NCBI RefSeq assembly: GCF_900078705.1
Contig: NZ_FKIF01000001.1
Coordinates: 310,001-374,000 of the forward strand
DNA length: 64,000 nt
From: Bordetella ansorpii
GTDB taxonomy: Bacteria; Pseudomonadota; Gammaproteobacteria; Burkholderiales; Burkholderiaceae_B
Direction of reading: 5' to 3'
Shown here: positions 1 through 64,000 of the stretch, in pieces
Position numbering within the stretch: the stretch's first letter is position 1
How the letters are laid out: each line of letters begins with the position of its first letter
The notes under the pieces: model-generated
Told to the model about the DNA's origin: nothing
What the model saw: the letters and a program-made list of their open reading frames with translations, nothing else
Database searches by the model: none
Position numbers and translations under genes: made by a program

Positions 1-147
1 TGGGATCGGCCTGGACCACTGGGTTGCTACTCCTGTTGGTGACGGGATCGCTGAAGGCGATGCCTCGTGGCAGCAGGCAATTATGCAAAGGACCGTGGGC
101 GGCGTCCGTATCCGTCGGTAAGGATGACGGTCGTGTGACAGTACCGT
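1..147. other. left edge, no confident gene
   Basis: One plus-strand frame is open from the edge to a TAA at about 119-121 and could be the C-terminal tail of a gene that begins outside the window. I do not recognise the roughly 39 residues. It could equally be intergenic sequence downstream of the minus-strand GntR gene. Confidence 0.2.
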
Positions 148-834
148 TCAACCACGCAGGCGAGCGAGGTGTATCTCGTGCAGCGTGATCTTGCGCACCT
201 CGGCCTGGCTGGCGGCGATGTGCTCGCCAAGCAGGCCGCAGGCCTCATCGGCCTGGCGTGCCAGGATGGCCCGCAGGATGGCGCCGTGCTCGTCGTAGGT
301 CGCCGACACCCGTGACTGCTTGGTGAAATCCAGGCGACGGATGATCCGGATACGCTCCGTCAGCTCGCGGTGCACGCGCGCCATCTCGTCATTGCCGGCC
401 GCCGCTACCAGGGTGCAATGAAAAGCCTCGTCCCACACGCTGACTTGCGCCATGTCCGCGCAGCGCTCGGCCACGCCGCACAGCCAGATCGCCTGCAATC
501 CATCGAGCGCGGCAGGGTCGATGTCCGGGCCTGCCGAGCAAAGGCGGCGAACTGCTTCCGATTCCAGCACGCGACGCAGATCGTACATGGCATCGAACCG
601 GGCAAAGTCGAACGGCAGCACCCGCCAGCCGCTGCGGAACATCACTTCGACAAACCCCTCCTGCTGCAGGCGGAACAAGGCCTGGCGCACGGGCGTTCGC
701 GACACGCCGAGCCGCTGGGCCATATCGCCCTCCGTGAACCTGTCGCCAGGCAGCAAACGGAAATCCGCGATGGCGCGCTTGACCAGCGCGTACACGTCAT
801 CGGCGCGCGTGCGATGCGTGGACGGCGACCGCAT
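148..834 (-). CDS. GntR family (FCD/FadR-type) transcriptional regulator
   Basis: This is a 228-residue DNA-binding regulator. The N-terminal winged helix shows the GntR pattern GDRFTEGDMAQRLGVSRTPV, and the C-terminal half is an all-helical FCD ligand-binding domain with EAFHCTLVAAAGN and a late DEHGAILRAI helix. It lies downstream of, and on the same strand as, a TauA/SsuA-type ABC operon that starts near 3626, so it probably reports the transported substrate or a breakdown product. A CTTGT-GT-ACAAG palindrome at 3697-3708 in front of that operon is a plausible operator. The start is ambiguous: ATG codons in frame also occur at 849 and 897. I chose 834 because the winged-helix domain begins soon after it. 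The ligand cannot be told from the sequence. Confidence 0.85.
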   Translation of the reverse strand: MRSPSTHRTRADDVYALVKRAIADFRLLPGDRFTEGDMAQRLGVSRTPVRQALFRLQQEGFVEVMFRSGWRVLPFDFARFDAMYDLRRVLESEAVRRLCSAGPDIDPAALDGLQAIWLCGVAERCADMAQVSVWDEAFHCTLVAAAGNDEMARVHRELTERIRIIRRLDFTKQSRVSATYDEHGAILRAILARQADEACGLLGEHIAASQAEVRKITLHEIHLARLRG

Positions 835-940
835 GACGCCGCCGGGCATCTGCCGAGTCCCGGTCGGCGGCCGTTCGGCAGCCCACCCCTGCGTCATGCC
901 CGGTATCCCGGCGCAGGCATCCGGCCCGATGCGTCCTGGC

Positions 941-1762
941 TCATCGCCGCACCTCGCGCTGGAATATCTCCAGGCTCAGTTTCTTGGCCGCCACGAAACT
1001 GGGCTGCGACAGCGTCTCCACCGTGCGCGGGCGAGCATCGTCGTAGGCCAGTATCTCCGCGACCTTGGTCGGCCGCTTGGTCAGCAGCAGTATCTGGTCC
1101 GCCAGATACACCGCCTCTTCCAGGTCGTGCGAGACCAGCAGCATGGTCGTGCCCGTCTGCATGAAGACTTCCTGCAGCTTCTCCCGGATGAACAGCGTCA
1201 TCTCGAAGTCCAGCGCGGAGAACGGCTCGTCGAGGAACAGCACCTCCGGCCGAGGCGCCAATGCGCGCATGATGGACGCGGTCTGCTGCTGGCCGCCGGA
1301 CAATTCGTAGGGATAGCGGTTCAGGTCGAACTTGACGTCGAACGAAGCGACCAGCTCTTCCATGCGGCGATCGACCTCTGCCTTGCCACGGCCTTCCAGC
1401 AGCAGGGGATAGGCGATATTGTCGATGGTGCGCATCCAGGGAAACAGCGCTTCCCGGTAGTTCTGGAAGACGTAGCCGATGCGGGTGTCCTTCAGCGATT
1501 TGCCATCGAACAGGATCTCGCCGCGATCGATCGGGACAAGCCCCGCGATCATGTTGATCAGCGTGCTCTTGCCGCAGCCGTTCGGGCCGAACACCGAGAC
1601 GATCTTTCCCTTCGGGATGTCCAGGTCGAAGTTCTCGTACAGCGGCCAGCCGGCGAAGTACTTGGTCAGGCCGCGGATGGTGATGTGCGTGCCTGCCGGG
1701 CCGGGCGTGAAGCGCGGCGCCGGCACGTCGGCGTAAGCCGGAGGATTGATGACGATACTCAT
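941..1762 (-). CDS. ABC transporter ATP-binding protein (SsuB/TauB-type)
   Basis: This 273-residue cytoplasmic ATPase powers uptake with the permease and binding protein encoded just upstream on the same strand. Walker A is GPNGCGKST at about residues 59-67, the Q-loop YVFQ lies near 97-100, the signature LSGGQQQ near 154-160, Walker B VLFLDEP near 174-180, and the switch histidine is in LLVSHD. It matches the nitrate/sulfonate/taurine ATPase family in length and motif spacing. The reading frame stays open upstream, but that extension overlaps the permease gene and is arginine-rich shadow sequence; the ATG at 1762 begins five bases after the permease stop. The substrate is unknown. Confidence 0.92.
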   Translation of the reverse strand: MSIVINPPAYADVPAPRFTPGPAGTHITIRGLTKYFAGWPLYENFDLDIPKGKIVSVFGPNGCGKSTLINMIAGLVPIDRGEILFDGKSLKDTRIGYVFQNYREALFPWMRTIDNIAYPLLLEGRGKAEVDRRMEELVASFDVKFDLNRYPYELSGGQQQTASIMRALAPRPEVLFLDEPFSALDFEMTLFIREKLQEVFMQTGTTMLLVSHDLEEAVYLADQILLLTKRPTKVAEILAYDDARPRTVETLSQPSFVAAKKLSLEIFQREVRR

Positions 1763-1767
1763 TGAAT

Positions 1768-2610
1768 CTACCTTCCGCTCCAGTGGACCACGCGCCGCTC
1801 CAGCACGAGGAACAGGATGTTCAGCACGTAGCCCAGCGCGCCGGCCGCCAGGATCGCGGCGTACATGGTCTTGACGTTGAGGATCTGCTGGGCATCGATG
1901 ATGGCGTGGCCCAGGCCGTTCTCGGACCCGATGAACATCTCGGCGACGATGACGATCACCAGCGACATGGACACCGCCGAGCGCAGGCCCACGAAACTGG
2001 GCTGCAGGCTTTCCCAAAGCAGGACGTCCTTGAAAATGCGCCAGCGCGACGCCCCCATGACCTTGGCCGCCATCACGCGCTGCTTGCGCGCATTGATCAC
2101 GCCGTAGGCGCTGTTGAACACCACGATCAGCAATGCGCCGAATGCCGCGATGGCCACCTTGTTGATGTCGCTGACGCCGAAGACCAGCAGGAACAACGGA
2201 ATCAACGCCGACGACGGCGTGGACCGGAAGAAGTCGATCAGGAACTCGACGCTGCGGTAGGCCCGTTCGTTGCTGCCCAGCAGCACGCCCAGCGGCATGC
2301 CGATCACCGCGGCGATCACGAAGGCCTGCACGGTGCGCATCACCGTGACCAGGAAGTCCGTCAGCAACGGCCCGCCCGCCAGGCCGGAGACCAGCGCCAC
2401 CAGCGTGTCGGCCGGACTGGGCAGCAGGATGGCCTTGATCATCCCCGCGCGCACCACGAGGTCCCAGATGAGGAACAGCACGACGGGGCCCATGAAAGGC
2501 AGGAGCCGGTCGCGCAAGGGCGCCCTAGGCGGCGCCGCGTCGTGCGAGGCAGGCGGCGCCCAGCCGGGCGCGGCGTCCGCCTGCGTGGAGGAAGTAGACG
2601 CCTTGGACAT
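1768..2610 (-). CDS. ABC transporter permease (SsuC/TauC-type)
   Basis: This 280-residue inner-membrane permease belongs to the BPD_transp_1 family. A proline/alanine-rich cytoplasmic N-terminus of about 35 residues precedes roughly six hydrophobic segments. The cytoplasmic coupling loop is visible as KVMGASRWRIFKDVLLWES, followed by the conserved late segment LVIVIVAEMFIGSENGLG, typical of the sulfonate/nitrate/taurine permease group. The gene sits 2 bp after the binding-protein gene and 5 bp before the ATPase gene, so translation of the three is probably coupled. Confidence 0.92.
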   Translation of the reverse strand: MSKASTSSTQADAAPGWAPPASHDAAPPRAPLRDRLLPFMGPVVLFLIWDLVVRAGMIKAILLPSPADTLVALVSGLAGGPLLTDFLVTVMRTVQAFVIAAVIGMPLGVLLGSNERAYRSVEFLIDFFRSTPSSALIPLFLLVFGVSDINKVAIAAFGALLIVVFNSAYGVINARKQRVMAAKVMGASRWRIFKDVLLWESLQPSFVGLRSAVSMSLVIVIVAEMFIGSENGLGHAIIDAQQILNVKTMYAAILAAGALGYVLNILFLVLERRVVHWSGR

Positions 2611-2612
2611 GG

Positions 2613-3626
2613 TCAGGCCTTGTAAAGCAGCGAGGCGACGTCGACCTTCTTGGCGAAGATGCCCTTCTCGGTGAACAGGTCGTAGAACTTCTGGAAGTAC
2701 GCCACGTCGCTGTCCTTGAACTCGTCGTGCAGCATGTAGGCGGCCAGCGGCACTTCCTTGGTCAACTGGCCCTCGATGGCCGTATAGCCCTTCATGAATT
2801 CGCGTGCCTCGTCCGGCTTCTGCCGCACGAGATCGACACCGCGCTTGTAGGCGGCGATGTACTTGGCCGTGGCGTCGGGATGCTTCTTGATGAACTCCGT
2901 GGTCAGGCTGGCCGCGCCGCCATGCCAGGGCGCCAGGGGATCACCCAGGATGTAATGCGCCACGACACCGGCTTCCAGCACGCGGGTCGTGCCGTTCAGG
3001 CGCCCCACGGTGCCGGTGGGTTCCAGCGTGTAGGCGCCGTCCACCTGGCCGGCGGCGATGGCGGCGACGTGCTGGCCGATGGGCAACTCGGTCACGGTGG
3101 CGCCGGTGGCGCCGGCACGCTCGAGCATGGTCTTGGCCAGCGTCACGTTCTGGATGCCCGGGCCGCAGGCGACGCGCTTGCCCTTGAACTCCGCCGCGGT
3201 CTTGATGGGGCTGTCCTTGGCAACGAGGAACTCCTCCAGCACGTTCCTGGCATTGCTGGGGTTGGTGCAGAAGATCTTGAAAAGGCCGGGCTGGGCGATC
3301 TCGCCGATGGCCAGGTTGGCCGCGCCGGTGCCATTGGCGCTGCCATCGCAACGTCCGGCCAGCATGCCTTCCATCACCTGCTGGGGCCCCGCGAACTTCA
3401 GGGCCTCGACGTCCAGTCCGGCTTCCTTGAAGTACCCCTTCTCGATCGCGGCGAAGAACGGCAGTCCCGCCGCCACCGGCCAATAGCCGACGCGGATCTT
3501 CGGGCTGGACTGCGCGCGCACGAACGCGGGCGCGGCCAGCACGCCCAACGCCGCCGCGCCCGTCAACAACGTGCGGCGCCGTCCGGCATTCGGCGGGCTG
3601 GCGAGGTCGGCAATACGGTTGCTCAT
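2613..3626 (-). CDS. ABC transporter substrate-binding protein (SsuA/TauA/NMT1-like), periplasmic
   Basis: This 337-residue periplasmic receptor is the first gene of the minus-strand ABC operon. The signal sequence has three arginines at 16-18 followed by a hydrophobic core and an AFVRA cleavage site near 38, so Tat export is possible. The mature protein starts IRVGYWPVAAGLPFFAAIEK, the usual opening of the NMT1/SsuA-like fold, and has the VACGPGIQN ligand-loop pattern. The ATG at 3626 has GGAG about eight bases upstream; the frame stays open much further upstream but gives no plausible protein. Ligand candidates include sulfonates, taurine-like compounds or pyrimidine precursors, and the sequence alone does not decide. 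Confidence 0.9.
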   Translation of the reverse strand: MSNRIADLASPPNAGRRRTLLTGAAALGVLAAPAFVRAQSSPKIRVGYWPVAAGLPFFAAIEKGYFKEAGLDVEALKFAGPQQVMEGMLAGRCDGSANGTGAANLAIGEIAQPGLFKIFCTNPSNARNVLEEFLVAKDSPIKTAAEFKGKRVACGPGIQNVTLAKTMLERAGATGATVTELPIGQHVAAIAAGQVDGAYTLEPTGTVGRLNGTTRVLEAGVVAHYILGDPLAPWHGGAASLTTEFIKKHPDATAKYIAAYKRGVDLVRQKPDEAREFMKGYTAIEGQLTKEVPLAAYMLHDEFKDSDVAYFQKFYDLFTEKGIFAKKVDVASLLYKA

Positions 3627-4073
3627 GAAAAACTCCAGGATCGTTGACGAGGATGCCGGAGACAGCAAGGCGGCCAGGCGCACCACTGAATCCAAGCTTG
3701 TGTACAAGTTTTCGAAGCAACATCCGTGCCAGCGATGCGGGCAGCCTCGCCCCAGAAGAAAAGACGCCGATCGACCGCCTTTCGGACGGCAATGCGCCCT
3801 GCCCGGAGGGGCAGTGGCTTCTCGCAGAGGGCTGAAGGTGCATGGCGGATCCGACATGCCTGGCACCAATACCATGCATGACCCGCACCACCCGCGGGCG
3901 GCGCACTGCATCGATGCGCCGCATGGCCAGCGTGGCATCCGACGATGCGGATCGTCCTGGGCCGGGCGTGTGGACCACTGGCTCCAACATCCCTCGGCGC
4001 TGGATCTATGGCTCGCATCCGAGGCTGCGTAAGGTCTAGTCCCATGCGAGGCCGTGCTGGCCTCATTCACGAC
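3627..4073. other. divergent intergenic region between two catabolic operons
   Basis: These 447 bases separate the minus-strand ABC operon from the plus-strand NTF2/oxidase/peptide-transport operon and must carry promoters for both. The one clear element is the palindrome at 3697-3708. The rest contains small open frames without recognisable protein character; I see no RNA gene or repeat. Confidence 0.6.
3697..3708. promoter_or_regulatory. candidate GntR operator
   Basis: The sequence reads CTTGT-GT-ACAAG, perfect 5-bp inverted arms around two bases. It lies about 70 bp upstream of the start of the binding-protein gene at 3626. FCD-type GntR regulators commonly bind short palindromes with a GT...AC core, and the fourth gene of the same operon encodes such a regulator. 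The assignment to that regulator is an inference. Confidence 0.45.
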
Positions 4074-4478
4074 ATGGAAACAGACGCACACATGGAAACC
4101 ACACCCGACGCGGCAATGCTGGAAGCGTTCAGCGCAGCCTGGAACCGCCACGACTTGCCGGCCCTGATGTCCTTCATGCACGAGGACTGCGTGTTCGAAA
4201 CGGCCGCCGGTCCCCTGACCTGCGGTGCGCGCCACGAAGGCCACGAGGCCGTGGCCCGCGCATTCGCGGGAGCATGGCAGACCGTGCCGGACGCGCAGTG
4301 GGAAAACGGCCGGCACTGGGTAATCGGCGACCGCGGCGTCTCGGAATGGACTTTCACGGGCACCGCCGCCGATGGCAGCGCCATCGAAGTCGATGGCGTG
4401 GACATCTTCACGTTCCGCGAAGGAAAGATCCTGGTGAAGAACGTGTTCCGCAAGCAGCGCATCGCTGCAGCGGCCTGA
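4074..4478 (+). CDS. NTF2-like / SnoaL-like small protein
   Basis: This is a roughly 134-residue protein of the NTF2-like fold. Visible features are the opening helix LEAFSAAWNRHDLPALMSFM, then a short strand with DCVFETAAG, and the closing strands VDGVDIFTFREGKILVKNVF, typical of SnoaL-like polyketide cyclase/limonene-epoxide-hydrolase relatives. Such proteins are small enzymes or binding subunits with poorly predictable substrates. It is the first gene of a plus-strand operon that continues with an FAD oxidase and a peptide-type transporter. ATG codons at 4074 and 4092 are both possible starts. A similar NTF2-like gene opens the second catabolic operon at 22225. Confidence 0.75.
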   Translation: METDAHMETTPDAAMLEAFSAAWNRHDLPALMSFMHEDCVFETAAGPLTCGARHEGHEAVARAFAGAWQTVPDAQWENGRHWVIGDRGVSEWTFTGTAADGSAIEVDGVDIFTFREGKILVKNVFRKQRIAAAA

Positions 4479-4507
4479 GCCGCACGCGAACATAGACAGG
4501 ATCGATC

Positions 4508-5896
4508 ATGGATACGTCAGCACGCCCGACACGCAGCCAGGCCTACAACCCCACCTACGATCCCCTGGTGTCGCCGGGCCCCGGCAGCGGACAGGATTAT
4601 GCCCCCACGTACTGGGTGGACACCGCGGGGGCGCCGGCGCAGGACGACGGCCCGATCGCGGGCGACCGCGACGTCGACGTCGCGGTCATCGGCTCGGGCT
4701 TCACGGGCCTTGCCACCGCGTTGTTCCTGGCGAAAGAACATGGCATCAAGTCCGCCGTGCTGGAGGCCAACCAGATCGCCTGGGGCTGCACCAGCCGCAA
4801 CGGTGGCCAGGGCCAGAACGCCAGCGGCCGGCTGTACCGCTCGCAATGGATAGCGCGCTGGGGCATGGATATCGCGCGGCGGCTGGACACCGAGATCCGA
4901 ACGGGCTTCGCCACCTTCAGCGAACTGGTCTCCAGGATCGATTGCGATCCGCAGCCCGGCGGCCATCTGTACATCGCGCATCGCGAGAAGAAGATGGCCT
5001 TCCTGCGCAGCGAGGCCGCATTGATGCGGGATCAGTTCGGCTATGCCACCCGCGTTCTGAGCCGCGACGAGGTGCATCGCGACTATGTGCGCGACGCCGA
5101 GGCCCACGGCGCCATGCACGAACCCGACGGCATCAGCGTGCATCCGCTCAAGCTTGCCCGCGGCTACATGCGCATGGCAAGAGAACACGGCGCGACGCTG
5201 CACCCGTGCAGCCCGGTCACCGGCTGGAAGACAGAGGGCGAGCGGCACCTGCTGCGCACGCCAGGCGGTACCGTGCGTGCCCGCGCCGTGGCCATCGCCA
5301 CCGGCGCCTACACCGCCGCAAGCCTGCACCCGAGCCTGGCGGGACGCTGCTACCCCATCCTGTCCAACAGCATCGTGACGCGTCCCCTCGACGACGCCGA
5401 GCTGGCGGCGACGAACTTCCTGACCCACGAAGCCATCACGGATACCCGTACGCTGCGCTTCTATTACCGCCTGCTGCCCGACCGCCGCGTGCAGATCGGC
5501 AGCCGCAGTTCCATCACGGGCGCGGATGCCCGGCATCCGAAACATGAACGGCTACTGGTCAATGGCCTGTACCGGAAGTTTCCCGCCCTGCGCGGCATCG
5601 ACATCGATTACTCGTGGTGGGGATGGGTGGACGTCAGCCACGACATGATGCCCCGCATCGCGCAGCCTGATCCACGCCAGAACGTGTATTACGCGCTGGG
5701 CTACGGCGGCAACGGCGTCAGCTTCTCCGCGCACGCGGGGCGGCGCATGGCCCAACGCATCGCGGGCCGCGCCGACCCGGCGTTCGACCTGCCCATCTAC
5801 GACAGCAGCCTGCCCACCCACCCGCTGGCGCCGTTCAGGCGACTGGGCCAGGCGCTGCTGTACCGCTGGTATCACCTGAAGGACGAAGTGCTGTAG
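4508..5896 (+). CDS. FAD-dependent oxidoreductase, DAO family (PuuB/gamma-glutamylputrescine oxidase-like)
   Basis: This 462-residue flavoprotein probably oxidises an amine or amino-acid derivative in the cytoplasm. After a leader of about 55 residues comes the dinucleotide-binding sequence DVAVIGSGFTGLATALFLAK, with the GxGxxG glycines at about 62, 64 and 67. CTSRNGGQ follows; this is the flavin-contacting motif of the PuuB/OrdL group. Near the C-terminus YYALGYGGNGVSFS supplies the second FAD contact. The size matches PuuB-like oxidases. It is followed 68 bp later by a periplasmic peptide-type binding protein, so the oxidase substrate may be the imported compound or a product of the amidohydrolase at the end of the operon. 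Confidence 0.85.
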   Translation: MDTSARPTRSQAYNPTYDPLVSPGPGSGQDYAPTYWVDTAGAPAQDDGPIAGDRDVDVAVIGSGFTGLATALFLAKEHGIKSAVLEANQIAWGCTSRNGGQGQNASGRLYRSQWIARWGMDIARRLDTEIRTGFATFSELVSRIDCDPQPGGHLYIAHREKKMAFLRSEAALMRDQFGYATRVLSRDEVHRDYVRDAEAHGAMHEPDGISVHPLKLARGYMRMAREHGATLHPCSPVTGWKTEGERHLLRTPGGTVRARAVAIATGAYTAASLHPSLAGRCYPILSNSIVTRPLDDAELAATNFLTHEAITDTRTLRFYYRLLPDRRVQIGSRSSITGADARHPKHERLLVNGLYRKFPALRGIDIDYSWWGWVDVSHDMMPRIAQPDPRQNVYYALGYGGNGVSFSAHAGRRMAQRIAGRADPAFDLPIYDSSLPTHPLAPFRRLGQALLYRWYHLKDEVL

Positions 5897-5964
5897 AGCA
5901 AGACCGCGGCACACCGCGGCTGCATGAGCCGATCAAGGCGAGAAACTCATTCAAGGGAAAAAAG

Positions 5965-7539
5965 ATGCGTACACCCAATCTCCGAAGACTCCTGGCCGCC
6001 TGCGGCCTGGCCCTGGCCACGGCGGGTGCCCCCGCCGCGCACGCCGCCGGCGGCACGCTGGTGGTCGGCAGCACGGCCGTGCCACGCCACCTGGACGGCG
6101 CGGTGCAGTCGGGCCTGGCCACCGCCATGCCATCGACCCAACTGTTCGCCAGCCCGCTGCGATTCGACGACAAATGGAATCCCCAGCCCTATCTGGCCGA
6201 ATCGTGGGAGTTGTCGCCGGACAATCGCACGCTGACGCTGCACCTGCGCAAGAATGCCGTGTTCCACGACGGACAGCCCGTCACGTCGGCCGACGTGGCG
6301 TTCTCGCTGATGGCCATCAAGGCCAACCACCCCTTCTCGACCATGCTCGCGCCGCTGGAGAAGGTCGACACGCCAGATGCGCATACCGCCATCCTGCGCA
6401 TGAGCCAGCCGCACCCGGCCATCCTGCTAGCCATGTCGCCGGCCCTGGCTCCGATCCTGCCCAAGCACATCTACGACGATGGCACGGACCTGAAAAACCA
6501 TCCGCGCAACACCAAGGACGTGGTCGGGTCCGGCCCCTTCAAGCTGGTGGAGTTCGTGCCCGGCCAACGCGTGGTGCTGGAACGCTTCGACAAATTCTTC
6601 CTGCCCGGCCGCCCGAAGCTGGATCGGGTGATCTTCAACTATATGCCCGACCTGTCCAGCCTGACCCTGTCGCTGGAGCGCGGCGACATCCAGATGCTGC
6701 CCAGCCTGAGTTCGCCGGTCGAACTGCGCCGCCTGCAGGGCAACCCGAACCTGGTGGTGACCGACAAAGGCTACGAAGGGATAGGCGCGATCAACTGGCT
6801 GGCCTTCAACCTGCGGCGCGAACCGTTGTCCAAGCTCGAAGTGCGGCAGGCCATCGCGCACGCGGTCGACCGCAATTTCATCTCGAAGGCGCTGCACGCC
6901 GGCTTCTCCAAACCCGCCATCGGCCCCATCGTGTCCGGCAGCCCCTTCGCCGCCAAGGACCTGGCACCCTACGCGCTGGACCTGAAGAAGGCGGCTGCGC
7001 TGCTGGACGCCGCGGGCTACCCCGCCAAGGACGGCGGCGAGCGCCTGAAGCTGACGGTGGACTACATCCCGGGCAGCGACGACCAGCAGAAGAACGTGGC
7101 CGAGTATCTGCGCTCGCAACTGAAAAAGATCGGCATCGCCGTCGAAGTGCGCGCGTCGGCCGACTTTCCCTCGTGGGCCAAGCGCATCGCCAGCGGTGAT
7201 TTCGACATGACGATGGACAACGTCTTCAACTGGGGCGATCCAGTGATCGGGGTGGCGCGCACCTACCTGTCCAGCAACATCAAGCCCATCATCTGGACCA
7301 ATACCCAGGCGTACGCCAATCCGGCGGTCGACAAGCTGCTGGAGTCCGCCGCCGTCGAGCCCGATCCGCAACGCCGCAAGCAGCTCTACGTTGACTTCCA
7401 GAAGGCCGTCACGCACGACCTCCCGATCCTGTTCATCAACGAGGTGCCCTACCGCACAGTCACCAGCAAGCGCGTCGGCAACGTTCCCACCTCGATCTGG
7501 GGACCGCTGGCGCCGTACGACGAGGTCACCCTGCAATGA
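5965..7539 (+). CDS. ABC transporter substrate-binding protein, family 5 (DppA/OppA-type)
   Basis: This 524-residue periplasmic receptor has a Sec signal peptide of about 27 residues ending in PAAHA. The family-5 sequence LAESWELSPDNRTLTLHLRK and the following VFHDGQPVTSADVAFSL are diagnostic of peptide/nickel/opine-type binding proteins, and the length is normal. The ATG is preceded by AAGGGAAAAAAG, a good ribosome-binding region. Its stop overlaps the start of the first permease by 4 bp. The ligand could be a peptide, opine or other amide; the neighbouring oxidase and amidohydrolase point to a small nitrogenous compound rather than nutrient peptides. Confidence 0.93.
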   Translation: MRTPNLRRLLAACGLALATAGAPAAHAAGGTLVVGSTAVPRHLDGAVQSGLATAMPSTQLFASPLRFDDKWNPQPYLAESWELSPDNRTLTLHLRKNAVFHDGQPVTSADVAFSLMAIKANHPFSTMLAPLEKVDTPDAHTAILRMSQPHPAILLAMSPALAPILPKHIYDDGTDLKNHPRNTKDVVGSGPFKLVEFVPGQRVVLERFDKFFLPGRPKLDRVIFNYMPDLSSLTLSLERGDIQMLPSLSSPVELRRLQGNPNLVVTDKGYEGIGAINWLAFNLRREPLSKLEVRQAIAHAVDRNFISKALHAGFSKPAIGPIVSGSPFAAKDLAPYALDLKKAAALLDAAGYPAKDGGERLKLTVDYIPGSDDQQKNVAEYLRSQLKKIGIAVEVRASADFPSWAKRIASGDFDMTMDNVFNWGDPVIGVARTYLSSNIKPIIWTNTQAYANPAVDKLLESAAVEPDPQRRKQLYVDFQKAVTHDLPILFINEVPYRTVTSKRVGNVPTSIWGPLAPYDEVTLQ

Positions 7540-8501
7540 TCCGCTTCCTGCTGTCGCGCGTGCTGCGGGCGGTGACGCTGGTCGCCCTGGTCGTGGTGCT
7601 GAACTTCCTGCTGGTGCACAGCGCGCCCGGCGATCCGGTGGAAACCATCGCCGGCTCGATGGGCGGCATGTCCGAGGCGGCCATGACCGCGCTGCGCCAG
7701 CAGTACGGGCTGGACAAGCCGCTGCTGACGCAACTGGGCCTGTACCTGGCGCAGATGTTCAGCGGCGACCTGGGCTACTCGTATTACTTCAACCTGCCGG
7801 TGGCCGACCTGATCGCGCAGCGCGTGCCCGCCACGCTGCTGCTGGTCGTGTCCTCGGTGCTGTGCGCCATGGTGTTGGGCACGGCGCTGGGTGTGCTGTC
7901 GGCGCGGCGCCCCAACGGCCTGCTGTCCCAGGCCGTCACCCTGGTCTCGCTGGTGGGCTTCGCCGCGCCGGTGTTCTGGACCGGCATCATGCTCATCATC
8001 CTGTTCGCCGCGACCTGGCCGATCTTTCCGGTGGGCGGCATGCGGGCCGTGGACGCGGTCCAGGGCGGCTGGCGCGACGTGCTGGACGTAGCCCACCACC
8101 TGGTGCTGCCGACGTTGACGCTCAGCCTGATCCACCTGGCGCAGTACAGCCGGCTGGCGCGCGCCAGCATGCTGGACGTGCTGGGCGCGGACTACGTGCG
8201 CACCGCGCGCGCCAAGGGCCTGCCGGAATTCCTGGTGCTCTACAAGCATGCGCTGCGCAATGCCGTGCTGCCGGTCGTCACCCTGGTGGGCCTGCAGTTC
8301 GGCAACGTGCTGGCGGGCGCCATCCTGGTCGAGACCGTCTTCAACTGGCCCGGCCTGGGCCGCCTGGCCTCCGATGCCGTGCTGCGGCGCGACTATCCCA
8401 CCATCCTGGGCACGCTGCTGTTTTCCTCGCTGGTCGTGGTGGTGATGAACCAGCTCACAGACCTCTGTTATCGCCTGGTCGACCCACGGATCAAGACATG
8501 A
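7536..8501 (+). CDS. peptide-type ABC transporter permease (DppB-like)
   Basis: This 321-residue inner-membrane permease opens with MIRFLLSRVLRAVTLVALVV, the typical DppB/OppB/GsiC beginning with an N-terminal membrane helix and a large periplasmic loop. The cytoplasmic coupling sequence DYVRTARAKGLPEFLVLYKH is the EAA-like loop of this family. Its ATG overlaps the upstream stop (ATGA at 7536), and its own stop overlaps the next permease start. Its partner is the permease at 8498. Confidence 0.93.
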   Translation: MIRFLLSRVLRAVTLVALVVVLNFLLVHSAPGDPVETIAGSMGGMSEAAMTALRQQYGLDKPLLTQLGLYLAQMFSGDLGYSYYFNLPVADLIAQRVPATLLLVVSSVLCAMVLGTALGVLSARRPNGLLSQAVTLVSLVGFAAPVFWTGIMLIILFAATWPIFPVGGMRAVDAVQGGWRDVLDVAHHLVLPTLTLSLIHLAQYSRLARASMLDVLGADYVRTARAKGLPEFLVLYKHALRNAVLPVVTLVGLQFGNVLAGAILVETVFNWPGLGRLASDAVLRRDYPTILGTLLFSSLVVVVMNQLTDLCYRLVDPRIKT

Positions 8502-9370
8502 CTACCGCTACCGCTCTGGCGCCCGCGCCCGCCCATCCCCTGGCCGAGGCCGCGCGCATGTTCGCGCGCAACCCGACCGCCCTGGCCGGCCTGGCCCTGC
8601 TGGCACTGATTCTGGCCGTGTCGCTGCTGGGTCCGTTGCTGCTGCAGGCCGACCCCTTCGAGATCGTCACCGCGCCCTTGAGCCCGCCCGGCTCGCCCGA
8701 TGCCTGGCTGGGCAGCGACTATCTGGGCCGCGACGTGCTGACCGGCCTGATCTACGGCGGCCGCGCCACCCTGCTGGTGGGCGCGGTGGCGGCCATGCTG
8801 TCGGTGCTGATCGGCATCACCGTGGGCGCGCTGGCCGGCTTCTACGGCGGCACGGTCGAGAACGTGCTGATGCGGGCCACCGAGTTCTTCCAGGTGCTGC
8901 CCACGCTGCTGTTCGCCATGGTCATCACTACCCTGTTTTCGCCCACGCTGCTGAGCATCACGCTGGCCATCGGCGTGGTCAGCTGGCCCAACACGGCGCG
9001 GCTGACGCGCGGTGAATTCCTGAAGTTTCGCGAGGTGGAGTTCGTGCGCGCCGAGCGCAGCATCGGCGCGGGCAACGCGCGCCTGATCTGGCGCGTCATC
9101 CTTCCCAATGTGCTGCCGCCCCTGATCGTGTCGGCCACCCTGGCCGTCGGCAGCGCCATTCTGTTCGAGGCCGGCCTGTCGTTCCTCGGGCTGGGCGATC
9201 CCAATCTCATGAGCTGGGGCCTGATCATCGGCTCGAACCGCCAGTACGTGCTGGCCGCCTGGTGGGCGGTGACCTTTCCCGGCCTGGCCATCTTCCTGAC
9301 CGTGCTGGCGGTCAGCCTGGTGGGCGATGGCCTGAACGACGCCCTCAACCCTCGTCTGCGGGAGCGCTGA
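8498..9370 (+). CDS. peptide-type ABC transporter permease (DppC-like)
   Basis: This 290-residue second permease of the peptide-type transporter begins at the ATGA overlap at 8498. The DppC pattern is seen in AWLGSDYLGRDVLTGLIYGG after the first membrane segment, and in the coupling loop region EVEFVRAERSIGAGNARLIW followed by the SFLGLGDPN motif near the C-terminus. The frame is open far upstream, but that part overlaps the first permease in another frame and is shadow sequence. Confidence 0.93.
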   Translation: MTTATALAPAPAHPLAEAARMFARNPTALAGLALLALILAVSLLGPLLLQADPFEIVTAPLSPPGSPDAWLGSDYLGRDVLTGLIYGGRATLLVGAVAAMLSVLIGITVGALAGFYGGTVENVLMRATEFFQVLPTLLFAMVITTLFSPTLLSITLAIGVVSWPNTARLTRGEFLKFREVEFVRAERSIGAGNARLIWRVILPNVLPPLIVSATLAVGSAILFEAGLSFLGLGDPNLMSWGLIIGSNRQYVLAAWWAVTFPGLAIFLTVLAVSLVGDGLNDALNPRLRER

Positions 9371-9371
9371 C

Positions 9372-10378
<1,007 letters not shown>

Positions 10379-10382
<4 letters not shown>

Positions 10383-11431
10383 CATCCGCATCCGCTACGC
10401 TGGCGCAGGGCAGTCCCGCCCCCGCGGTGCTCACCGTGACCGATCTGAAAGTCCATTACCCGCGCGGCCGCTCCGGCTGGTTCGGCAAACCCGAGGTGGT
10501 GCGCGCCGTCGACGGGGTGTCGTTCGAAGTGCGGCGCGGCTCGACGCTGGCCATCGTCGGTGAATCGGGCTCCGGCAAGACCACCACCGCCATGGCAGTC
10601 ATGCGCCTGGCCCCCGTGTCGCATGGCAGCGTGCGCCTGGGCATCACCGACCTGAGCCTGCTGAGCGGACCCGCCCTGCAGGAAGCGCGGCGCCGCGTCC
10701 AGGTGATATTCCAGGACCCGTTCTCGTCGCTGAATCCGCGCCAGCGCGTCGGCGACGCGGTGCGCGCGCCGCTGGAGCTGATGCAGATCGGCACGGCCGC
10801 CGAGCGCACCGCGCGCGTCGACGAACTGTTCCACGCGGTGGGCCTGCGCCCCGAACAGCAGCGGCTCTTTCCGCACCAGTTCTCGGGCGGACAGCGCCAG
10901 CGCATCAACATCGCACGCGCCCTGGCCACGCGGCCCGAACTGGTGGTCTGCGATGAACCGGTGTCGGCGCTGGACGTCGCGATCCGCGCCCAGATCCTGA
11001 ACCTGCTGGGACGGCTGCAACGCGAGCTGGGACTGACCTATCTGTTCATCTCGCACGACATGGCCGTGGTGGAACACATCTGCGACGAGATCGCCGTGAT
11101 GTATCTGGGCCAGATCATCGAGCGCGCGCCGCGTCGCGCCTTCTTCGCGGCGCCCTTGCATCCCTACAGCGTGGCGCTGCTGTCCGCGGTGCCCACGGTG
11201 GGCGGCGGGCGGCGCCGCGCGGCGCGCCGCATCATGCTGCAAGGCGAGCCGCCCAGCCCGCTAGCGCCACCGCCGGGCTGTCGCTTTTCCGCCCGCTGCC
11301 CGGTGGCGGAACCGCAATGCCGCGCCAGCGAGCCCGAGCTGCGCAAGGTCGCGCCCGACCATTGGGTGCGCTGCCACCGCGTCACGCTGGATGCGGGCCT
11401 GCCGCGCGCGCCCCTGTCCATGCCCGACTGA
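10379..11431 (+). CDS. peptide-type ABC transporter ATPase (DppF-like)
   Basis: This 350-residue ATPase is the second of the pair. Walker A GESGSGKTT lies at about 61-69, the Q-loop contains IFQDPFSSLNPRQRV, the signature is FSGGQRQRI and Walker B is VVCDEPVSALDV. The C-terminal oligopeptide-transporter domain ends with GCRFSARCPVAEPQC. The insert RGRSGWFGKPEVVRAVDGVS before Walker A is normal for the DppF/OppF group. It starts at the ATGA overlap at 10379. Confidence 0.94.
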
Positions 11432-11463
11432 GTCCATTCTTTTCCTTCATCCAGAGCCGATCC

Positions 11464-13113
11464 ATGCATCCCATCAAAGTCTTTCGCGCCCGCAAGATCC
11501 TCACCATGAACCGCAGCGCGCCCGAGGCCACGCACGTGGCGGTACGGGAAGGCCGCATCCTGGCGGTCGGCACCCACGACGACGCCCTGTCCTGGGGCGC
11601 CGCCGACGTGGACGACCGCTACGCCGACCAGGTGCTGATGCCCGGGCTGGTCGAAGGGCACAGCCACCTGATGGCGGGCGGCCTGTGGAATTTTCCGTTC
11701 GTGGGCTACTACGCGCGCACCGCGCCCGACGGCAAGGTCTGGGAAGGCTGCCGCGACTTCGAGACCGTGGTGCGCCGCCTGCAGGAAGCCGAGCGCGCCC
11801 TGCCGCCCGGCGACGAACCCCTGCTGGCCTGGGGCTTCGACCCGATCTTTTTCGGCAAGGCGCGCATGACCCGCCAGGACCTGGACCGCGTCTCTTCGAC
11901 CCGGCCCATCGCAGTCCTGCACGCCAGCCAGCACCTGATGAACGTGAACAGCGCCATGCTGTCGCGGGCGGGCATCGACCAGGACACCGACATCGAAGGC
12001 GTGGTGCGCTTCCCTGACGGCACGCCTACCGGCGAGCTTCAGGAATTCGCCGCCATGTTCCCTGTCAACCGGATCATCGGCAACGTCTTCCGGGTCATCG
12101 GCATGTCGGCCGACGGTCTGGAGAAATTCGGCCAGATCGCGCGTCTGGCCGGCGTGACCACCGCGACCGATCTGGTCAACGACCTGTCCGACCACACGAT
12201 GGCCGCCTTGCGCGAGTCGACGCTGCGCCCCGGCTATCCATGCCGCATCGTGCCGGCCTTCAACAGCCTGTACGGCGGGCTGAGCCTGGAAGATAGCATC
12301 GCGCGCGTCCTTCAAGCCCGTACACAGGGCAACGCCAAGCTGCACCTGGGCGCGGTCAAGATCGTGGCGGACGGTTCGATCCAGGGCTTCACCGCAAGAG
12401 TGCGCTGGCCCGGCTATTTCAACGGCGCGCCCAACGGCATCTGGATCCTGCCGCCCGACGAACTGCGCGCGCGCATCGCGGCCTTCCATCGCGCCGGCCT
12501 GCAGATGCACATCCACGTCAATGGCGACGAAGCCACCGAACTGGTGATCGACGCGCTGGACGCGGCCTTGCAGCAACAGCCGCGCGCGGACCACCGCCAC
12601 ACCTTGCAGCACTGCCAGATGGCGGACGCCGCGCAGTTCCGCCGCATGCGCGCCCTGGGCATCTGCGCGAACCTGTTCGCCAATCACATTTTCTACTGGG
12701 GCGACGCCCACTACGGCATGACCATGGGCCCTGACCGCGCCAACCGGATGGACGCCTGCGGCACCGCCCTGGCCGAAGGCGTGCCGCTGGCCATCCACTC
12801 CGATGCGCCCATCACGCCGCTCGGCCCTTTGTTCACGGCGTGGTGCGCGGTGAACCGGCTGACGTCCTCGGGCCGGGTGCTTGGCGAAGGGGAACGCATC
12901 GGCCTGTCCGACGGACTGTACGCCATCACGCTGGGCGCCGCTTATACGCTGAAGATGGACCATCTGATCGGCTCTATCGAAGTCGGCAAGTACGCGGACT
13001 TCTGCGTGCTCGAGGACGACCCCTCCCGCTGCGCGCCCGAGGCGCTCAAGGATCTGTGCATCGCCGGCACCGTGCTGGGCGGCGAACCGACGGACGGGCC
13101 CGCCGCGCCATGA
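11464..13113 (+). CDS. amidohydrolase family protein (YtcJ-like, amidohydrolase 3)
   Basis: This 549-residue metal-dependent hydrolase probably acts on an amide or cyclic-amide bond of the compound imported by the upstream transporter. The first metal ligands are the HSH of GLVEGHSHLMAGG at about 66-68. Later metal or catalytic positions appear in MHIHVNGDEAT, HTLQHCQM and the catalytic aspartate region AIHSDAPITPLGP. The fold is bounded by small N- and C-terminal beta-sandwich pieces, including VLMPGLVEGHSH and YADFCVLEDDPS. The length fits the YtcJ/NfdA group. The ATG at 11464 follows the upstream ATPase by 32 bases. The final codons overlap a COG0523 GTPase gene, which suggests a dedicated metal-delivery partner. 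Confidence 0.9.
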   Translation: MHPIKVFRARKILTMNRSAPEATHVAVREGRILAVGTHDDALSWGAADVDDRYADQVLMPGLVEGHSHLMAGGLWNFPFVGYYARTAPDGKVWEGCRDFETVVRRLQEAERALPPGDEPLLAWGFDPIFFGKARMTRQDLDRVSSTRPIAVLHASQHLMNVNSAMLSRAGIDQDTDIEGVVRFPDGTPTGELQEFAAMFPVNRIIGNVFRVIGMSADGLEKFGQIARLAGVTTATDLVNDLSDHTMAALRESTLRPGYPCRIVPAFNSLYGGLSLEDSIARVLQARTQGNAKLHLGAVKIVADGSIQGFTARVRWPGYFNGAPNGIWILPPDELRARIAAFHRAGLQMHIHVNGDEATELVIDALDAALQQQPRADHRHTLQHCQMADAAQFRRMRALGICANLFANHIFYWGDAHYGMTMGPDRANRMDACGTALAEGVPLAIHSDAPITPLGPLFTAWCAVNRLTSSGRVLGEGERIGLSDGLYAITLGAAYTLKMDHLIGSIEVGKYADFCVLEDDPSRCAPEALKDLCIAGTVLGGEPTDGPAAP

Positions 13114-14081
13114 TCCCGCCACGCATACCGTTGACAGTGCTGGGCGGCTTTCTGGGCGCCGGCAAGACCACCTTGCTCAATCGCATCCTGACGCAATGGC
13201 GGGGCCGTCGCTGGGCGGTGCTGGTCAACGACTTCGGTGCGGTGAACGTGGATGCCCGGCTGGTCGCGGCGCAGGATGACACCCTCATCAGCCTGGCCAA
13301 CGGCTGCGTCTGCTGCCAGATCGGCGACGATCTCGGCGACGCCTTGATGCGCGTGCTGGCCTTGCATCCCCCACCCGAGCACGTGCTGATCGAAACCAGC
13401 GGGGTCTCGGATCCGTGGAGGGTGGCCCAGGTCGGGCTGGCCGATCCCGCGCTGGCGCTGGACAGCGTCATCGTGCTGGTGGACGCCGAGGCCGCGCTGG
13501 ACCAGGACGGCGACGCCCTGCTGCGCGACATGGTCAGGCGCCAGTTGCAGGCTGCCGATCTGCTGGTGGTCAACAAGTGCGACCGCGCCACCGCCGAGGA
13601 GATGGAGGCCTTGCGCGCCTGGCTGGATCACCTGGTGCCCCACACGCCGCGCTACGAGACCGAGCAGGCGGACGTGCCCGAAGTACTGCTGCACGCGCCG
13701 GATCTGGAACACCCGCTGCCCGCCGCGCCCGCGCTCTTGCCATCCGGGCCCGCCGAGCATGGCTATCTGTTTGAAAGCTGGGACTACGCGACCCCGCATG
13801 CGCTGGCCGCCGACAAGCTGCGGGCGCTGCTGCGCGACATGCCGGCAGGGGTGCTGCGCCTGAAAGGTCTGATCCGCACCGATCGGCACGATGCAGCCGT
13901 GATGCAGTTCGCCGGCAAGCATGGTTCGCTGCGGCGGGCCGACGCGGGCTGCACGGTGCAGCGGGCCGGCCGCGTGGTGGCGATCGGCCTGCGCGGGCAG
14001 TTGCCGCGCCAGGCCTTGCAGCGCGCTTTCGACGCTGCCAACCTCGTGGACCTCAAGGGTCTGTTCCAGTCTTCAGAATGA
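13110..14081 (+). CDS. COG0523 / CobW-like P-loop GTPase (putative metal chaperone)
   Basis: This 323-residue GTPase belongs to the CobW/Nha3/ZigA/YjiA family. The G1 loop is GGFLGAGKTT at 12-21, the family metal-binding motif CxCC is present in NGCVCCQIG with cysteines at 66, 68 and 69, and the base-recognition motif NKCD lies in LLVVNKCDR. The C-terminal CobW_C domain includes VLRLKGLI. These proteins load zinc, cobalt or iron into client enzymes. The gene overlaps the amidohydrolase gene by ATGA and ends the operon, so the amidohydrolase is the obvious candidate client. This pairing is inferred from position only. Confidence 0.88.
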   Translation: MIPPRIPLTVLGGFLGAGKTTLLNRILTQWRGRRWAVLVNDFGAVNVDARLVAAQDDTLISLANGCVCCQIGDDLGDALMRVLALHPPPEHVLIETSGVSDPWRVAQVGLADPALALDSVIVLVDAEAALDQDGDALLRDMVRRQLQAADLLVVNKCDRATAEEMEALRAWLDHLVPHTPRYETEQADVPEVLLHAPDLEHPLPAAPALLPSGPAEHGYLFESWDYATPHALAADKLRALLRDMPAGVLRLKGLIRTDRHDAAVMQFAGKHGSLRRADAGCTVQRAGRVVAIGLRGQLPRQALQRAFDAANLVDLKGLFQSSE

Positions 14082-14084
14082 GCG

Positions 14085-14107
14085 CGGGCGGGCCCCGCGC
14101 CCGCCCG
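14085..14107. terminator. GC-rich hairpin between convergent genes
   Basis: CGGGCGGG and CCCGCCCG form a perfect 8-bp stem around a 7-base loop in the gap between the GTPase stop and the ydfG stop. There is no T-tract on either strand, so it may be a weak or factor-assisted bidirectional terminator. Confidence 0.5.
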
Positions 14108-14860
14108 TCAATCGCGCTGCACGGCGAAGTTGCTCCACGATTGCTGCACCGGCATGACTTCGACGCTGTTGATGTTCAGATGCGCCGGCCTGCTGAGTAT
14201 CCAATGGATCGTTTCGGCGATGTCCTCGGGCGTGATGGGCTGTACGCCGCGATACACCGCGTCGGCGCGCTGCGCGTCGCCGCCGAAGCGCACCAGCGAG
14301 AATTCGCTCTCGCTCATGCCCGGTTCCAGGTTCGTCACCCGCACGCCGGTGCCGGCAAGGTCGCAGCGCAGGTTGAGGGAAAACTGCCGCACGAAGGCCT
14401 TGGTGGCGCCATAGACATGGCTGCCGGGATAGGGCCAATTGCCGGCGATCGAGCCCAGGTTGACGATGCCCGCGCCGGCCCCATGGGCGATCAGGCGAGG
14501 CAGCAACAGACGGGTGGCATACAGCAAACCCTTGATGTTGGTATCCACCATGGTGTCCCAGTCATCGAGATCGCAGGCCTGCGCGGGCGCAGTTCCCAGC
14601 GCAAGGCCGGCGTTGTTCACCAGGGCGCGCAGGGTGGAGAACTCGGTGGGCAGCGTGTCCAGGGCGGTCTGCATGGCCTGCCGGTCACGCACGTCCACGA
14701 CCAGGGGGAAAGCCTGCTCGCCCAACTCGTGCGCCAGCGCCTGCAGCCGCTCCTGGCGCCTGCCCGTGATGATCACGCGCCAACCCTGCGCGGCAAAGCG
14801 GCGGGCGGTGGCCGCGCCGAATCCGGAAGTGGCTCCGGTGATGAAGACAGTATCTTTCAC
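14108..14860 (-). CDS. ydfG: short-chain dehydrogenase, YdfG-like (NADP-dependent 3-hydroxy acid / malonic semialdehyde reductase)
   Basis: This 250-residue SDR enzyme closely follows E. coli YdfG along its length. TGATSGFGAATARRF is the NADP-binding loop, with GRRQERL setting NADP preference; NNAGLALG follows, and the catalytic pair lies in VYGATKAFVRQFSLNLR with the serine in LGSIAG. The C-terminus HLNINSVEVMPVQQSW is also YdfG-like. YdfG reduces 3-hydroxy-acid semialdehydes, serine and malonic semialdehyde. The start codon is GTG with GAGGAG about six bases upstream. It follows the TauE-like gene by 10 bp on the same strand. Confidence 0.9.
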   Translation of the reverse strand: MKDTVFITGATSGFGAATARRFAAQGWRVIITGRRQERLQALAHELGEQAFPLVVDVRDRQAMQTALDTLPTEFSTLRALVNNAGLALGTAPAQACDLDDWDTMVDTNIKGLLYATRLLLPRLIAHGAGAGIVNLGSIAGNWPYPGSHVYGATKAFVRQFSLNLRCDLAGTGVRVTNLEPGMSESEFSLVRFGGDAQRADAVYRGVQPITPEDIAETIHWILSRPAHLNINSVEVMPVQQSWSNFAVQRD

Positions 14861-14870
14861 GTATTGCTCC

Positions 14871-15605
14871 TCAGGAAGTCAGGGTGCTCGCCAGGCCAAG
14901 CAAGGATAGCGCCAGCAGCAACCATTGCGTGCAGGCCACCGCCCGCTGCGGCGACACCCGTTTGAACAGGTATTGCCCCAGCCACAGGCCCAGTGCGGTC
15001 GCCGGCAGCAGCCAGGCCACGCGCAGCGGCGTGGCCGGGCCCAGATGGCCGCTGGCGGACATGGCCGCCACCGACACGGCGTCGACCAGGCCGAAGAACA
15101 GGATCAGGGTGGCGCGCAGCGTGGCAGGCGACATACCCGCGTGCGTCAACCAGGCCACGACCAACGGCCCTCCCACGGAGAACGCCGACAGCAGCGCGCC
15201 CGTAACGCCCCCCACGGCGCATGCCGCGCCCTGGCCTCCCGACACGGGCAGCGGCACGCGCGCCAGGCCCAGCATGGCCAGAGTGCCGATCAACAGGTAG
15301 ACCGCCACGGCCATCCAGTGGCCATCGACATAGGCCAGGCCCAGCAGGCCGACCGGTACGCCGCACAGGGCCGACAGCAGCAGCGGACGCGCCATGCCCC
15401 AGTCCACCAGCCCGCGCGCGCCTGGCGCCAGCAACAGGCTGGCCAGCACCTCCAGGCACAAGACCACGGGCACGGCCTCGCGCACGGGCAACAGAAAGAC
15501 CAGGCCCACCACCGCGAAGGCCGCGAAGCCGAAGCCGGTCAGGCCGCGGATGACGCCGGCCACCAGCACGATCAGCCCGGCGGGCAACACAAAGGAAGAC
15601 AACAT
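14871..15605 (-). CDS. TauE/SafE family membrane permease
   Basis: This 244-residue protein has about eight hydrophobic segments. The family's duplicated glycine-rich pattern appears as GVIRGLTGFGFAAFAVVG in the first half and GGVTGALLSAFSVGGPLVVA in the second. TauE/SafE proteins are thought to export sulfite or organosulfur anions. The gene lies upstream of ydfG on the same strand and downstream of a MocR regulator. Substrate assignment is a family-level inference. Confidence 0.85.
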   Translation of the reverse strand: MLSSFVLPAGLIVLVAGVIRGLTGFGFAAFAVVGLVFLLPVREAVPVVLCLEVLASLLLAPGARGLVDWGMARPLLLSALCGVPVGLLGLAYVDGHWMAVAVYLLIGTLAMLGLARVPLPVSGGQGAACAVGGVTGALLSAFSVGGPLVVAWLTHAGMSPATLRATLILFFGLVDAVSVAAMSASGHLGPATPLRVAWLLPATALGLWLGQYLFKRVSPQRAVACTQWLLLALSLLGLASTLTS

Positions 15606-15729
15606 GCGCGGTTCCCGGCAGTTCAGCGGAAAGTACGCACTGTAGAGCCCGCGCGCGCGGCGCGACAGAGCCAGAGGCCCCGGCCTTTGGGTCCAGCCCC
15701 GGCCAGGGGCAGCGCACGGGCCGCGCCGC

Positions 15730-17238
15730 TCAGGCAGTCATTTCCGCCCAGGCCTCGGCCAGCGCCAGGATGCCGGGCTCGATGGCGTCGTGCGCGATGG
15801 CCCCATAACCCAGGCGGAAATATTCGGTGGGCTGCGGCGTCTGCAGAAAGTGGATGTGGCCAGGCTCGATCAGCACGCCGCGACGCGCGGCCAGCCGCTG
15901 CAAAGCCCACGCGTCGGTGCCCGTGGGGCCGCGCAGCCACAACGCCGAGCCCCCCGAGGTGCCGCTGGCGGTCACCTCGGGCAGATGCCGGGCGACAGAT
16001 TGACTGATGGTGCGCCACTTGCGCGACAGCGCCTCCCTGAGCCTGCGGGCGTGCGCATCGAAGTGCCCCATGCCCAGGAACAGCGCCAGGATGCGCTGAT
16101 TGTTGGACGGCGGATGCCGGTACAGGTAGCGACGCAACGCGCGCAACTCGTGAATGAGCTCTGCGTCGGCCACGATGAATCCCAGGCGCACCCCAGGCAG
16201 CAGGCTCTTGGTCAGGCTGCCCAGGTAGATCACTCGCCCGGAGTCGTCCAGGCTCTTGAGCGCCGGATGGTTCTTGCCCAGATAGTTCTGCTCGTTCTCG
16301 TAGTCGTCCTCGATGACGACGAAGTCCGCCGCCGTGGAGCGCTCCAGCAGCGCCATGCGCCGATGCAGCGGCATCGTCACCCCGGTGGGCGATTGATGGC
16401 TGGGCGTGCAGAACACCATCCGGCACGCATCGAGGCGTTCATCCACCACCAGGCCCTGCGCATCGACGCGCAAGGGCCGCAGTTCGCACCCCGCCAGGGC
16501 GAAGATATTGCGCGCATCGACATAGCCCGGCTCTTCCAGGCCGAACGTCATGCCCGGGCGGGCCAGCAGTTGCGCCAGCATGAACAGCGAGTTCTGCGTG
16601 CCGATGGTCACCAGCAGTTGTTCGGGCCCGACCTTGATACCGCGCCGGGGCAGGATGCGCTGGATGATCTGCTCGACCAGCAGGCCGTCGTCCTGCGCCA
16701 CCTGGTCGTCCAGCCAGGTACGCGCGTGCACGCCCGAGGCAGCCAGCCGTGCGCACTCGCGCCATTTCACCGCGGTGATCTCGTCGTATTCGACCTGGCC
16801 GTAGACGAACGGATACTGGTATTCACGCCAATTCCGTGGCTTGACGATGGCTCTGAGCCGGGATGGATGCTGTGCCAGGCGAGCCTCCCAATCGGGCGCC
16901 TCGGCAGGCCGTTCGAACAGCTTGTGCGGTGCGGCCTTCAACCGGGCGTTGAGCTGCTCTCGCAGGTACTTCTCGTTGATGTAGTAGCCGCGCCGGTTGG
17001 AGGCGATCAGGTAGCCCTCGTGAGCCAGCTTCTCGTAGACGATGACGACCGTATTGCGGGAGATTCCCAGGGCCTCGCTGAGCCGGCGGCTGGATGGCAT
17101 GGGCTCGTGTGCGGGCAGCGCGCCCTCGAAGATGGCGTCCAGCAGCTTCTCGCGCAACTGCTCCTGCAGGCCGCGAACCGTGTCGAAAGGCGGGAACAAG
17201 TCTTGCAGAACGTAGCCCCTCGGCGGCAATGCCGACAA
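15730..17238 (-). CDS. MocR-type regulator (GntR wHTH fused to class I aminotransferase-like domain)
   Basis: This 502-residue protein combines an N-terminal GntR winged helix (PMPSSRRLSEALGISRNTVV, near residues 46-65) with a fold-type I aminotransferase-like domain. The PLP-lysine region is SLTKSLLPGVRLGF, and VIEDDYENEQNY supplies the aspartate that contacts the cofactor. MocR proteins use PLP adducts as effectors and usually control neighbouring transporters or amine metabolism; the nearby TauE-like permease and ydfG are candidates. The only usable start in frame before an upstream stop is TTG at 17238 (another TTG at 17229), an unusual but complete N-terminus. Confidence 0.88.
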   Translation of the reverse strand: MSALPPRGYVLQDLFPPFDTVRGLQEQLREKLLDAIFEGALPAHEPMPSSRRLSEALGISRNTVVIVYEKLAHEGYLIASNRRGYYINEKYLREQLNARLKAAPHKLFERPAEAPDWEARLAQHPSRLRAIVKPRNWREYQYPFVYGQVEYDEITAVKWRECARLAASGVHARTWLDDQVAQDDGLLVEQIIQRILPRRGIKVGPEQLLVTIGTQNSLFMLAQLLARPGMTFGLEEPGYVDARNIFALAGCELRPLRVDAQGLVVDERLDACRMVFCTPSHQSPTGVTMPLHRRMALLERSTAADFVVIEDDYENEQNYLGKNHPALKSLDDSGRVIYLGSLTKSLLPGVRLGFIVADAELIHELRALRRYLYRHPPSNNQRILALFLGMGHFDAHARRLREALSRKWRTISQSVARHLPEVTASGTSGGSALWLRGPTGTDAWALQRLAARRGVLIEPGHIHFLQTPQPTEYFRLGYGAIAHDAIEPGILALAEAWAEMTA

Positions 17239-17377
17239 GCCGGCATGATTCGGTGAAGCTTGATTCTACCCCGCTTGCCGCGCGGCCAAACCAAGGATTC
17301 ACAGGGATCGCGGCGGGCCTGCTGCCCGCTTGCGGGGTGACAGCCGCCGCGCGCGGCGCGGCAGCTCCGCGAGGAAA

Positions 17378-19882
17378 TCAGCCGTGTCCACCCAGATAAG
17401 CTTCGGCCAGACTCTCATTGGCGGCGATCTCGGCGGCCGTCCCCTCTGCCACCACCTTGCCGTTCTCCAGCACATACGCGCGGTCGGCCAGGGCCAGCGC
17501 CAGGCCGGCCATCTGGTCCACCAGCAGGATGGTCATCTGCTCATCGCGCAACGTATCCAGCGAAGCGAACAGCTCGGCGATGATCTTGGGCGCCAGGCCC
17601 AGCGAGGGTTCGTCCAGCAGCAGCACGCGCGGCAGGGCCATCAGGCCGCGCGCCACGGCCAGCATCTGCTGCTCGCCGCCCGACAGCAGGCCCGCGCGCT
17701 GATGCTGCCGTTCACGCAGGCGCGGGAAACGGCGCAACATGTCCTGCAGACGCTCCTCGCGGCCCTTGGGGTGCAGGAAGCCGCCCAGGCGGATGTTGTC
17801 CAGCACGGACAGCTCGGGGAAGACCTGGCGGCCTTCCGGCACCAGCACCAGGCCCAAACCGACGACTTCCTCGGCGGGCCGGCGCTCCAGCGAATGGCCG
17901 TCCATGTGCATGGCGCCCGACTGGCTGGCGTGCAGGCCGGCCAGGCAGCGCATCAGCGTGGACTTGCCCGCGCCGTTGGCGCCCAACAGCGCCACCATCT
18001 CGCCGCTGCGCACGCGCAGGCTGACGCCATGCAGCACCGGGTCGGCCCCGTAGCCGGCCACCAGGTCGGCCACGGCCAGCAACTCGGGGGCCGGCATGGC
18101 CAGCGGCGAACGGGGAGTTCGCGGCGCGACCGTCATCGACTCGCCCAGATAGGCCTGCCGCACGGCGGGATCATTCTGCACGTCCTGCGGGTTGCCCCAG
18201 GCCAGCTTGCGGCCGGCGTCGAGCACCAGGACGTGATGCGAGATGCCCATGACCAACGCCATGTCGTGCTCGACCAGCGCCACGCCGACGCCGGCGGCGC
18301 TGATGCGCGACAGCAGCGCCGCCAGCGCGTCCTTGTCCTCGCGGGACAGGCCGGCGGCCGGCTCGTCCAGCAGCAGCACGTCGGGATCGGCGGCCAGCGC
18401 GCGCGCGATCTCGACCAGGCGCCGATCCACGTGCGCCAGTCCGGCGGACAGCTCTTGAGGATCGCCGCGATAGCCGCAGAACGCCAGCAAGGCGCGCGCA
18501 CGGGTACGCGCCTGTGGATCGGCGAAGCGGGCCGTGCCGAACAGGCCGCCCAGCTTGCCGCGCCCCATCGCCAGCACCACGTTGTCTTCCACCGTCAGGC
18601 TGCCGAACAACTGCGAGGTCTGATAGGTGCGCGCCACGCCGGCCCGCGCGATGCGGTAGGCGGGCAATCCGGCCAGCGGCACGGTGGCGCCGCCGGCCGT
18701 GGACAGTTCGAAACCACCGGCCGAGGGCTTGTAGAAGCCGCTGAGCATGTTCAGCGCCGTGGTCTTGCCGGCGCCGTTGGGGCCGATCAGGCTGGTGATG
18801 GCGCCGCTGACCACCTGCACATCCAGTTCGGCCACGGCGCGCACACCGCCGAAGGTCATGCCCAGGCCGCGTGCCTGCAACCGGCCACGCGGGCGTTGCG
18901 CCAGTACCGAGGACGCTTCGGCCGGCACGGCGCCCACCGCGCCCGTGGCCTGGGCCTGCTTGCGGCCCAGGATCTGGCGCGCCAGGCCAGCAATGCCGTC
19001 CGGCGCAACCCACAGCACCAGCAGCAGCAAGGCGCCGAACAGCAGCAGGCGATAGGCTTCCAGCGACGCCAGCAGCTCGGGCAAAGCCCCCACCACCACG
19101 GCGCCGATGACGGGACCGCCCACGGCACCCGCGCCGCCCAGCACCACCACCAGCACGAACAGGATGGACTGCATGAAGCCGAAGGTCTCGGGCGTGACGA
19201 AGCCGGAGAGCGGCGCGAACAACCCGCCCGCCAGGCCCGCCGCGGCGGCCGACAAGGTGAAGGCCACGGTCTTCATCACCAGCGGGTTCAGGCCGATGGA
19301 GGTCGCGGCGGTCTCGCTGTCTTTCACCGCGCGCATCGCCGCGCCCCATGCGCCGCCCGACAGCCGCGCATAGGCCAGCACCAGCACGGCGGCCAGCAAG
19401 ATGGCCAGCACCGCGATGGTCTGCTCCGGGCCCCAGCCCGGCCACAGTTCGGGCGGCATCAGGCCCATGATGCCGCTCTGCCCCCCGGTCAGATCATGCA
19501 TCTCGACGATGGCATGCTGCACGATGAAACTGAAGGCGATGGTGATCATCGCCAGGTACGGCCCCTTCACGCGCAGGGCGGGCAACGCCAGCAAGGCGCC
19601 CAGCGCGGCCGCCAGCAGCGCCCCCGCCACCCAGGCGGGCCAGAAGCTCCAGCCGGCCTTGGTGGTGAGAATGGCCACGGTGTAGGCGCCGATGGCGTAG
19701 AAGCCCGCGTGGCCGAACGAGACCTGCCCGGTCAGGCCCAGCAGCACGTTCAGGCCGATGCCCACGACGGCCAGCAAGGCGATGCTGGCCAGCACGAAGA
19801 CGTAATAGCTGTTCAAGGTAAGCGCCAGGCCGATGCCCAGCGCGGCGACCAGAAAGGTCGCGATGAGCAGTCTGCGGTTCAT
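17378..19882 (-). CDS. fused branched-chain-type ABC transporter: LivM permease + LivG ATPase + LivF ATPase
   Basis: One uninterrupted 834-residue frame contains three subunits that are normally separate. Residues 1-305 are a LivM-like permease with eight to ten membrane segments (LTGQVSFGHAGFYAIGAYTV near 50-69). Residues 335-580 are a LivG-like ATPase with Walker A GPNGAGKTT at 367-375 and Walker B VLLLDEP near 502. Residues 600-834 are a LivF-like ATPase with Walker A GANGAGKST at 634-642, signature LSGGEQQ near 733 and Walker B VLLLDEP near 753. The LivG-part signature reads LAHVDRR rather than a glycine-containing LSGGQ-like sequence. Short alanine-rich linkers join the parts. The start overlaps the livH stop by ATGA. 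Confidence 0.9.
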   Translation of the reverse strand: MNRRLLIATFLVAALGIGLALTLNSYYVFVLASIALLAVVGIGLNVLLGLTGQVSFGHAGFYAIGAYTVAILTTKAGWSFWPAWVAGALLAAALGALLALPALRVKGPYLAMITIAFSFIVQHAIVEMHDLTGGQSGIMGLMPPELWPGWGPEQTIAVLAILLAAVLVLAYARLSGGAWGAAMRAVKDSETAATSIGLNPLVMKTVAFTLSAAAAGLAGGLFAPLSGFVTPETFGFMQSILFVLVVVLGGAGAVGGPVIGAVVVGALPELLASLEAYRLLLFGALLLLVLWVAPDGIAGLARQILGRKQAQATGAVGAVPAEASSVLAQRPRGRLQARGLGMTFGGVRAVAELDVQVVSGAITSLIGPNGAGKTTALNMLSGFYKPSAGGFELSTAGGATVPLAGLPAYRIARAGVARTYQTSQLFGSLTVEDNVVLAMGRGKLGGLFGTARFADPQARTRARALLAFCGYRGDPQELSAGLAHVDRRLVEIARALAADPDVLLLDEPAAGLSREDKDALAALLSRISAAGVGVALVEHDMALVMGISHHVLVLDAGRKLAWGNPQDVQNDPAVRQAYLGESMTVAPRTPRSPLAMPAPELLAVADLVAGYGADPVLHGVSLRVRSGEMVALLGANGAGKSTLMRCLAGLHASQSGAMHMDGHSLERRPAEEVVGLGLVLVPEGRQVFPELSVLDNIRLGGFLHPKGREERLQDMLRRFPRLRERQHQRAGLLSGGEQQMLAVARGLMALPRVLLLDEPSLGLAPKIIAELFASLDTLRDEQMTILLVDQMAGLALALADRAYVLENGKVVAEGTAAEIAANESLAEAYLGGHG

Positions 19883-20757
19883 ACCTTCTTCACCTCCGCG
19901 CGCCCGAACAGCCCGTTGGGCTTGCAGGCCAGCGCCACGATCACCAGCGAGAACGTGATGATCTGCGTGTAGCTGGAGCCCAAGGTCACGGTGATCAGGC
20001 CTTCGGCCACGCCGAACAGCAGGCCCGCCACCATCACGCCCCAGGCGCTGCCGATGCCGCCGAGAATGGCGACGGCGAAGGCCTTCAGGCCGAACAGCGT
20101 GCCCATGTCGGCATTCACGTTGAACAGCGGCGCGATCAGCATGCCGGCCACGCCGGCCAGCAGCGTGGACAGCGCGAAGGCCGCGGCGATGGCGCGCTTG
20201 ATGGGAATGCCCATCAGGCGCGCGGCGTCGCGGTTCTGCACCACCGCCAGCAGCGCGATGCCCCAGCGCGTGCGCCGGGCCACCACATGCAGGACGGCCG
20301 CCAGCAGCAGGCCCACCACGGGAATGAGCAACTGCAGCGGATAGATGCCCAGCCCCAGGCCCGCCACCTCGACCGGCGAACTGGCCAGGGGGGATGGCAG
20401 GCTGCGGGGCTCCTTGCCGAAGGTATGCATGACTACGTTGTCCAGCACGATGCCCAATGCCACGGTGGACATCAGCCAGGCGTTGGAATCGCGGCTGGCG
20501 AACGGACGCACGGCGGCGAACTCCACCACCAGGCCATACGCCGCGCAAAGCAGCAGCGCCAGCAGGATAGCCAGCGGCATGGGCCAGCCCAGTGTCTGCG
20601 CGAAGGTGAAGCACAGCACCGCGCCCAGCATCATGGAGCTGCCCTGCGCGAAGTTGACCGTGCCCGATACCGAGTACGTAATGTGAAAGCCCAGCGCCAT
20701 GAGACCGTACATGCTGCCCAGTCCCAGGCCGCTGATCAATGCGGCCAGCAATTGCAT
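19879..20757 (-). CDS. branched-chain-type ABC transporter permease (LivH-like)
   Basis: This 292-residue inner-membrane permease has about eight hydrophobic segments. The opening LGSMYGLMALGFHITYSVSG and GTVNFAQGSSMMLGA match the LivH family, as does the late AFAVAILGGIGSAWG. It pairs with the LivM part of the fused protein next downstream. The start at 20757 (MQLLAALISGLG) gives the standard length; in-frame sequence further upstream overlaps the binding-protein gene and is not protein-like. Confidence 0.93.
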   Translation of the reverse strand: MQLLAALISGLGLGSMYGLMALGFHITYSVSGTVNFAQGSSMMLGAVLCFTFAQTLGWPMPLAILLALLLCAAYGLVVEFAAVRPFASRDSNAWLMSTVALGIVLDNVVMHTFGKEPRSLPSPLASSPVEVAGLGLGIYPLQLLIPVVGLLLAAVLHVVARRTRWGIALLAVVQNRDAARLMGIPIKRAIAAAFALSTLLAGVAGMLIAPLFNVNADMGTLFGLKAFAVAILGGIGSAWGVMVAGLLFGVAEGLITVTLGSSYTQIITFSLVIVALACKPNGLFGRAEVKKV

Positions 20758-20767
20758 CGGCTTCGCC

Positions 20768-21952
20768 TTATTTCGCCATGCCCACGGGCACGATGCGGTT
20801 GTCGATGAACTGCGCCCACACGTAGTCGGACGACGACAGCGCGTCATGCACCTCGGGCGTGAACGGCTGCTTGTAGGTCTTGATCAGGCCTTCGTAGCTG
20901 TCGATCTTGTAGAAGCCCTCGCGGATGGCATCGCCATCGGTCGAGCCTGCCTTGGTGATCGCCAGCGCGGTCAGCTGCATGGCGTCGTAGGCATTGGCCA
21001 CGCCCACGGCGGGCGTGATGTTCTCCGGGCCCTTGATGTCGGCGTACTTGGCTTTCAAGGCCGCCACGACCTTCTCGCCCACCGGCGACTGCTTGCCGAA
21101 GAAGCTGTACGTTTGCACGAAGTGCACGTCGCGGGCGCCGGGGCCGGCCAGTTCCGTGAAGCGGCCGCCCGCCGGGCCCCAGTGCGACACCACGGGCACC
21201 TTCCAGCCCATGCGTTCCAGCGACTTCACCACCTGGGCCGACGGCCCCACGTTGCCCACCATGAACAGGGTGTCGGCGCCGGCGGCTTTCAGGCGGCTCA
21301 GTTGCGGCACCACGTCCACGTCGCTGCCTTCGAACTTCTCGCTGCCCACGGGCTTCATGCCCTTGGCGGTGAGCGCGGCCACCAGGCCTTTTTCGTTGGA
21401 TTCGCCCCATGGGTTGTTGACCATGATCAGGCCGAACTTGCTGGTCTTGAAGGTTTTCTGCGCATACTCGACCATGCCCTGGTCCACGATCTCGTCCACG
21501 GCGGACACGCGGAACACGTAGTTCGTCCTGGCGCCGTTCTTGGTGATGGGCGTGCCCGCGGCCCAGGGGCCCATGAAAGGCATCTTGGCCTGGTTGACCA
21601 GTGGCACGATGGCCATCGACACCGGCGTGTCCAGGCCGCCGAAGATCACGGCCACTTTTTCCTTGTAGATCAGCTCGCGCGCGGCCACCACGCCCTTGGC
21701 GGGATTGGCCTCGTCATCGCGGCGCACCAGTTCCAGCTTGCGTCCGCCCAGCAGGCCGCCCTTGGCATTGATCTCGTCGATGGCGACCTGCATGCCGCGC
21801 GTGAGCGATTCGCCGGCCAGCGCGGACTGTCCGGACAGCGCGGTGATCAGGCCGATCTTGATGGGTTCGGCGGCCAGCGCGCCGGACGCCCAGCCCGAGG
21901 CCATCACGGCAAGCGCGGCGGAAACGAAGGTGCGGCGAGTGAAGCAGGACAT
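20768..21952 (-). CDS. Liv-type periplasmic substrate-binding protein
   Basis: This 394-residue type I periplasmic receptor has a signal peptide with SCFTRRTFVSAALAVMASGW (possible Tat motif RRTF) ending at ALAA near 28. The mature start IKIGLITALSGQSALAGESL and the following VAIDEINAKGGLLGG are diagnostic of the LivJ/amide-binding family. It is the first gene of the Liv operon and sits 10 bp before livH. The divergent neighbours (deacetylase/allantoinase-type protein, amidase) suggest an amide-, ureide- or pyrimidine-derived ligand rather than leucine. Confidence 0.92.
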   Translation of the reverse strand: MSCFTRRTFVSAALAVMASGWASGALAAEPIKIGLITALSGQSALAGESLTRGMQVAIDEINAKGGLLGGRKLELVRRDDEANPAKGVVAARELIYKEKVAVIFGGLDTPVSMAIVPLVNQAKMPFMGPWAAGTPITKNGARTNYVFRVSAVDEIVDQGMVEYAQKTFKTSKFGLIMVNNPWGESNEKGLVAALTAKGMKPVGSEKFEGSDVDVVPQLSRLKAAGADTLFMVGNVGPSAQVVKSLERMGWKVPVVSHWGPAGGRFTELAGPGARDVHFVQTYSFFGKQSPVGEKVVAALKAKYADIKGPENITPAVGVANAYDAMQLTALAITKAGSTDGDAIREGFYKIDSYEGLIKTYKQPFTPEVHDALSSSDYVWAQFIDNRIVPVGMAK

Positions 21953-22094
21953 GGAACTCTCCCCAGGGGATGTTGGATGGACGAAGGGCGGACGCGCCGC
22001 CGGGCGACCCTGGAGCTAAAGCAAAACGCATGCCATCTTTGTCCGTGGCGGCCGCGAAACACCGGTTCTTGTTTTTTTGCCGTCAATCAATCAC

Positions 22095-22116
22095 TATTTA
22101 TTGCCGACAATAAATA
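22095..22116. promoter_or_regulatory. perfect inverted repeat, candidate operator in divergent promoter
   Basis: TATTTATTG and CAATAAATA form perfect 9-bp arms around CCGA, inside an AT-rich island (about 22065-22145) that stands out from the GC-rich surroundings. It lies between the Liv operon and the divergent NTF2/deacetylase/amidase operon. Its core TTGCCGACAA resembles a GntR-type half-site pair, and a GntR regulator is encoded at the end of the divergent operon. It could also be a -10-rich promoter element. Confidence 0.5.
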
Positions 22117-22224
22117 AGATTTTTGTCGCCGAAAAATTTCTCGCCAGATGCGAAAAGCCGACTGCGATGCCGGCATTCCCAAACCAGGCAATGCACCAAT
22201 CCAGAGCAATTCATGGGGAAAAAC

Positions 22225-22668
22225 ATGCACGACGCACCAACTTCGGGCACCAGCACGATGCACGATGCCACCATCTCGGCGCGTGACATCGTCGACACGT
22301 ACCTCACCGTGCTGATGAAGCCCGATCCCGAAGGCGCGCGCCGGTACGTGGCGCCCGGCTTGCGCATCCGCTTCACCGGCGGCCGCGCCATGAGCGATCC
22401 GGCGCAGTGCACGGCCTTCAACCAGTCGCGCTACCGCTGGGTCAGGAAGCGCTTCGAATCCACCGACGTGGTGGCCGGCGCCACGCGCGAAATGGCCGTG
22501 GTCTACAACCGTGGCACGCTGTACGGCGAATGGCTGGACGGCACGCCCTTCGAAGGCAACCGCTACGTCGACCGCTATGTGGTGCGCGACGGCCTGATCA
22601 CCGAGATGGACGTCTGGAACGACAGCGCCGAATGGCTGCTGGCGCGCGCCGGGCTGGCCTCGGAATGA
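22225..22668 (+). CDS. NTF2-like / SnoaL-like protein
   Basis: This 147-residue NTF2-fold protein shows ISARDIVDTYLTVLMKPDPE as its first helices, then LRIRFTGGRAMSDPAQ and the final strands RYVDRYVVRDGLITEMDVWN, a recognisable SnoaL-like ending. I chose the ATG at 22225 because GGGGA lies five to six bases upstream; ATG at 22213 and 22258 are alternatives. It opens the plus-strand operon, and its stop overlaps the deacetylase start by ATGA, implying coupled expression. Its role is probably a small accessory enzyme acting on the imported substrate, but no catalytic residue can be assigned with confidence. Confidence 0.75.
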   Translation: MHDAPTSGTSTMHDATISARDIVDTYLTVLMKPDPEGARRYVAPGLRIRFTGGRAMSDPAQCTAFNQSRYRWVRKRFESTDVVAGATREMAVVYNRGTLYGEWLDGTPFEGNRYVDRYVVRDGLITEMDVWNDSAEWLLARAGLASE

Positions 22669-23570
22669 GCGCGGCCGAGCGCCACGGTCCGCTGGCCACG
22701 CACGACCGCTTCGACTACAGCCCCATCACGCAACGCCCGCACTACAACTGGCCGGACGATTGCAAGCTGGCGGTATACCTGGGCTTCAACATCGAGCACT
22801 TCGCCTGGGGCGACGGCATGGGCGCCAAGCTGGGCGCCAGTTTCGGCGAGCCCGACGTGCTGAACTACAGCTGGCGCGAGTACGGCAACCGGGTCGGCGC
22901 ATGGCGCTGCCTGGAACTGTTCGATGCGCTGGACATGCCCGCCGGCATCATCGCCAACACGGCCATCCTGGACCACTGCCCCGAACTCATCCAGGCTTGC
23001 GTGGCGCGCGGCGACGAATTGATCGGCCACGGCCACACCAATGCCGAACACCAGGGCCGCTTCGATGAAGACCAGGAGCGCGCGCTGCTGCGACATTGCC
23101 AGGATCGCCTGGCCGCGGCCGGCGGCGCGCCCGTGCAGGGCTGGCTGTCGCCATGGATCGCCGAGTCGCCGCGCACCACCGACCTGCTGGCCGAAACCGG
23201 CTACGGCTATACGCTGAACTGGTGCCATGACGACCAGCCCGTGCGCATGCGTACCCGGCAAGGCACACTGTGGTCCCTGCCCTATCCGCAAGAGGTCAAC
23301 GACATCCCGATGATCGTGGCGCGCCAGATGGACGGCAAGGATTTCGCGCAACTCATCATCGACAATTTCGACGAGATGCTGATGCAATCGCAACGCCAGC
23401 CGCTGGTGATGGGCATCGCGCTGCACCCCTACCTGGTCGGCCAGCCCTACCGCCTGCGCCATCTGCGCCGCGCGCTGGCGCACATCGCGGGGCATCGCGC
23501 GCCGGGCCAGGTGTGGATCACCACGCCGGGCGAGATCTTCCGTCACGTCGACACCCTGTTCCCGCTGTAA
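22665..23570 (+). CDS. polysaccharide deacetylase family protein (PuuE/allantoinase-like group)
   Basis: This 301-residue member of the NodB-fold hydrolases starts at the ATGA overlap at 22665. VYLGFNIEHFAWGDG takes the place of the classical TFDD strand, as in the PuuE-type cyclic-amide hydrolases. IGHGHTNAEHQ supplies metal-ligand histidines, and WLSPWIAESPRTTDLLAETG and MGIALHPYLVGQPYR are further family positions. Those features point to hydrolysis of a small cyclic amide rather than chitin or peptidoglycan, which suits its place between an NTF2-like gene and an amidase. The specific substrate is unknown. Confidence 0.8.
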   Translation: MSAAERHGPLATHDRFDYSPITQRPHYNWPDDCKLAVYLGFNIEHFAWGDGMGAKLGASFGEPDVLNYSWREYGNRVGAWRCLELFDALDMPAGIIANTAILDHCPELIQACVARGDELIGHGHTNAEHQGRFDEDQERALLRHCQDRLAAAGGAPVQGWLSPWIAESPRTTDLLAETGYGYTLNWCHDDQPVRMRTRQGTLWSLPYPQEVNDIPMIVARQMDGKDFAQLIIDNFDEMLMQSQRQPLVMGIALHPYLVGQPYRLRHLRRALAHIAGHRAPGQVWITTPGEIFRHVDTLFPL

Positions 23571-23582
23571 AGGACCCCCCAC

Positions 23583-24821
23583 ATGCATGCTTTTCGACCC
23601 CTGCCGTTCGAGGACAGCGTCGGCGCCTGGGTGCCGCACGGCCGTTTCCAACTGGCGGCCAGCGCCTCGGGGCCGCTGGACGGCCTGCGCTTCGCGGCCA
23701 AGGACCTGTTCGACGTGGCCGGCCACCGCACCGGCGCCGGCAATCCCGACTGGCTGGCCACGCACGGCCCCGCCCCCGCGCACAGCGCCGTGGTGGACAC
23801 CCTGCTGCGCGCCGGGGCCACGCTGGCGGGCAAGACCATCACCGATGAACTGGCCTACAGCATCCACGGCGAAAACGTGCATTACGGCGCGCCGCGCAAC
23901 ACCCGCGCGCCGGATCGCGTCACCGGCGGATCATCCAGCGGATCGGCAGCCGCCGCGGCCGCGGGCCTGTGCGACTTCGCCTTGGGCACGGACACCGGCG
24001 GCTCGACGCGCGTGCCGGCCAGCTACTGCGGACTGTGGGGCCTGCGCACCACGCATGGCCGCCTGTCCGCGGCGGGCCTGGTGCCGCTGTCGCCGCTGTA
24101 CGACACCGCGACGTGGCTGGCCGTCGATGCGGATGTCTTCGCGCGAGTGGGCGACGTGCTGATGACGGGTGAGGCGGCCCGGCCATGGCGAGGGGCCATC
24201 GTGTTGCAGGATGCGCGCGAACAGGCGGATGACGCCTTCCAGCCACTGGTCGACCGCGTGGCCGCGCTGGCGGCCGGCATGCTGGCCGCCCCGGTGCCGG
24301 CCGTGCGAGCCTCGTCGGCCGGGCTGGAGACCTGGCGGGCCACGTACATCACCCTGTCCGCGCAGGACGCGTGGCGCACGCACGGCGAGTGGATCGAGGC
24401 CACGCGCCCGCGTTTCGCGCCCGCCGTCGAAGGACGCTGGCGCGCGGCGGCGTCGGTGGATGCCGGGGCCGCCGCACGAGCCGCCGCGCTGCGGGACGAC
24501 CTGCGCGCGGAACTGCGCGCGCTGCTGGGCGAGGACCGTTTTGCCATCCTGCCCTCGGCCTCCAGCGCGGCCTTGCGGCGCGACGCCGACGCGGCCACGG
24601 TGGACCGCGTGCGCGCGCAGACCTTCCGCATCACCTCGCTGGCCGGCCTGGCGGGCTTGCCGCAGGTCAGCATCCCTTTCCTGGGCGAAGATGGCCTGCC
24701 GTACGGCGTGTCGGTCCTGGGTCCGGCGGGCAGCGACCTGGCGCTGATCCGGTTGGCCCGGGAGCTGGGTGCCCGCGCGGGCGCACTGGGCACGGCAGGC
24801 GCGCGGGCGGTGGCACAATAG
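23583..24821 (+). CDS. amidase signature family hydrolase
   Basis: This 412-residue serine amidase carries the complete Ser-cisSer-Lys machinery: the catalytic lysine in RFAAKDLFDVAGH (about K40), the glycine/serine run TGGSSSGSAAAAA near 114-126 and the nucleophilic serine in GTDTGGSTRVP (about S141). Family members hydrolyse amides, allophanate or carbamoyl groups. Its position after a PuuE-like hydrolase suggests that the two act in sequence on a nitrogen-rich imported compound. At about 410 residues it is somewhat shorter than typical GatA-like amidases. The start at 23583 is 12 bases after the upstream stop, with AAAGGA in front. Confidence 0.9.
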   Translation: MHAFRPLPFEDSVGAWVPHGRFQLAASASGPLDGLRFAAKDLFDVAGHRTGAGNPDWLATHGPAPAHSAVVDTLLRAGATLAGKTITDELAYSIHGENVHYGAPRNTRAPDRVTGGSSSGSAAAAAAGLCDFALGTDTGGSTRVPASYCGLWGLRTTHGRLSAAGLVPLSPLYDTATWLAVDADVFARVGDVLMTGEAARPWRGAIVLQDAREQADDAFQPLVDRVAALAAGMLAAPVPAVRASSAGLETWRATYITLSAQDAWRTHGEWIEATRPRFAPAVEGRWRAAASVDAGAAARAAALRDDLRAELRALLGEDRFAILPSASSAALRRDADAATVDRVRAQTFRITSLAGLAGLPQVSIPFLGEDGLPYGVSVLGPAGSDLALIRLARELGARAGALGTAGARAVAQ

Positions 24822-24847
24822 CGCACGCCTGGCCCTCCCCATTGCTC

Positions 24848-25633
24848 ATGACGAAAGCCGTTCCCTCGAAGCCGAAACCGAAGCCCGCGCCGGCCGTCCA
24901 GGCGGCTGCACGCGGGCGCCCTCGCGTGCGCCCCGGCGCGCTGGCGGTCGATGCGGACGGCCATGTCGAGGACATCGAGACCCGCATCTACGAGGCTGTC
25001 GTCGGCAGCGTCATGAGCCAGCGCCTGAAACCCGGCACCAAGCTGCCCGAGGCAGCGCTGTGCGAGCTGTTCGGCGTGGGCCGGTCGGTGGTGCAGAAGG
25101 TGTTGCAGCGGCTGGCGCACGACCACGTGGTGGAACTGCGCCCCAACCGCGGCGCCATGGTGGCCATGCCCAGCCGCGAAGAGGTGGGCCAGCTGTTCGA
25201 GGCGCGCCGCGCGCTGGAAGCCGCCATCCTGCCGCTGGTGGCGCAACACGCGACGCGCGCCGATTTCGCCGCGTTGCGACGCCAGCTGCGCGCCGAGCAC
25301 CGCGCCATGCACGACTACGCGCAGACCGAATGGGCGCGGCTGGCCAGCGCCTTTCACCAGCACCTGGGCGAACTGTCGCGCAATCCCATCCTGAACCGCT
25401 ACCTGAACGAGATCATCTCGCGCTGTTCGCTGGTGGTGGCGATCTTCCAGCCGCCCGGCAACGCCACCTGCGAGCACGACGAGCATGCGCGGGTGGTGGA
25501 CCATCTGGAACAGGGAAAAGTGGCCGAGGCCGTGGCCGAGATGGATGCGCACCTGCGGGCGCTGGAACAGCATATCCAGCTGGTGCGGCCTCCGGCCGAG
25601 CAAAGCCTGGCGGGCATGCTCGGCCTGGAGTGA
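24848..25633 (+). CDS. GntR family (FCD-type) transcriptional regulator
   Basis: This 261-residue regulator has a long Lys/Pro/Ala-rich N-terminal tail, then a winged helix (LKPGTKLPEAALCELFGVGR and SVVQKVLQRLAHDHVVELRP) and an FCD effector domain with FEARRALEAAILPLV and EHDEHARVVDHLEQG. It is the last gene of the plus-strand operon, 26 bases after the amidase, and probably controls both divergent operons. The inverted repeat at 22095-22116 is the best operator candidate. The tail could contribute to non-specific DNA contact. Confidence 0.87.
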   Translation: MTKAVPSKPKPKPAPAVQAAARGRPRVRPGALAVDADGHVEDIETRIYEAVVGSVMSQRLKPGTKLPEAALCELFGVGRSVVQKVLQRLAHDHVVELRPNRGAMVAMPSREEVGQLFEARRALEAAILPLVAQHATRADFAALRRQLRAEHRAMHDYAQTEWARLASAFHQHLGELSRNPILNRYLNEIISRCSLVVAIFQPPGNATCEHDEHARVVDHLEQGKVAEAVAEMDAHLRALEQHIQLVRPPAEQSLAGMLGLE

Positions 25634-25645
25634 AGCGGGCGCCGC

Positions 25646-26245
25646 TCAGCCGGCGACCTTGAAGCGCTCGGCGTCGTCCATGAAGGCCTTGTCGCCGAAC
25701 GGGGCTTCGTTCGAGCCGAACGGCATCTGCGCGCGCAGCTTCCACGAGGCCGGCACGTTCCACTCGGCGGCCACGGCATTGTCGATCAGCGGGTTGTAGT
25801 GCTGCAGGCTGGCGCCCACGCCGTCATTGGCCAGGGCCGCCCAGACGGACAGCTGGGCCATGCCGCCAGCCTGTTCCGACCACACCGGGAAGTTGTCGGC
25901 ATACAGCGCGAACTTCTCTTGCAGGCCACGCACGACGTCCTGGTCCTCGAAGAACAGCACGGTGCCGACACCGGCGGCGAAGCTGTTCAGCTTGGCTTCG
26001 GTCTTCTCGAAGCCTTCGGCCGGGGCGACCTTGCGGACTTCCTCGATGGCCAGCTTCCAGAGCTTCTGGCTTTCGGCGCCGAACAGGATCACGGCGCGCG
26101 AGCTCTGCGAGTTGAACGACGAGGGGGAATGCTTGATGGCTTCCTGGATCAGTTCGACCAGGGCTTCCTGGGACAGCGAGACGTTGCGGCCCAGGGCGTA
26201 TTGGGTGCGGCGCTGCTTCAGCGCGTCGATGAAAGCGTTGCTCAT
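25646..26245 (-). CDS. nitroreductase family protein (Frm2/Hbn1-like group)
   Basis: This is a 199-residue FMN-dependent oxidoreductase. The FMN phosphate-binding start is FIDALKQRRTQYALGRNV, followed by HSPSSFNSQSSRAVI, which contacts the cofactor, and QLSVWAALANDGVGASLQHY, the helix typical of the family. The short single-domain form without the usual C-terminal NfsB extension resembles the Frm2-like branch. It is convergent with the GntR gene (12-bp gap holding a short AGCGG/CCGCT hairpin) and stands alone. The upstream gap to 26402 holds a GGAAC-AAACC-GTTCC repeat that might bind a regulator. Confidence 0.85.
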   Translation of the reverse strand: MSNAFIDALKQRRTQYALGRNVSLSQEALVELIQEAIKHSPSSFNSQSSRAVILFGAESQKLWKLAIEEVRKVAPAEGFEKTEAKLNSFAAGVGTVLFFEDQDVVRGLQEKFALYADNFPVWSEQAGGMAQLSVWAALANDGVGASLQHYNPLIDNAVAAEWNVPASWKLRAQMPFGSNEAPFGDKAFMDDAERFKVAG

Positions 26246-26402
26246 GGCGGGGAACCTTCAGTGCTTGGGAGGATGCGGGAATTCTACGTGCGGCGGCCGC
26301 AAGCGCGTAGCGTTCCGCCAGGCGCTTATCCGGAACAAACCGTTCCAGAAAATAGCCCAATCAGCGTTCCCGGTCCTGTCACACCCGATCATGGCCACGC
26401 CC

Positions 26403-28715
26403 TCAGGCGAATCCCGTCAGCGGCACGGCCGCCACGGGCGTGCGCAGCACCCAATCCAGCACCATGGGCGTGGACGGCTGGGCGCCGGACGCCAGGCGGT
26501 CGAGCCGGGCCTCGTAGGCCCGCCGCACGGAATCCGGCACACCACGCACCGGCGTATCCACCCTGCCCTCGTCGATATCCTGGTTCAGCTCCCGCACCAC
26601 CGCCATGCGCAACGCGGGCGCGCCGTCTTCTTCGTTGCCCGCGTGATAGGCCCTCACGGCGTCGCGCAAGCCCGGCGACAGTCCGTCCTGCACGAATGCC
26701 TGGGCGCCGGCGGCGCCGCACAATGCGTCCGCGGCCTTGTCCACGAAGTCGGCTCGCTTCAGATGGCGCGTGGAGATCACCTCCTGGACGAAACGCTCCG
26801 CATCGGCGTCGCCGAGGCCGTCGCGCGTTTCCGCCAGATAGGCGCGCAGCATGGTGCGGTCGTCGCTGGTGAAGTTGGCCTGCCCATGGCTGACATACGC
26901 GGGCATGATGCCCGCCAGCGCGGCCGAGGCCGCCTTCACCGTGCCGAGCTGCGGGGACACCACGACCGACGCCACCCCGGTGCTCGTCTGGTTCTCCAGT
27001 TCGAGCGCCACGCCGAGTTTGCCCGGATCGCGGGCGGCGAAGTACTCCCGCGCCTCGAACAGGTGGCCGAGGGCGGATTTCAGGCTATCCAGCGGCCGGG
27101 TCAGGCCAGCAACGGAGACTTCCGCGTCGAAGGCGCCCACCTCCATCCTGCAGGTCTCGTAGGCCGTCATGATGGCCTCCTTGCTGGCCCCCTCAGTGAT
27201 GAGACGGCGCAGGGCCGCCCCGTTCTCGTAGCCTGGATAGGCCAGGAACGTGGACGCTTCGAGCGCGTTCCTGGCGGCCCGTTCGAGATAATTGTGGGAG
27301 ACCGACGGCGCGATCTGGGCCACCGCGGCGCCCACGATGACCAGTCCCTTGCTGGAATCCGATCCCTTGCTCTGCAGGCCGAGCACCGTCTTGTAGGCCG
27401 CGTCGCCAAAGACTTGGTCGTTGTCGTAGACGGGTTCGAGATCGCGTGCCAAGGCGCCCAGGCAGGGCAGGACGGCCCCGGGCGCCTCCGCGTCCTGGCC
27501 CAGCGCATAGACGTAATAATCGGCCTGCAGGTCGGGCGCGGGATCGCCTTTCAAGCCCGTGCCGGTCAGGTGCAATGGCCGATCGCCTTCGCCGCGCGCG
27601 ATGGCCACGTCGCCGACGTGGCGCAGCACCAGCATGCTGTCCGCCGTCGCCTCGGTCGCCGGCGTGATCTCGTTGGCGTGGACCAGCAGATTGCGGTCCA
27701 GCAGCACCGGGTCCGTGGTGCGCACCAGCCAGTCGACCCGCGCGCCTTTCTCGCGGGCGCGTTCGACGGCATCGATACCGGCGTTCGGGCCATGCACCAC
27801 CACGCGCTTGCCCGCGAGATCCGTGTTCTCGCTCAGGCGCATGAAACTGTCCAGGTCCATCACCCTCGGCGCGACGACCGCGTCCCTGTGATCGTAGGAA
27901 ATGTTCAGCAGCATGCGTTCGGCCCGCGTCATGGGGATGCGCCCGATGGCGTCGGCCAGCTCGCCGCGGGCGGCGCCATCCAGCTCCAGCGCATCGAGCG
28001 CGGCCTTGCGCTTTCCCGCGTCGGTTCCCAGCAGGTCGGAACGCTGCTGGGCGTCCAACCGGGCGCCCTTGTCCTGCGGCAGGCGGGCCAGCAATTCGTT
28101 CAGCGCCGCGCGGGCGACTTGCACATTCGGTACGCTGCTGTGCGGTCCGGCGCCCATGCCCAGGATCAATTGTCGGGTCTCCAGCTTGCTGCCGTCCGCG
28201 AGCGTGACCTGAAAATTGCCGTTATCCAGGCGCTCCACGCTGCGCAGCGCCTGTTCATGCACATCGGCGCCCAGCTCCCGGGCGCGTCCGATCTGTTCGC
28301 GATTCTGCTCCACGAACGCGTCACGGCCCATATAGGCCGGCGCGTGGCCGGGCACGCCGCTCCCCCATTGGCCAACGATCTCTTCCTGATGATTCAGGAC
28401 GCCCCGTCCGCGCACGGCCGGCGCCCACGCATCCTGCTGCCCGACGATGGCGACGCTGCCCGCATAAGGGCCGGGTTCGGCGTGGTCGCCCGGCGTCCAG
28501 GGCTGGTGCCCGTCAGGCGCGTACTGGCGGTTCATGCCATTCAGCAGATAGGCGGTGCTGCTGCCCACGCCGACGAAAACGACATCGCGCACGCCATGGA
28601 GCGTGCGCGGCGCCTCGCTGCAGACCGATTCGGCGCCGCCGACCTCGGAGGATCTGGCCACGTCGACGTCGGGCGTGACGATGGGCTTGGGGGTGGGTGA
28701 CGCACCGATCAACAT
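26403..28715 (-). CDS. large FAD/NAD(P)-binding protein, candidate ECF-sigma-controlled effector-like protein
   Basis: I recognise the domain type but not a named family. The 770-residue product has a first Rossmann motif VVFVGVGSSTAYLLNG near 45-60 and a second VVVHGPNAGIDAVERAREKG near 303. This layout resembles lysine/ornithine N-hydroxylase and thioredoxin-reductase-like flavoproteins. The C-terminal third is helical, without an evident catalytic motif. There is no signal peptide or membrane segment; the first 40 residues are Ser/Thr/Pro-rich with few charged residues, as in many type III secretion signals. SD AAGGAG lies about eight bases before the ATG at 28715. A GGAACT-N15-TTACTCA box lies about 65 bp upstream. 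The gene is isolated from its neighbours, so its function is unknown; secretion is an inference. Confidence 0.7.
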   Translation of the reverse strand: MLIGASPTPKPIVTPDVDVARSSEVGGAESVCSEAPRTLHGVRDVVFVGVGSSTAYLLNGMNRQYAPDGHQPWTPGDHAEPGPYAGSVAIVGQQDAWAPAVRGRGVLNHQEEIVGQWGSGVPGHAPAYMGRDAFVEQNREQIGRARELGADVHEQALRSVERLDNGNFQVTLADGSKLETRQLILGMGAGPHSSVPNVQVARAALNELLARLPQDKGARLDAQQRSDLLGTDAGKRKAALDALELDGAARGELADAIGRIPMTRAERMLLNISYDHRDAVVAPRVMDLDSFMRLSENTDLAGKRVVVHGPNAGIDAVERAREKGARVDWLVRTTDPVLLDRNLLVHANEITPATEATADSMLVLRHVGDVAIARGEGDRPLHLTGTGLKGDPAPDLQADYYVYALGQDAEAPGAVLPCLGALARDLEPVYDNDQVFGDAAYKTVLGLQSKGSDSSKGLVIVGAAVAQIAPSVSHNYLERAARNALEASTFLAYPGYENGAALRRLITEGASKEAIMTAYETCRMEVGAFDAEVSVAGLTRPLDSLKSALGHLFEAREYFAARDPGKLGVALELENQTSTGVASVVVSPQLGTVKAASAALAGIMPAYVSHGQANFTSDDRTMLRAYLAETRDGLGDADAERFVQEVISTRHLKRADFVDKAADALCGAAGAQAFVQDGLSPGLRDAVRAYHAGNEEDGAPALRMAVVRELNQDIDEGRVDTPVRGVPDSVRRAYEARLDRLASGAQPSTPMVLDWVLRTPVAAVPLTGFA

Positions 28716-28779
28716 GGAAAGCTCCTTGGAACCATCGAACAGGTCGGGTCGAGGGCGGCCTGCCCCCACGCACTCCGAC

Positions 28780-28807
28780 TGAGTAACGCCCCTTTCGCCA
28801 AAGTTCC
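28780..28807 (-). promoter_or_regulatory. HrpL/BtrS-like ECF sigma promoter box
   Basis: On the minus strand the sequence reads GGAACT, 15 bases, TTACTCA, ending 64 bases before the ATG at 28715. The Hrp box used by HrpL-type ECF sigma factors is GGAACC-N15/16-CCACNNA, so five of six bases match in the upstream element, with an allowed spacer and the ACNNA core in the downstream element. Bordetella BtrS is a sigma factor of this type. The match could be chance. Confidence 0.45.
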
Positions 28808-28878
28808 AAGCGGCGCCAGCCTCGGCCGGTCCCATGACTTACACTGGCCGCTGCTCAACCCAGCCCTATAACGACACC

Positions 28879-30438
28879 ATGAGACAACGTCCCTTATTGC
28901 GCGCCGCCGCACTGGCCGCGGCCCTGGCCTGCTGCACCGCGGCGGCCCAGCAGGCCACTTCCACGGACAAGCCGCCCGCCGTCCAGCAGACCCCGCCCCG
29001 CGACCCGTTCTTCTGGCTGGGCGAGATCAACAAGGCCACCGCCGTCATCAATACCGACGAAGGCTTGCTTGACAAGGAAATGGCGCCGCGCCTGGCCGCT
29101 GGCGTCGCCAGGGTGATCGCCGACGGCAACCAGCCCGGCGGCAAGCGGCCGGCCACCGTCATCACCTTCGAGCCGCTGCTGATCCAGGCCGCCGGCCAGG
29201 ACATCACCCTGCTGCACGCGGGCCGTTCCAGCCAGGACATGCACGCCACCTACCGCGCCGCCATCCTGCGCGACAAGCTGCTCGACCTGGCCGACCAGTT
29301 GAACACCACGTCCAGGACGCTGGTGGCGCTGGCCGGCAAGCACGTCGGCACCATCGTGCCCAACTACACCAACGGCGTGGCCGCGCAGCCCAACAGCTAC
29401 GGCCACTACCTGCTGGGGTTCGCCGCCGCGCTGGACCGCGACGCGCAGCGCATCCGCGAAGCCTACGTGCGCGTGGACCGCTCCCCCATGGGCACCACGG
29501 TGCTGAACGGCACCAGTTGGCCGCTGGACCGCAAGCGCATGGCCCAGTACCTGGGCTTCAACGCGCTGGTGGACAACGCCTACGACGCCTCGCAGCTGTC
29601 GTCGATGGACGAGCCCGTCGAAGTGGCTTCCATCGTCACCGCCATCGCCCTGCATACCGGCAATTTCGTCGAGGACGTGATGACGCAGTACGCGCAGTCG
29701 CGCCCGTGGATCCTGCTGCAGGAAGGCGGCGGCAACACCTATGTGTCCAGCGCCATGCCGCAGAAGCGCAATCCCGGCCTGCTGAACGACACGCGCAGCG
29801 ACGCCTCGACCGCGCTGACGCTGGCCATGGGCCCGGCGATCCAGACGCACAACATCACACCGGGCATGAGCGACCCGAAGGACGTGAAGCAGAACTCGGC
29901 GATGGTCGACAGCGCCATCAGTGCGTTGAAGCGCTGGGACCGCGTGCTGAAGGCCATGGTGATCAGCCCCGAACGCGCGCTGGAAGAACTGAACAGCGAC
30001 TGGACGGCCTCGCAGGAACTGGCCGACGTGCTGATGCGCAAGTACAAGCTGCCGTTCCGCGTGGGCCACCACTTCGCCTCCGAGGTGGTGGAATACGCCA
30101 GGGCCAAGGACATCAAGCCGCTGGACTTCCCGTACGACCAGGCACGCCGCATCTATCAGGAAGCGGTCAAGGGCAGCAAGTACCCGCAGGAACTGCCGAT
30201 GGACGAGAAGGAGTTCCGCTCGACGCTGGATCCCATCGCCATCGTGAAGAACCGCGCCACGATCGGTGGCCCGCAGCCGGCCGAAATGCAGCGCATGCTG
30301 AAGGAAGCCAACGAGAAGCTGGCGGCGCAGGATACCTGGATCAAGGAACGCCGCGCGCATATCGGCAGTTCGCTGGCGGAACTGGACCGCGCGTTCCAGA
30401 AGCTGGCCGACAGCGGCAAGGGCGCCGGCAGGAACTGA
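28879..30438 (+). CDS. argininosuccinate lyase-like protein with N-terminal signal peptide
   Basis: This 519-residue protein belongs to the fumarase/aspartase/argininosuccinate-lyase superfamily. The signature loop SSAMPQKRNPGLLND near residue 290 carries the catalytic serine region, and AAQPNSYGHYLLGF matches the ArgH substrate-binding helix. Unlike cytoplasmic ArgH it begins with RQRPLLRAAALAAALAC and TAAAQQA, a convincing Sec signal peptide, so the lyase is predicted to work in the periplasm. It is longer than ArgH (about 460). The gene is monocistronic and divergent from the FAD protein gene; a TACACT -10-like hexamer lies at 28840-28845. The substrate is unknown; an amino-acid adduct such as an aminocarboxylate is possible. 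Confidence 0.8.
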   Translation: MRQRPLLRAAALAAALACCTAAAQQATSTDKPPAVQQTPPRDPFFWLGEINKATAVINTDEGLLDKEMAPRLAAGVARVIADGNQPGGKRPATVITFEPLLIQAAGQDITLLHAGRSSQDMHATYRAAILRDKLLDLADQLNTTSRTLVALAGKHVGTIVPNYTNGVAAQPNSYGHYLLGFAAALDRDAQRIREAYVRVDRSPMGTTVLNGTSWPLDRKRMAQYLGFNALVDNAYDASQLSSMDEPVEVASIVTAIALHTGNFVEDVMTQYAQSRPWILLQEGGGNTYVSSAMPQKRNPGLLNDTRSDASTALTLAMGPAIQTHNITPGMSDPKDVKQNSAMVDSAISALKRWDRVLKAMVISPERALEELNSDWTASQELADVLMRKYKLPFRVGHHFASEVVEYARAKDIKPLDFPYDQARRIYQEAVKGSKYPQELPMDEKEFRSTLDPIAIVKNRATIGGPQPAEMQRMLKEANEKLAAQDTWIKERRAHIGSSLAELDRAFQKLADSGKGAGRN

Positions 30439-30461
30439 TCCGCGCTGGTGCAAACCCTGCG

Positions 30462-30491
30462 GTGACAGCGTCCTCGGGGCTGGCATACACT
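30462..30491 (+). promoter_or_regulatory. candidate sigma-70 promoter for the sensor/cyanate operon
   Basis: GTGACA at 30462-30467 and TACACT at 30486-30491 are separated by 18 bases, matching five and four of six consensus positions. The putative start point is about 85 bases before the kinase ATG at 30584. The -10 region TACACTG-CCGCTGC is nearly repeated in front of the lyase gene at 28840. Confidence 0.35.
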
Positions 30492-30583
30492 GCCCGCTGC
30501 GAGCCGCGCGCCAGATGCGGCCATAAGGCATGGCACGAGGCGCGCCGGCACACGGCGTCCTCGTGCAAGGCATTGGGGATCGC

Positions 30584-31744
30584 ATGTTCGCCGACCTGAA
30601 TCACCTGTCGCATCACGCGGCCTGGCGGCGCCAGCTGGAAATGCTGCTGGAGTCCGCCGGTTCGGGCATCTATGGCATAGACCTGCGCGGCCGCTGCATT
30701 TTCATCAACGGCCCGGGCGCCGCCCTGCTGGGCTACACGCCCGACGAGGTGGTGGGCCGCAACATGCACTACCTCATCCATCACTCGCACGCCGATGCGC
30801 AACTGATGCCGGTGCACGACTGCCGCATCTTCAAGGCCTTCCGCGAGGGGCGCGGCGAACAGGCCGACGACGAAGTGCTGTGGCGGCGCGACGGCAGCAG
30901 CTTTCCCGCCGAGTACGCCTCCTATCCCATCCGGGACAACGACCAGGTGATCGGCGCGGTCGTCACCTTCGCCGACATCTCCGAGCGCAAGCGCATCGAA
31001 CGGCAGTTGCAGGCCTCGCACGCGCTGCTGGAGCGCCGCGTGGACGAACGCACCGTCGAGCTGCAACGCGCGCAGGAGTCGCTGCGCCGGCTGGCGGCCC
31101 ACCTGAGCATGCTGCGCGAGGAAGAACGCGCCCGCATCGCACGCGACATCCACGACGAACTGGGTGCGTCGTTCACCGCCCTGCAATTCGATCTGAACTG
31201 GCTGGTCCGGCGCCTGCCCGATGAGCCCGCGCTGCAGCAGCACCTGTCGCGCATGATCGAGGTGACCACCAGCGCCGTGGGCGCCACGCGCCGCATCCTC
31301 AATGATCTGCGGCCTGTCACGCTGGATCACCTGGGCCTGTGGGCGGCGCTGGAATCCTTGCTGCAGGACGTCCAGGCGCGCGGATCGCTGGCCTGCCGCT
31401 ATGCGTGCACGCCGCAGGCCGAACGAATGCGCCTGGGCCGGGCCGCCGAGATCGAGATCTACCGCATCGTCCAGGAACTGCTGACCAACGTACAGCGCCA
31501 TGCCCGCGCCAGCCAGGTCTGCATGGAGATCGCCATCCGGGACGGCGCGCTGGAACTCGTGGTGCGCGACGACGGCGTGGGCCTGCCCGCTCAGCCCCCG
31601 CCCACGCAGTCGTACGGCATCCTGGGCATGCGCGAACGGGCGCGGGCCATCGGCGCCGCGCTGGTGCTGGACAGCGCGCCCGGCGACGGCACATGCGCCA
31701 CGCTGCGCATCGAGGGCCTGAGCCTGGCCGCGCCCACGCCATGA
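30584..31744 (+). CDS. cytoplasmic PAS-domain sensor histidine kinase (HisKA_3, NarX/UhpB-type)
   Basis: This 386-residue kinase has no membrane segment. A PAS domain (GSGIYGIDLRGRCIFINGPG and GYTPDEVVGRNMHYLIH) is followed by a PAC region ending in VTFADISERKRIERQL. A coiled-coil leads to the dimerisation helix with the phospho-accepting histidine in RIARDIHDELG (about H190). The HATPase domain shows IVQELLTNVQRHA and the G boxes VVRDDGVGLP and GILGMRERA. The start with GGGGAT upstream was preferred over an earlier in-frame ATG at 30530. It precedes the response regulator and cyanate genes, so it probably controls them through an internal signal. Confidence 0.9.
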   Translation: MFADLNHLSHHAAWRRQLEMLLESAGSGIYGIDLRGRCIFINGPGAALLGYTPDEVVGRNMHYLIHHSHADAQLMPVHDCRIFKAFREGRGEQADDEVLWRRDGSSFPAEYASYPIRDNDQVIGAVVTFADISERKRIERQLQASHALLERRVDERTVELQRAQESLRRLAAHLSMLREEERARIARDIHDELGASFTALQFDLNWLVRRLPDEPALQQHLSRMIEVTTSAVGATRRILNDLRPVTLDHLGLWAALESLLQDVQARGSLACRYACTPQAERMRLGRAAEIEIYRIVQELLTNVQRHARASQVCMEIAIRDGALELVVRDDGVGLPAQPPPTQSYGILGMRERARAIGAALVLDSAPGDGTCATLRIEGLSLAAPTP

Positions 31745-31811
31745 CCGCCATCCATCCGGCCACGCCCGCCCGGCAGGCCAACCCCCGCGCGCCCCTCACG
31801 AAGAGATCGCC

Positions 31812-32534
31812 ATGAGCCTGCACATCCTGATCGTCGACGATCACCTCATCATCAGGCGTGGCCTGGCCCGCCTGCTGGTGGAAGACCCGCGGATCGGCCG
31901 CGCCGACGAAGCGGCCGATGCCCCCTGCGCCCTGCGCGCCCTGCGCACGGCCCATTACGACGCGGTCGTGCTCGACGTGGCGCTGGGCGAACGCGACGGA
32001 CTCGACCTGCTGAAGGCCGTACGCGCCGAGCATCCCCGGCTGGGCGTGGTGATGCTCTCGGTGTATCCCGAAGCGCAGTTCGCGGTGCGCGCCATGCGCG
32101 CCGGCGCCCATGCCTATCTCAACAAGGGCTGCGACCCCGAGTCGCTGATGGGCGCCCTGGCCAACGCGGCGTCGGGCAGGCCCTACGTCACGCCGGCGGT
32201 GGCCGAATTGCTGGCGCACAGCGTGCGGCAGGACAATCCCGAAGCGCCGCACGAGACCCTGTCGGACCGCGAATTCCAGGTCCTGCAGCTCCTGGTGGCG
32301 GGCAAGTCCGTATCCACTATCGCGGAACAGCTGGCCTTGTCCGCCAACACCATCTCAACCTACCGCGCGCGCATTTTCGAAAAGCTGGACGTGCACTCGC
32401 TGGTCGATCTGACGACCTACGCGCATCGGCACCGTCTGGGTGCGAACCAGATGCACACATCCGCGCACCACGAGGGCGCGCCCCACGCACCACGTAGTGC
32501 GGCCACTACACGGGGATCATCGAAAACGGGATAG
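31812..32534 (+). CDS. NarL/FixJ-type response regulator
   Basis: This 240-residue partner of the upstream kinase has an intact receiver: acidic pair at D9/D10 in IVDDHLIIRRG, phospho-acceptor near D55 in AVVLDVALGERDG, the serine switch in MLSVYPE and the lysine in YLNKGCDP. The LuxR-type helix-turn-helix follows, with LSDREFQVLQLLVAGKSVST and ANTISTYRARIFEKL. A His/Ala/Ser-rich tail of about 30 residues extends past the DNA-binding domain and looks unstructured. It is 67 bases after the kinase and 62 bases before the DJ-1-like gene on the same strand. Confidence 0.92.
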   Translation: MSLHILIVDDHLIIRRGLARLLVEDPRIGRADEAADAPCALRALRTAHYDAVVLDVALGERDGLDLLKAVRAEHPRLGVVMLSVYPEAQFAVRAMRAGAHAYLNKGCDPESLMGALANAASGRPYVTPAVAELLAHSVRQDNPEAPHETLSDREFQVLQLLVAGKSVSTIAEQLALSANTISTYRARIFEKLDVHSLVDLTTYAHRHRLGANQMHTSAHHEGAPHAPRSAATTRGSSKTG

Positions 32535-32596
32535 GCATCGCGCCCGTCCGCTCGCATCATCTGTCCCACATCATTCATGAGCGATGAGCGGACAGG

Positions 32597-33280
32597 ATGA
32601 AGATCCCTGGATTCAGGCTGGGCATCTACGTATACCGGGATGCCGAGATACTCGACTACGCGGCGCCCTACGGCGTGCTCTCCGTGGCGCGGCGCTTCGC
32701 CCCCGAGATCGACATCTGCGCCATCGGGGAAACGCTGCAGGCCGTCGGCACGGCCAGCGGCCTGACCGTGCTGCCCGCCTTCGGCCTGGCCGACGCGCCC
32801 GCCATCGACGCGCTGCTGATCCCCGGCGGCCCCGGAGCCAGGCAGCAGATGCACAACCGCCGCCTGCATCGCTACATCGCCTCGCTCCCCTCCGCCTGCC
32901 TGCTGGCGGGCAGCGGTTCCGGTGTCTGGGTGTACGCCTGCATGGGGCTGCTGGACGGCCTGGCCGCGACCAGCCGCAAGGAGCCCGACCGCATCGAAGC
33001 CTCGCATCTGGGCTGCTCTCCCATCGACCGCCTGGCGATGCTGGCGCCGGCCTGCCGCACGCAGCACGCCCGCATTGTCGACAGCGGGCGCATCGTCAGC
33101 GCGGCGGGCCCCGCCGTGGGCATCGACCTGGGCCTGCACCTGCTGCGCCGGGCCGGCTACCCCGAAGCCATGCTGGACGAGGTCGCCCGCGTCATGGAAT
33201 ACCGGCATGCCTACGAACTGCATCGCGCCGACATCGAATACGCCCCTTCGGGGCTTCCCTCCAACCTGGTTTCCCACTGA
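32597..33280 (+). CDS. DJ-1/PfpI (GlxA-like) family protein without the usual nucleophile cysteine
   Basis: This 227-residue stand-alone DJ-1/PfpI domain resembles isonitrile hydratase and the N-terminal half of GlxA regulators: LGIYVYRDAEILDYAAPYGV at the start, the strand ALLIPGGPGA, and the ending GLLDGLAATS. In relatives the nucleophile elbow before that helix reads VCTG; here it is AGSGSG, with glycine (about 107) in place of cysteine. A catalytic role by the normal mechanism is therefore unlikely; ligand sensing or binding is possible. It sits between the response regulator and the cyanate-type transporter, 16 bases before the latter. Confidence 0.78.
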   Translation: MKIPGFRLGIYVYRDAEILDYAAPYGVLSVARRFAPEIDICAIGETLQAVGTASGLTVLPAFGLADAPAIDALLIPGGPGARQQMHNRRLHRYIASLPSACLLAGSGSGVWVYACMGLLDGLAATSRKEPDRIEASHLGCSPIDRLAMLAPACRTQHARIVDSGRIVSAAGPAVGIDLGLHLLRRAGYPEAMLDEVARVMEYRHAYELHRADIEYAPSGLPSNLVSH

Positions 33281-33296
33281 CCCGCCGGAGCGCGCC

Positions 33297-34649
33297 ATGT
33301 CTCTGTTTCGCAATCCCTTCGACCCCACCGCCCGCCTGGGCTGCTCCTGCGGCCGTCACGCCAGTCCAGCCGAACACGACCGGGCGCTGCCCGAACAGGC
33401 CGCGCAGGACCGCGCCGTGGAAAGCGCGGTCATGCGCGCGCTGTTCCCCAACGACGCGCTGCGGCGCCGGTTCCTGCGCGCCGTGGGGTCGGGGACCGCG
33501 CTGGCCGCGGTGGCCTCGCTGTTCCCCCTGGCCGCGGCCAAGGAGGCCTTCGCCCAGGGATCGGGGCCATTGGAAAAGCAGAAGCTGAAGGTCGGCTTCA
33601 TCCCCATCACCTGCGCCACCCCCATCATCATGGCGCACCCCATGGGGTTCTATGCCAAGCAGGGGCTGGACGTGGAAGTGGTCAAGACGGCCGGCTGGGC
33701 GCTGATCCGCGACAAGGCCATGTCCGGCGAGTACGACGCCGCCCACATGCTGTCGCCCATGCCGCTGGCCATCACGCTGGGCTCGGGCACCAGCAGCGCG
33801 CAACCGTGGACCATGCCCGCGGTGGAGAACATCAACGGGCAGGCCATCACGCTGTCGATGAAGCACAAGGATCGCCGCGATCCCAAGAGCTGGAAGGGTT
33901 TCAAGCTGGCGGTGCCGTTCGACTACTCGATGCACAACTACCTGCTGCGCTACTACCTGGCCGAACACGGCATCGATCCGGACCAGGACGTGCAGATCCG
34001 CTCGGTGCCGCCTCCTGAGATGGTGGCCAACCTGCGCGCCGACAACATCGACGGCTTCCTGGCGCCCGACCCCGTGAACCAGCGCGCCGTCTATGACGGC
34101 GTGGGATTCATCCACACCCTGTCCAGGACGATCTGGGACGGCCATCCTTGTTGCGCCTTCGCCGCCAGCAGGCAATTCGTGACCGGCATGCCCAACACCT
34201 ACCAGGCGCTGCTGAAGGCCATCATCGAAGCCACGGCCTATGCGCGGCTTCCTGCGCACCGCAAGGAAATCGCGGCCGCCATCTCCACCCCCAACTATCT
34301 CAACCAGCCCGTGACCGTGGTGGAGCAGGTGCTGACGGGCACCTTCGCCGACGGCCTGGGCAACGTGATGAACGTTCCCGAACGGATCGACTTCGATCCC
34401 ATGCCCTGGCAATCGTTCGCGGTGTGGATCCTCACGCAGATGAAGCGTTGGGGCCAGATCAAGGGCGAAGTGGACTACGCGAAGATCGCCAACGAAGTCT
34501 TCCTGGCCACCGATGCCGTACGGCTGATGCGGGAGGCCGGCCTGACGCCGCCGTCCGGCACGTCCAAGCCGTTCTCCGTCATGGGCAAGCCCTTCGACGC
34601 CAGCCAGCCCGAGGCCTACCTGGCCGGCTTTCCCATCCGGAGGAGCTGA
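33297..34649 (+). CDS. nitrate/cyanate-type ABC transporter substrate-binding protein (CmpA/NrtA family)
   Basis: This 450-residue binding protein has an unusual N-terminus. The first 55 residues are polar and include CSCGRH (cysteines 16 and 18, histidine 21), followed by RRRFLRAVGSGTALAAV, a Tat-like signal at about 56-72 ending near AFAQG. The mature receptor begins LKVGFIPITCATPIIMAHPM, typical of the CmpA/NrtA family, and shows SGEYDAAHMLSPMPLAITLG. The length equals that of NrtA/CmpA. The neighbours NrtB/C-type and cynS make cyanate or nitrate/nitrite the likely ligand. The start ATG at 33297 is preceded by CCGGAG; the long upstream frame overlaps the DJ-1 gene. Confidence 0.9.
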   Translation: MSLFRNPFDPTARLGCSCGRHASPAEHDRALPEQAAQDRAVESAVMRALFPNDALRRRFLRAVGSGTALAAVASLFPLAAAKEAFAQGSGPLEKQKLKVGFIPITCATPIIMAHPMGFYAKQGLDVEVVKTAGWALIRDKAMSGEYDAAHMLSPMPLAITLGSGTSSAQPWTMPAVENINGQAITLSMKHKDRRDPKSWKGFKLAVPFDYSMHNYLLRYYLAEHGIDPDQDVQIRSVPPPEMVANLRADNIDGFLAPDPVNQRAVYDGVGFIHTLSRTIWDGHPCCAFAASRQFVTGMPNTYQALLKAIIEATAYARLPAHRKEIAAAISTPNYLNQPVTVVEQVLTGTFADGLGNVMNVPERIDFDPMPWQSFAVWILTQMKRWGQIKGEVDYAKIANEVFLATDAVRLMREAGLTPPSGTSKPFSVMGKPFDASQPEAYLAGFPIRRS

Positions 34650-35500
34650 TGCGCGCCGCTGCCGCCCACGTGCGGGCTCGCGCCGCCGTGCTCTCCCTGG
34701 CGATATTGGTCGTCTTCCTGGCCGTCTGGCACGTCGCCACGCGCCAGCCCGCCGCCGCGGCGACGGTCGATCCGGCCTATGCGGCATTGGTCGGCAACGC
34801 CGCGGCCAGCGGCGGCAAGACGCCGTTTCCCGGCCCCGCCGAGGTCGGCGCGCAGTTGTTGCGCCATCTCGGCGATCCGTTCTACGACCGCGGACCGAAC
34901 GACAAGGGCCTGGGCATCCAACTGGGGCACTCCATCGCGCGCGTGCTGGCGGGGTTCATCCTGGCCGCGCTGGCCGCCATCCCGCTGGGCTTCCTGATCG
35001 GCATGTCGCCCGTCGTGTATCGCGCCTTCGATCCCTACATCCAGGTGCTCAAGCCGATCTCTCCGCTGGCGTGGATGCCGTTGGCGCTCTATACGATCAA
35101 GGACGCGAACACCTCCGCCATCTTCGTGATCTTCATCTGCTCCGTCTGGCCCATGCTGGTGAACACCGCGTTCGGCGTGGGATCGGTGCGGCAGGACTGG
35201 CTGAACGTCGCCCGCACGCTGGAGGTCTCGCGCCTGCGCACCGCGCTGCAGGTGGTGCTGCCCGCCGCCGCGCCCACCATCATGACGGGCATGCGCATCT
35301 CGGTGGGCATCGCCTGGCTGGTGATCGTGGCCGCGGAGATGCTGATCGGCGGCACCGGCATCGGCTATTTCGTGTGGAACGAATGGAACAACCTGTCCAT
35401 CACGAACATCCTGTGCGCCATTTTCTTCATCGGCCTGATCGGCATGCTGCTCGATACCGCGCTGGCGCGCATCGCGCGGCTGGTCAGCTACAAGGAATAA
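34649..35500 (+). CDS. nitrate/cyanate-type ABC transporter permease (NrtB/CynB-like)
   Basis: This 283-residue inner-membrane permease starts at 34649 at a TGATG overlap with the binding-protein stop. An N-terminal hydrophobic segment is followed by a periplasmic stretch containing TPFPGPAEVGAQLLRHL. The permease core includes SIARVLAGFILAALAAIPLG, FDPYIQVLKPISPLAWMPLA, the coupling loop VARTLEVSRLRTALQVVLP and IVAAEMLIGGTGIGYFVWNE, matching the NrtB family in detail. Confidence 0.92.
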   Translation: MRAAAAHVRARAAVLSLAILVVFLAVWHVATRQPAAAATVDPAYAALVGNAAASGGKTPFPGPAEVGAQLLRHLGDPFYDRGPNDKGLGIQLGHSIARVLAGFILAALAAIPLGFLIGMSPVVYRAFDPYIQVLKPISPLAWMPLALYTIKDANTSAIFVIFICSVWPMLVNTAFGVGSVRQDWLNVARTLEVSRLRTALQVVLPAAAPTIMTGMRISVGIAWLVIVAAEMLIGGTGIGYFVWNEWNNLSITNILCAIFFIGLIGMLLDTALARIARLVSYKE

Positions 35501-35504
35501 GCGA

Positions 35505-36296
35505 ATGACCGCCCCTTTCCTGCAAGTCCAGGGCCTGGCCAGGCGCTATCCGGGCCGCGCCGGCCAACCTTTGCAAACCGTATTCGAGAACATCGATTTC
35601 GGCATCGAGCGCGGCCAGTTCGTCTGCGTGATCGGCCATTCGGGTTGCGGCAAGACCACCATCCTCAACATCCTGGCCGGCATCGACGAAGCCAGCGACG
35701 GCGTGGTCATCATGGACGGCCGCGAGATATCCGGCCCCAGCCTGGAACGCGGCGTGGTGTTCCAGGCGCATGCGCTGCTGCCGTGGCTCACCGCCCTGCA
35801 GAACGTCGAGTTCGGCGTGCGGTCGCGCTGGCCGGACAAATCGCGCGACGCGGTGCGCGAACACAGTATCCGGCATCTCGACATGGTCGGCCTGAAGCAC
35901 GCGCTGGACAAGCGCCCCAGCGAGCTTTCCGGCGGCATGAAGCAGCGCGTCGGCATCGCCCGCGCCTTCGCCATCCAACCCAAGATGCTGCTGCTGGACG
36001 AACCCTTCGGCGCGCTGGACGCCTTGACGCGCGGCACGATCCAGGACGAGCTGCGCGCCATCGTGCGCGACACCCGCCAGACCGTGTTCATGATCACGCA
36101 CGACGTGGACGAGGCCATCCTGCTGTCCGACCGCATCCTGCTGATGAGCGCCGGCCCCAACGCCCGCATCGCCGAATCGCTGCACATCGACCTGCCGCGC
36201 GACCGCACCCGCGCCAGCCTGCATCACGAACCTCGCTATTACGAGATCCGCAACCACCTGGTCGACTTCCTGGTCGACAACGCCGCCACACACTGA
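35505..36296 (+). CDS. nitrate/cyanate-type ABC transporter ATPase (NrtD/CynD-like)
   Basis: This 263-residue ATPase has Walker A GHSGCGKTT, the Q-loop VVFQAHALLPWL, the signature ELSGGMKQRVGIARA and Walker B MLLLDEPFGALDALT, with the switch in MITHDVDEAI. It is a single-domain version, unlike the larger NrtC-type ATPase that carries an extra binding-protein-like domain. It is 4 bases after the permease and 12 bases before cynS. Confidence 0.92.
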   Translation: MTAPFLQVQGLARRYPGRAGQPLQTVFENIDFGIERGQFVCVIGHSGCGKTTILNILAGIDEASDGVVIMDGREISGPSLERGVVFQAHALLPWLTALQNVEFGVRSRWPDKSRDAVREHSIRHLDMVGLKHALDKRPSELSGGMKQRVGIARAFAIQPKMLLLDEPFGALDALTRGTIQDELRAIVRDTRQTVFMITHDVDEAILLSDRILLMSAGPNARIAESLHIDLPRDRTRASLHHEPRYYEIRNHLVDFLVDNAATH

Positions 36297-36308
36297 AGGA
36301 GCAATGCC

Positions 36309-36755
36309 ATGATGACTCGCAACGACGTCACCGAACTGGTGGTCACCCGCCGGCTGGAAAAGCAACTGAGCTGGGCCGCCATCGCCGAGGCCGTGGGCCA
36401 GAGCAAGGAGTGGACCACCGCCGCCCTGCTGGGCCAGATGACGATGACCCGCGAGCAGGCCGAGGCCGCCGGCCGCCTGCTCGACCTGCCGCCCGACGCG
36501 GTGCTGCAATTGCAGGTGGTGCCCTACAAGGGCTCGCTGCCCACCGTCGTACCCACCGACCCGCTGATCTACCGCTTCTACGAACTGGTCAGCGTCTACG
36601 GCACGACCTTCAAGGCGCTGATCCACGAAGAGTTTGGCGACGGCATCATGAGCGCCATCGACTTCAGGATGGACCTGACGCGCGAAGCGAATCCGAACGG
36701 AGATCGCGTGCAGATCGTGATGAGCGGCAAGTTCCTGCCTTACAAGATGTACTGA
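36309..36755 (+). CDS. cynS: cyanate hydratase (cyanase)
   Basis: This 148-residue cyanase converts cyanate and bicarbonate to ammonia and carbon dioxide in the cytoplasm. The N-terminal helical domain contains LSWAAIAEAVGQSKEW. The catalytic C-terminal domain is complete: YRFYELVSVYGTTFKALIHE holds the arginine and glutamate, and FGDGIMSAIDF holds the serine, corresponding to R96, E99 and S122 of the E. coli enzyme. Length and end are typical. Two adjacent ATG codons make 36309 or 36312 possible, with AGGAG upstream. It closes the operon that starts with the kinase. Confidence 0.96.
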   Translation: MMTRNDVTELVVTRRLEKQLSWAAIAEAVGQSKEWTTAALLGQMTMTREQAEAAGRLLDLPPDAVLQLQVVPYKGSLPTVVPTDPLIYRFYELVSVYGTTFKALIHEEFGDGIMSAIDFRMDLTREANPNGDRVQIVMSGKFLPYKMY

Positions 36756-37231
36756 GGCGCCAAGGCGCAACGCCAACCCGATTGGGTGGCGCGGCGCATT
36801 CGCCGCGATGCGCCGCCCGCCGTGTACGAACACGGCGGTACCCATCGGACGATGGGCAGAGCTGGCTGCTGTCATCCACGGCCTGCTTTGCGCAGGGTTG
36901 GCGGCTCCATCGGGCGGCATGCTCGACACGGCCTACCCTTTCCGGATGACGGGTCACGCGCGCGGCATGCCGGCGGCCATCGCGACCTGACGCCCGTATC
37001 AGCCATTACGGGCAATCCAGCCTCATCGCCTTCCTGGTGCAAACGGCGCATTCGCGGTCGCCTGACTCCCTCTCCTGTCCCATGCGCATCGGCCGTACGG
37101 CCGAGTGTGCCGGCGCCGGGTCGCTCGTCCGCCCTAGGATGAACGCATTCTGGAGCTTGGCCATGACAGCGCGCACTATCGAGACCAGCCAAGGTCGGCA
37201 CGGCCTGGATACGCTCTCTGGTGGATATGAC
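36756..37231. other. intergenic region after cynS
   Basis: These 476 bases hold two strong hairpins near the cynS end and no convincing gene. Open frames on both strands are shadow-like. A promoter for the following gene should lie in the right half, but I could not pick a clear one. Confidence 0.5.
36791..36838. terminator. two tandem hairpins downstream of cynS
   Basis: GCGGCG-CATT-CGCCGC at 36791-36806 and CCGCCGTGT-ACGA-ACACGGCGG at 36817-36838 are perfect stems of 6 and 9 bp with four-base loops, starting 36 bases after the cynS stop. No T-tract follows, so termination may be factor-assisted; mRNA 3'-end protection is an alternative. Confidence 0.45.
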
Positions 37232-38848
37232 ATGGACAGGAAGAACATTGCGCTGCTGGTGAACGCGGTGGACCAGGCAGGCTGGATGCATGATCTGGTC
37301 AAATGGCTGTCTCAGGATGCGCGCTTTCAGATCGCCGCCCTGATTCTGGCACGCAACGACCAGGCGGTCGTGCCGCGCACCCGCTACCCGCTCATGGCGG
37401 TGGCCAGGCTGGAAAACCGGATGCTCGACCCCAAGCATCGCGTACAACTGGAAACCCGCGATCTTCGCCGCTCCCTGCCCGCCGGCACACCGCTGATCGA
37501 ACTGCCATTGGATGTCTCGGAAGGATCGCTTCTGGTGCCGAGGGATGAGGCGATGCGCGATCTTGCGACGTTGCGGCTGGACGTGATCCTCGCCCTGGGC
37601 TTGCCCGCGGTGCGTGGGCGACTGGCGGCATTGCCGGCGCACGGCGTCTGGATGCCGGTCCACTCGGAATTGAAGAACCGGGCCGACGCGGCGCACATCG
37701 GATTCTGGGAAGTGTATGAACGCGCCGACCACACGACAGTCCGGTTGTGGCGCCTGGGAGCGACGGAAGAGGCCGATGCGCTGCTCGACTCTCGCAGCTT
37801 CAACACCGAGATGTTCTGGCTCAAGAACAGGGCCCGCTCGCTCAGCCTGGGCAAGCTGATGGTGTGCGACATGCTGAGCGCCGTCGCCAGCGCCGAAAGC
37901 CGTGCGCGGCGCGATGCCACCCTGGACATCTGCACCGCCCTGGCGCGGCCGCAACCCGCGCAGTGGGACGGCGCGGCCTACGTGGCCCGCCAGGCCTGGT
38001 TGGCATGCGGCCTGTTGGTGCGCCGGGCCATGAGGCGGAATATCCGGTGGCGCATTGGCATGTGTCCGACCGGCCAGCAAGGCGTCATCACCTCCAACAC
38101 CGCCGTGCTGGTACCGCCCAAGGGGCGATTCTTCGCCGATCCCTTCGTCTACACCCGCAACAGCCAACCGTTCATTTTCTTCGAAGATTATTATTTCGGC
38201 GAGCGCAAGGGGAAAATATCGGTCGCGACGCACGTCGATGGCGAATTCCAATTCCTCGGCGTGGTGCTGGATTTACCGTATCACCTGAGTTTTCCCTACG
38301 TCTTCGAACACGGCAAAACCGCCTACATGGTTCCCGAAACCAGCGGAAACCGCACCATAGAACTGTGGCGCTGCGTGGAGTTTCCCCTCAAATGGGAATT
38401 GCACGCCACCCTGATGAAAGGCCTGTCCGCTGTCGACACCATCGTATTTCCCCATGGGGGCCGCTGGTGGCTGTTCACCAACGTCGACCGCACCGACGGG
38501 CAAAGCCACTGCGACGAACTCTTCGCCTTCTACGCCGACCGCCCCGACTCGACCGATTGGCAGCCCCATGCGCGCAACCCCATCATCGACAGTCCCGCCA
38601 AGGCGCGCAACGCCGGCATGGTCGTCAACCCTGACGGAGGGGTGATCCGATGCGCGCAGACCCAGGGGTTCCTGCATTACGGCAAGGGCGTTTCGCTGAA
38701 TCGTATCGAGGAACTGACGCCGGACACCTACCGGGAGACGGGCGGGCCGGTGCACTATCCCGATTTCCTGCACAAGCCCTTCGCATCCATGCATCACTGG
38801 CATCACCATGGCGGCCATACCGTATTCGATTTCGCATTCATGGAATGA
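37232..38848 (+). CDS. two-domain protein: formyltransferase-like N-terminus and GH43/GINT1-like five-bladed propeller
   Basis: This 538-residue protein is of uncertain function. Residues 1 to about 230 resemble a formyltransferase-like Rossmann domain (IALLVNAVDQAGWMHDLVKW, later VILALGLPAVRGRLAALPAH). Residues 280-538 resemble a five-bladed propeller of the type found in plant glucosamine inositolphosphorylceramide transferases and GH43-like proteins: RFFADPFVYTRNSQPFIFFE, LSFPYVFEHGKTAYMVPETS, DTIVFPHGGRWWLFTNV and ARNAGMVVNPDGGVIRCAQT. Start chosen at ATG 37232 with GGTGGA upstream; the frame is open further up. Its position beside the EPS locus suggests sugar modification, but no catalytic residue can be assigned. 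Confidence 0.65.
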   Translation: MDRKNIALLVNAVDQAGWMHDLVKWLSQDARFQIAALILARNDQAVVPRTRYPLMAVARLENRMLDPKHRVQLETRDLRRSLPAGTPLIELPLDVSEGSLLVPRDEAMRDLATLRLDVILALGLPAVRGRLAALPAHGVWMPVHSELKNRADAAHIGFWEVYERADHTTVRLWRLGATEEADALLDSRSFNTEMFWLKNRARSLSLGKLMVCDMLSAVASAESRARRDATLDICTALARPQPAQWDGAAYVARQAWLACGLLVRRAMRRNIRWRIGMCPTGQQGVITSNTAVLVPPKGRFFADPFVYTRNSQPFIFFEDYYFGERKGKISVATHVDGEFQFLGVVLDLPYHLSFPYVFEHGKTAYMVPETSGNRTIELWRCVEFPLKWELHATLMKGLSAVDTIVFPHGGRWWLFTNVDRTDGQSHCDELFAFYADRPDSTDWQPHARNPIIDSPAKARNAGMVVNPDGGVIRCAQTQGFLHYGKGVSLNRIEELTPDTYRETGGPVHYPDFLHKPFASMHHWHHHGGHTVFDFAFME

Positions 38849-39227
38849 AACCGGCCGCCCGGGAGCCCCTTTTTCAATGGCTTTCATGCGGACGCAAATC
38901 AATATTCCCGCTTTTCATCGCCCGCCTCAGATTTTTCTCACAGATTTGCGATCACCTCGTACCAGGGCACATCCTTCGATGACTACGAAAGGATGAGCTT
39001 TCTCTATAAAGGCTTACGTCTATATGGTTGCTTGATTTTTCCGCAGGGCTGAACCTAACATAATTACGTCATTCCAAGCGATGACAGCGTTTTCAGCCCT
39101 TTTCGCCTCATCCTCTTTCCGGTCACCACTCAGACACTGCAGGCACCAGCCACACCAAGGTGCGCGTGTCGGCGATGCGCCATTTCCGCTTGCTGCATTC
39201 CTACGTCCGATGCTTTTGGGGATTATT
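38849..39227. other. AT-richer intergenic region before regulator gene
   Basis: These 379 bases have visibly lower GC than the rest of the window, with runs such as TTTTTCTCACAGATTTG. They presumably contain the promoter of the LuxR-type gene at 39228. I see no gene, repeat or strong hairpin. Confidence 0.5.
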
Positions 39228-39995
39228 ATGTCGAAGATGGTTCTGATCGAAGCCCATCCACTACTCAGGCTGGGTCTGCAGCACGTACTGAGCAAAATCG
39301 AGGGCAACTGGCAAATCGTGGGGCTGGACATGCAGGATCTGGCCGAAGTGGCGCAGCACAACACCCAGGCCGAACTGCTGGTCTTCGGCCTGCCCATCGA
39401 GACCCCCCTTGGTTGGCAGGCCCTGCAGGATGTGAGGCGTCTGCTGATGCCACACCGGATCCTGCTGCTGGTCGATGCCACCCCGATCCAGGCGCTATCC
39501 CGCCTGCCGGAAGGATGCGTCCAAGGTTGCTTGATGAAGCGGGCATCCATCGAGGCGTTGGAGGCCGCCATCCGCCTGATCATGGCAGGCGGCCAATGCT
39601 TTCCCAGCAGTCATTGCGCCCCCCCGGAAACGATTGCATTGACCGTCCAGCCGGCTTCCGATTTCAAGCCGTCCACCTTGCTTCCCCTGGGAAAATTCGA
39701 TCAGCCTGCCGAAAACGCCGTCAGCGTGGCAACGGGCGCCCAGTTACTGAACATCACGCCCCGGCAGTATGAAGTGCTGGTGTTGCTGTCGCGCGGCTAT
39801 CCCATCAAGACCGTCAGCCGGATGCTCAATATCTCCATCGCCACCGCCAAGACGCATGCCTGCACGCTGTATCAGCGCCTGCAGGTCAAGAACAAGGGGG
39901 AGGCGGTGTACACGGCCCTTCAGCGCGGGGCTACGCTGAATTGGGGCACCACCGTTCAAGGCAACGGCACAACCTACGAATCCAACCGGCTCTGA
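39228..39995 (+). CDS. LuxR-family regulator with degenerate receiver-like domain
   Basis: This 255-residue protein has response-regulator layout. The N-terminus MVLIEAHPLLRLGLQHVL follows the receiver pattern, but the first acidic pair is reduced to one glutamate, and the position of the phospho-acceptor aspartate reads LLVFGLP (near 53-54), so normal phosphorylation is not possible. The lysine (CLMKRAS) remains. After a linker of about 60 residues comes a LuxR-type HTH: LNITPRQYEVLVLLSRGYPI and SIATAKTHACTLYQRLQVKN. Start at 39228 with GGGGA upstream; an ATG at 39210 is an alternative. It is a paralogue of the next gene and lies beside the EPS operon. Confidence 0.82.
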   Translation: MSKMVLIEAHPLLRLGLQHVLSKIEGNWQIVGLDMQDLAEVAQHNTQAELLVFGLPIETPLGWQALQDVRRLLMPHRILLLVDATPIQALSRLPEGCVQGCLMKRASIEALEAAIRLIMAGGQCFPSSHCAPPETIALTVQPASDFKPSTLLPLGKFDQPAENAVSVATGAQLLNITPRQYEVLVLLSRGYPIKTVSRMLNISIATAKTHACTLYQRLQVKNKGEAVYTALQRGATLNWGTTVQGNGTTYESNRL

Positions 39996-40298
39996 CGCCG
40001 GTTCGTGCGGGTCCCGTCCCGGATGCCAGGGCTCGCTGCCGCAGCGAGGTGGCGCCGCCGCCGGGAGCCGGACAGTGAAACCGGAGCCTACGCCTCTGGT
40101 TTCGTCCTCTCGTCCATAAGGCCAATGCGAAATGGCCCGGCCGGGCTCATCCATGCCCCGGAGGCCGTGCTCAAGGCGGAGGGTCATGCTGACACTGCGC
40201 TGATACGATGAAATCAGCTGCTTCCGAACGATCTCGAACCCCCCTCTTCGAGGCGTTCTGACAGAACGCACAGCGCACCCTAAAGAGGCTTGCGGAGC
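39996..40298. other. intergenic region between tandem regulators
   Basis: These 303 bases contain a perfect 12-bp palindrome GCCCGG-CCGGGC at 40135-40146 and no evident gene. The palindrome could be a site for either regulator or part of a terminator. No clear promoter hexamers at correct spacing were found. Confidence 0.4.
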
Positions 40299-40964
40299 AT
40301 GACCACCGTCCTGATCGAGGAATACGCCATTCTGCGTATTGCCATCCAACACGCCCTGGAAAAAGTGCGCAGTCCGGAGAGCATCATAGCGATGGGGCCG
40401 CAGAAGCTCAAGGAAGTCTCGTTGACGCTCGCTCGCCCGGTACTGCTTCTGGTGCTGGGGATCAGCGAGGAGACGACCATGGCCCTGCAGATACTGAACA
40501 GTTCGCTGACGCTGCTCTCGCCGCGCCATACGCTGGTGCTTCACGATACCCTCGATGAGCGCTTCATGCTGGAGTGCGCCCGCGCCGGTGTCAACGGGTT
40601 GCTGCCCAAGACGTCGGAACCCGATGCGATCGCCGCCGCCGTGCAACTGGTGCTGGCCGGTGGCCAATGCTTTCCCTGCGTGATCGCCGAGGCAACGCCC
40701 TACCGCGCACCTCTGCCGGCGCGTCCGCCGCGCGCCGCGCGCGTGCTGACCCCACGGCAGAAGGAGATACTGGGGCTGCTGGCCAAGGGGCGCACGATGC
40801 GGGAAATCAGCCATGAGATCGGTATCTCGGTGGCCACCGTCAAAAGCCACGCGCGGACGCTTTACTGGAAGCTGAATGCGCGCAACCAGGCCGAAGCCGC
40901 CTACATCGCCATCCACGAGGGACTGCTGCAGGACGACGAGGGCGAGAAGGAAACGGCTGATTGA
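40299..40964 (+). CDS. LuxR-family regulator with degenerate receiver-like domain (paralogue)
   Basis: This 221-residue protein has the same design as the preceding regulator. The receiver-like part begins TTVLIEEYAILRIAIQHAL; the phospho-acceptor site reads LLLVLGIS (near 50-55) without aspartate, and the conserved lysine is kept in LLPKTSEPD. Both proteins share the element AGGQCFP at the end of this domain. The HTH is LTPRQKEILGLLAKGRTMRE followed by SVATVKSHARTLYWKLNARN. ATG 40299 was chosen; TTG at 40290 is in frame. It is convergent with the last EPS gene (wcaI) and 27 bases from it, so an EPS regulatory role is plausible. Confidence 0.82.
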   Translation: MTTVLIEEYAILRIAIQHALEKVRSPESIIAMGPQKLKEVSLTLARPVLLLVLGISEETTMALQILNSSLTLLSPRHTLVLHDTLDERFMLECARAGVNGLLPKTSEPDAIAAAVQLVLAGGQCFPCVIAEATPYRAPLPARPPRAARVLTPRQKEILGLLAKGRTMREISHEIGISVATVKSHARTLYWKLNARNQAEAAYIAIHEGLLQDDEGEKETAD

Positions 40965-40991
40965 GCGGCCCCGGGGCCGCGCGGCACGCCG

Positions 40992-42239
40992 TCAGGGCGT
41001 GCCGTCCACCGTCAGGCGAGGCGGGCAGAGCTGCGACAGATCGCGCTCGAAGCGGCCAAGCACCCATTCGGAGTGCATGGCCGATTGTGCGTAGTGGCGC
41101 GCCGCGGCGCCCAGGGCGGCGCGGCGTTCCGGCTGGCGCGCAAGGCGCAACACCGCGCGCGCCATTGCAAACGCATTGTCCGGCATGACCACCCGGCCGC
41201 ATCCTCGCACCACGTTGGCCAATTCGGTTCCGGAGGCCGCGCCGCAGACGACGGGGCGGCCGCTGGCCAGCATGCCAGTAAGCTTGGACGGCATCACCAG
41301 GTCCGCCGCGCCGGCGCGTTGCGGCAGCATGTGAATGTCCGCTGCCGCCAGCAACGCCGGCAAATGCTCGACCGGCTGCAAGGGCAGGAAGTGGGTCTGG
41401 GCCAGGCCGGCGCATTGCGCCTGGAATGCCGAACGCTGGGGCCCCTCGCCGCAGAACACGAAATGCAGGCCCGGCACGTGCCGCAGCAGCAGCGCCACGT
41501 CGGCCAGCGTGTCCAGCCCCTGCTTGCCCCCCATGTTGCCCGCGTACATGGCGACCACGGCATTGCGGGGGATTCCCAGCTGGGCGCGATAATCCACCTT
41601 GCGCGCGGCCGCGCGCGCGGCACTCACGTCGATCCAGTTCGGAAAGAAGACCAGGCGCGCGGGATCCACGCCTTTGTCCCGGGCCCGGTCCAGCATGCGT
41701 TCCGATATGGTCGACACCCGGTCGAAATGCCGCATCAGCCAGCGCTCCAGCCCGCTGGCCAGCTGGCGCAGCGCCCCGCCCTTCAACAACCCCAGCTCGA
41801 AGGCGGCATCGACTTCGTAATCTTGAATATGCAGCCAGGAGCGCGCGCCGCACAGCCGGGCCACCACCGCCGCGGCGGGTGCGCAGAACAGGGGCGGCTC
41901 GACCGCGATGATGACGTCCGGACGCCGGGACGCGGCGTGCAGCAGCAACGGCAGGCTGGACAGCGCGAATGTCGCCAGGTGCAGCAGGCGCTTCGCCCCG
42001 CCCGGCCGCGCCGGCACCCACAGTGGCGCGCGCAGAACCCTGACGCCCTGCCACCACTGCGCGGCATATCGGCTGGCCCGATGGCCCTCGTGCACGCAAT
42101 ACTGCGGGTAATAGGGCGGCGCCGCGATGGCCGTGACCTCATGGCCACGGGCGGCCAGCCAGGCGGCCATCTCGCCGGTGTACTTGCCGGTCCCGGTCAG
42201 CTCCGGAGCGAAATTGATGCCGTAGATGAGGATTCTCAT
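40992..42239 (-). CDS. wcaI: glycosyltransferase family 4, WcaI-like (colanic-acid type)
   Basis: This 415-residue cytoplasmic glycosyltransferase has GT-B fold. It opens with MRILIYGINFAPELTGTGKY, the signature start of WcaI-type transferases, and continues with WLAARGHEVTAIAAPPYYPQ, SWLHIQDYEVDAAFELGLLK and the donor-binding half containing VVAMYAGNMGGKQGLDTL and LLAAADIHMLPQRAGAADLV. Family 4 enzymes transfer from a nucleotide sugar to the growing lipid-linked repeat. It is the last gene of the EPS operon and overlaps wcaF by 4 bp. The donor sugar cannot be read from the sequence; WcaI identity is by similarity. Confidence 0.85.
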   Translation of the reverse strand: MRILIYGINFAPELTGTGKYTGEMAAWLAARGHEVTAIAAPPYYPQYCVHEGHRASRYAAQWWQGVRVLRAPLWVPARPGGAKRLLHLATFALSSLPLLLHAASRRPDVIIAVEPPLFCAPAAAVVARLCGARSWLHIQDYEVDAAFELGLLKGGALRQLASGLERWLMRHFDRVSTISERMLDRARDKGVDPARLVFFPNWIDVSAARAAARKVDYRAQLGIPRNAVVAMYAGNMGGKQGLDTLADVALLLRHVPGLHFVFCGEGPQRSAFQAQCAGLAQTHFLPLQPVEHLPALLAAADIHMLPQRAGAADLVMPSKLTGMLASGRPVVCGAASGTELANVVRGCGRVVMPDNAFAMARAVLRLARQPERRAALGAAARHYAQSAMHSEWVLGRFERDLSQLCPPRLTVDGTP

Positions 42240-42802
42240 GGGCGTGCGCACAGCGCCGTGCGCCTCCTGACCGGTTGGCACGGGCTCCCGTGGCAGACCA
42301 TGTTGGGGGGGACATCCTTGAAGACCGAACTGCGGGCGCCCACCACCGCGTTGCATCGCACGGTGATGCCCGCCGCCACGAACACGTCCGTGGCGAGCCA
42401 GGCGCCCGCCTCGACCACGATGGGGCCGCTCCGGATGGGAAAGTCGGCGGCATCGATGTCGTGGTAGCCCGCGCACAGGTAGCTGCGCTGCGAGACGACC
42501 GCATGCGGACCGATGGTGATCGCGTCCAGGCTGTAGAGCACCACGTCGTCGCCCACCCAGGCGTAATCGCCGAGGCTCACTTTCCAGGGGTACGTGATCT
42601 GGGCACTGGGTCGCACCAGCACGCCGCGTCCCACGCGCGCGCCGAACGCGCGCAGCAGCGCGCGCCGGAAACCGTAGGCGAACTGCGGCGACCCACGGAA
42701 CAGCGTCGCCTGCGCGATCCGCCACAACTGGACCACCAGCACGTGCCTGCCGCGAAAGCCGGCCGGCATGCGGAACGAATCGAGACGCTGGAAGCTTTCC
42801 AT
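42236..42802 (-). CDS. wcaF: colanic-acid-type acetyltransferase, left-handed beta-helix (WcaF-like)
   Basis: This 188-residue O-acetyltransferase has a hexapeptide-repeat fold. Imperfect hexapeptide turns run through VGRGVLVRPSAQITYPWKVS and LGDYAWVGDDVVLYSLDAIT, followed by the catalytic-histidine region SYLCAGYHDIDAADF and GAWLATDVFVAAGITVRCNA. The combination matches WcaF/WcaB-like acetyltransferases that modify EPS sugars with acetyl-CoA. The ATG at 42802 has AGGAG about eight bases before it. It overlaps wcaI by 4 bp. Confidence 0.87.
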   Translation of the reverse strand: MESFQRLDSFRMPAGFRGRHVLVVQLWRIAQATLFRGSPQFAYGFRRALLRAFGARVGRGVLVRPSAQITYPWKVSLGDYAWVGDDVVLYSLDAITIGPHAVVSQRSYLCAGYHDIDAADFPIRSGPIVVEAGAWLATDVFVAAGITVRCNAVVGARSSVFKDVPPNMVCHGSPCQPVRRRTALCARP

Positions 42803-42818
42803 CACGGCTCCTGGCGGA

Positions 42819-43712
42819 TCAGCGTGCGCCGCCGCGCGCCGGGGCGTCCGGGCAGGCGGACCGGACTGCCTGTCGTCGCAGTTCGGCGCGCAGTTCACGC
42901 GCCTTCAGCCCGATCTGCCAGTAGTACCACGCGCGGGCCAGGGCATAGTCCAGCCCGGCCTTGCCGTCCAGCATCCCCAGGCGCAGCACATAGCCATGCA
43001 GGAAGATCGCGGGCGCCTTGAAAGGCAACACGTTGAAGAGGCGCTTGAACCACTGGCGCATGCCGATATTGGCCTCGCGCGGATCGTTCATCAGGCCCCG
43101 CACGCGCAACCGGGCTTCCCAGTCGGAATAACGGTTGTGCTTGTCGAAGTAGTGATAAAGCGTGTCGTGATCGTGATGCACCATCCGATGCCTCAGCCTC
43201 AGAACCTTGCCCTCCGCCTGGGGCTGATAGTGGCCCTCGACTTCCCACATATTGGCCACGTCGAGATCGTCGTAATCCAGGAAACGCGCCCGCGCGCGAT
43301 GCAGCAGCGCCAGCTTGTAGACGCGATGGCCATGCCGCAACCGCCTGCCGCAGAACACATAGTCGAATCCGACGAAGGCGCCTGCCGCCCCTTGGGCGAA
43401 CCGCGGCAGCATCGCCCGGATCTCCTGCGCGAGCGCCCCGGTCATGACCTCGTCCGCGTCGACGTACAGCACCACATCGTGCGAGAAGGGCAGGTTCAGC
43501 AGGCACCATTGTTTCTTCTTCGGATACTGGCGGTTCCAGCGGAACGGCACGACCCGGGCGTCCAGCGCGACGGCCATTTCCACCGTGCGATCCGTGCTCA
43601 GCGAGTCCACGACGAACACCTCGTCGAAGTCGTCCAGGGACCGCAGGCATTTATCGATGTTCCTCTCTTCATTCCTGGTCATCACGACGACCGACACTGG
43701 TATGCGATTCAT
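42819..43712 (-). CDS. glycosyltransferase family 2 (LgtF/KdtX-type, WcaE-like role)
   Basis: This 297-residue GT-A fold transferase has the opening PVSVVVMTRNEERNIDKCLR, then DEVFVVDSLSTDRTVEMA with the first aspartates and VLYVDADEVMTGALAQEI carrying the DxD metal motif. Residues 170-297 include RHRMVHHDHDTLYHYFDKHN and a hydrophobic C-terminal segment LPFKAPAIFLHGYVLRLGML, seen in LgtF/KdtX-type transferases associated with membranes. It overlaps the upstream glycosyltransferase by 4 bp and is 16 bases from wcaF. Confidence 0.87.
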   Translation of the reverse strand: MNRIPVSVVVMTRNEERNIDKCLRSLDDFDEVFVVDSLSTDRTVEMAVALDARVVPFRWNRQYPKKKQWCLLNLPFSHDVVLYVDADEVMTGALAQEIRAMLPRFAQGAAGAFVGFDYVFCGRRLRHGHRVYKLALLHRARARFLDYDDLDVANMWEVEGHYQPQAEGKVLRLRHRMVHHDHDTLYHYFDKHNRYSDWEARLRVRGLMNDPREANIGMRQWFKRLFNVLPFKAPAIFLHGYVLRLGMLDGKAGLDYALARAWYYWQIGLKARELRAELRRQAVRSACPDAPARGGAR

Positions 43713-44860
43713 GTGCGTGCTCCTGCGCGGCCCGGTTTCCCGCGCTGCAATAGCGGTTGGATAAGGGCCGCCAGATCGTGGCAATGGCGTTCCAGGGAAA
43801 AATCGGCCGCGCGGCGCGGCCCCAGGCAAGCCAGCAGACGGCGCCGCGCCGGCTCGTCCGCCAGCGCGCGAATCGCCCGCGCCACGGCGGCGGCATCGCC
43901 CACGGGTACCAGATCGCCGAACCGGCCGTCCTGCAGGATCTCGGCCGGCCCGCACGGGCAATCGGTGGCGATCACCGGCACGCCCAGGCACATTGCCTCG
44001 ACCAGCGCCATGCCGAAGCTCTCGCGCTCGGAGACCGACACGAAGATATCGGCGGCCGCCAGCACAGGAAAAGGATTCCTCGCATGGCCAGGCAGCAGCA
44101 CCGCGGTGCCCGGCCGCAGGCGCTCTATCTGGCTCTCGAGGTCTGCCCGCAGGGGCCCTTCGCCGACGATGATGATGGAAATCCCCGGGTCATCCAGCAA
44201 CTGCGCGGCCCGCACCAGCGTGTCGAACCCCTTGCCCTCGACCAGGCGGCCCAGCGCCACCACGTGCAGCGTGCCATCGTCCACGATGGCACGCCCGACG
44301 ACGCGTGCCTGCCTGCGCACGTCGGCCAGCGCGATGCCGTTGTAGAGATGACGGCTCTTGTCCCGCAACGACGGCACCATCTCCACCAGGTCGCGCACGA
44401 CGCCGCGCGACACGCCGACCACGCAGTCATGCACGCCGTAGGCACGCAGCAGCATGCGTTTGAGCCTGCCCAGGCGCGCGGAACCGTAGTGCGCGCGCGG
44501 GCTGTTGTGCTCGAAAGCCACCGAACGGAAGGCATCCGGCATCATGATGCGCGCGGCCGCCACCAGCAGGTTGCAGAACATCCCGTGCGAACAGACCAGC
44601 GCCGGGCGTTGACTGCGGAGCGCCGCCATCAGGCGCCCCAGCAGCAGCGGCGCCAGACACTGCATCGCGGCGCCGCCGACCCGGCTATCCAGGCCGCGCG
44701 TGACGGCCGCACCCGCGGGGCTGAACTCATCCTCCGCCGCGCGGGCGCAGAACAGCGCCGTGGACAGCCCGAGGGCGGGCAATGCCTCGATCTGGGCGGC
44801 CACACACCGGCCTACCCCGCCGGGACGAAGGTCGGGCGCGACGAACAGGACGTCAACCAT
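43709..44860 (-). CDS. glycosyltransferase family 4
   Basis: This 383-residue GT-B enzyme starts VDVLFVAPDLRPGGVGRCVA, a typical acceptor-domain beginning. The donor domain contains LHVVALGRLVEGKGFDTLVR, ISIIIVGEGPLRADLESQIE and ADIFVSVSERESFGMALVEA, with the glutamate of the EX7E motif. It adds one sugar of the EPS repeat on the cytoplasmic face. It overlaps the downstream transferase by 4 bp and the upstream polymerase gene by 8 bp. The donor sugar is unknown. Confidence 0.9.
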   Translation of the reverse strand: MVDVLFVAPDLRPGGVGRCVAAQIEALPALGLSTALFCARAAEDEFSPAGAAVTRGLDSRVGGAAMQCLAPLLLGRLMAALRSQRPALVCSHGMFCNLLVAAARIMMPDAFRSVAFEHNSPRAHYGSARLGRLKRMLLRAYGVHDCVVGVSRGVVRDLVEMVPSLRDKSRHLYNGIALADVRRQARVVGRAIVDDGTLHVVALGRLVEGKGFDTLVRAAQLLDDPGISIIIVGEGPLRADLESQIERLRPGTAVLLPGHARNPFPVLAAADIFVSVSERESFGMALVEAMCLGVPVIATDCPCGPAEILQDGRFGDLVPVGDAAAVARAIRALADEPARRRLLACLGPRRAADFSLERHCHDLAALIQPLLQRGKPGRAGART

Positions 44861-46175
44861 GATCGGGCAGCCTGGGAAAGACGGGCCTGGCAGGTGCCGG
44901 CCGGGTCACTTCGGGCCGCGGCGCGACCGGCACGCGAGCCTTGACTGGCGTTGCGGTAAAAGCCAGGGGCGGACGGTACAGCCGCAGCAACGACAGGCAA
45001 TAGCACAACAGGAAACCCGTGAAGGCCGTCTTGGGCGCATAGGCCAGTCCGGCAGACATGGAGTCGATCAGGATGTAGACCGGCACGCACGCGATCAGAT
45101 AGCGCCGGTGCAACTCCAACGCCTCGTCCCCATGACGCCGCCCCAGCGCCGCCACCAGCATCAGCACGGCCGGCGCCATCAGCAGCAGCGTGCCCACGAC
45201 GCCGAACTTCATCAGGTAGAAGACCCAGGAGTTATGCGAGAAAGTGCTCAGTTCGAAGCCATCCTCGCCCATGACCCAGCTGCGCAGGCCTGGCCCGTGC
45301 CCGAACGTCGGGCTTTCCCGGAACAGGGCCATCTGCCCTTCGTACTCCTGCACGCGGGCGCCATAACTGGAGTCCTGGTCCAGCGTCTCGACGCTCAGCA
45401 CGCGGCTGGACAGCACGTCCAGGTAGCCGATCGCGTGAAAGATCAGCATGCCCGCCACGATCGCCGGGGCGAACAGCAGGGTCGCGCGCCGCATGGCGCC
45501 CACCCTGCCCCCCAGCGCAACCGCGATGACCAGGGTCAACCCCAGCTGCAGATACTGGCTGCGGTTCAACGAGAACACCAGCGCCACGACCATGTACAGG
45601 ATCATCAGGTACGCGGTGCGAGGCTTCAAACCCAGCGGCTGGCGGAAGTACAGAATGGAGACGACAGCCATCGGCAACACCCAGACACCCAGATTGGCGT
45701 CGCGCACGGGCTCGATCGTGCTGAAGCCGGCCATCTGCTTGGCCACCATCAAGGTCGACACAGCCAGGCCGCTGGCCACGATCGTCCACTGCAGGCGGCG
45801 ATGGGCCCTGGGACCGTCGATGTCCTTGTAGCAAAGGAACGGCGTGAGCAGGAAATACAGCACGATGCGCAGGTCGCGGGCGATGTCCGCGGCAGACGTG
45901 GCCGCCGACGACTGCGCCCGCAGCAGCAGGTAGCCGATCGCCAGGGCGTTCAGTGCCATCGGCAGCGTCACGCGCGGCGGTGGCAACGTATAGGCCGCGG
46001 GGTCCGCCAGCCTGATGCATTTGACGAACACGATCGCCAGGAATGCCAGGTCGAATCCCGCCAGCTTGAACTCGCCCACGGCCAGGACGAGCCACTCATT
46101 GCTCAGCGCCAGCGCGCAGAAGACGAAAACGCACAGCCAGGGCAAGGTGGACGGATGGCGATAACGTGCCTGCAT
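44853..46175 (-). CDS. EPS polymerase / O-antigen ligase-like membrane protein (Wzy)
   Basis: This 440-residue protein has about ten to twelve hydrophobic segments, beginning PWLCVFVFCALALSNEWLVL. A large periplasmic loop between the later membrane segments contains DQDSSYGARVQEYEGQMALF and PTFGHGPGLRSWVMGEDGFE with SHNSWVFYLMKFGVVG, the Wzy/WaaL arrangement in which the conserved arginine and histidine region binds the polyprenyl-linked repeat. It is the only polymerase candidate in the locus. A Pro/Val/Arg-rich tail of about 40 residues follows the last membrane segment. Confidence 0.85.
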   Translation of the reverse strand: MQARYRHPSTLPWLCVFVFCALALSNEWLVLAVGEFKLAGFDLAFLAIVFVKCIRLADPAAYTLPPPRVTLPMALNALAIGYLLLRAQSSAATSAADIARDLRIVLYFLLTPFLCYKDIDGPRAHRRLQWTIVASGLAVSTLMVAKQMAGFSTIEPVRDANLGVWVLPMAVVSILYFRQPLGLKPRTAYLMILYMVVALVFSLNRSQYLQLGLTLVIAVALGGRVGAMRRATLLFAPAIVAGMLIFHAIGYLDVLSSRVLSVETLDQDSSYGARVQEYEGQMALFRESPTFGHGPGLRSWVMGEDGFELSTFSHNSWVFYLMKFGVVGTLLLMAPAVLMLVAALGRRHGDEALELHRRYLIACVPVYILIDSMSAGLAYAPKTAFTGFLLCYCLSLLRLYRPPLAFTATPVKARVPVAPRPEVTRPAPARPVFPRLPDHG

Positions 46176-46186
46176 GTGTCGGCTCC

Positions 46187-47110
46187 TTAGCGCGCGTGCC
46201 AGTCGTCCCGGCCGGCGAACTTGTGCAACAGCTTCTCCATCAGGTAGTCGATGTCTCCCTGCCGGGCATGCGCGGCGACCTTGGCCGCGCGGCAAGACAG
46301 GCCGAACAGGCGGCCGGTGCCTTCCCCGGCGGCGCGGATGGCGCCGACGATTTCCTCGCGCTCGCTCCGCAGCACGTCCTGCATCAGCGAAGTCTTGCTC
46401 TGCCCGTGCGCCGTGTAGACGCCCATGGCGTCGGGAACGACCACGTTGGGGCCATCGCGCAACAGGCGGCTCCACAGTTCCAGGTCCATGCAGTAGCGCA
46501 TGTGCTCATTGAGCATCCCGTGGCGCAACAGGCAATCGCGGCGAAAAATGGCTACCTGGTTGGGAATCGAGGCGCGTACCACCGTCAGCTTGGCGCGGTT
46601 GAGCGGCGTGTAGAAAACCCGGCGGAAGACCTGGTTCTCGGCGTCGGCGATCAGCAGGTGGCCGTTGACGATGGAGGGCCGCAGGCGCGCGGCCGCCCGG
46701 CCCAGCTCGAGCAGCGCCCCCGGGCAATACAGGTCGTCGGAGTTCTGCCAGCCGACGTATTCTCCCGTGGCGCGCTCCAGGCCCTTGTTGATCGCGTGGG
46801 ACTGGCCCCGGTCGGGCTTGCTCTCCCAGTACGCCAGATGGGCGGCGTACTTGCGGATGATGTCCACGCTGCCATCGGTCGAGCCGCCATCGATGATGAT
46901 GTACTCCAGGTCGGGATAGCCCTGATTGAGCACCGACAGGATGGTGCGCTCCAGAAACTTTCCCTGGTTGTATGACGGCGTGACCACCGTGATGCGAGGC
47001 AGGTCCGAACGGGGCAAGACCGGCGGCGCCTGCAGGCGGCTGACAAAGTCCACCACCATGCGGGTGGAACGGAGATGACGATTGCGCATCAGTGTCCTCA
47101 ATATATTCAT
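46187..47110 (-). CDS. glycosyltransferase family 2 (WcaA/WcaE-like)
   Basis: This 307-residue GT-A transferase has [20 protein letters not shown] and [19 protein letters not shown] as the nucleotide-binding first half, and [19 protein letters not shown] with the DD metal-binding motif (NSDD). [20 protein letters not shown] and [13 protein letters not shown] carry the acidic catalytic-base region usual in the family. It lies 3 bases after the flippase gene and 11 bases before the polymerase gene. Confidence 0.9.
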
Positions 47111-47113
47111 GGG

Positions 47114-48430
47114 CTATCGCACGACGGGCTGCGGATGGGCGAAGGACGCAGCGCGCGACTGCCGCAGCGCCAGGTGAATGCCCGCCAGCGTGGTGACGGC
47201 GTAAGCGATGCGCGCCCACCCCGCCGCGCGCTCTCCCGCCGGGACGGCCAGCATCAGCAGCACGCCCGCCATGGCCACGCCCGCCAATCCATTGAGCACG
47301 GCCACTGCCTTGCTGTTGCCCATGCCGAGCAACGAGAAGTGGGCCACGGCGTTCAGGGACAGCAGGCCGGCGGCGATGATCAACAGGCGGAAGGTCGCCA
47401 GATGGTCCCCGGTATGGACCTGCCCCAGCATCAGCGCCAGTACGTGGGCACTGGCGGCCAGCGCGGCGGCGGTGCCCAGCGTGGACAGCGCCAGATTCGC
47501 CGCCATCATGCGGCGCACCAGGCGGGCGACGGCATGCTCGCTGCCAGGACGCGCGGCCAATCCGCTGACGCTGGGCATGACTTTCTGGAACACGGCGACC
47601 GATGCGGTGTGAATGATCTGGCCCACCTGTGCCCCGACCGTATAGATCGCCAGGCTGGCCGGCCCCAGCAGCGAACCGACCAGGATGCGATCGACCGACC
47701 CGAATGCCACGGCGCTCAGGCTGTTCAGCCAGGACCAGCGCGAGAACCGGAAGGCCGGGCCCAACGCCGCGCGATCCCACAGCGGACGAACCACCATGCG
47801 GTCTTCGCAACGGGCGAATGCGTGCATCTTGAGCAGGCCCGAGGCCAACAGGCCGCCAGCCTGCGTCAGCCCGGCCAGCAGCGCCGAATGCGTCAGCAAC
47901 GCCACGGAACAGGTCATGCCATACGCCGACAGCCGGCCGCCGACCTCGCACAGCGCGGCCACGCGAAAGGCCTCGCGCCCTTTCAGGCAACCGGAGAACA
48001 ACTGGTCCACCTGCTGGCTGAGATACACCGCAAGCGCCGGCAGCGCCAGCGCGGCCACCGGAATGCCGCCGAATCTCGCGCCGGGCCATGCCATCCGCGC
48101 AACGGCCCAGGCGGTTGTCGCCAGCACGGCGACCAGGAGCAGGGCGCCGCCCACCAGGGCCAGGCTGACTCCCGCCCCATGCATCGCGCCGCCAGGCACA
48201 TGCCGGCGCTCGGACACCAGCTTGGTGCCGGTCAATGCCGCGCCCAGGTTGGCAACGTTGCCGAAACCCGCCAGCGCCATGATCATGGCGAATTGCCCGA
48301 AGCCCACGGTTCCCAACTGCCGCAGCAGGATAGGCGTGGCGGCCAGCGCCACCAGCGGGGCCAGTCCGTACTCCACCAGCCCCCACAACGAGGCGTTGCC
48401 GGCGAGGGTTCTCCGCATGAATGCGCGCAT
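47114..48430 (-). CDS. polysaccharide flippase (Wzx, MATE-like fold)
   Basis: This 438-residue inner-membrane protein has about twelve hydrophobic segments and translocates the lipid-linked repeat. Pointers are LWGLVEYGLAPLVALAATPI and LLRQLGTVGFGQFAMIMALA at the start, typical of Wzx/PST proteins, and SRWSWLNSLSAVAFGSVDRI with LGPASLAIYTVGAQVGQII in the middle. ATG 48430 was chosen (CGGAG about nine bases upstream), with a second ATG at 48418. It lies between fcl and a glycosyltransferase. Confidence 0.88.
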   Translation of the reverse strand: MRAFMRRTLAGNASLWGLVEYGLAPLVALAATPILLRQLGTVGFGQFAMIMALAGFGNVANLGAALTGTKLVSERRHVPGGAMHGAGVSLALVGGALLLVAVLATTAWAVARMAWPGARFGGIPVAALALPALAVYLSQQVDQLFSGCLKGREAFRVAALCEVGGRLSAYGMTCSVALLTHSALLAGLTQAGGLLASGLLKMHAFARCEDRMVVRPLWDRAALGPAFRFSRWSWLNSLSAVAFGSVDRILVGSLLGPASLAIYTVGAQVGQIIHTASVAVFQKVMPSVSGLAARPGSEHAVARLVRRMMAANLALSTLGTAAALAASAHVLALMLGQVHTGDHLATFRLLIIAAGLLSLNAVAHFSLLGMGNSKAVAVLNGLAGVAMAGVLLMLAVPAGERAAGWARIAYAVTTLAGIHLALRQSRAASFAHPQPVVR

Positions 48431-48452
48431 GGACGAGACTCCGCAGCGGTGG

Positions 48453-49394
48453 TCAGGCAAGCGGCGCGGCCTGCCGCGCGTACTCGTCAGCGACCGCCTC
48501 GATGCCCTGGCGCAGGCCGATGGTGGGACGCCAACCCAGCGCGTCCAGCCGGCCGATGTCCAGCAACTTGCGCGGCGTGCCGTCCGGCTTGCTCGGGTCA
48601 TAGGTCAACTGCCCACGAAAACCGATCACCTCGGCCACCATCTCCGCCAGTTCGGCGATGGAGATGTCCCAGCCCACGCCGACGTTGTACAAGCCCTGGG
48701 CCTGGTCGGACTGCGCCAGCATGACGCAGGCGCGGGCCAGATCGTCGACGTGCAGGAATTCCCGCCGGGGCTGCCCGGAGCCCCATATCGTCACGCGGTC
48801 CAGCCCCTGCTCGCGGGCCTCGTGGAACTTGCGGATCAGCGCCGGCAATACGTGGCTGATCCGCAGGTCGTAGCTGTCGTTGGGACCGTACAGATTGGTC
48901 GGCATGACGCACAGGTAGCGCGTACCGTATTGGCTGTTGTAGGCCTCGCAGAGCTTGATACCGGCGATCTTGGCGATGGCGTACGCCTCGTTGGTCGGCT
49001 CCAGCGGCCCGGTCAGCAGGGCATCTTCACGTATGGGCTGCGGCGCCAGGCGCGGATAGATGCAGGACGAGCCCAGGAACACCAGGCGCCGCACGCCGGC
49101 GCGAAAGGCCGCGTGGATCACATTGGTCTGGATCGCCAGATTGCGGTGGATGAAGTCCGCGGGAAAGGTCTGATTGGCCAGGATGCCCCCCACCTTGGCC
49201 GCGGCCAGGTAGACCATGTCCACGCGCTGCAGATGGAAGAACCGGTCGACCTGAGCCTGGTTCTCCAGGTCCAGGGATTCCCGCGTCCGGGTGACCACGT
49301 TGCGGTAGCCCTGCCGACGCAATTCGCGCTCGATGGCCGATCCCACCATGCCGCGATGGCCGGCGACGAAGACGTGCTGGTCGAGGTGGGCCAT
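48453..49394 (-). CDS. fcl: GDP-L-fucose synthase
   Basis: This 313-residue NADPH-dependent epimerase/reductase converts GDP-4-keto-6-deoxymannose to GDP-L-fucose. The nucleotide loop is [20 protein letters not shown]. The catalytic residues are in [11 protein letters not shown] (serine) and [20 protein letters not shown] (tyrosine and lysine), and the substrate region [12 protein letters not shown] is conserved. Length and order match E. coli Fcl (WcaG). It is 4 bases after gmd. Confidence 0.95.
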
Positions 49395-49398
49395 CGCA

Positions 49399-50511
49399 TC
49401 ACTCCTTGTATGCGTAGACTTCGTAGCCGTTCTGCCCGACCAGCGCATCGCGCTGGGCCTCCTTCAGGTCGCTGGCGATCATCTCGCGCACCAATTGCTC
49501 GAAGTCGGTGCGCGGCGTCCAGCCCAGTTTCTCGCGTGCCTTGGTCGGATCGCCCAGCAATGTCTCGACCTCCGTGGGACGGAAGTAGCGGGGATCCACA
49601 CGCACGATCACCTGGCCGGATTTCACGGCCTCGTAGGCCGGGCTGAGCAGCACGGTAGCCGTCTCGTTCACCCCGTCGCCCTCCCAGGCCAGCAACATGC
49701 CCAGCTCGCGCGCGGCGACGTTGATGAAGTCCCGGACGCTGTACTGCAGGCCGGTGGCGATCACGAAATCCTCAGGCTTGTCCTGCTGCAGCATCAACCA
49801 CTGCATCTCGACGTAATCGCGCGCGTGGCCCCAATCGCGGCGTGCCGAGAGATTTCCCAGGTACAGGCAGCCTTCAAGGCCCAGCGCGATGCGGGCCAGG
49901 GCACGCGTGATCTTGCGCGTGACGAACGTCTCGCCGCGACGGGGCGACTCGTGATTGAACAGAATGCCGTTGCATGCGTACATGCCGTAGGCCTCCCGGT
50001 AGTTCACGCAGATCCAGTAGGCGTACAGCTTGGCGGCGGCATAGGGGCTGCGCGGATGGAACGGCGTGCTCTCGCGCTGCGGCACCTCCTGCACCAGGCC
50101 GTACAGTTCGGAAGTGGAGGCCTGATAGAAGCGCGCCCGGTCCTCCATCTTCAGGATGCGCATCGCCTCCAGCAGGCGCAAGGTGCCCAGCCCGTCCGCG
50201 TTGGCCGTGTACTCGGGCTCCTCGAAGGACACGCCCACGTGGCTCTGGGCCGCCAGGTTGTAGATCTCGTCGGGCTGTACGGCCTGCACCACACGGATGA
50301 GGCTGCAGGCATCCGTCATGTCGCCGTGGTGCAGCACGAAATTGCGCGGCGTCTCGTGGGGATCCTGATACAGATGGTCGATGCGCGCGGTATTGAAGAC
50401 AGAGGCGCGGCGCTTGATGCCATGCACTTCGTAGCCCTTGCCAAGCAGGAACTCGGCCAGATAGGCGCCGTCCTGACCGGTGATGCCCGTGATCAATGCC
50501 CGTTTATGCAT
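49399..50511 (-). CDS. gmd: GDP-mannose 4,6-dehydratase
   Basis: This 370-residue enzyme makes GDP-4-keto-6-deoxymannose, the first step to GDP-fucose. [20 protein letters not shown] is the NADP-binding start, [20 protein letters not shown] fits the Gmd family, and the active site is in [11 protein letters not shown] and [15 protein letters not shown] with the tyrosine and lysine. [16 protein letters not shown] is another diagnostic strip. It lies 4 bases before fcl and 129 bases after manC; the gap might carry an internal promoter. Confidence 0.97.
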
Positions 50512-50640
50512 GGTGGTGTCCTTTAGGCGGTGTATGAATGAAGATTACCGAGGCCCTTTCGTCCGGGATATCGACCGGATGGCGTAATGCGCGCAAGCGC
50601 ACTCATCCTCCGCGCGGTCCCCATGGCCGGGTGCGGCCGG

Positions 50641-52065
50641 CTAGGCGCGGCCGTAGATATCTTCGAGACGGACGATGTCGTCCTCGCCCAGATAGGCCCC
50701 CGACTGCACCTCGATGAGTTCGAGCGCGATCTTGCCGGGGTTCTCCAGGCTATGGGTCTCGCCCAAAGGGATGTAGGTGGACTGGTTCTCCGTCAGCAGA
50801 TAGCTGCGCTCGCCGTTGCGGATCCGCGCGGTTCCCGTCACCACGACCCAATGCTCGGCGCGGTGGTGGTGCATCTGCAGCGACAGGCGCGCGCCGGGCT
50901 TCACGGTGATGCGCTTGATCTGATAGCGCGGTCCCTGACCCACGAGGTCATAGGCGCCCCAGGGACGCCGCACCTCGCGATGCTGCGCCAGCTCGGCGCG
51001 CCCCTGCGCGCGGAACGTTTCCACTGCGCGCCTGACCTCCTGCGCGCGGCTCTTGTGCACGACCAGCACGGCGTCGGCGGTCTCGATCACCATGATGTCG
51101 TCCAGGCCGATCGTCGCCACCAGACGGCTCGTGGCGTGGACCAGGCAGTTGTGCGAATCCTGGAGCAGCACGTCGCCCACGCTGGAATTTCCCTGCGGAC
51201 ATTTCTGTGCCATGTCCCACACGGCATCCCAGGCGCCCACGTCGCTCCACCCCGCGGTCAGCGGCACGGCCACGGCCCTGTCGGTATGTTCCATCACCGC
51301 ATAATCGATCGAATCGGCGGGGCAATCCGCGAACGCCGCCGGATCGAGCCGGAACACGTCGTCATCACCCGTTCCCGCCGACACGGCGGCGCGCACGGCC
51401 AGAAGCATCTCCGGCGCCAGCCGCTCCATCTCCGCCAGCAACACCGATGCGCGAAAGGCGAACATGCCGCTGTTCCAGTAATAGCTCCCATCGCGCAGGA
51501 ACTGCTCGGCGCGTTGCGCGTCGGGCTTCTCGACGAAAGCGTCGACACGGCGCCAGCGGCCCTGCCCCGCCTGCAGGCGCAAATAGCCATAACCCGTCGC
51601 GGGCGTCCTGGGCGCGATGCCGAAGGCCACCAGCGCCCCTTCGGCCGCCGCCTGCATCGCGATGGAGAATGCCTCCCGCAGCGCCGATCCTTCTTCGATG
51701 ACATGGTCGGAGGGCACCACCAGAAGCACGGGGTCCCGGCCGTCATGCATCGCGCGCAGCGCGGCGGCGGCGATGGCCGGCGCGGTGTTGCGTGGACAGG
51801 GCTCCAGCAGCAGCTCGGGCTGGATGCCGGGCAGGTCCTGCAACTGCTCGGCGGCAATGAAGCGGTGCGCCTCGTTGCAGACCAGCAGGGGACGCGTGGC
51901 GCCCGCGTGCAGGGCCAGCCGCATCACCGTGTCCTGCAGCAGGCTGCGGGCACCCGTCAAGCGGATGAACTGCTTGGGCAGGAACTCGCGCGACAGCGGC
52001 CAAAGCCGCGATCCGGCGCCACCGCACAACACGACGACGCGGCAATCGGCAGAAGAGAAAGTCAT
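50641..52065 (-). CDS. manC: bifunctional mannose-1-phosphate guanylyltransferase / mannose-6-phosphate isomerase
   Basis: This 474-residue ManC/CpsB-type enzyme makes GDP-mannose. The N-terminal guanylyltransferase shows VVLCGGAGSRLWPLSREFLP and KQFIRLTG, FVEKPDA and the active-site strand NSGMFAFRASVLLAEM. The C-terminal cupin isomerase domain includes RPWGAYDLVG, RLSLQMHHHRAEHWVVVTGT with metal-binding histidines, and ESTYIP-like QSTYIPLGETHSLEN. It overlaps the gmm gene by 4 bp and supplies gmd. Confidence 0.96.
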   Translation of the reverse strand: MTFSSADCRVVVLCGGAGSRLWPLSREFLPKQFIRLTGARSLLQDTVMRLALHAGATRPLLVCNEAHRFIAAEQLQDLPGIQPELLLEPCPRNTAPAIAAAALRAMHDGRDPVLLVVPSDHVIEEGSALREAFSIAMQAAAEGALVAFGIAPRTPATGYGYLRLQAGQGRWRRVDAFVEKPDAQRAEQFLRDGSYYWNSGMFAFRASVLLAEMERLAPEMLLAVRAAVSAGTGDDDVFRLDPAAFADCPADSIDYAVMEHTDRAVAVPLTAGWSDVGAWDAVWDMAQKCPQGNSSVGDVLLQDSHNCLVHATSRLVATIGLDDIMVIETADAVLVVHKSRAQEVRRAVETFRAQGRAELAQHREVRRPWGAYDLVGQGPRYQIKRITVKPGARLSLQMHHHRAEHWVVVTGTARIRNGERSYLLTENQSTYIPLGETHSLENPGKIALELIEVQSGAYLGEDDIVRLEDIYGRA

Positions 52066-52562
52066 TGAAGAGACTCCATGAAATAGGCCCGGGTGTAAGG
52101 ATGGACATCCCTATCCGCCGCGGCTTGCGCGGGGGTGTCCCAGCGGTAGGCGGCATGCTGGGCGGCGGGCAGGAGCAGGACCTGGTGATCGACGGACAGC
52201 CGGATCTCGTAGGCCAGCACCACGTAGTGGGTCTGCCTGCCGGTCTCGCCGGCGAAATTCACGTCGTAGAAATGTTCGTAGACACCCACCAGGGCGCAGG
52301 CCGAGGGCGGCAGCGCCGTGCCCAGCTCTTCGGCCGTCAGCCGCGCCAGCGCCTGGAGCAGCGTCTCGCCCTTGCGGATGCGTCCTCCCGGCACGAACCA
52401 GCAGCCCTGCGCGGGAGGGTTGCCGCGCAGGCCCAGCAAGTAGCGCCCGCCCGCATTGCGCACCAGCAGGTCGATCGCCACCAGCGGCAGCATGTCCACC
52501 GCCTGGCGAAACCGTTCGAAGGGCAACGTCCGCCGGGCGGCGGATGACGGATCAGTAGACAT
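52062..52562 (-). CDS. gmm: GDP-mannose mannosyl hydrolase (Nudix)
   Basis: This 166-residue Nudix hydrolase splits GDP-mannose and GDP-glucose and is often found in colanic-acid loci. PLVAIDLLVRNAGGRYLLGL and GNPPAQGCWFVPGGRIRKGE lead into the Nudix region GGRIRKGETLLQALARLTAE, which has the Gmm-type variation of the usual box. The start and stop overlap with its neighbours by 11 and 4 bp, so it is translationally linked to wcaJ and manC. It may adjust the GDP-sugar pool. Confidence 0.9.
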   Translation of the reverse strand: MSTDPSSAARRTLPFERFRQAVDMLPLVAIDLLVRNAGGRYLLGLRGNPPAQGCWFVPGGRIRKGETLLQALARLTAEELGTALPPSACALVGVYEHFYDVNFAGETGRQTHYVVLAYEIRLSVDHQVLLLPAAQHAAYRWDTPAQAAADRDVHPYTRAYFMESLQ

Positions 52563-53961
52563 CTTTGCCCGTCCAGCCAGCCACGGCAGTCCTGGCGATG
52601 ATCCGCAGGTCCATCAGGAACGTCCAGTTCTGGATGTAGTACAGATCGAACTCGACCCGGTCGCGCATCTTGAGCACCGTGTCCGTCTGCCCCCTGAAGC
52701 CGTTGACCTGCGCCCAGCCGGTGATGCCGGGCTTGACGCGATGGCGCATCATGTAGCGGGCGACCAGGTCCTTGAACTGCTCGTTGTGCTCCAGCGCATG
52801 CGGCCTCGGCCCGACCACCGACATCTCGCCGCGCAGCACGTTGAAGAACTGCGGCAGCTCGTCCAGGCTCGTGCGGCGCAGGAATGCGCCCAGCGCCGTG
52901 ACCCGCGCGTCATCGCGGGTGGCCTGCGTGACCCGGCCCGGCGTCTCGTGGTGCAGGGTCATGCTGCGGAACTTGTAGACCTGGAACACCTGGCCATCGA
53001 CCCCCAGCCGAGCCTGGGTGAACAGCACCGGCCCGCGCGAGCCGAGCTTGATCAGCACCGCAATGGCCAGCATCAGGGGCGCCAGCCCCACCAGCGCGCA
53101 CAGCGCGAACACGCGGTCGAAACCTTCCTTGGCCATGCCGCGCACGCCGGCGGCGGGCAGACTGTTCAGTTCGATCGCGGGCACCCCGAGGAACTCGTGC
53201 GCGCGATGGCCCAGCAAGTGCACCGACATCACGTCCGGGATCCAGCGCACGTCGATGGGATCATGGCGCAGCGCGTGCATGGCCAGGCTCACCAACTGGC
53301 TGGACTCGACAGGCAGCGCGATCCATACCTCGCGAACCTCGTGCTGCCGGATGAAACCGGACAGATCGTCCAGCGTTCGCAGGCGGTGCGCGCACGCCGG
53401 CGTCTGCTCCTTGGCATCGGCGTAGATGCCGACCACCTCGTAGCCCGTGCTGCGCGCCGCATGCACGCGGCGCCAGAGATCGTGGCCCAGCGCGCCGAAC
53501 CCGACCATGACCACCCGTTTGCCATTCAATCCCCGGTCACGCGCGCGGCGCAGTACGCCATGGGCCGCCAGGCGCGCGCCGACCAGGCCCACGGCGGTGG
53601 CCACGAACCAGGTGCCCGCCCATAGCCGCGAGATCGCCTCCGTCTGATGGCTCAGGAAACTGGCCAGGATCCCCAGCGCGAAGACGGTCGCCCAGGCGCC
53701 CAGGCTGCGCGCGGCCAGGTCGGCCAGGCTGCGCCCGCGCCAAGACGCATACAGCCGGAAGGCGGGGAACATCGCGATGGCAATGAAGCTGCACAGGTAG
53801 ACCAACAGCGCGTGGATCGGTGCGATATCGACCTGCTGCCGCTGCGCAAACCAATGCGTGGTCGTCATGCCGCAGGCCGCGATGATGGCCGCGTCGGCCA
53901 ACCGATACAGCACGCCGTTGCCGGCGAACCTGCCAGACACGTTCATCGGGGGCATGTCCAT
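52552..53961 (-). CDS. wcaJ: undecaprenyl-phosphate glucose phosphotransferase (initiating transferase)
   Basis: This 469-residue polyprenyl-phosphate hexose-1-phosphate transferase starts EPS repeat synthesis. It has four to five N-terminal membrane segments (LADAAIIAACGMTTTHW and LLVYLCSFIAIAMFPAFRLY), a central Rossmann-like domain (VVMVGFGALGHDLWRRVHA), a further membrane segment near ALVGLAPLMLAIAVLIKLG and the catalytic C-terminus with VYKFRSMTLH, LRRTSLDELPQFFNVLRGEM, VGPRPHALEHNE and VKPGITGWAQVNGFRGQTD. ATG 53961 has GGAG about seven bases upstream; three ATGs lie close together. It is the first gene of the twelve-gene minus-strand EPS operon. Confidence 0.94.
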   Translation of the reverse strand: MDMPPMNVSGRFAGNGVLYRLADAAIIAACGMTTTHWFAQRQQVDIAPIHALLVYLCSFIAIAMFPAFRLYASWRGRSLADLAARSLGAWATVFALGILASFLSHQTEAISRLWAGTWFVATAVGLVGARLAAHGVLRRARDRGLNGKRVVMVGFGALGHDLWRRVHAARSTGYEVVGIYADAKEQTPACAHRLRTLDDLSGFIRQHEVREVWIALPVESSQLVSLAMHALRHDPIDVRWIPDVMSVHLLGHRAHEFLGVPAIELNSLPAAGVRGMAKEGFDRVFALCALVGLAPLMLAIAVLIKLGSRGPVLFTQARLGVDGQVFQVYKFRSMTLHHETPGRVTQATRDDARVTALGAFLRRTSLDELPQFFNVLRGEMSVVGPRPHALEHNEQFKDLVARYMMRHRVKPGITGWAQVNGFRGQTDTVLKMRDRVEFDLYYIQNWTFLMDLRIIARTAVAGWTGKDVY

Positions 53962-54191
53962 GACGCGCTCCAGGGCGAGGCAACGCAGAGAGGCGGCCGA
54001 CACGGCCGATCGAGGCTTCTTGCGACGTTGCCCGGCCATCATAAGAAGCGGGCGGGCATGCCGAAACGGCCAAAAGGCTTACACGAGGCACTAAGCCATC
54101 CGCCCAATGTTCGACATCCGTCGGAACCGGTGGAATGTCGTAGCCCGTTACGCAACCCATTGCCGCGGCGCGGGGCTCCTCATCCTCTGGA
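53962..54191. promoter_or_regulatory. divergent promoter region of the EPS operons
   Basis: These 230 bases separate wcaJ and wza and must carry both promoters. A pair CGACAT and ATGTCG, 17 bases apart at about 54110-54140, is a candidate regulator site. No clear JUMPstart/ops element or consensus sigma-70 pair could be identified. Confidence 0.4.
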
Positions 54192-55334
54192 ATGCCAATG
54201 AAGACGTTAATTCGCACGTCGTGCAGGGCCGCCACGGTGGCGGCCGCCGTATCCATGCTGGGTGCCTGCGCGTACTCGCCAGGCATGCGATACAAGGCGG
54301 AATTCCTGGTCGACCCCAACGATCCCGCATCGCGTGCCGAGGTCAAGCGGATCACGCCGACGCTGGCGCTGGCCGCAACGCTGGCGCGCTCGCGGCCCGT
54401 GGCCGACGAGGTGCGTGCCCTGGTCGGCACCGCACGGCCCTATACCATCGGACCGGGAGACATCCTTTCCATCGTGATCTGGGACCACCCCGAACTCGTC
54501 CTTCCGACGCAGACATACAGCATCGGGACGGGACCGACCGAACTCGCCTTCGGGGATACCGGCGCCGGCGTACCGGGCTACCCCGTCTCGTCGGACGGCT
54601 ACGTCCAATTTCCGTATGTAGGCCTCCTGAAGGTATCCGGACTGACGGAGGGGCAGGTGCGTAGTGCTTTGGCACAAGGCCTTATCAACCATATTCCCAG
54701 TCCGCAGATCACGGTGCGCGTGCTAGGTTATCGCAGCAAGCGTGTCTACGTGGAGGGCGAGGTGAAGACTCCGGGGCCGATGCCGATCACCGACGTGCCG
54801 ATGACGTTGCCCGAGGCGATCAACCGGGCCGGCGGCCTGCTGCCCACCGCCGATCGCAGCCGGGTCCAGGTCACGCGCGGCGGCCGTACCGTGCGCGTGG
54901 ACCTGGGCGCCCTGAACGCCCAGAACATCGACCCGACGTCGATCCTGCTGCAAAGCGGCGACACCGTCCGGGTGCAGACACGCGCGGACAACAAGGTGTA
55001 TGTGATGGGAGAAGCGACACGGCCCGGCGCGCTGACCATGCGCGACGGCTCGTTGTCGTTGGGCGACGCGCTGGGCGAGGCCGGCGGGCCCAGCCAGTTG
55101 ACCAGCAATCCCGGCGATATCTATGTCGTGCGCTCCACGCCCCAGGCTCTGCCGGAGGTCTTCCACCTGGACAGCGCATCGCCGCAGGCCATGGCCGTCG
55201 CGCTGAAGTTCCCGCTCGAATCCCAGGACGTGGTGTTCATCGACGCCGGCGACCTGGTGAGATGGAACCGCTTCATTTCCCTGCTGTTCCCCAGCGCGCA
55301 GACGGTACAGACCCTGGACTCGACACGACGCTGA
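54192..55334 (+). CDS. wza: polysaccharide export outer-membrane lipoprotein
   Basis: This 380-residue Wza homologue forms the outer-membrane export channel. The signal ends SMLGACAYSP with the lipid-modified cysteine at about 26. The Poly_export domain begins YTIGPGDILSIVIWDHPELV and contains GYVQFPYVGLLKVSGLTEGQ; SLBB-type repeats follow (VYVEGEVKTPGPMPIT and VYVMGEATRPGALTMRDGSL), and the C-terminus near RWNRFISLLFPSAQTVQ is the amphipathic pore helix. Length matches E. coli Wza. Two close ATGs (54192 and 54198) are possible starts. It is divergent from wcaJ and followed by wzc. Confidence 0.94.
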   Translation: MPMKTLIRTSCRAATVAAAVSMLGACAYSPGMRYKAEFLVDPNDPASRAEVKRITPTLALAATLARSRPVADEVRALVGTARPYTIGPGDILSIVIWDHPELVLPTQTYSIGTGPTELAFGDTGAGVPGYPVSSDGYVQFPYVGLLKVSGLTEGQVRSALAQGLINHIPSPQITVRVLGYRSKRVYVEGEVKTPGPMPITDVPMTLPEAINRAGGLLPTADRSRVQVTRGGRTVRVDLGALNAQNIDPTSILLQSGDTVRVQTRADNKVYVMGEATRPGALTMRDGSLSLGDALGEAGGPSQLTSNPGDIYVVRSTPQALPEVFHLDSASPQAMAVALKFPLESQDVVFIDAGDLVRWNRFISLLFPSAQTVQTLDSTRR

Positions 55335-55426
55335 TGGCGTATTTGCCGCGCGGTATGCGGCGCATGGCAATGCAGTCCGCGGCACGCACGCGGACCCGCA
55401 TGCTTTTTCTCAATAGCGAGCCGACA

Positions 55427-57676
55427 ATGAAGCAGCCTCCTCTCCAGCTCGAGTACGCAGACACCCGCGCACCCGACATGCCGATGATGTCGTACCTGGA
55501 CGTACTGCTGGCGAACCGCCTGATGATCGCCACGATCACCTTGCTGGCGATGCTGGCGGGGCTGGTCTACTACATGCTGACGCCGCCCGTGTACCAGTCG
55601 GACATCGCGGTGCAGGTGGAGGAAGAAACCCCCACCTCGGCCAAGAGCATGCTGGGCGACGTGTCGGCGATCTTCGACATCAAGCAAGCGGCGTCCGGCG
55701 AAATGGAGATCCTGCGCTCGCGCCTGGTGACGGGCAGCGCGGTCGATCACTTCCACCTGTACGTGCATGCCTCGCCCGACTACTTCCCGGTCATCGGCCG
55801 CTGGCTGGCCGACAATCGCGACGGCATCGGGCTGTCCCCGGCACTACTGGACGCCCTCCCCGGCAACTACGCCTGGGGCGACGCGCGCATACAGGTCGAT
55901 CGCATCGACGTGCCGCAAGATCTCATCGGCAAGAAGCTGCGCGTGGTGGCGCTGCGGGACGGCGCCTATGAACTGATCGACAGCGTGCACGGCCTGCGTT
56001 TCGAAGGCCTGGTCGGCAGGCTGGAGCGCTTCGAGACTCCAGGCGGTGTGATCGAAATGGGGATCGGCGCGCTGCGGGCAAAGCCGGAAACGCACTTCAC
56101 GGTGACGCGCGAATCCCGCCTCGAAGCCATCGCCGCCCTTCAGGCCAGGATGGGCATTTTCGAGCGCGGCCGCCAATCGAACGTCATCGGCGTCACCCTG
56201 CAGGGAACCGATCCGGCCCTGACCGCCGCCGTGCTCAATGAAATCGGCCAGGAGTACGTCCGGCAGAACACGAATCGCAAGGCCGCGCAGGCCGAGAAAT
56301 CCCTGGCGTTCCTGGATCAGCAACTGCCCGAGCTGAAGAACCAGCTGGAGCAGTCCGAGGCCCGCTACAACGCCCTGCGCAATTCGCGCGGCACGATCGA
56401 CCTGGGAGAGGAGGCCAAGCTGGTACTCGGCCAGTCCGTCGAAGCACAGAACCGCATCTTCGACCTGGCGGCAAAACGGCAGGAACTGGCGACGCGCTTC
56501 GCGCGCTCGCATCCGAGCATCGAAGCCATCGACCGCCAGATCGGATCGATCCAGCGCGACATGGAGCGGCTCAACACGAAGATCCGGGGGCTGCCCGACC
56601 TGGAACAGGAGGTGGTGCGCCTGACGCGCGACGTCAAGGTCAACACCGAGCTGTACACGGGACTGTTGAACAACGCGCAGCAGCTGCGCATGATCCGCGC
56701 GGGCAAAGTCGGCAACGTGCGCGTCGTGGATGCCGCGCTGCCAGCCGAGCGGCCGCTCAGGCCCAAGGCGCCCATGGTGCTGGGCATCGCTACGCTCGCG
56801 GGCCTGCTGATCGGGCTGATCGCGGCATTCCTGCGCAATGCGCTGTTCGGCGGATTGACCGATCCGGAAGAGATCGAGCGGTATACGGGCCTGCCCGTGC
56901 TGGCCGCCGTGCCCTTCAGCGAACTGCAGGACAGGCTGTGGCGGCGCGCGCGGCGCAGGAAAGCCCGCGTCCCCGCGCTGCTGGCGCAAAGCAATGGCAA
57001 CACCCCACCCATCGAGAGCCTGCGCAGCTTCCGTACCGTGCTGCAGACCGCGATGCGCGGCTCGGCCAACAACATCATCGCCTTCTCGGGCCCCACCGCG
57101 GGGGTGGGCAAATCGTTCCTGTCGGCGAACTTCGCTTTCATCCAGGCGGCCGTGGGCAAGCGCGTACTGCTGATCGACGCGGATTTCCGGCGCGGCGCCC
57201 TGAACCGCTATTTCGCCGTGCCGCCGGGCGATGGCCTGTTCGAAGTCCTGGCCGGTGCGGCCACGCTCGAAGCCGCCACGCGCCGCGACGTGAGAAACGG
57301 CCTGGACTTCATCTCGGCCGGCAAGGTGACTTTCGATCCGTCGGAACTGCTGGCCGGCGATGCATTCGGAAAATGCCTGCGCAGGCTGTCCGCCGACTAC
57401 GACCTGATCATCATCGACACCGCGCCGGTGCTGTCGTCGTCCGGCGCGGCCGTGGTGGGCGCGCACGCCGCGGCCGTCATGCTGGTGGTGCGATCCGGCA
57501 TGAACTCGGTCGGCGAGATACGCGAGGCGGCGAAACGGCTGGAGCAGGCCGGCGCGACAGTGGCGGGCGTCATCTTCAACGGCCTGAAGCTGCGGGGCGA
57601 GGGGCTGGGTTACCGGCCCAAATACGGACGCTACCGGCATACGCGCGCCGCCTACTACGGCGACGGCCAACCCTAG
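55427..57676 (+). CDS. wzc: polysaccharide co-polymerase and BY-kinase
   Basis: This 749-residue inner-membrane protein regulates chain length and export. TM1 is near residues 30-50 (IATITLLAMLAGLVYYML), the periplasmic region is long and coiled-coil rich, and TM2 is in APMVLGIATLAGLLIGLIAA. The cytoplasmic tyrosine kinase has Walker A GPTAGVGKS at 555-563, Walker A' VLLIDADFRRG and Walker B LIIIDTAP. The last 21 residues form a tyrosine cluster at 729, 733, 736, 743 and 744, the autophosphorylation tail. ATG 55427 was chosen because the membrane segment follows at the usual distance. The usual partner phosphatase Wzb is not visible in the window. Confidence 0.93.
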   Translation: MKQPPLQLEYADTRAPDMPMMSYLDVLLANRLMIATITLLAMLAGLVYYMLTPPVYQSDIAVQVEEETPTSAKSMLGDVSAIFDIKQAASGEMEILRSRLVTGSAVDHFHLYVHASPDYFPVIGRWLADNRDGIGLSPALLDALPGNYAWGDARIQVDRIDVPQDLIGKKLRVVALRDGAYELIDSVHGLRFEGLVGRLERFETPGGVIEMGIGALRAKPETHFTVTRESRLEAIAALQARMGIFERGRQSNVIGVTLQGTDPALTAAVLNEIGQEYVRQNTNRKAAQAEKSLAFLDQQLPELKNQLEQSEARYNALRNSRGTIDLGEEAKLVLGQSVEAQNRIFDLAAKRQELATRFARSHPSIEAIDRQIGSIQRDMERLNTKIRGLPDLEQEVVRLTRDVKVNTELYTGLLNNAQQLRMIRAGKVGNVRVVDAALPAERPLRPKAPMVLGIATLAGLLIGLIAAFLRNALFGGLTDPEEIERYTGLPVLAAVPFSELQDRLWRRARRRKARVPALLAQSNGNTPPIESLRSFRTVLQTAMRGSANNIIAFSGPTAGVGKSFLSANFAFIQAAVGKRVLLIDADFRRGALNRYFAVPPGDGLFEVLAGAATLEAATRRDVRNGLDFISAGKVTFDPSELLAGDAFGKCLRRLSADYDLIIIDTAPVLSSSGAAVVGAHAAAVMLVVRSGMNSVGEIREAAKRLEQAGATVAGVIFNGLKLRGEGLGYRPKYGRYRHTRAAYYGDGQP

Positions 57677-57695
57677 CGGCGACCGGGGGACTGTC

Positions 57696-59087
57696 ATGCA
57701 CCACCCCGCTCCCGCCGCCGTTCCCGGCTTCGCCTCGCAGGCCTTCCGGACCGACGACGTCCGCGGCCGCTTCGGCCAGGAGATCGACCACCGCTTCGCG
57801 CACGCTTTCGGGCGGGCGGTGGGAGAACGCGCGATGCGATCCGGCTGCAGATCGGTGGTCGTCGGCCGCGACGCCAGGCTGAGCAGCATCGAACTGGCGG
57901 CCGCGTTGCAGGCCGGCATCCGGGACACCGGCATGAACATCATCGACATCGGCATGGCGCCTACGCCGCTGACGTGGTTCGCCGCCCGGCTGACCGACAC
58001 GGGCGCGGCGGTGTCCGTCACCGGCGGCCATGACGAAGAGGCCAGCAACGGCTTCAAGGTCATGCTCGGCGGCAGCGTCCTGGGCGGACCTGCGCTGCAA
58101 GCGCTGCGTCCGGCAATGCAGCCATCCACCGCGCATCAGGACGGGCGCTACGGCACCCGCACGGGCATGGACGCGGCACGCTGCTACGCCGCCCGGGTGG
58201 CCAGCGACGTGATACTGGCGCGAACGGTCAAGGTTGCCCTGGATTGCAGCGACTCGGTGCGCGCCCTGGCGGTCGAGGTGCTGGAGGAGACCGGCTGCGA
58301 GGTCCTGGACGTGTCGCGGCAACCCAGGTACGAAGCCGGCAGCCATGACCCGCGGCACGCGCTGCCAAGACTCGCCACCTACCTGCGCCATACCGACTGC
58401 GAGATCGGGCTACTGCTGGGCGGCGATGGCGACCGCATCGGCGTTGCGCATCGCTCAGGCATCGCCACTGGCACCGACAGGCTGGCCTTGCTGCTGGCGC
58501 GCGACATGCTGCCGGGGCGCGCCGGCATGCGCGTCCTGCACGATGTCGGCAGCACCAGGCTGCTTCCGCGAGAAGTGCGCCAGCTCGGCGGCTTCCCTGT
58601 CATGTGCCATGGCGGCGAGGTCTGCATGGCCACCCAGATGCGCCAGTCGGACGCCATGCTCGGCGCCGAGATGAACGGCAGTATCCGCTTCCGCGACCGA
58701 TGGAATGGCTACAGCGACGGGCTGTACGCCGCGGTCCGCCTGCTGGAAATACTGTCGCGCCATCCCGACGCCGGCGAGGCGCTGGAGGCGCTGCCGCAGA
58801 CGTACTCGACGCCGGAGTTCCGCCTGGCCCTGCACTACGGCGAGCCGGATCGCCTGATCGAGGCGCTGCGCGCCGACGGGCAGTTCGCGCGGGCGCGCAG
58901 TATCCGGCACGTGGAGGGCGTGCGGGTCGAGTACGACGACGGCTTCGCCATGGCGCGCGTGGCGCCCGCCGGCATCGCGGTGCTGATGCGTTTCGAGGGG
59001 GACGATGGCGCCGCGCTATGGCGTATCCAGGAGGAATTCCGGCGGCATCTGCTGGAATTCTCGCCCGGCTTGAAACTGCCCTTTTGA
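57696..59087 (+). CDS. phosphomannomutase/phosphoglucomutase homologue, probable pseudoenzyme
   Basis: This 463-residue protein is the length of Pseudomonas AlgC and keeps the four-domain alpha-D-phosphohexomutase pattern (QAFRTDDVRGRFGQEI and RWNGYSDGLYAAVRLLEILS). All four functional loops are changed. The phosphoserine loop TGSHNP is TGGHDE (109-114, glycine 111 for serine). The metal loop DGDGDR is GGDGDR (242-247, first aspartate lost). The sugar loop GEMSGH is AEMNGS (324-329). The phosphate loop RASNTTP is RVAPAGI (421-427). H308 of AlgC aligns with E308. Such a protein should not catalyse phosphotransfer. It follows wzc by 19 bases, so it probably serves EPS export or regulation. Confidence 0.85.
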   Translation: MHHPAPAAVPGFASQAFRTDDVRGRFGQEIDHRFAHAFGRAVGERAMRSGCRSVVVGRDARLSSIELAAALQAGIRDTGMNIIDIGMAPTPLTWFAARLTDTGAAVSVTGGHDEEASNGFKVMLGGSVLGGPALQALRPAMQPSTAHQDGRYGTRTGMDAARCYAARVASDVILARTVKVALDCSDSVRALAVEVLEETGCEVLDVSRQPRYEAGSHDPRHALPRLATYLRHTDCEIGLLLGGDGDRIGVAHRSGIATGTDRLALLLARDMLPGRAGMRVLHDVGSTRLLPREVRQLGGFPVMCHGGEVCMATQMRQSDAMLGAEMNGSIRFRDRWNGYSDGLYAAVRLLEILSRHPDAGEALEALPQTYSTPEFRLALHYGEPDRLIEALRADGQFARARSIRHVEGVRVEYDDGFAMARVAPAGIAVLMRFEGDDGAALWRIQEEFRRHLLEFSPGLKLPF

Positions 59088-59529
59088 GCGCCCTTCCGCG
59101 CCCGTGGCATACGCTTCCCGCATTCGCCCGTCAGGCGCGGACGGGCCGTGGAGCTCCTCATCCTTGGGTCGCGCTCAGCGAAATGGCTCGATCGGCGCCC
59201 GCAACCCGGCATCGCACGGGACGTCGAGACAATGCATCCCATGCGGCGACTTCCGGTATTTCGAGATAGGGGGCGAGGCCAGATACTTCGTCGCCAGCGC
59301 ACCGATGGCCGGATAGGTATGCCCCGCGGCCGCTTTCGTTGCGCAGCCACGACAATGCTTGTAACCGTCAGGCCAGAGGCAGGCAAACGCCGCCGTCCGT
59401 CACCTTTTCAAAAAAAGCCGTCGTTATACTCAGCGCGCAGTCGTCCTTCACATCGTGTCGCAGTCTGTAAAGGCGCGCCAGCTTGCGTGCCCATTTCTCG
59501 GGGCCTAGCCCGCCCGTTTGCGAATCGCC
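59088..59529. other. intergenic region between EPS and PIG-L genes
   Basis: These 442 bases hold a terminator-like hairpin at 59126-59146 and, near 59400, an AT-rich run with TATACT at 59425-59430, a good -10 candidate for the PIG-L gene. No correctly spaced -35 was found. Small open frames here have no protein character. Confidence 0.45.
59126..59146 (+). terminator. hairpin downstream of the wza-wzc operon
   Basis: GCCCGTC-AGGCGCG-GACGGGC is a perfect 7-bp stem with a 7-base loop, 39 bases after the phosphohexomutase-like stop. No T-run follows, so termination would need a factor. Confidence 0.4.
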
Positions 59530-61524
59530 ATGCCAGCCGCCGCGGCCATCCGCCGCATCATTGCCCGCTTCATCCTGCCTTGCGTGGCAGGCCTCATCAG
59601 CGCCCCGTCCGCCAGCGCGGCCGCCACGGCCCCCTCGCTGGAAGAATGCCACGGCATCAAGGACATGGCATTCGTCGCGCACCTGGACGACGACCTGCTG
59701 TTCATGAACCCGGACATCGCCTCGAACATCGAGGCCGGCGGATGCGTGCGCGTCGTCTACCTGACGGCCAGCGATGCCGGCGAGGGCGAGGGCTACATGC
59801 TGGGCCGCGAGAAAGGGGTGCGCGCCGCCTATGCCTACATGGCGCGCCAGCCCGACCTGTGGAGCACCGACACCCTGCAGGCCAACGGCCGCGCCATCAC
59901 CCGCGTCACGCTGCAGGGCAACCCACGCGTGCAACTGGTGCACATGCGCCTGAAAGACCCGTGGCTGGGCAAGGGCTGGGGCAGCCTGACCCCGCTGAGC
60001 CGCACCGAGTCCGAACCGCAGACCCCGTCCGACACCCTGGGCCCGAACCAGGAGACCTACACGCGCGACGCGCTGGTGAAGACGCTGGCCGCGCTGATCC
60101 GCGACTACGGCCCCACCACCGTGCGCCACCTGGACGACCAGACCCCGGTGCCCTATACCCAGCTGTGCTGGCGCTGCACCGGCCACAGCCATCCCGACCA
60201 CATCGCCAGCGCCCGCCTGACGCGCGAGGCCATGGCGCTGGTGCCCGGCAATTACGCCGAGGCGGGCTACGTCGACTACCCCTCCCAGGAACGCGCCGCC
60301 AACCTGAGCGATGCCGAGACCATCCTCAAGTCCGAGATCTTCCGCCGCTACGCATGGGAGGACTACAAGTACTGCAAGGGTCCGCAAGGGTGCCAGGAAC
60401 CCGCCGGCCCCGCCGCCGCCTGGGTGCAGCGCTCGTACTACGTCTCGCGCCAGGACTTCGCCCCCGAACTGCACAGCGATGCCCGCCACGGGTTGCAGGT
60501 GTTCGCGGCCGGCGAGGCCAACGACGCCGTCAATCTGTGGGACTCGCGCCAGGGCCGCTGGACCTCGCTGGGCGGACGCACCGCCGGCTCGCTGGTGTCC
60601 TTCACCTATCCCGACGCCAGCGCCGGCGTCTTCGCGCGCGACACGCTGGGCAGCCTGTGGGTGAACAAGCAGAACCTGGACGGCAGTTGGAAGGGCTGGC
60701 AGGCCATGTCCGGCGTGCGCTTCTCGAACAGTCCGGTCGTCGCGCCGCGCGACGCCGCCGCCGTGGCCATGGGCAATGACGGCCGCTATTACTGGACCTC
60801 GCCGTCGGGCATCGGCGGCGACTGGCACGCGTGGCAGCCGCTGCCCGTACTGGCAGAGGCCGCCGGCAGCCCCGCCATCGCCAGGAACGCCGCGGGCCGC
60901 TTCGTGGTGTTCGCCATCGATCGCGCCGGCAATGCCTGGTCGACGACGCAGCGCGCCGTCGGCCACGACGGCGGCTGGGCGGCCTGGCAACCCGTGCCGG
61001 TCGCGGCCAGCGCCGGCGGACTGGCCGCCATGCGCAACGCCCAGGGCCTCATCGAGCTTTATCTGCGCAACCGCGACAACAAGCGCCTGATGCGCGTGGT
61101 CGAGGAGAAGCCCGCCACCGCGCGCGCCGCCGCCATCCACTGGGCGGGCGCCGAAGACCTGGGCGTGCCGTACGTCGGCAAGCCGGCGATCGGCCCCGAC
61201 GCGCAGGGCAACGTGCTGGTGTCCGTCCTTGAACGGGCCGACGGCCCGCTGTGGCTGGTCGAGCACGGCCGCGCCACGCTGCTGGAAGCCACCGCGAGTT
61301 CGCTGCCCGCCATGCGCATGGTCGACGGCACGCTTTACGTGGTCGCCCGCAGTTCGGGCGACCCGCAGACCTACCGGATGCTGGCCCGACGCGGCGGCGT
61401 ATGGCGTCCGGCCACGTCGCTGGCCGCCTTGCCCGCGAGCGGCGGCGGCGCCTTCGGCAAGACGGTTCCCACCGTCATCGCCACCACCACGCCGCCTGCC
61501 GCGGCCTTGCCGCAAAGCAGGTGA
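59530..61524 (+). CDS. secreted PIG-L family deacetylase with C-terminal propeller-like domain
   Basis: This 664-residue protein starts with a Sec signal peptide (MPAAAAIRRIIARFILPCVA to about residue 30, PSASA). The PIG-L deacetylase core has the zinc motif AHLDDDLLFMN in place of AHPDDE and the later zinc histidine in HSHPDHIAS, with SDAGEGEGYMLGREKG between. Residues 330-640 form a repeat-rich beta-propeller-like part (WDSRQGRWTSLGG, SPSGIGGDWHAWQPL, VGHDGGWAAWQPVPVAA), probably carbohydrate-binding. Its place after the EPS genes suggests deacetylation of a surface polysaccharide, but its substrate is unknown. No strong RBS precedes the ATG at 59530; TTG 59518 is also in frame. Confidence 0.85.
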   Translation: MPAAAAIRRIIARFILPCVAGLISAPSASAAATAPSLEECHGIKDMAFVAHLDDDLLFMNPDIASNIEAGGCVRVVYLTASDAGEGEGYMLGREKGVRAAYAYMARQPDLWSTDTLQANGRAITRVTLQGNPRVQLVHMRLKDPWLGKGWGSLTPLSRTESEPQTPSDTLGPNQETYTRDALVKTLAALIRDYGPTTVRHLDDQTPVPYTQLCWRCTGHSHPDHIASARLTREAMALVPGNYAEAGYVDYPSQERAANLSDAETILKSEIFRRYAWEDYKYCKGPQGCQEPAGPAAAWVQRSYYVSRQDFAPELHSDARHGLQVFAAGEANDAVNLWDSRQGRWTSLGGRTAGSLVSFTYPDASAGVFARDTLGSLWVNKQNLDGSWKGWQAMSGVRFSNSPVVAPRDAAAVAMGNDGRYYWTSPSGIGGDWHAWQPLPVLAEAAGSPAIARNAAGRFVVFAIDRAGNAWSTTQRAVGHDGGWAAWQPVPVAASAGGLAAMRNAQGLIELYLRNRDNKRLMRVVEEKPATARAAAIHWAGAEDLGVPYVGKPAIGPDAQGNVLVSVLERADGPLWLVEHGRATLLEATASSLPAMRMVDGTLYVVARSSGDPQTYRMLARRGGVWRPATSLAALPASGGGAFGKTVPTVIATTTPPAAALPQSR

Positions 61525-61631
61525 TACACCTCGGTACAAGGCGCGACACTCTCGTCTCATATCGAGAAAACACGGGCGGTACGATACCCGGGCACTTGGC
61601 TTGGCCCCTCCAATCCACCGGAACCGCTTTC

Positions 61632-62696
61632 ATGACGGACATCGACGAAGACGAGGTTGCGCATGGCTGGGACGCCATCGACGCGGCCATCAAAACGATC
61701 TACCCCACCCAGGAACCCAAGCACTACGGCACCATCATCAGCTATCGGCTGGGCGGCAACGATCCGCTGCAAGGCGTCAGCGCCTACAAGCGCATGGACC
61801 CCATACCGCACTGGCACTACGTCACGTACGGCTTCACCGAGCTCTACGGCAAAGAGTCGGACGACGCCGAGATCAGCGGCTACGGCTTCGAGCTGACCCT
61901 GCGCCTGCGCTGCGCGCCCGATGCGGAAGATCCGCCCATGTGGGTGATCAACTTCCTGCAGAACCTGGCGCGCTACGTCTTCAAGACCGGCAACGTGTTC
62001 CGTGACGGCGACTGGCTGGCCGCCAACGGCCCCATCGCGGTCGAAGAGAAGACCCAGCTCACGTATGTGGCGTTCGCCGCCGACCCGGAACTGCCCACGC
62101 AGCAGACGCCCAACGGCGAGTTCGAATTCCTGCAGGTCATCGGCCTGACCGAGGACGAGGCCTATGCGGCACGGCTGTGGCGCACGCGGGACCTGCTGGA
62201 AGTGCTCAAGCCCCACATGCCGCTGTACATCACCGACCTGGCGCGCGACTCGCTGATGGGCCGGCCCGGCGTGCAGGACAGCATCGAGCGCGGCCGCAAG
62301 GAAAGCGGCTCGTCCACCGGCTACGTGTATACCGACGAGCTGGACTGGCGGCAGGAGAAGCGCCTGCTGGGCAAGCCCGCCACCATCGTCACGCTGGGCG
62401 CGCTGCAAGTGCAGGAAGCCACCACGCTGCTGCCGCTGCGCCTGCCCTTCGGCCGCGACCTGCGCCTGCTCAGCAACAACAAGAACGTGGTGTTCGCGCC
62501 GGGCGAGAACGCGCTGCGCACGGAAGACGACGTGTTGTACGTCACGCTGGACGATGCGGCGGTCGATGAGATCGCTTCGCTGCTGCAACCCAGGCGCGGC
62601 GAGTATCCCCTGAAGTCTTTCAAGGGCTTTCGCATCGACGTGCGCCCCACCGAGGTCAAGGACCCCAAGGGCAACGTCGTGCAGACGATAGGCTAG
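61632..62696 (+). CDS. suppressor of fused (SUFU) domain protein
   Basis: This 354-residue cytoplasmic protein carries a SUFU-like N-terminal fold: GWDAIDAAIKTIYPTQEPKH, HYVTYGFTELYGKESDDAEI and GYGFELTLRLRC, then MWVINFLQNLARYVFKTGNV, the family's conserved strip. Residues 220-354 extend beyond the core. In bacteria SUFU proteins are frequent immunity proteins in polymorphic-toxin systems, but no toxin gene is adjacent. The ATG at 61632 was chosen because the domain starts about ten residues later. It is 107 bases after the PIG-L gene and convergent with the dehydrogenase gene. Confidence 0.85.
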   Translation: MTDIDEDEVAHGWDAIDAAIKTIYPTQEPKHYGTIISYRLGGNDPLQGVSAYKRMDPIPHWHYVTYGFTELYGKESDDAEISGYGFELTLRLRCAPDAEDPPMWVINFLQNLARYVFKTGNVFRDGDWLAANGPIAVEEKTQLTYVAFAADPELPTQQTPNGEFEFLQVIGLTEDEAYAARLWRTRDLLEVLKPHMPLYITDLARDSLMGRPGVQDSIERGRKESGSSTGYVYTDELDWRQEKRLLGKPATIVTLGALQVQEATTLLPLRLPFGRDLRLLSNNKNVVFAPGENALRTEDDVLYVTLDDAAVDEIASLLQPRRGEYPLKSFKGFRIDVRPTEVKDPKGNVVQTIG

Positions 62697-62710
62697 GCAG
62701 GGCCTGGAGC

Positions 62711-62734
62711 GGCGGCGCGCCGGCGCGCGCCGCC
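62711..62734. terminator. GC-rich hairpin between convergent genes
   Basis: GGCGGCGCG and CGCGCCGCC form a perfect 9-bp stem around CCGGCG, in the 52-base gap between the SUFU and sugar-dehydrogenase genes. It has no T-run and may serve both directions. Confidence 0.5.
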
Positions 62735-62748
62735 AGCCAGCGCCTGCG

Positions 62749-64000
62749 TCAACCGCCCGCCGACACCCGCCAGACGACGTTGCCCACGTCGTCCGCGATC
62801 AGCAGCCCGCCTTCCGCATCCTCGGTGATGCCCACCGGCGCGCCGTACAGCTGCTTCTGGTCCTCGGACACGAACCCCGTCACCACGGGCTCGACCGTGC
62901 CCGTCGGCTTGCCGTCCTTGAACGCGATGAAGCTCACTTTGTAGCCATTGAGCGGCGTGCGGTTCCAACTGCCGTGCTCGCCGATGAACACCCCGCCCCG
63001 ATACTTCCCGGGCAGGTTGCTGCCCTGGTAGAACCACATGCCCAACGGCGCGACGTGGGAACTGATCGCGTAGTCGGGCTTGATGGCTTTCTTCACCAGA
63101 TCGGGCTTCTGCGGCGACACGCGCACGTCGACGTGCTGGCCGAAGTAGCTGTAGGGCCAGCCATAGAAGCCGCCGTCCTGCACCGAGGTCAGATAGTCGG
63201 GCACCAGATCGGCGCCGATCTCGTCGCGCTCGTTCACGATGGCCCAGAGCTTGCCCGTCCGCGGCTCCCAGCCCAGGCCCGTGGGGTTGCGCAGCCCCGA
63301 GGCATAGATGCGGCTGCCGCGCGTGGCCACGTCGACCTCCAGCACCGCCGCGCGCCGGTATTCCACGTCCAGCCCGTTCTCGCCCACGTTGCTGTTCGAG
63401 CCCACGCCCACATAAAGCTTGGCGCCGTCAGGGCTGGCCAAGAGCGCCTTGGTCCAGTGATGGTTGATCGTATCGGGCAGGTCGGCGAACTCGCGGCCCG
63501 GATCGGTGATCTTCGTGGCGCCCCGCGTATAGGGGTACGCCACGATCCTGTCCGTGTTGGCCACGTACAGCGTGTCGCCGATCAACTGCACGCCGAAGGG
63601 CGAATTCAACTTTTCCAGGAACACGTGCTGCCGCCACTTTCCGCCCTCGTTGCGCAGCAGCGTGATGCGGTTGCCGCCCTTGCCGCTCTTGCCGGACCTG
63701 GTCTTCACCAATCCCGCCAGCGCCGCCTTCGGCGTGGTGACGGGCGCGGTGCCGGGGCCGTTGGCCTCGACCACCAGCACGTCGCCATTGGGCAACGTAT
63801 ACAACTGGCGCGGATGCAGCAGCCCATCGGCCACCTTCTCGATCTTCAGACCCGCGGCCACCTTCGGCATCGCATTGCCCTGCCAGCCCACGCCTTCGGG
63901 AACCTGCATGGGAGGCAACAGGAAACTCTGCGCCTGGGGCAGCTTCGGATCGGGCCCGATCTGCTCCTTGGGATCGACCGCCGCGCCATCGTTGCAGGCC
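62749..64000 (-). CDS. PQQ-dependent sugar dehydrogenase-like (sorbosone dehydrogenase) lipoprotein, partial
   Basis: The frame runs without stop to the right edge, so the start is outside. The 417 visible residues form a six-bladed propeller of the glucose/sorbosone dehydrogenase type: LHPRQLYTLPNGDVLVVEAN, LNSPFGVQLIGDTLYVANTD, SGLRNPTGLGWEPRTGKLWA and AVVNERDE-like IVNERDEIGADLVPDYLTSV, then GVFIGEHGSWNRTPLNGYKV with the catalytic-type histidine near the propeller centre. The first visible residues are ACNDGAAVDPKEQIG, suggesting a lipoprotein cysteine directly after a signal peptide. It would sit in the periplasm and oxidise a sugar with PQQ. Substrate and PQQ supply are unknown. Confidence 0.85.
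   Translation of the reverse strand, partial: ACNDGAAVDPKEQIGPDPKLPQAQSFLLPPMQVPEGVGWQGNAMPKVAAGLKIEKVADGLLHPRQLYTLPNGDVLVVEANGPGTAPVTTPKAALAGLVKTRSGKSGKGGNRITLLRNEGGKWRQHVFLEKLNSPFGVQLIGDTLYVANTDRIVAYPYTRGATKITDPGREFADLPDTINHHWTKALLASPDGAKLYVGVGSNSNVGENGLDVEYRRAAVLEVDVATRGSRIYASGLRNPTGLGWEPRTGKLWAIVNERDEIGADLVPDYLTSVQDGGFYGWPYSYFGQHVDVRVSPQKPDLVKKAIKPDYAISSHVAPLGMWFYQGSNLPGKYRGGVFIGEHGSWNRTPLNGYKVSFIAFKDGKPTGTVEPVVTGFVSEDQKQLYGAPVGITEDAEGGLLIADDVGNVVWRVSAGG

Follow-up and report, generated by a model that had tools for sequence, protein, structure and literature searches.

The gene at positions 57,696 to 59,087 (+ strand) of the window, which is the whole 64,000-nucleotide stretch of Bordetella ansorpii DNA analyzed here, encodes a 463-aa protein with the fold of a phosphohexomutase and altered residues in its catalytic loops. 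We infer inactivity, role and partner alike, and we consider it probable that the product is a genuine pseudoenzyme, retained because of its fold and likely serving as a cytosolic scaffold or regulator in exopolysaccharide (EPS) synthesis.

The reading frame, the Pfam domains and the tree identify this as the third gene, after wza and wzc. The frame comprises 463 codons with an ATG start and zero internal stops, a GGGGGA stretch precedes the ATG, and the spacer from the wzc stop (last base 57,676) measures 19 bases, so the open reading frame and the coordinates agree with the intact frame and spacing given in the preliminary description. All three Pfam domains, PGM_PMM_I, II and III (three alpha/beta/alpha domains), scored above their cut-offs, with domain II as the weakest match (33.4 vs a cut-off of 29.3 bits). 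The nearest solved relatives by sequence are the PMM/PGM enzymes of Burkholderia (3uw2, E 4e-90) and Pseudomonas (E 1e-78), and the PDB sequence match spans residues 13–463. The predicted structure reached a mean pLDDT of 89.2 and matched P. aeruginosa PMM/PGM best (4il8, TM 0.92), in a model that was pulled towards the known fold by the intact homologues in its alignment. Pfam, PDB and the model thus agree on the four-domain fold of an active alpha-D-phosphohexomutase (AlgC / ManB / CpsG). Five NCBIfam mutase models also matched the protein, all of them below cut-off (best PgmG, 240.7 vs 600 bits). The length had been described as exactly that of AlgC, and 463 residues do equal the P. aeruginosa PDB chain; however, the AlgC of the same genome has 461 aa and the nine dead operon copies range from 463 to 484 aa (starts chosen by the analyst), so we take the match as a coincidence.

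The four loop readings reported before, TGGHDE, GGDGDR, AEMNGS and RVAPAGI, were all reproduced. In loop 0 (FRTDDVRG, residues 17–24; 57,744–57,767, +), the invariant Tyr is replaced by Asp and Arg23 is kept. The phosphoserine loop (TGGHDE, residues 109–114; 58,020–58,037, +) carries Gly111 in place of the nucleophilic Ser that is phosphorylated in an active mutase. The metal loop (GGDGDR, residues 242–247; 58,419–58,436, +) has lost the first of the three metal-coordinating aspartates, leaving two, while four orthologues from genus g9 have all three. Furthermore, the invariant His308 is Glu in the domain-3 loop (HGGEV, residues 305–309; 58,608–58,622, +), and the sugar loop (AEMNGS, residues 324–329; 58,665–58,682, +), which holds both Glu and Ser in active mutases, keeps Glu325 only, with Ser327 and His329 gone. 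The phosphate loop (RVAPAGI, residues 421–427; 58,956–58,976, +) keeps Arg421 and has lost Ser-Asn-Thr-Thr. The roles of these loops in phosphoryl transfer and in metal, sugar and phosphate binding are described in the available text on Xanthomonas PGM (PMC6443537), and that on the P. aeruginosa enzyme names S108 and residues 242–246 (PMC3369874). Changes also affect other positions in the loops at which 50 intact relatives show no variation, e.g., Tyr20Asp, Lys285Gly and His308Glu; the window copy retains R23, K121, D244, D246, R247, E325 and R421. Taken together, Pfam, the loops and the predicted structure describe a fold that is kept and a catalytic motif that is lost, as expected of a pseudoenzyme.

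Among the 181 positions that are invariant in the 50 intact relatives, 48 lie in the loops, of which the window copy has retained 23, and 133 lie outside them, of which it has retained 86; this excess of loop losses is not significant for the window copy on its own (P 0.058). The same bias towards loop losses was found in 13 other dead copies, with P values from 0.033 to 8e-6 that are uncorrected and mutually non-independent. A sequencing or frame artefact is an unlikely cause, because six other genomes have the same serine loss at the same place.

The gene lies in an EPS cluster of the GDP-fucose, Wzx/Wzy type, in which several gene names are provisional. Co-directional with the phosphohexomutase gene are a wza-type export protein gene (380 aa; 54,192–55,334, +; NCBIfam PRK15078, below its cut-off) and wzc, encoding a tyrosine autokinase / polysaccharide co-polymerase (804 aa; 55,262–57,676, +; NCBIfam TIGR01005 above cut-off, Wzc models below theirs). 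The remaining genes are divergent, starting with a wcaJ-type undecaprenyl-phosphate glucose phosphotransferase gene (52,552–54,042, −; TIGR03023 above cut-off). It is followed by a small reading frame that is syntenic in relatives and that we take to be a Nudix-type gene (52,062–52,562, −), and by a second syntenic one, presumably a manC-type GDP-mannose gene (50,641–52,065, −). The next reading frame is 82–95% identical in syntenic relatives and presumably represents gmd, for GDP-mannose 4,6-dehydratase (49,399–50,511, −), and the last, syntenic where the compared stretch extends that far, we assume to be fcl, for GDP-fucose synthase (48,453–49,448, −). A promoter and terminator scan returned nothing above shuffled controls. 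Beyond the pseudoenzyme gene, positions 59,518–61,524 encode a protein of 668 aa (86% identical in genome G011) that carries a PIG-L deacetylase domain at its N-terminus, and the reading frame at 61,251–62,696 matched the SUFU domain (suppressor of fused; E 2e-39).

For the distribution of the gene, 268 family genomes were searched with the window protein and with Wzc. A Wzc match at E 1e-180 was obtained in 68 of the 268 genomes, 56 of which reached at least 54% identity. In these 56 genomes with this Wzc type, the phosphohexomutase keeps its catalytic residues in 42, is dead in 9 and is absent from this place in 5. All 42 operon copies found in Achromobacter (g2) keep the catalytic residues: 39 are exact in seven motifs, 2 have one change beside them and 1 is cut by a contig end. 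By coordinates, the copy adjoins wzc in 40 of the 42, and in G042 and G046 the two genes lie on different contigs; a 43rd g2 genome (57% complete) gave no match with either query. The dead copies, all of which lost the serine, comprise the window copy, six from genus g9 and two from genus g38, whereas no phosphohexomutase gene was found next to wzc in G011, which shares the genus code of the window, and in four g31 genomes. The altered loops are more than a chance finding: on the best 80 of 219 loci, a strict three-motif test passed 74; 3 differed solely by GELSGH and 3 were dead, the latter from the g9 genomes G102, G106 and G107. An order-wide search of 399 evenly sampled genomes gave 29 loci whose loops were read, 28 of them canonical and the other that of G105 (g9); no dead copy from outside the family appeared among these 29. 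A scan of genome contigs with the window protein as sole query found no relative.

The alternative raised in the preliminary description, a decaying copy without a conserved family of orthologues, does not describe these data, as orthologues are present in g9 and g38. Its question of whether they share the loop changes has a divided answer: Ser to Gly and Asn to Asp occur in all seven g9-plus-window copies, but the change in the metal loop, i.e., the loss of the first Asp, occurs in only three of the seven. Synteny of wza, wzc and the phosphohexomutase gene with a downstream epimerase gene was found in six g9 stretches, in G216 and in the three Achromobacter stretches covered by the gene-by-gene comparison; in these three, the epimerase gene follows some 1.7 kb past the mutase. 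This epimerase gene was sought and not found in the window and in G011, so the operon end differs in the genus of the window from that in the g9, g38 and g2 stretches. G011 has the same cluster (66–92% identity to the window) without a phosphohexomutase gene. Approximately 7 kb separate its wzc from the PIG-L gene, the one that follows next on this strand in the window; the interval begins with what we take to be genes for a sensor kinase of the PAS type and for a response regulator.

In the outgroup-rooted tree, the operon copies, dead and intact, grouped as a single clade to the exclusion of housekeeping AlgC (support 100/99.9). The window copy grouped with the g9 copies (95/94 and 100/100), a placement that is less sure owing to the long window branch, as the tree tool warns; its end branch measures 0.98 vs 0.22 and 0.26 for the nearest relatives. 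An independent serine loss in the window copy is therefore not favored, with the same reservation about the long branch. The careful tree was built from 22 of the 69 rows together with four rows for the outgroup, and five fragments (L017, L074, L075, L080 and L081) of the 69 rows were left out of the trees and of the invariant-position analysis. The g38 copies likewise have Gly for the catalytic Ser, and a tree that holds them with the intact Achromobacter copies was not rejected (p-AU 0.245). The operon gene is best read as a paralogue of the housekeeping phosphomannomutase/phosphoglucomutase AlgC beside wza and wzc. In the ancestor of the g9 and window copies, the phosphate-carrying serine would have been exchanged for glycine, and the remaining loops would then have changed lineage by lineage; the serine loss in g38 may be the same event or a separate one.

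A second, intact AlgC had been proposed as something to look for, and it is present: contig 6 of the window genome carries a canonical 461-aa AlgC with intact catalytic motifs, and the genome also encodes GlmM. Because of this canonical AlgC, the phosphomannomutase activity of the genome need not depend on the operon gene. An intact AlgC elsewhere was found in all nine genomes with a dead operon copy (window, g9 and g38).

Further irregular phosphohexomutases were observed in the searched genomes. In the genus of the window, L057 (G005), L058 (G008) and L059 (G010) belong to another type of AlgC paralogue that is degenerate and not syntenic, with TGRRDG, CTSDSP or CTSETP replacing TGSHNP; genes for LuxR-type regulators, an MFS transporter and a protein with hexapeptide repeats lie near L057 and L059. 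In genus g41, diverged phosphohexomutase genes form adjacent pairs (L071/L087 in G225 and L076/L088 in G226), and the better-matching member of each pair lacks most catalytic residues. In G004, again from the genus of the window, the housekeeping AlgC (L017) matches in three separate pieces, as if broken.

With regard to selection, the dead copies of g9 and g38 are clearly constrained. NG86 pairwise dN/dS was 0.073–0.178 among four g9 copies, 0.212 for G105–G104 and 0.057 for the g38 pair, compared to 0.028–0.127 for six intact operon copies; the housekeeping AlgC genes from these four g9 genomes gave 0.033–0.082. Comparisons across the two g9 subgroups yielded 0.336–0.448 for the dead copies vs 0.118–0.186 for their AlgC, which indicates faster change on the deeper branches. 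A codon model of 17 of the 69 rows and 453 columns gave omega values of 0.057 (four g9 copies), 0.035 (g38) and 0.069 (G105 and G104) for dead copies and 0.226 for the inner branches of the dead group, with 0.045 for intact operon copies and 0.080 for housekeeping ones. Fixing omega at 1 lowered the log-likelihood by 357 (four g9 copies), 136 (g38), 161 (G105 and G104) and 16 (inner branches). Direct estimates for the window branch and the g38 stem were unusable, as the fitted branch length reached its limit. The omega of the window branch was instead profiled by re-fitting the branch lengths of the seven-copy group while kappa and the other omegas were held, and the log-likelihood fell by 55.8 at omega 1 and by 17.6 at omega 0.3. 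At the fitted length, neutral evolution would be expected to yield 5.6–7.3 stop-making changes, and the probability of none is 0.0007–0.004. A neutral pseudogene is thus rejected by the codon models, with omega at 1 over the window branch, and by the open frame; from the omega profile and the absent stops, the gene has not been neutral over its history.

The most serious competing explanation, which we nevertheless consider unlikely, is that the window copy has become redundant and is slowly decaying: an ancestral selected pseudoenzyme or weak enzyme would now be losing constraint and heading for deletion, perhaps already completed in the relative G011. This fits the same cluster without the gene in G011, the missing epimerase in both genomes and the long end branch. 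It also fits an NG86 dN/dS of 0.389–0.524 between the window copy and the six g9 copies, a comparison in which dS is near saturation. However, the intact AlgC of the window genome gave 0.270–0.426 against g9 AlgC, so the high ratio is partly not special to the dead copy, and both the fully open frame and the window-branch profile speak against decay. The pseudoenzyme gene is among the fastest of its operon: across five dead-lineage comparisons of seven operon genes, it was the fastest in three and second to the presumed Nudix gene in two, and between the window and G105 it is 55.3% identical, while the other six genes are 72.8–93.3% identical. Among intact copies, the phosphohexomutase gene keeps pace with wza and wzc. 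A recent loss of constraint in the window copy is possible given the long branch and the saturated dS. The earlier claim of a selected pseudoenzyme is supported in that it has orthologues with dead loops (g9 and g38), for which the evidence of present purifying selection is strong; for the window copy, this evidence is weaker. From the kept fold and the purifying selection together, we infer a non-catalytic job.

A new enzyme is another conceivable outcome, though an improbable one. The cleft would have been rebuilt around the acid pair Asp113 and Asp/Glu114 and a new Arg331, with further use of the kept Arg23, Lys121, Asp244, Asp246, Arg247, Glu325 and Arg421. Indeed, Asn-Pro is replaced by Asp113 and Asp/Glu114 in all seven g9-plus-window copies, and 15 positions are fixed in these seven to residues unseen in the 50 intact relatives, among them Ser111Gly, Asn113Asp, Tyr20Asp and Phe331Arg. 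Moreover, the Tyr20, metal and His308 loops show 0 differences per site among the four g9 copies, compared to 0.141 in the phosphoserine loop and 0.204 in the sugar loop. The phosphate loop of the same four copies, however, drifts at 0.52 differences per site vs 0.113 in the rest of the protein, the metal loop varies as described above, and position 310, a new His in six of the copies, is occupied by Cys in the window copy. In addition, charged loop residues were not preferentially kept (8 of 16 vs 11 of 32 others, P 0.36, not significant).

The preliminary description had further suggested a sensor of sugar phosphates, and to this we assign only a slim chance. Such a protein would have retained binding of hexose phosphates or bisphosphates and would signal their level to Wzc or another EPS protein. 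Arg23, Arg247, Arg421 and Glu325 are kept in all seven g9-plus-window copies, the phosphate loop is invariant in the g38 pair (vs 0.042 elsewhere), and inactive herring PGM5 still binds glucose 1-phosphate according to the available text (PMC7761743). The suggestion is weakened by the phosphate loop being the fastest-changing part in g9 (the 0.52 vs 0.113 given above for four copies); over all seven g9-plus-window copies the loop differs at 0.655 vs 0.344 elsewhere, and for G105–G104 at 0.375 vs 0.258. The window copy itself lacks the Ser-Asn-Thr of this loop as well as His329, Ser327, His308 and Tyr20; with the phosphate anchor gone and, in g9, drifting, sensing of a phosphosugar becomes less likely. 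That slow phosphohexomutase activity remains is hardly credible. The gene does sit in the operon where GDP-mannose synthesis would require such an enzyme, and the fold with several cleft residues is kept; against this stand the simultaneous loss of the nucleophile and of residues in every loop, and mutase models that all match below cut-off.

Under the preferred reading of a scaffold or regulator, the loss of catalysis would be affordable because the housekeeping AlgC can presumably supply both mannose-1-phosphate and glucose-1-phosphate. The protein would act by contact with another part of the EPS machinery, and AlgC, ManC, WcaJ or the kinase domain of Wzc are candidates. E. coli Wzc phosphorylates and activates Ugd, an EPS precursor enzyme, according to the available text (PMC2516531), which makes contact between Wzc and precursor enzymes plausible. 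As a requirement, the partnership with Wzc that had been suggested is weakened, and an obligate partner fails, by the 5 of 56 genomes (G011 and the four from g31) that have this Wzc type without the gene beside it. Since some relatives have the same operon without the gene, it would be helpful rather than essential.

Several known systems offer comparisons. The AlgC-type PMM/PGM enzymes (P. aeruginosa; Burkholderia 3uw2) share the four-domain fold and the length and are related via the clade of EPS-operon paralogues; unlike them, the window copy lacks the catalytic serine, one metal Asp and residues of the sugar and phosphate loops. The phosphohexomutase GlmM inhibits CdaA and is an active enzyme, unlike the pseudoenzyme proposed here. 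According to the structure entries, GlmM is found in solved complexes with the cyclase domain of CdaA (7olh, 7ojs and 9g69). The tyrosine pseudokinase EcpK of Myxococcus is a pseudoenzyme in a Wzx/Wzy EPS pathway and a proposed scaffold (PMC12004946); it has a kinase-like fold, and its direct contact with the co-polymerase was shown, whereas for the window protein such contact is hypothetical. Pseudoenzymes of the superfamily as such are already known from vertebrate PGM5 / aciculin, the closest known kind and likewise an inactive member kept for a structural job. Of the active-site loops of fish PGM5, the one that binds phosphate is conserved least, and in the dead g9 copies it also changes fastest (available text of PMC7761743 for PGM5). 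PGM5 is, however, a eukaryotic muscle protein that is only remotely related to the window protein (12% identity), and the herring protein keeps the serine that the window copy lacks (PMC7761743, same text). After EcpK, GlmM–CdaA and PGM5, a scaffolding or regulatory role in EPS synthesis is our best guess, made by analogy. No bacterial phosphohexomutase pseudoenzyme was found in the literature searched, in which subscription papers are thinly covered.

Tentatively, and with less confidence than for the window gene itself, one may consider that phosphohexomutase pseudoenzymes form a conserved family in bacteria, regulate exopolysaccharide assembly by contact and arose repeatedly when operons captured AlgC paralogues. 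Such a family would consist of the window copy plus those of g9 and g38, joined by the separate ones of G005/G008/G010 and of G225/G226, captured by an EPS operon or another one. Its g9-plus-window group would have a rebuilt cleft, marked by TGG[HQ]D[DE] and Arg331.

The finding also calls for caution in annotation. The Pfam domains would name this gene a phosphomannomutase, and models of the GDP-mannose pathway would then count an enzyme that very likely lacks such activity. For the family, one orthologous operon gene is found in three states, intact in 42, dead in 9 and absent in 5 genomes. This three-state series lends itself to the question of which tasks a metabolic enzyme has apart from catalysis, and at what point such a second job becomes its sole one.
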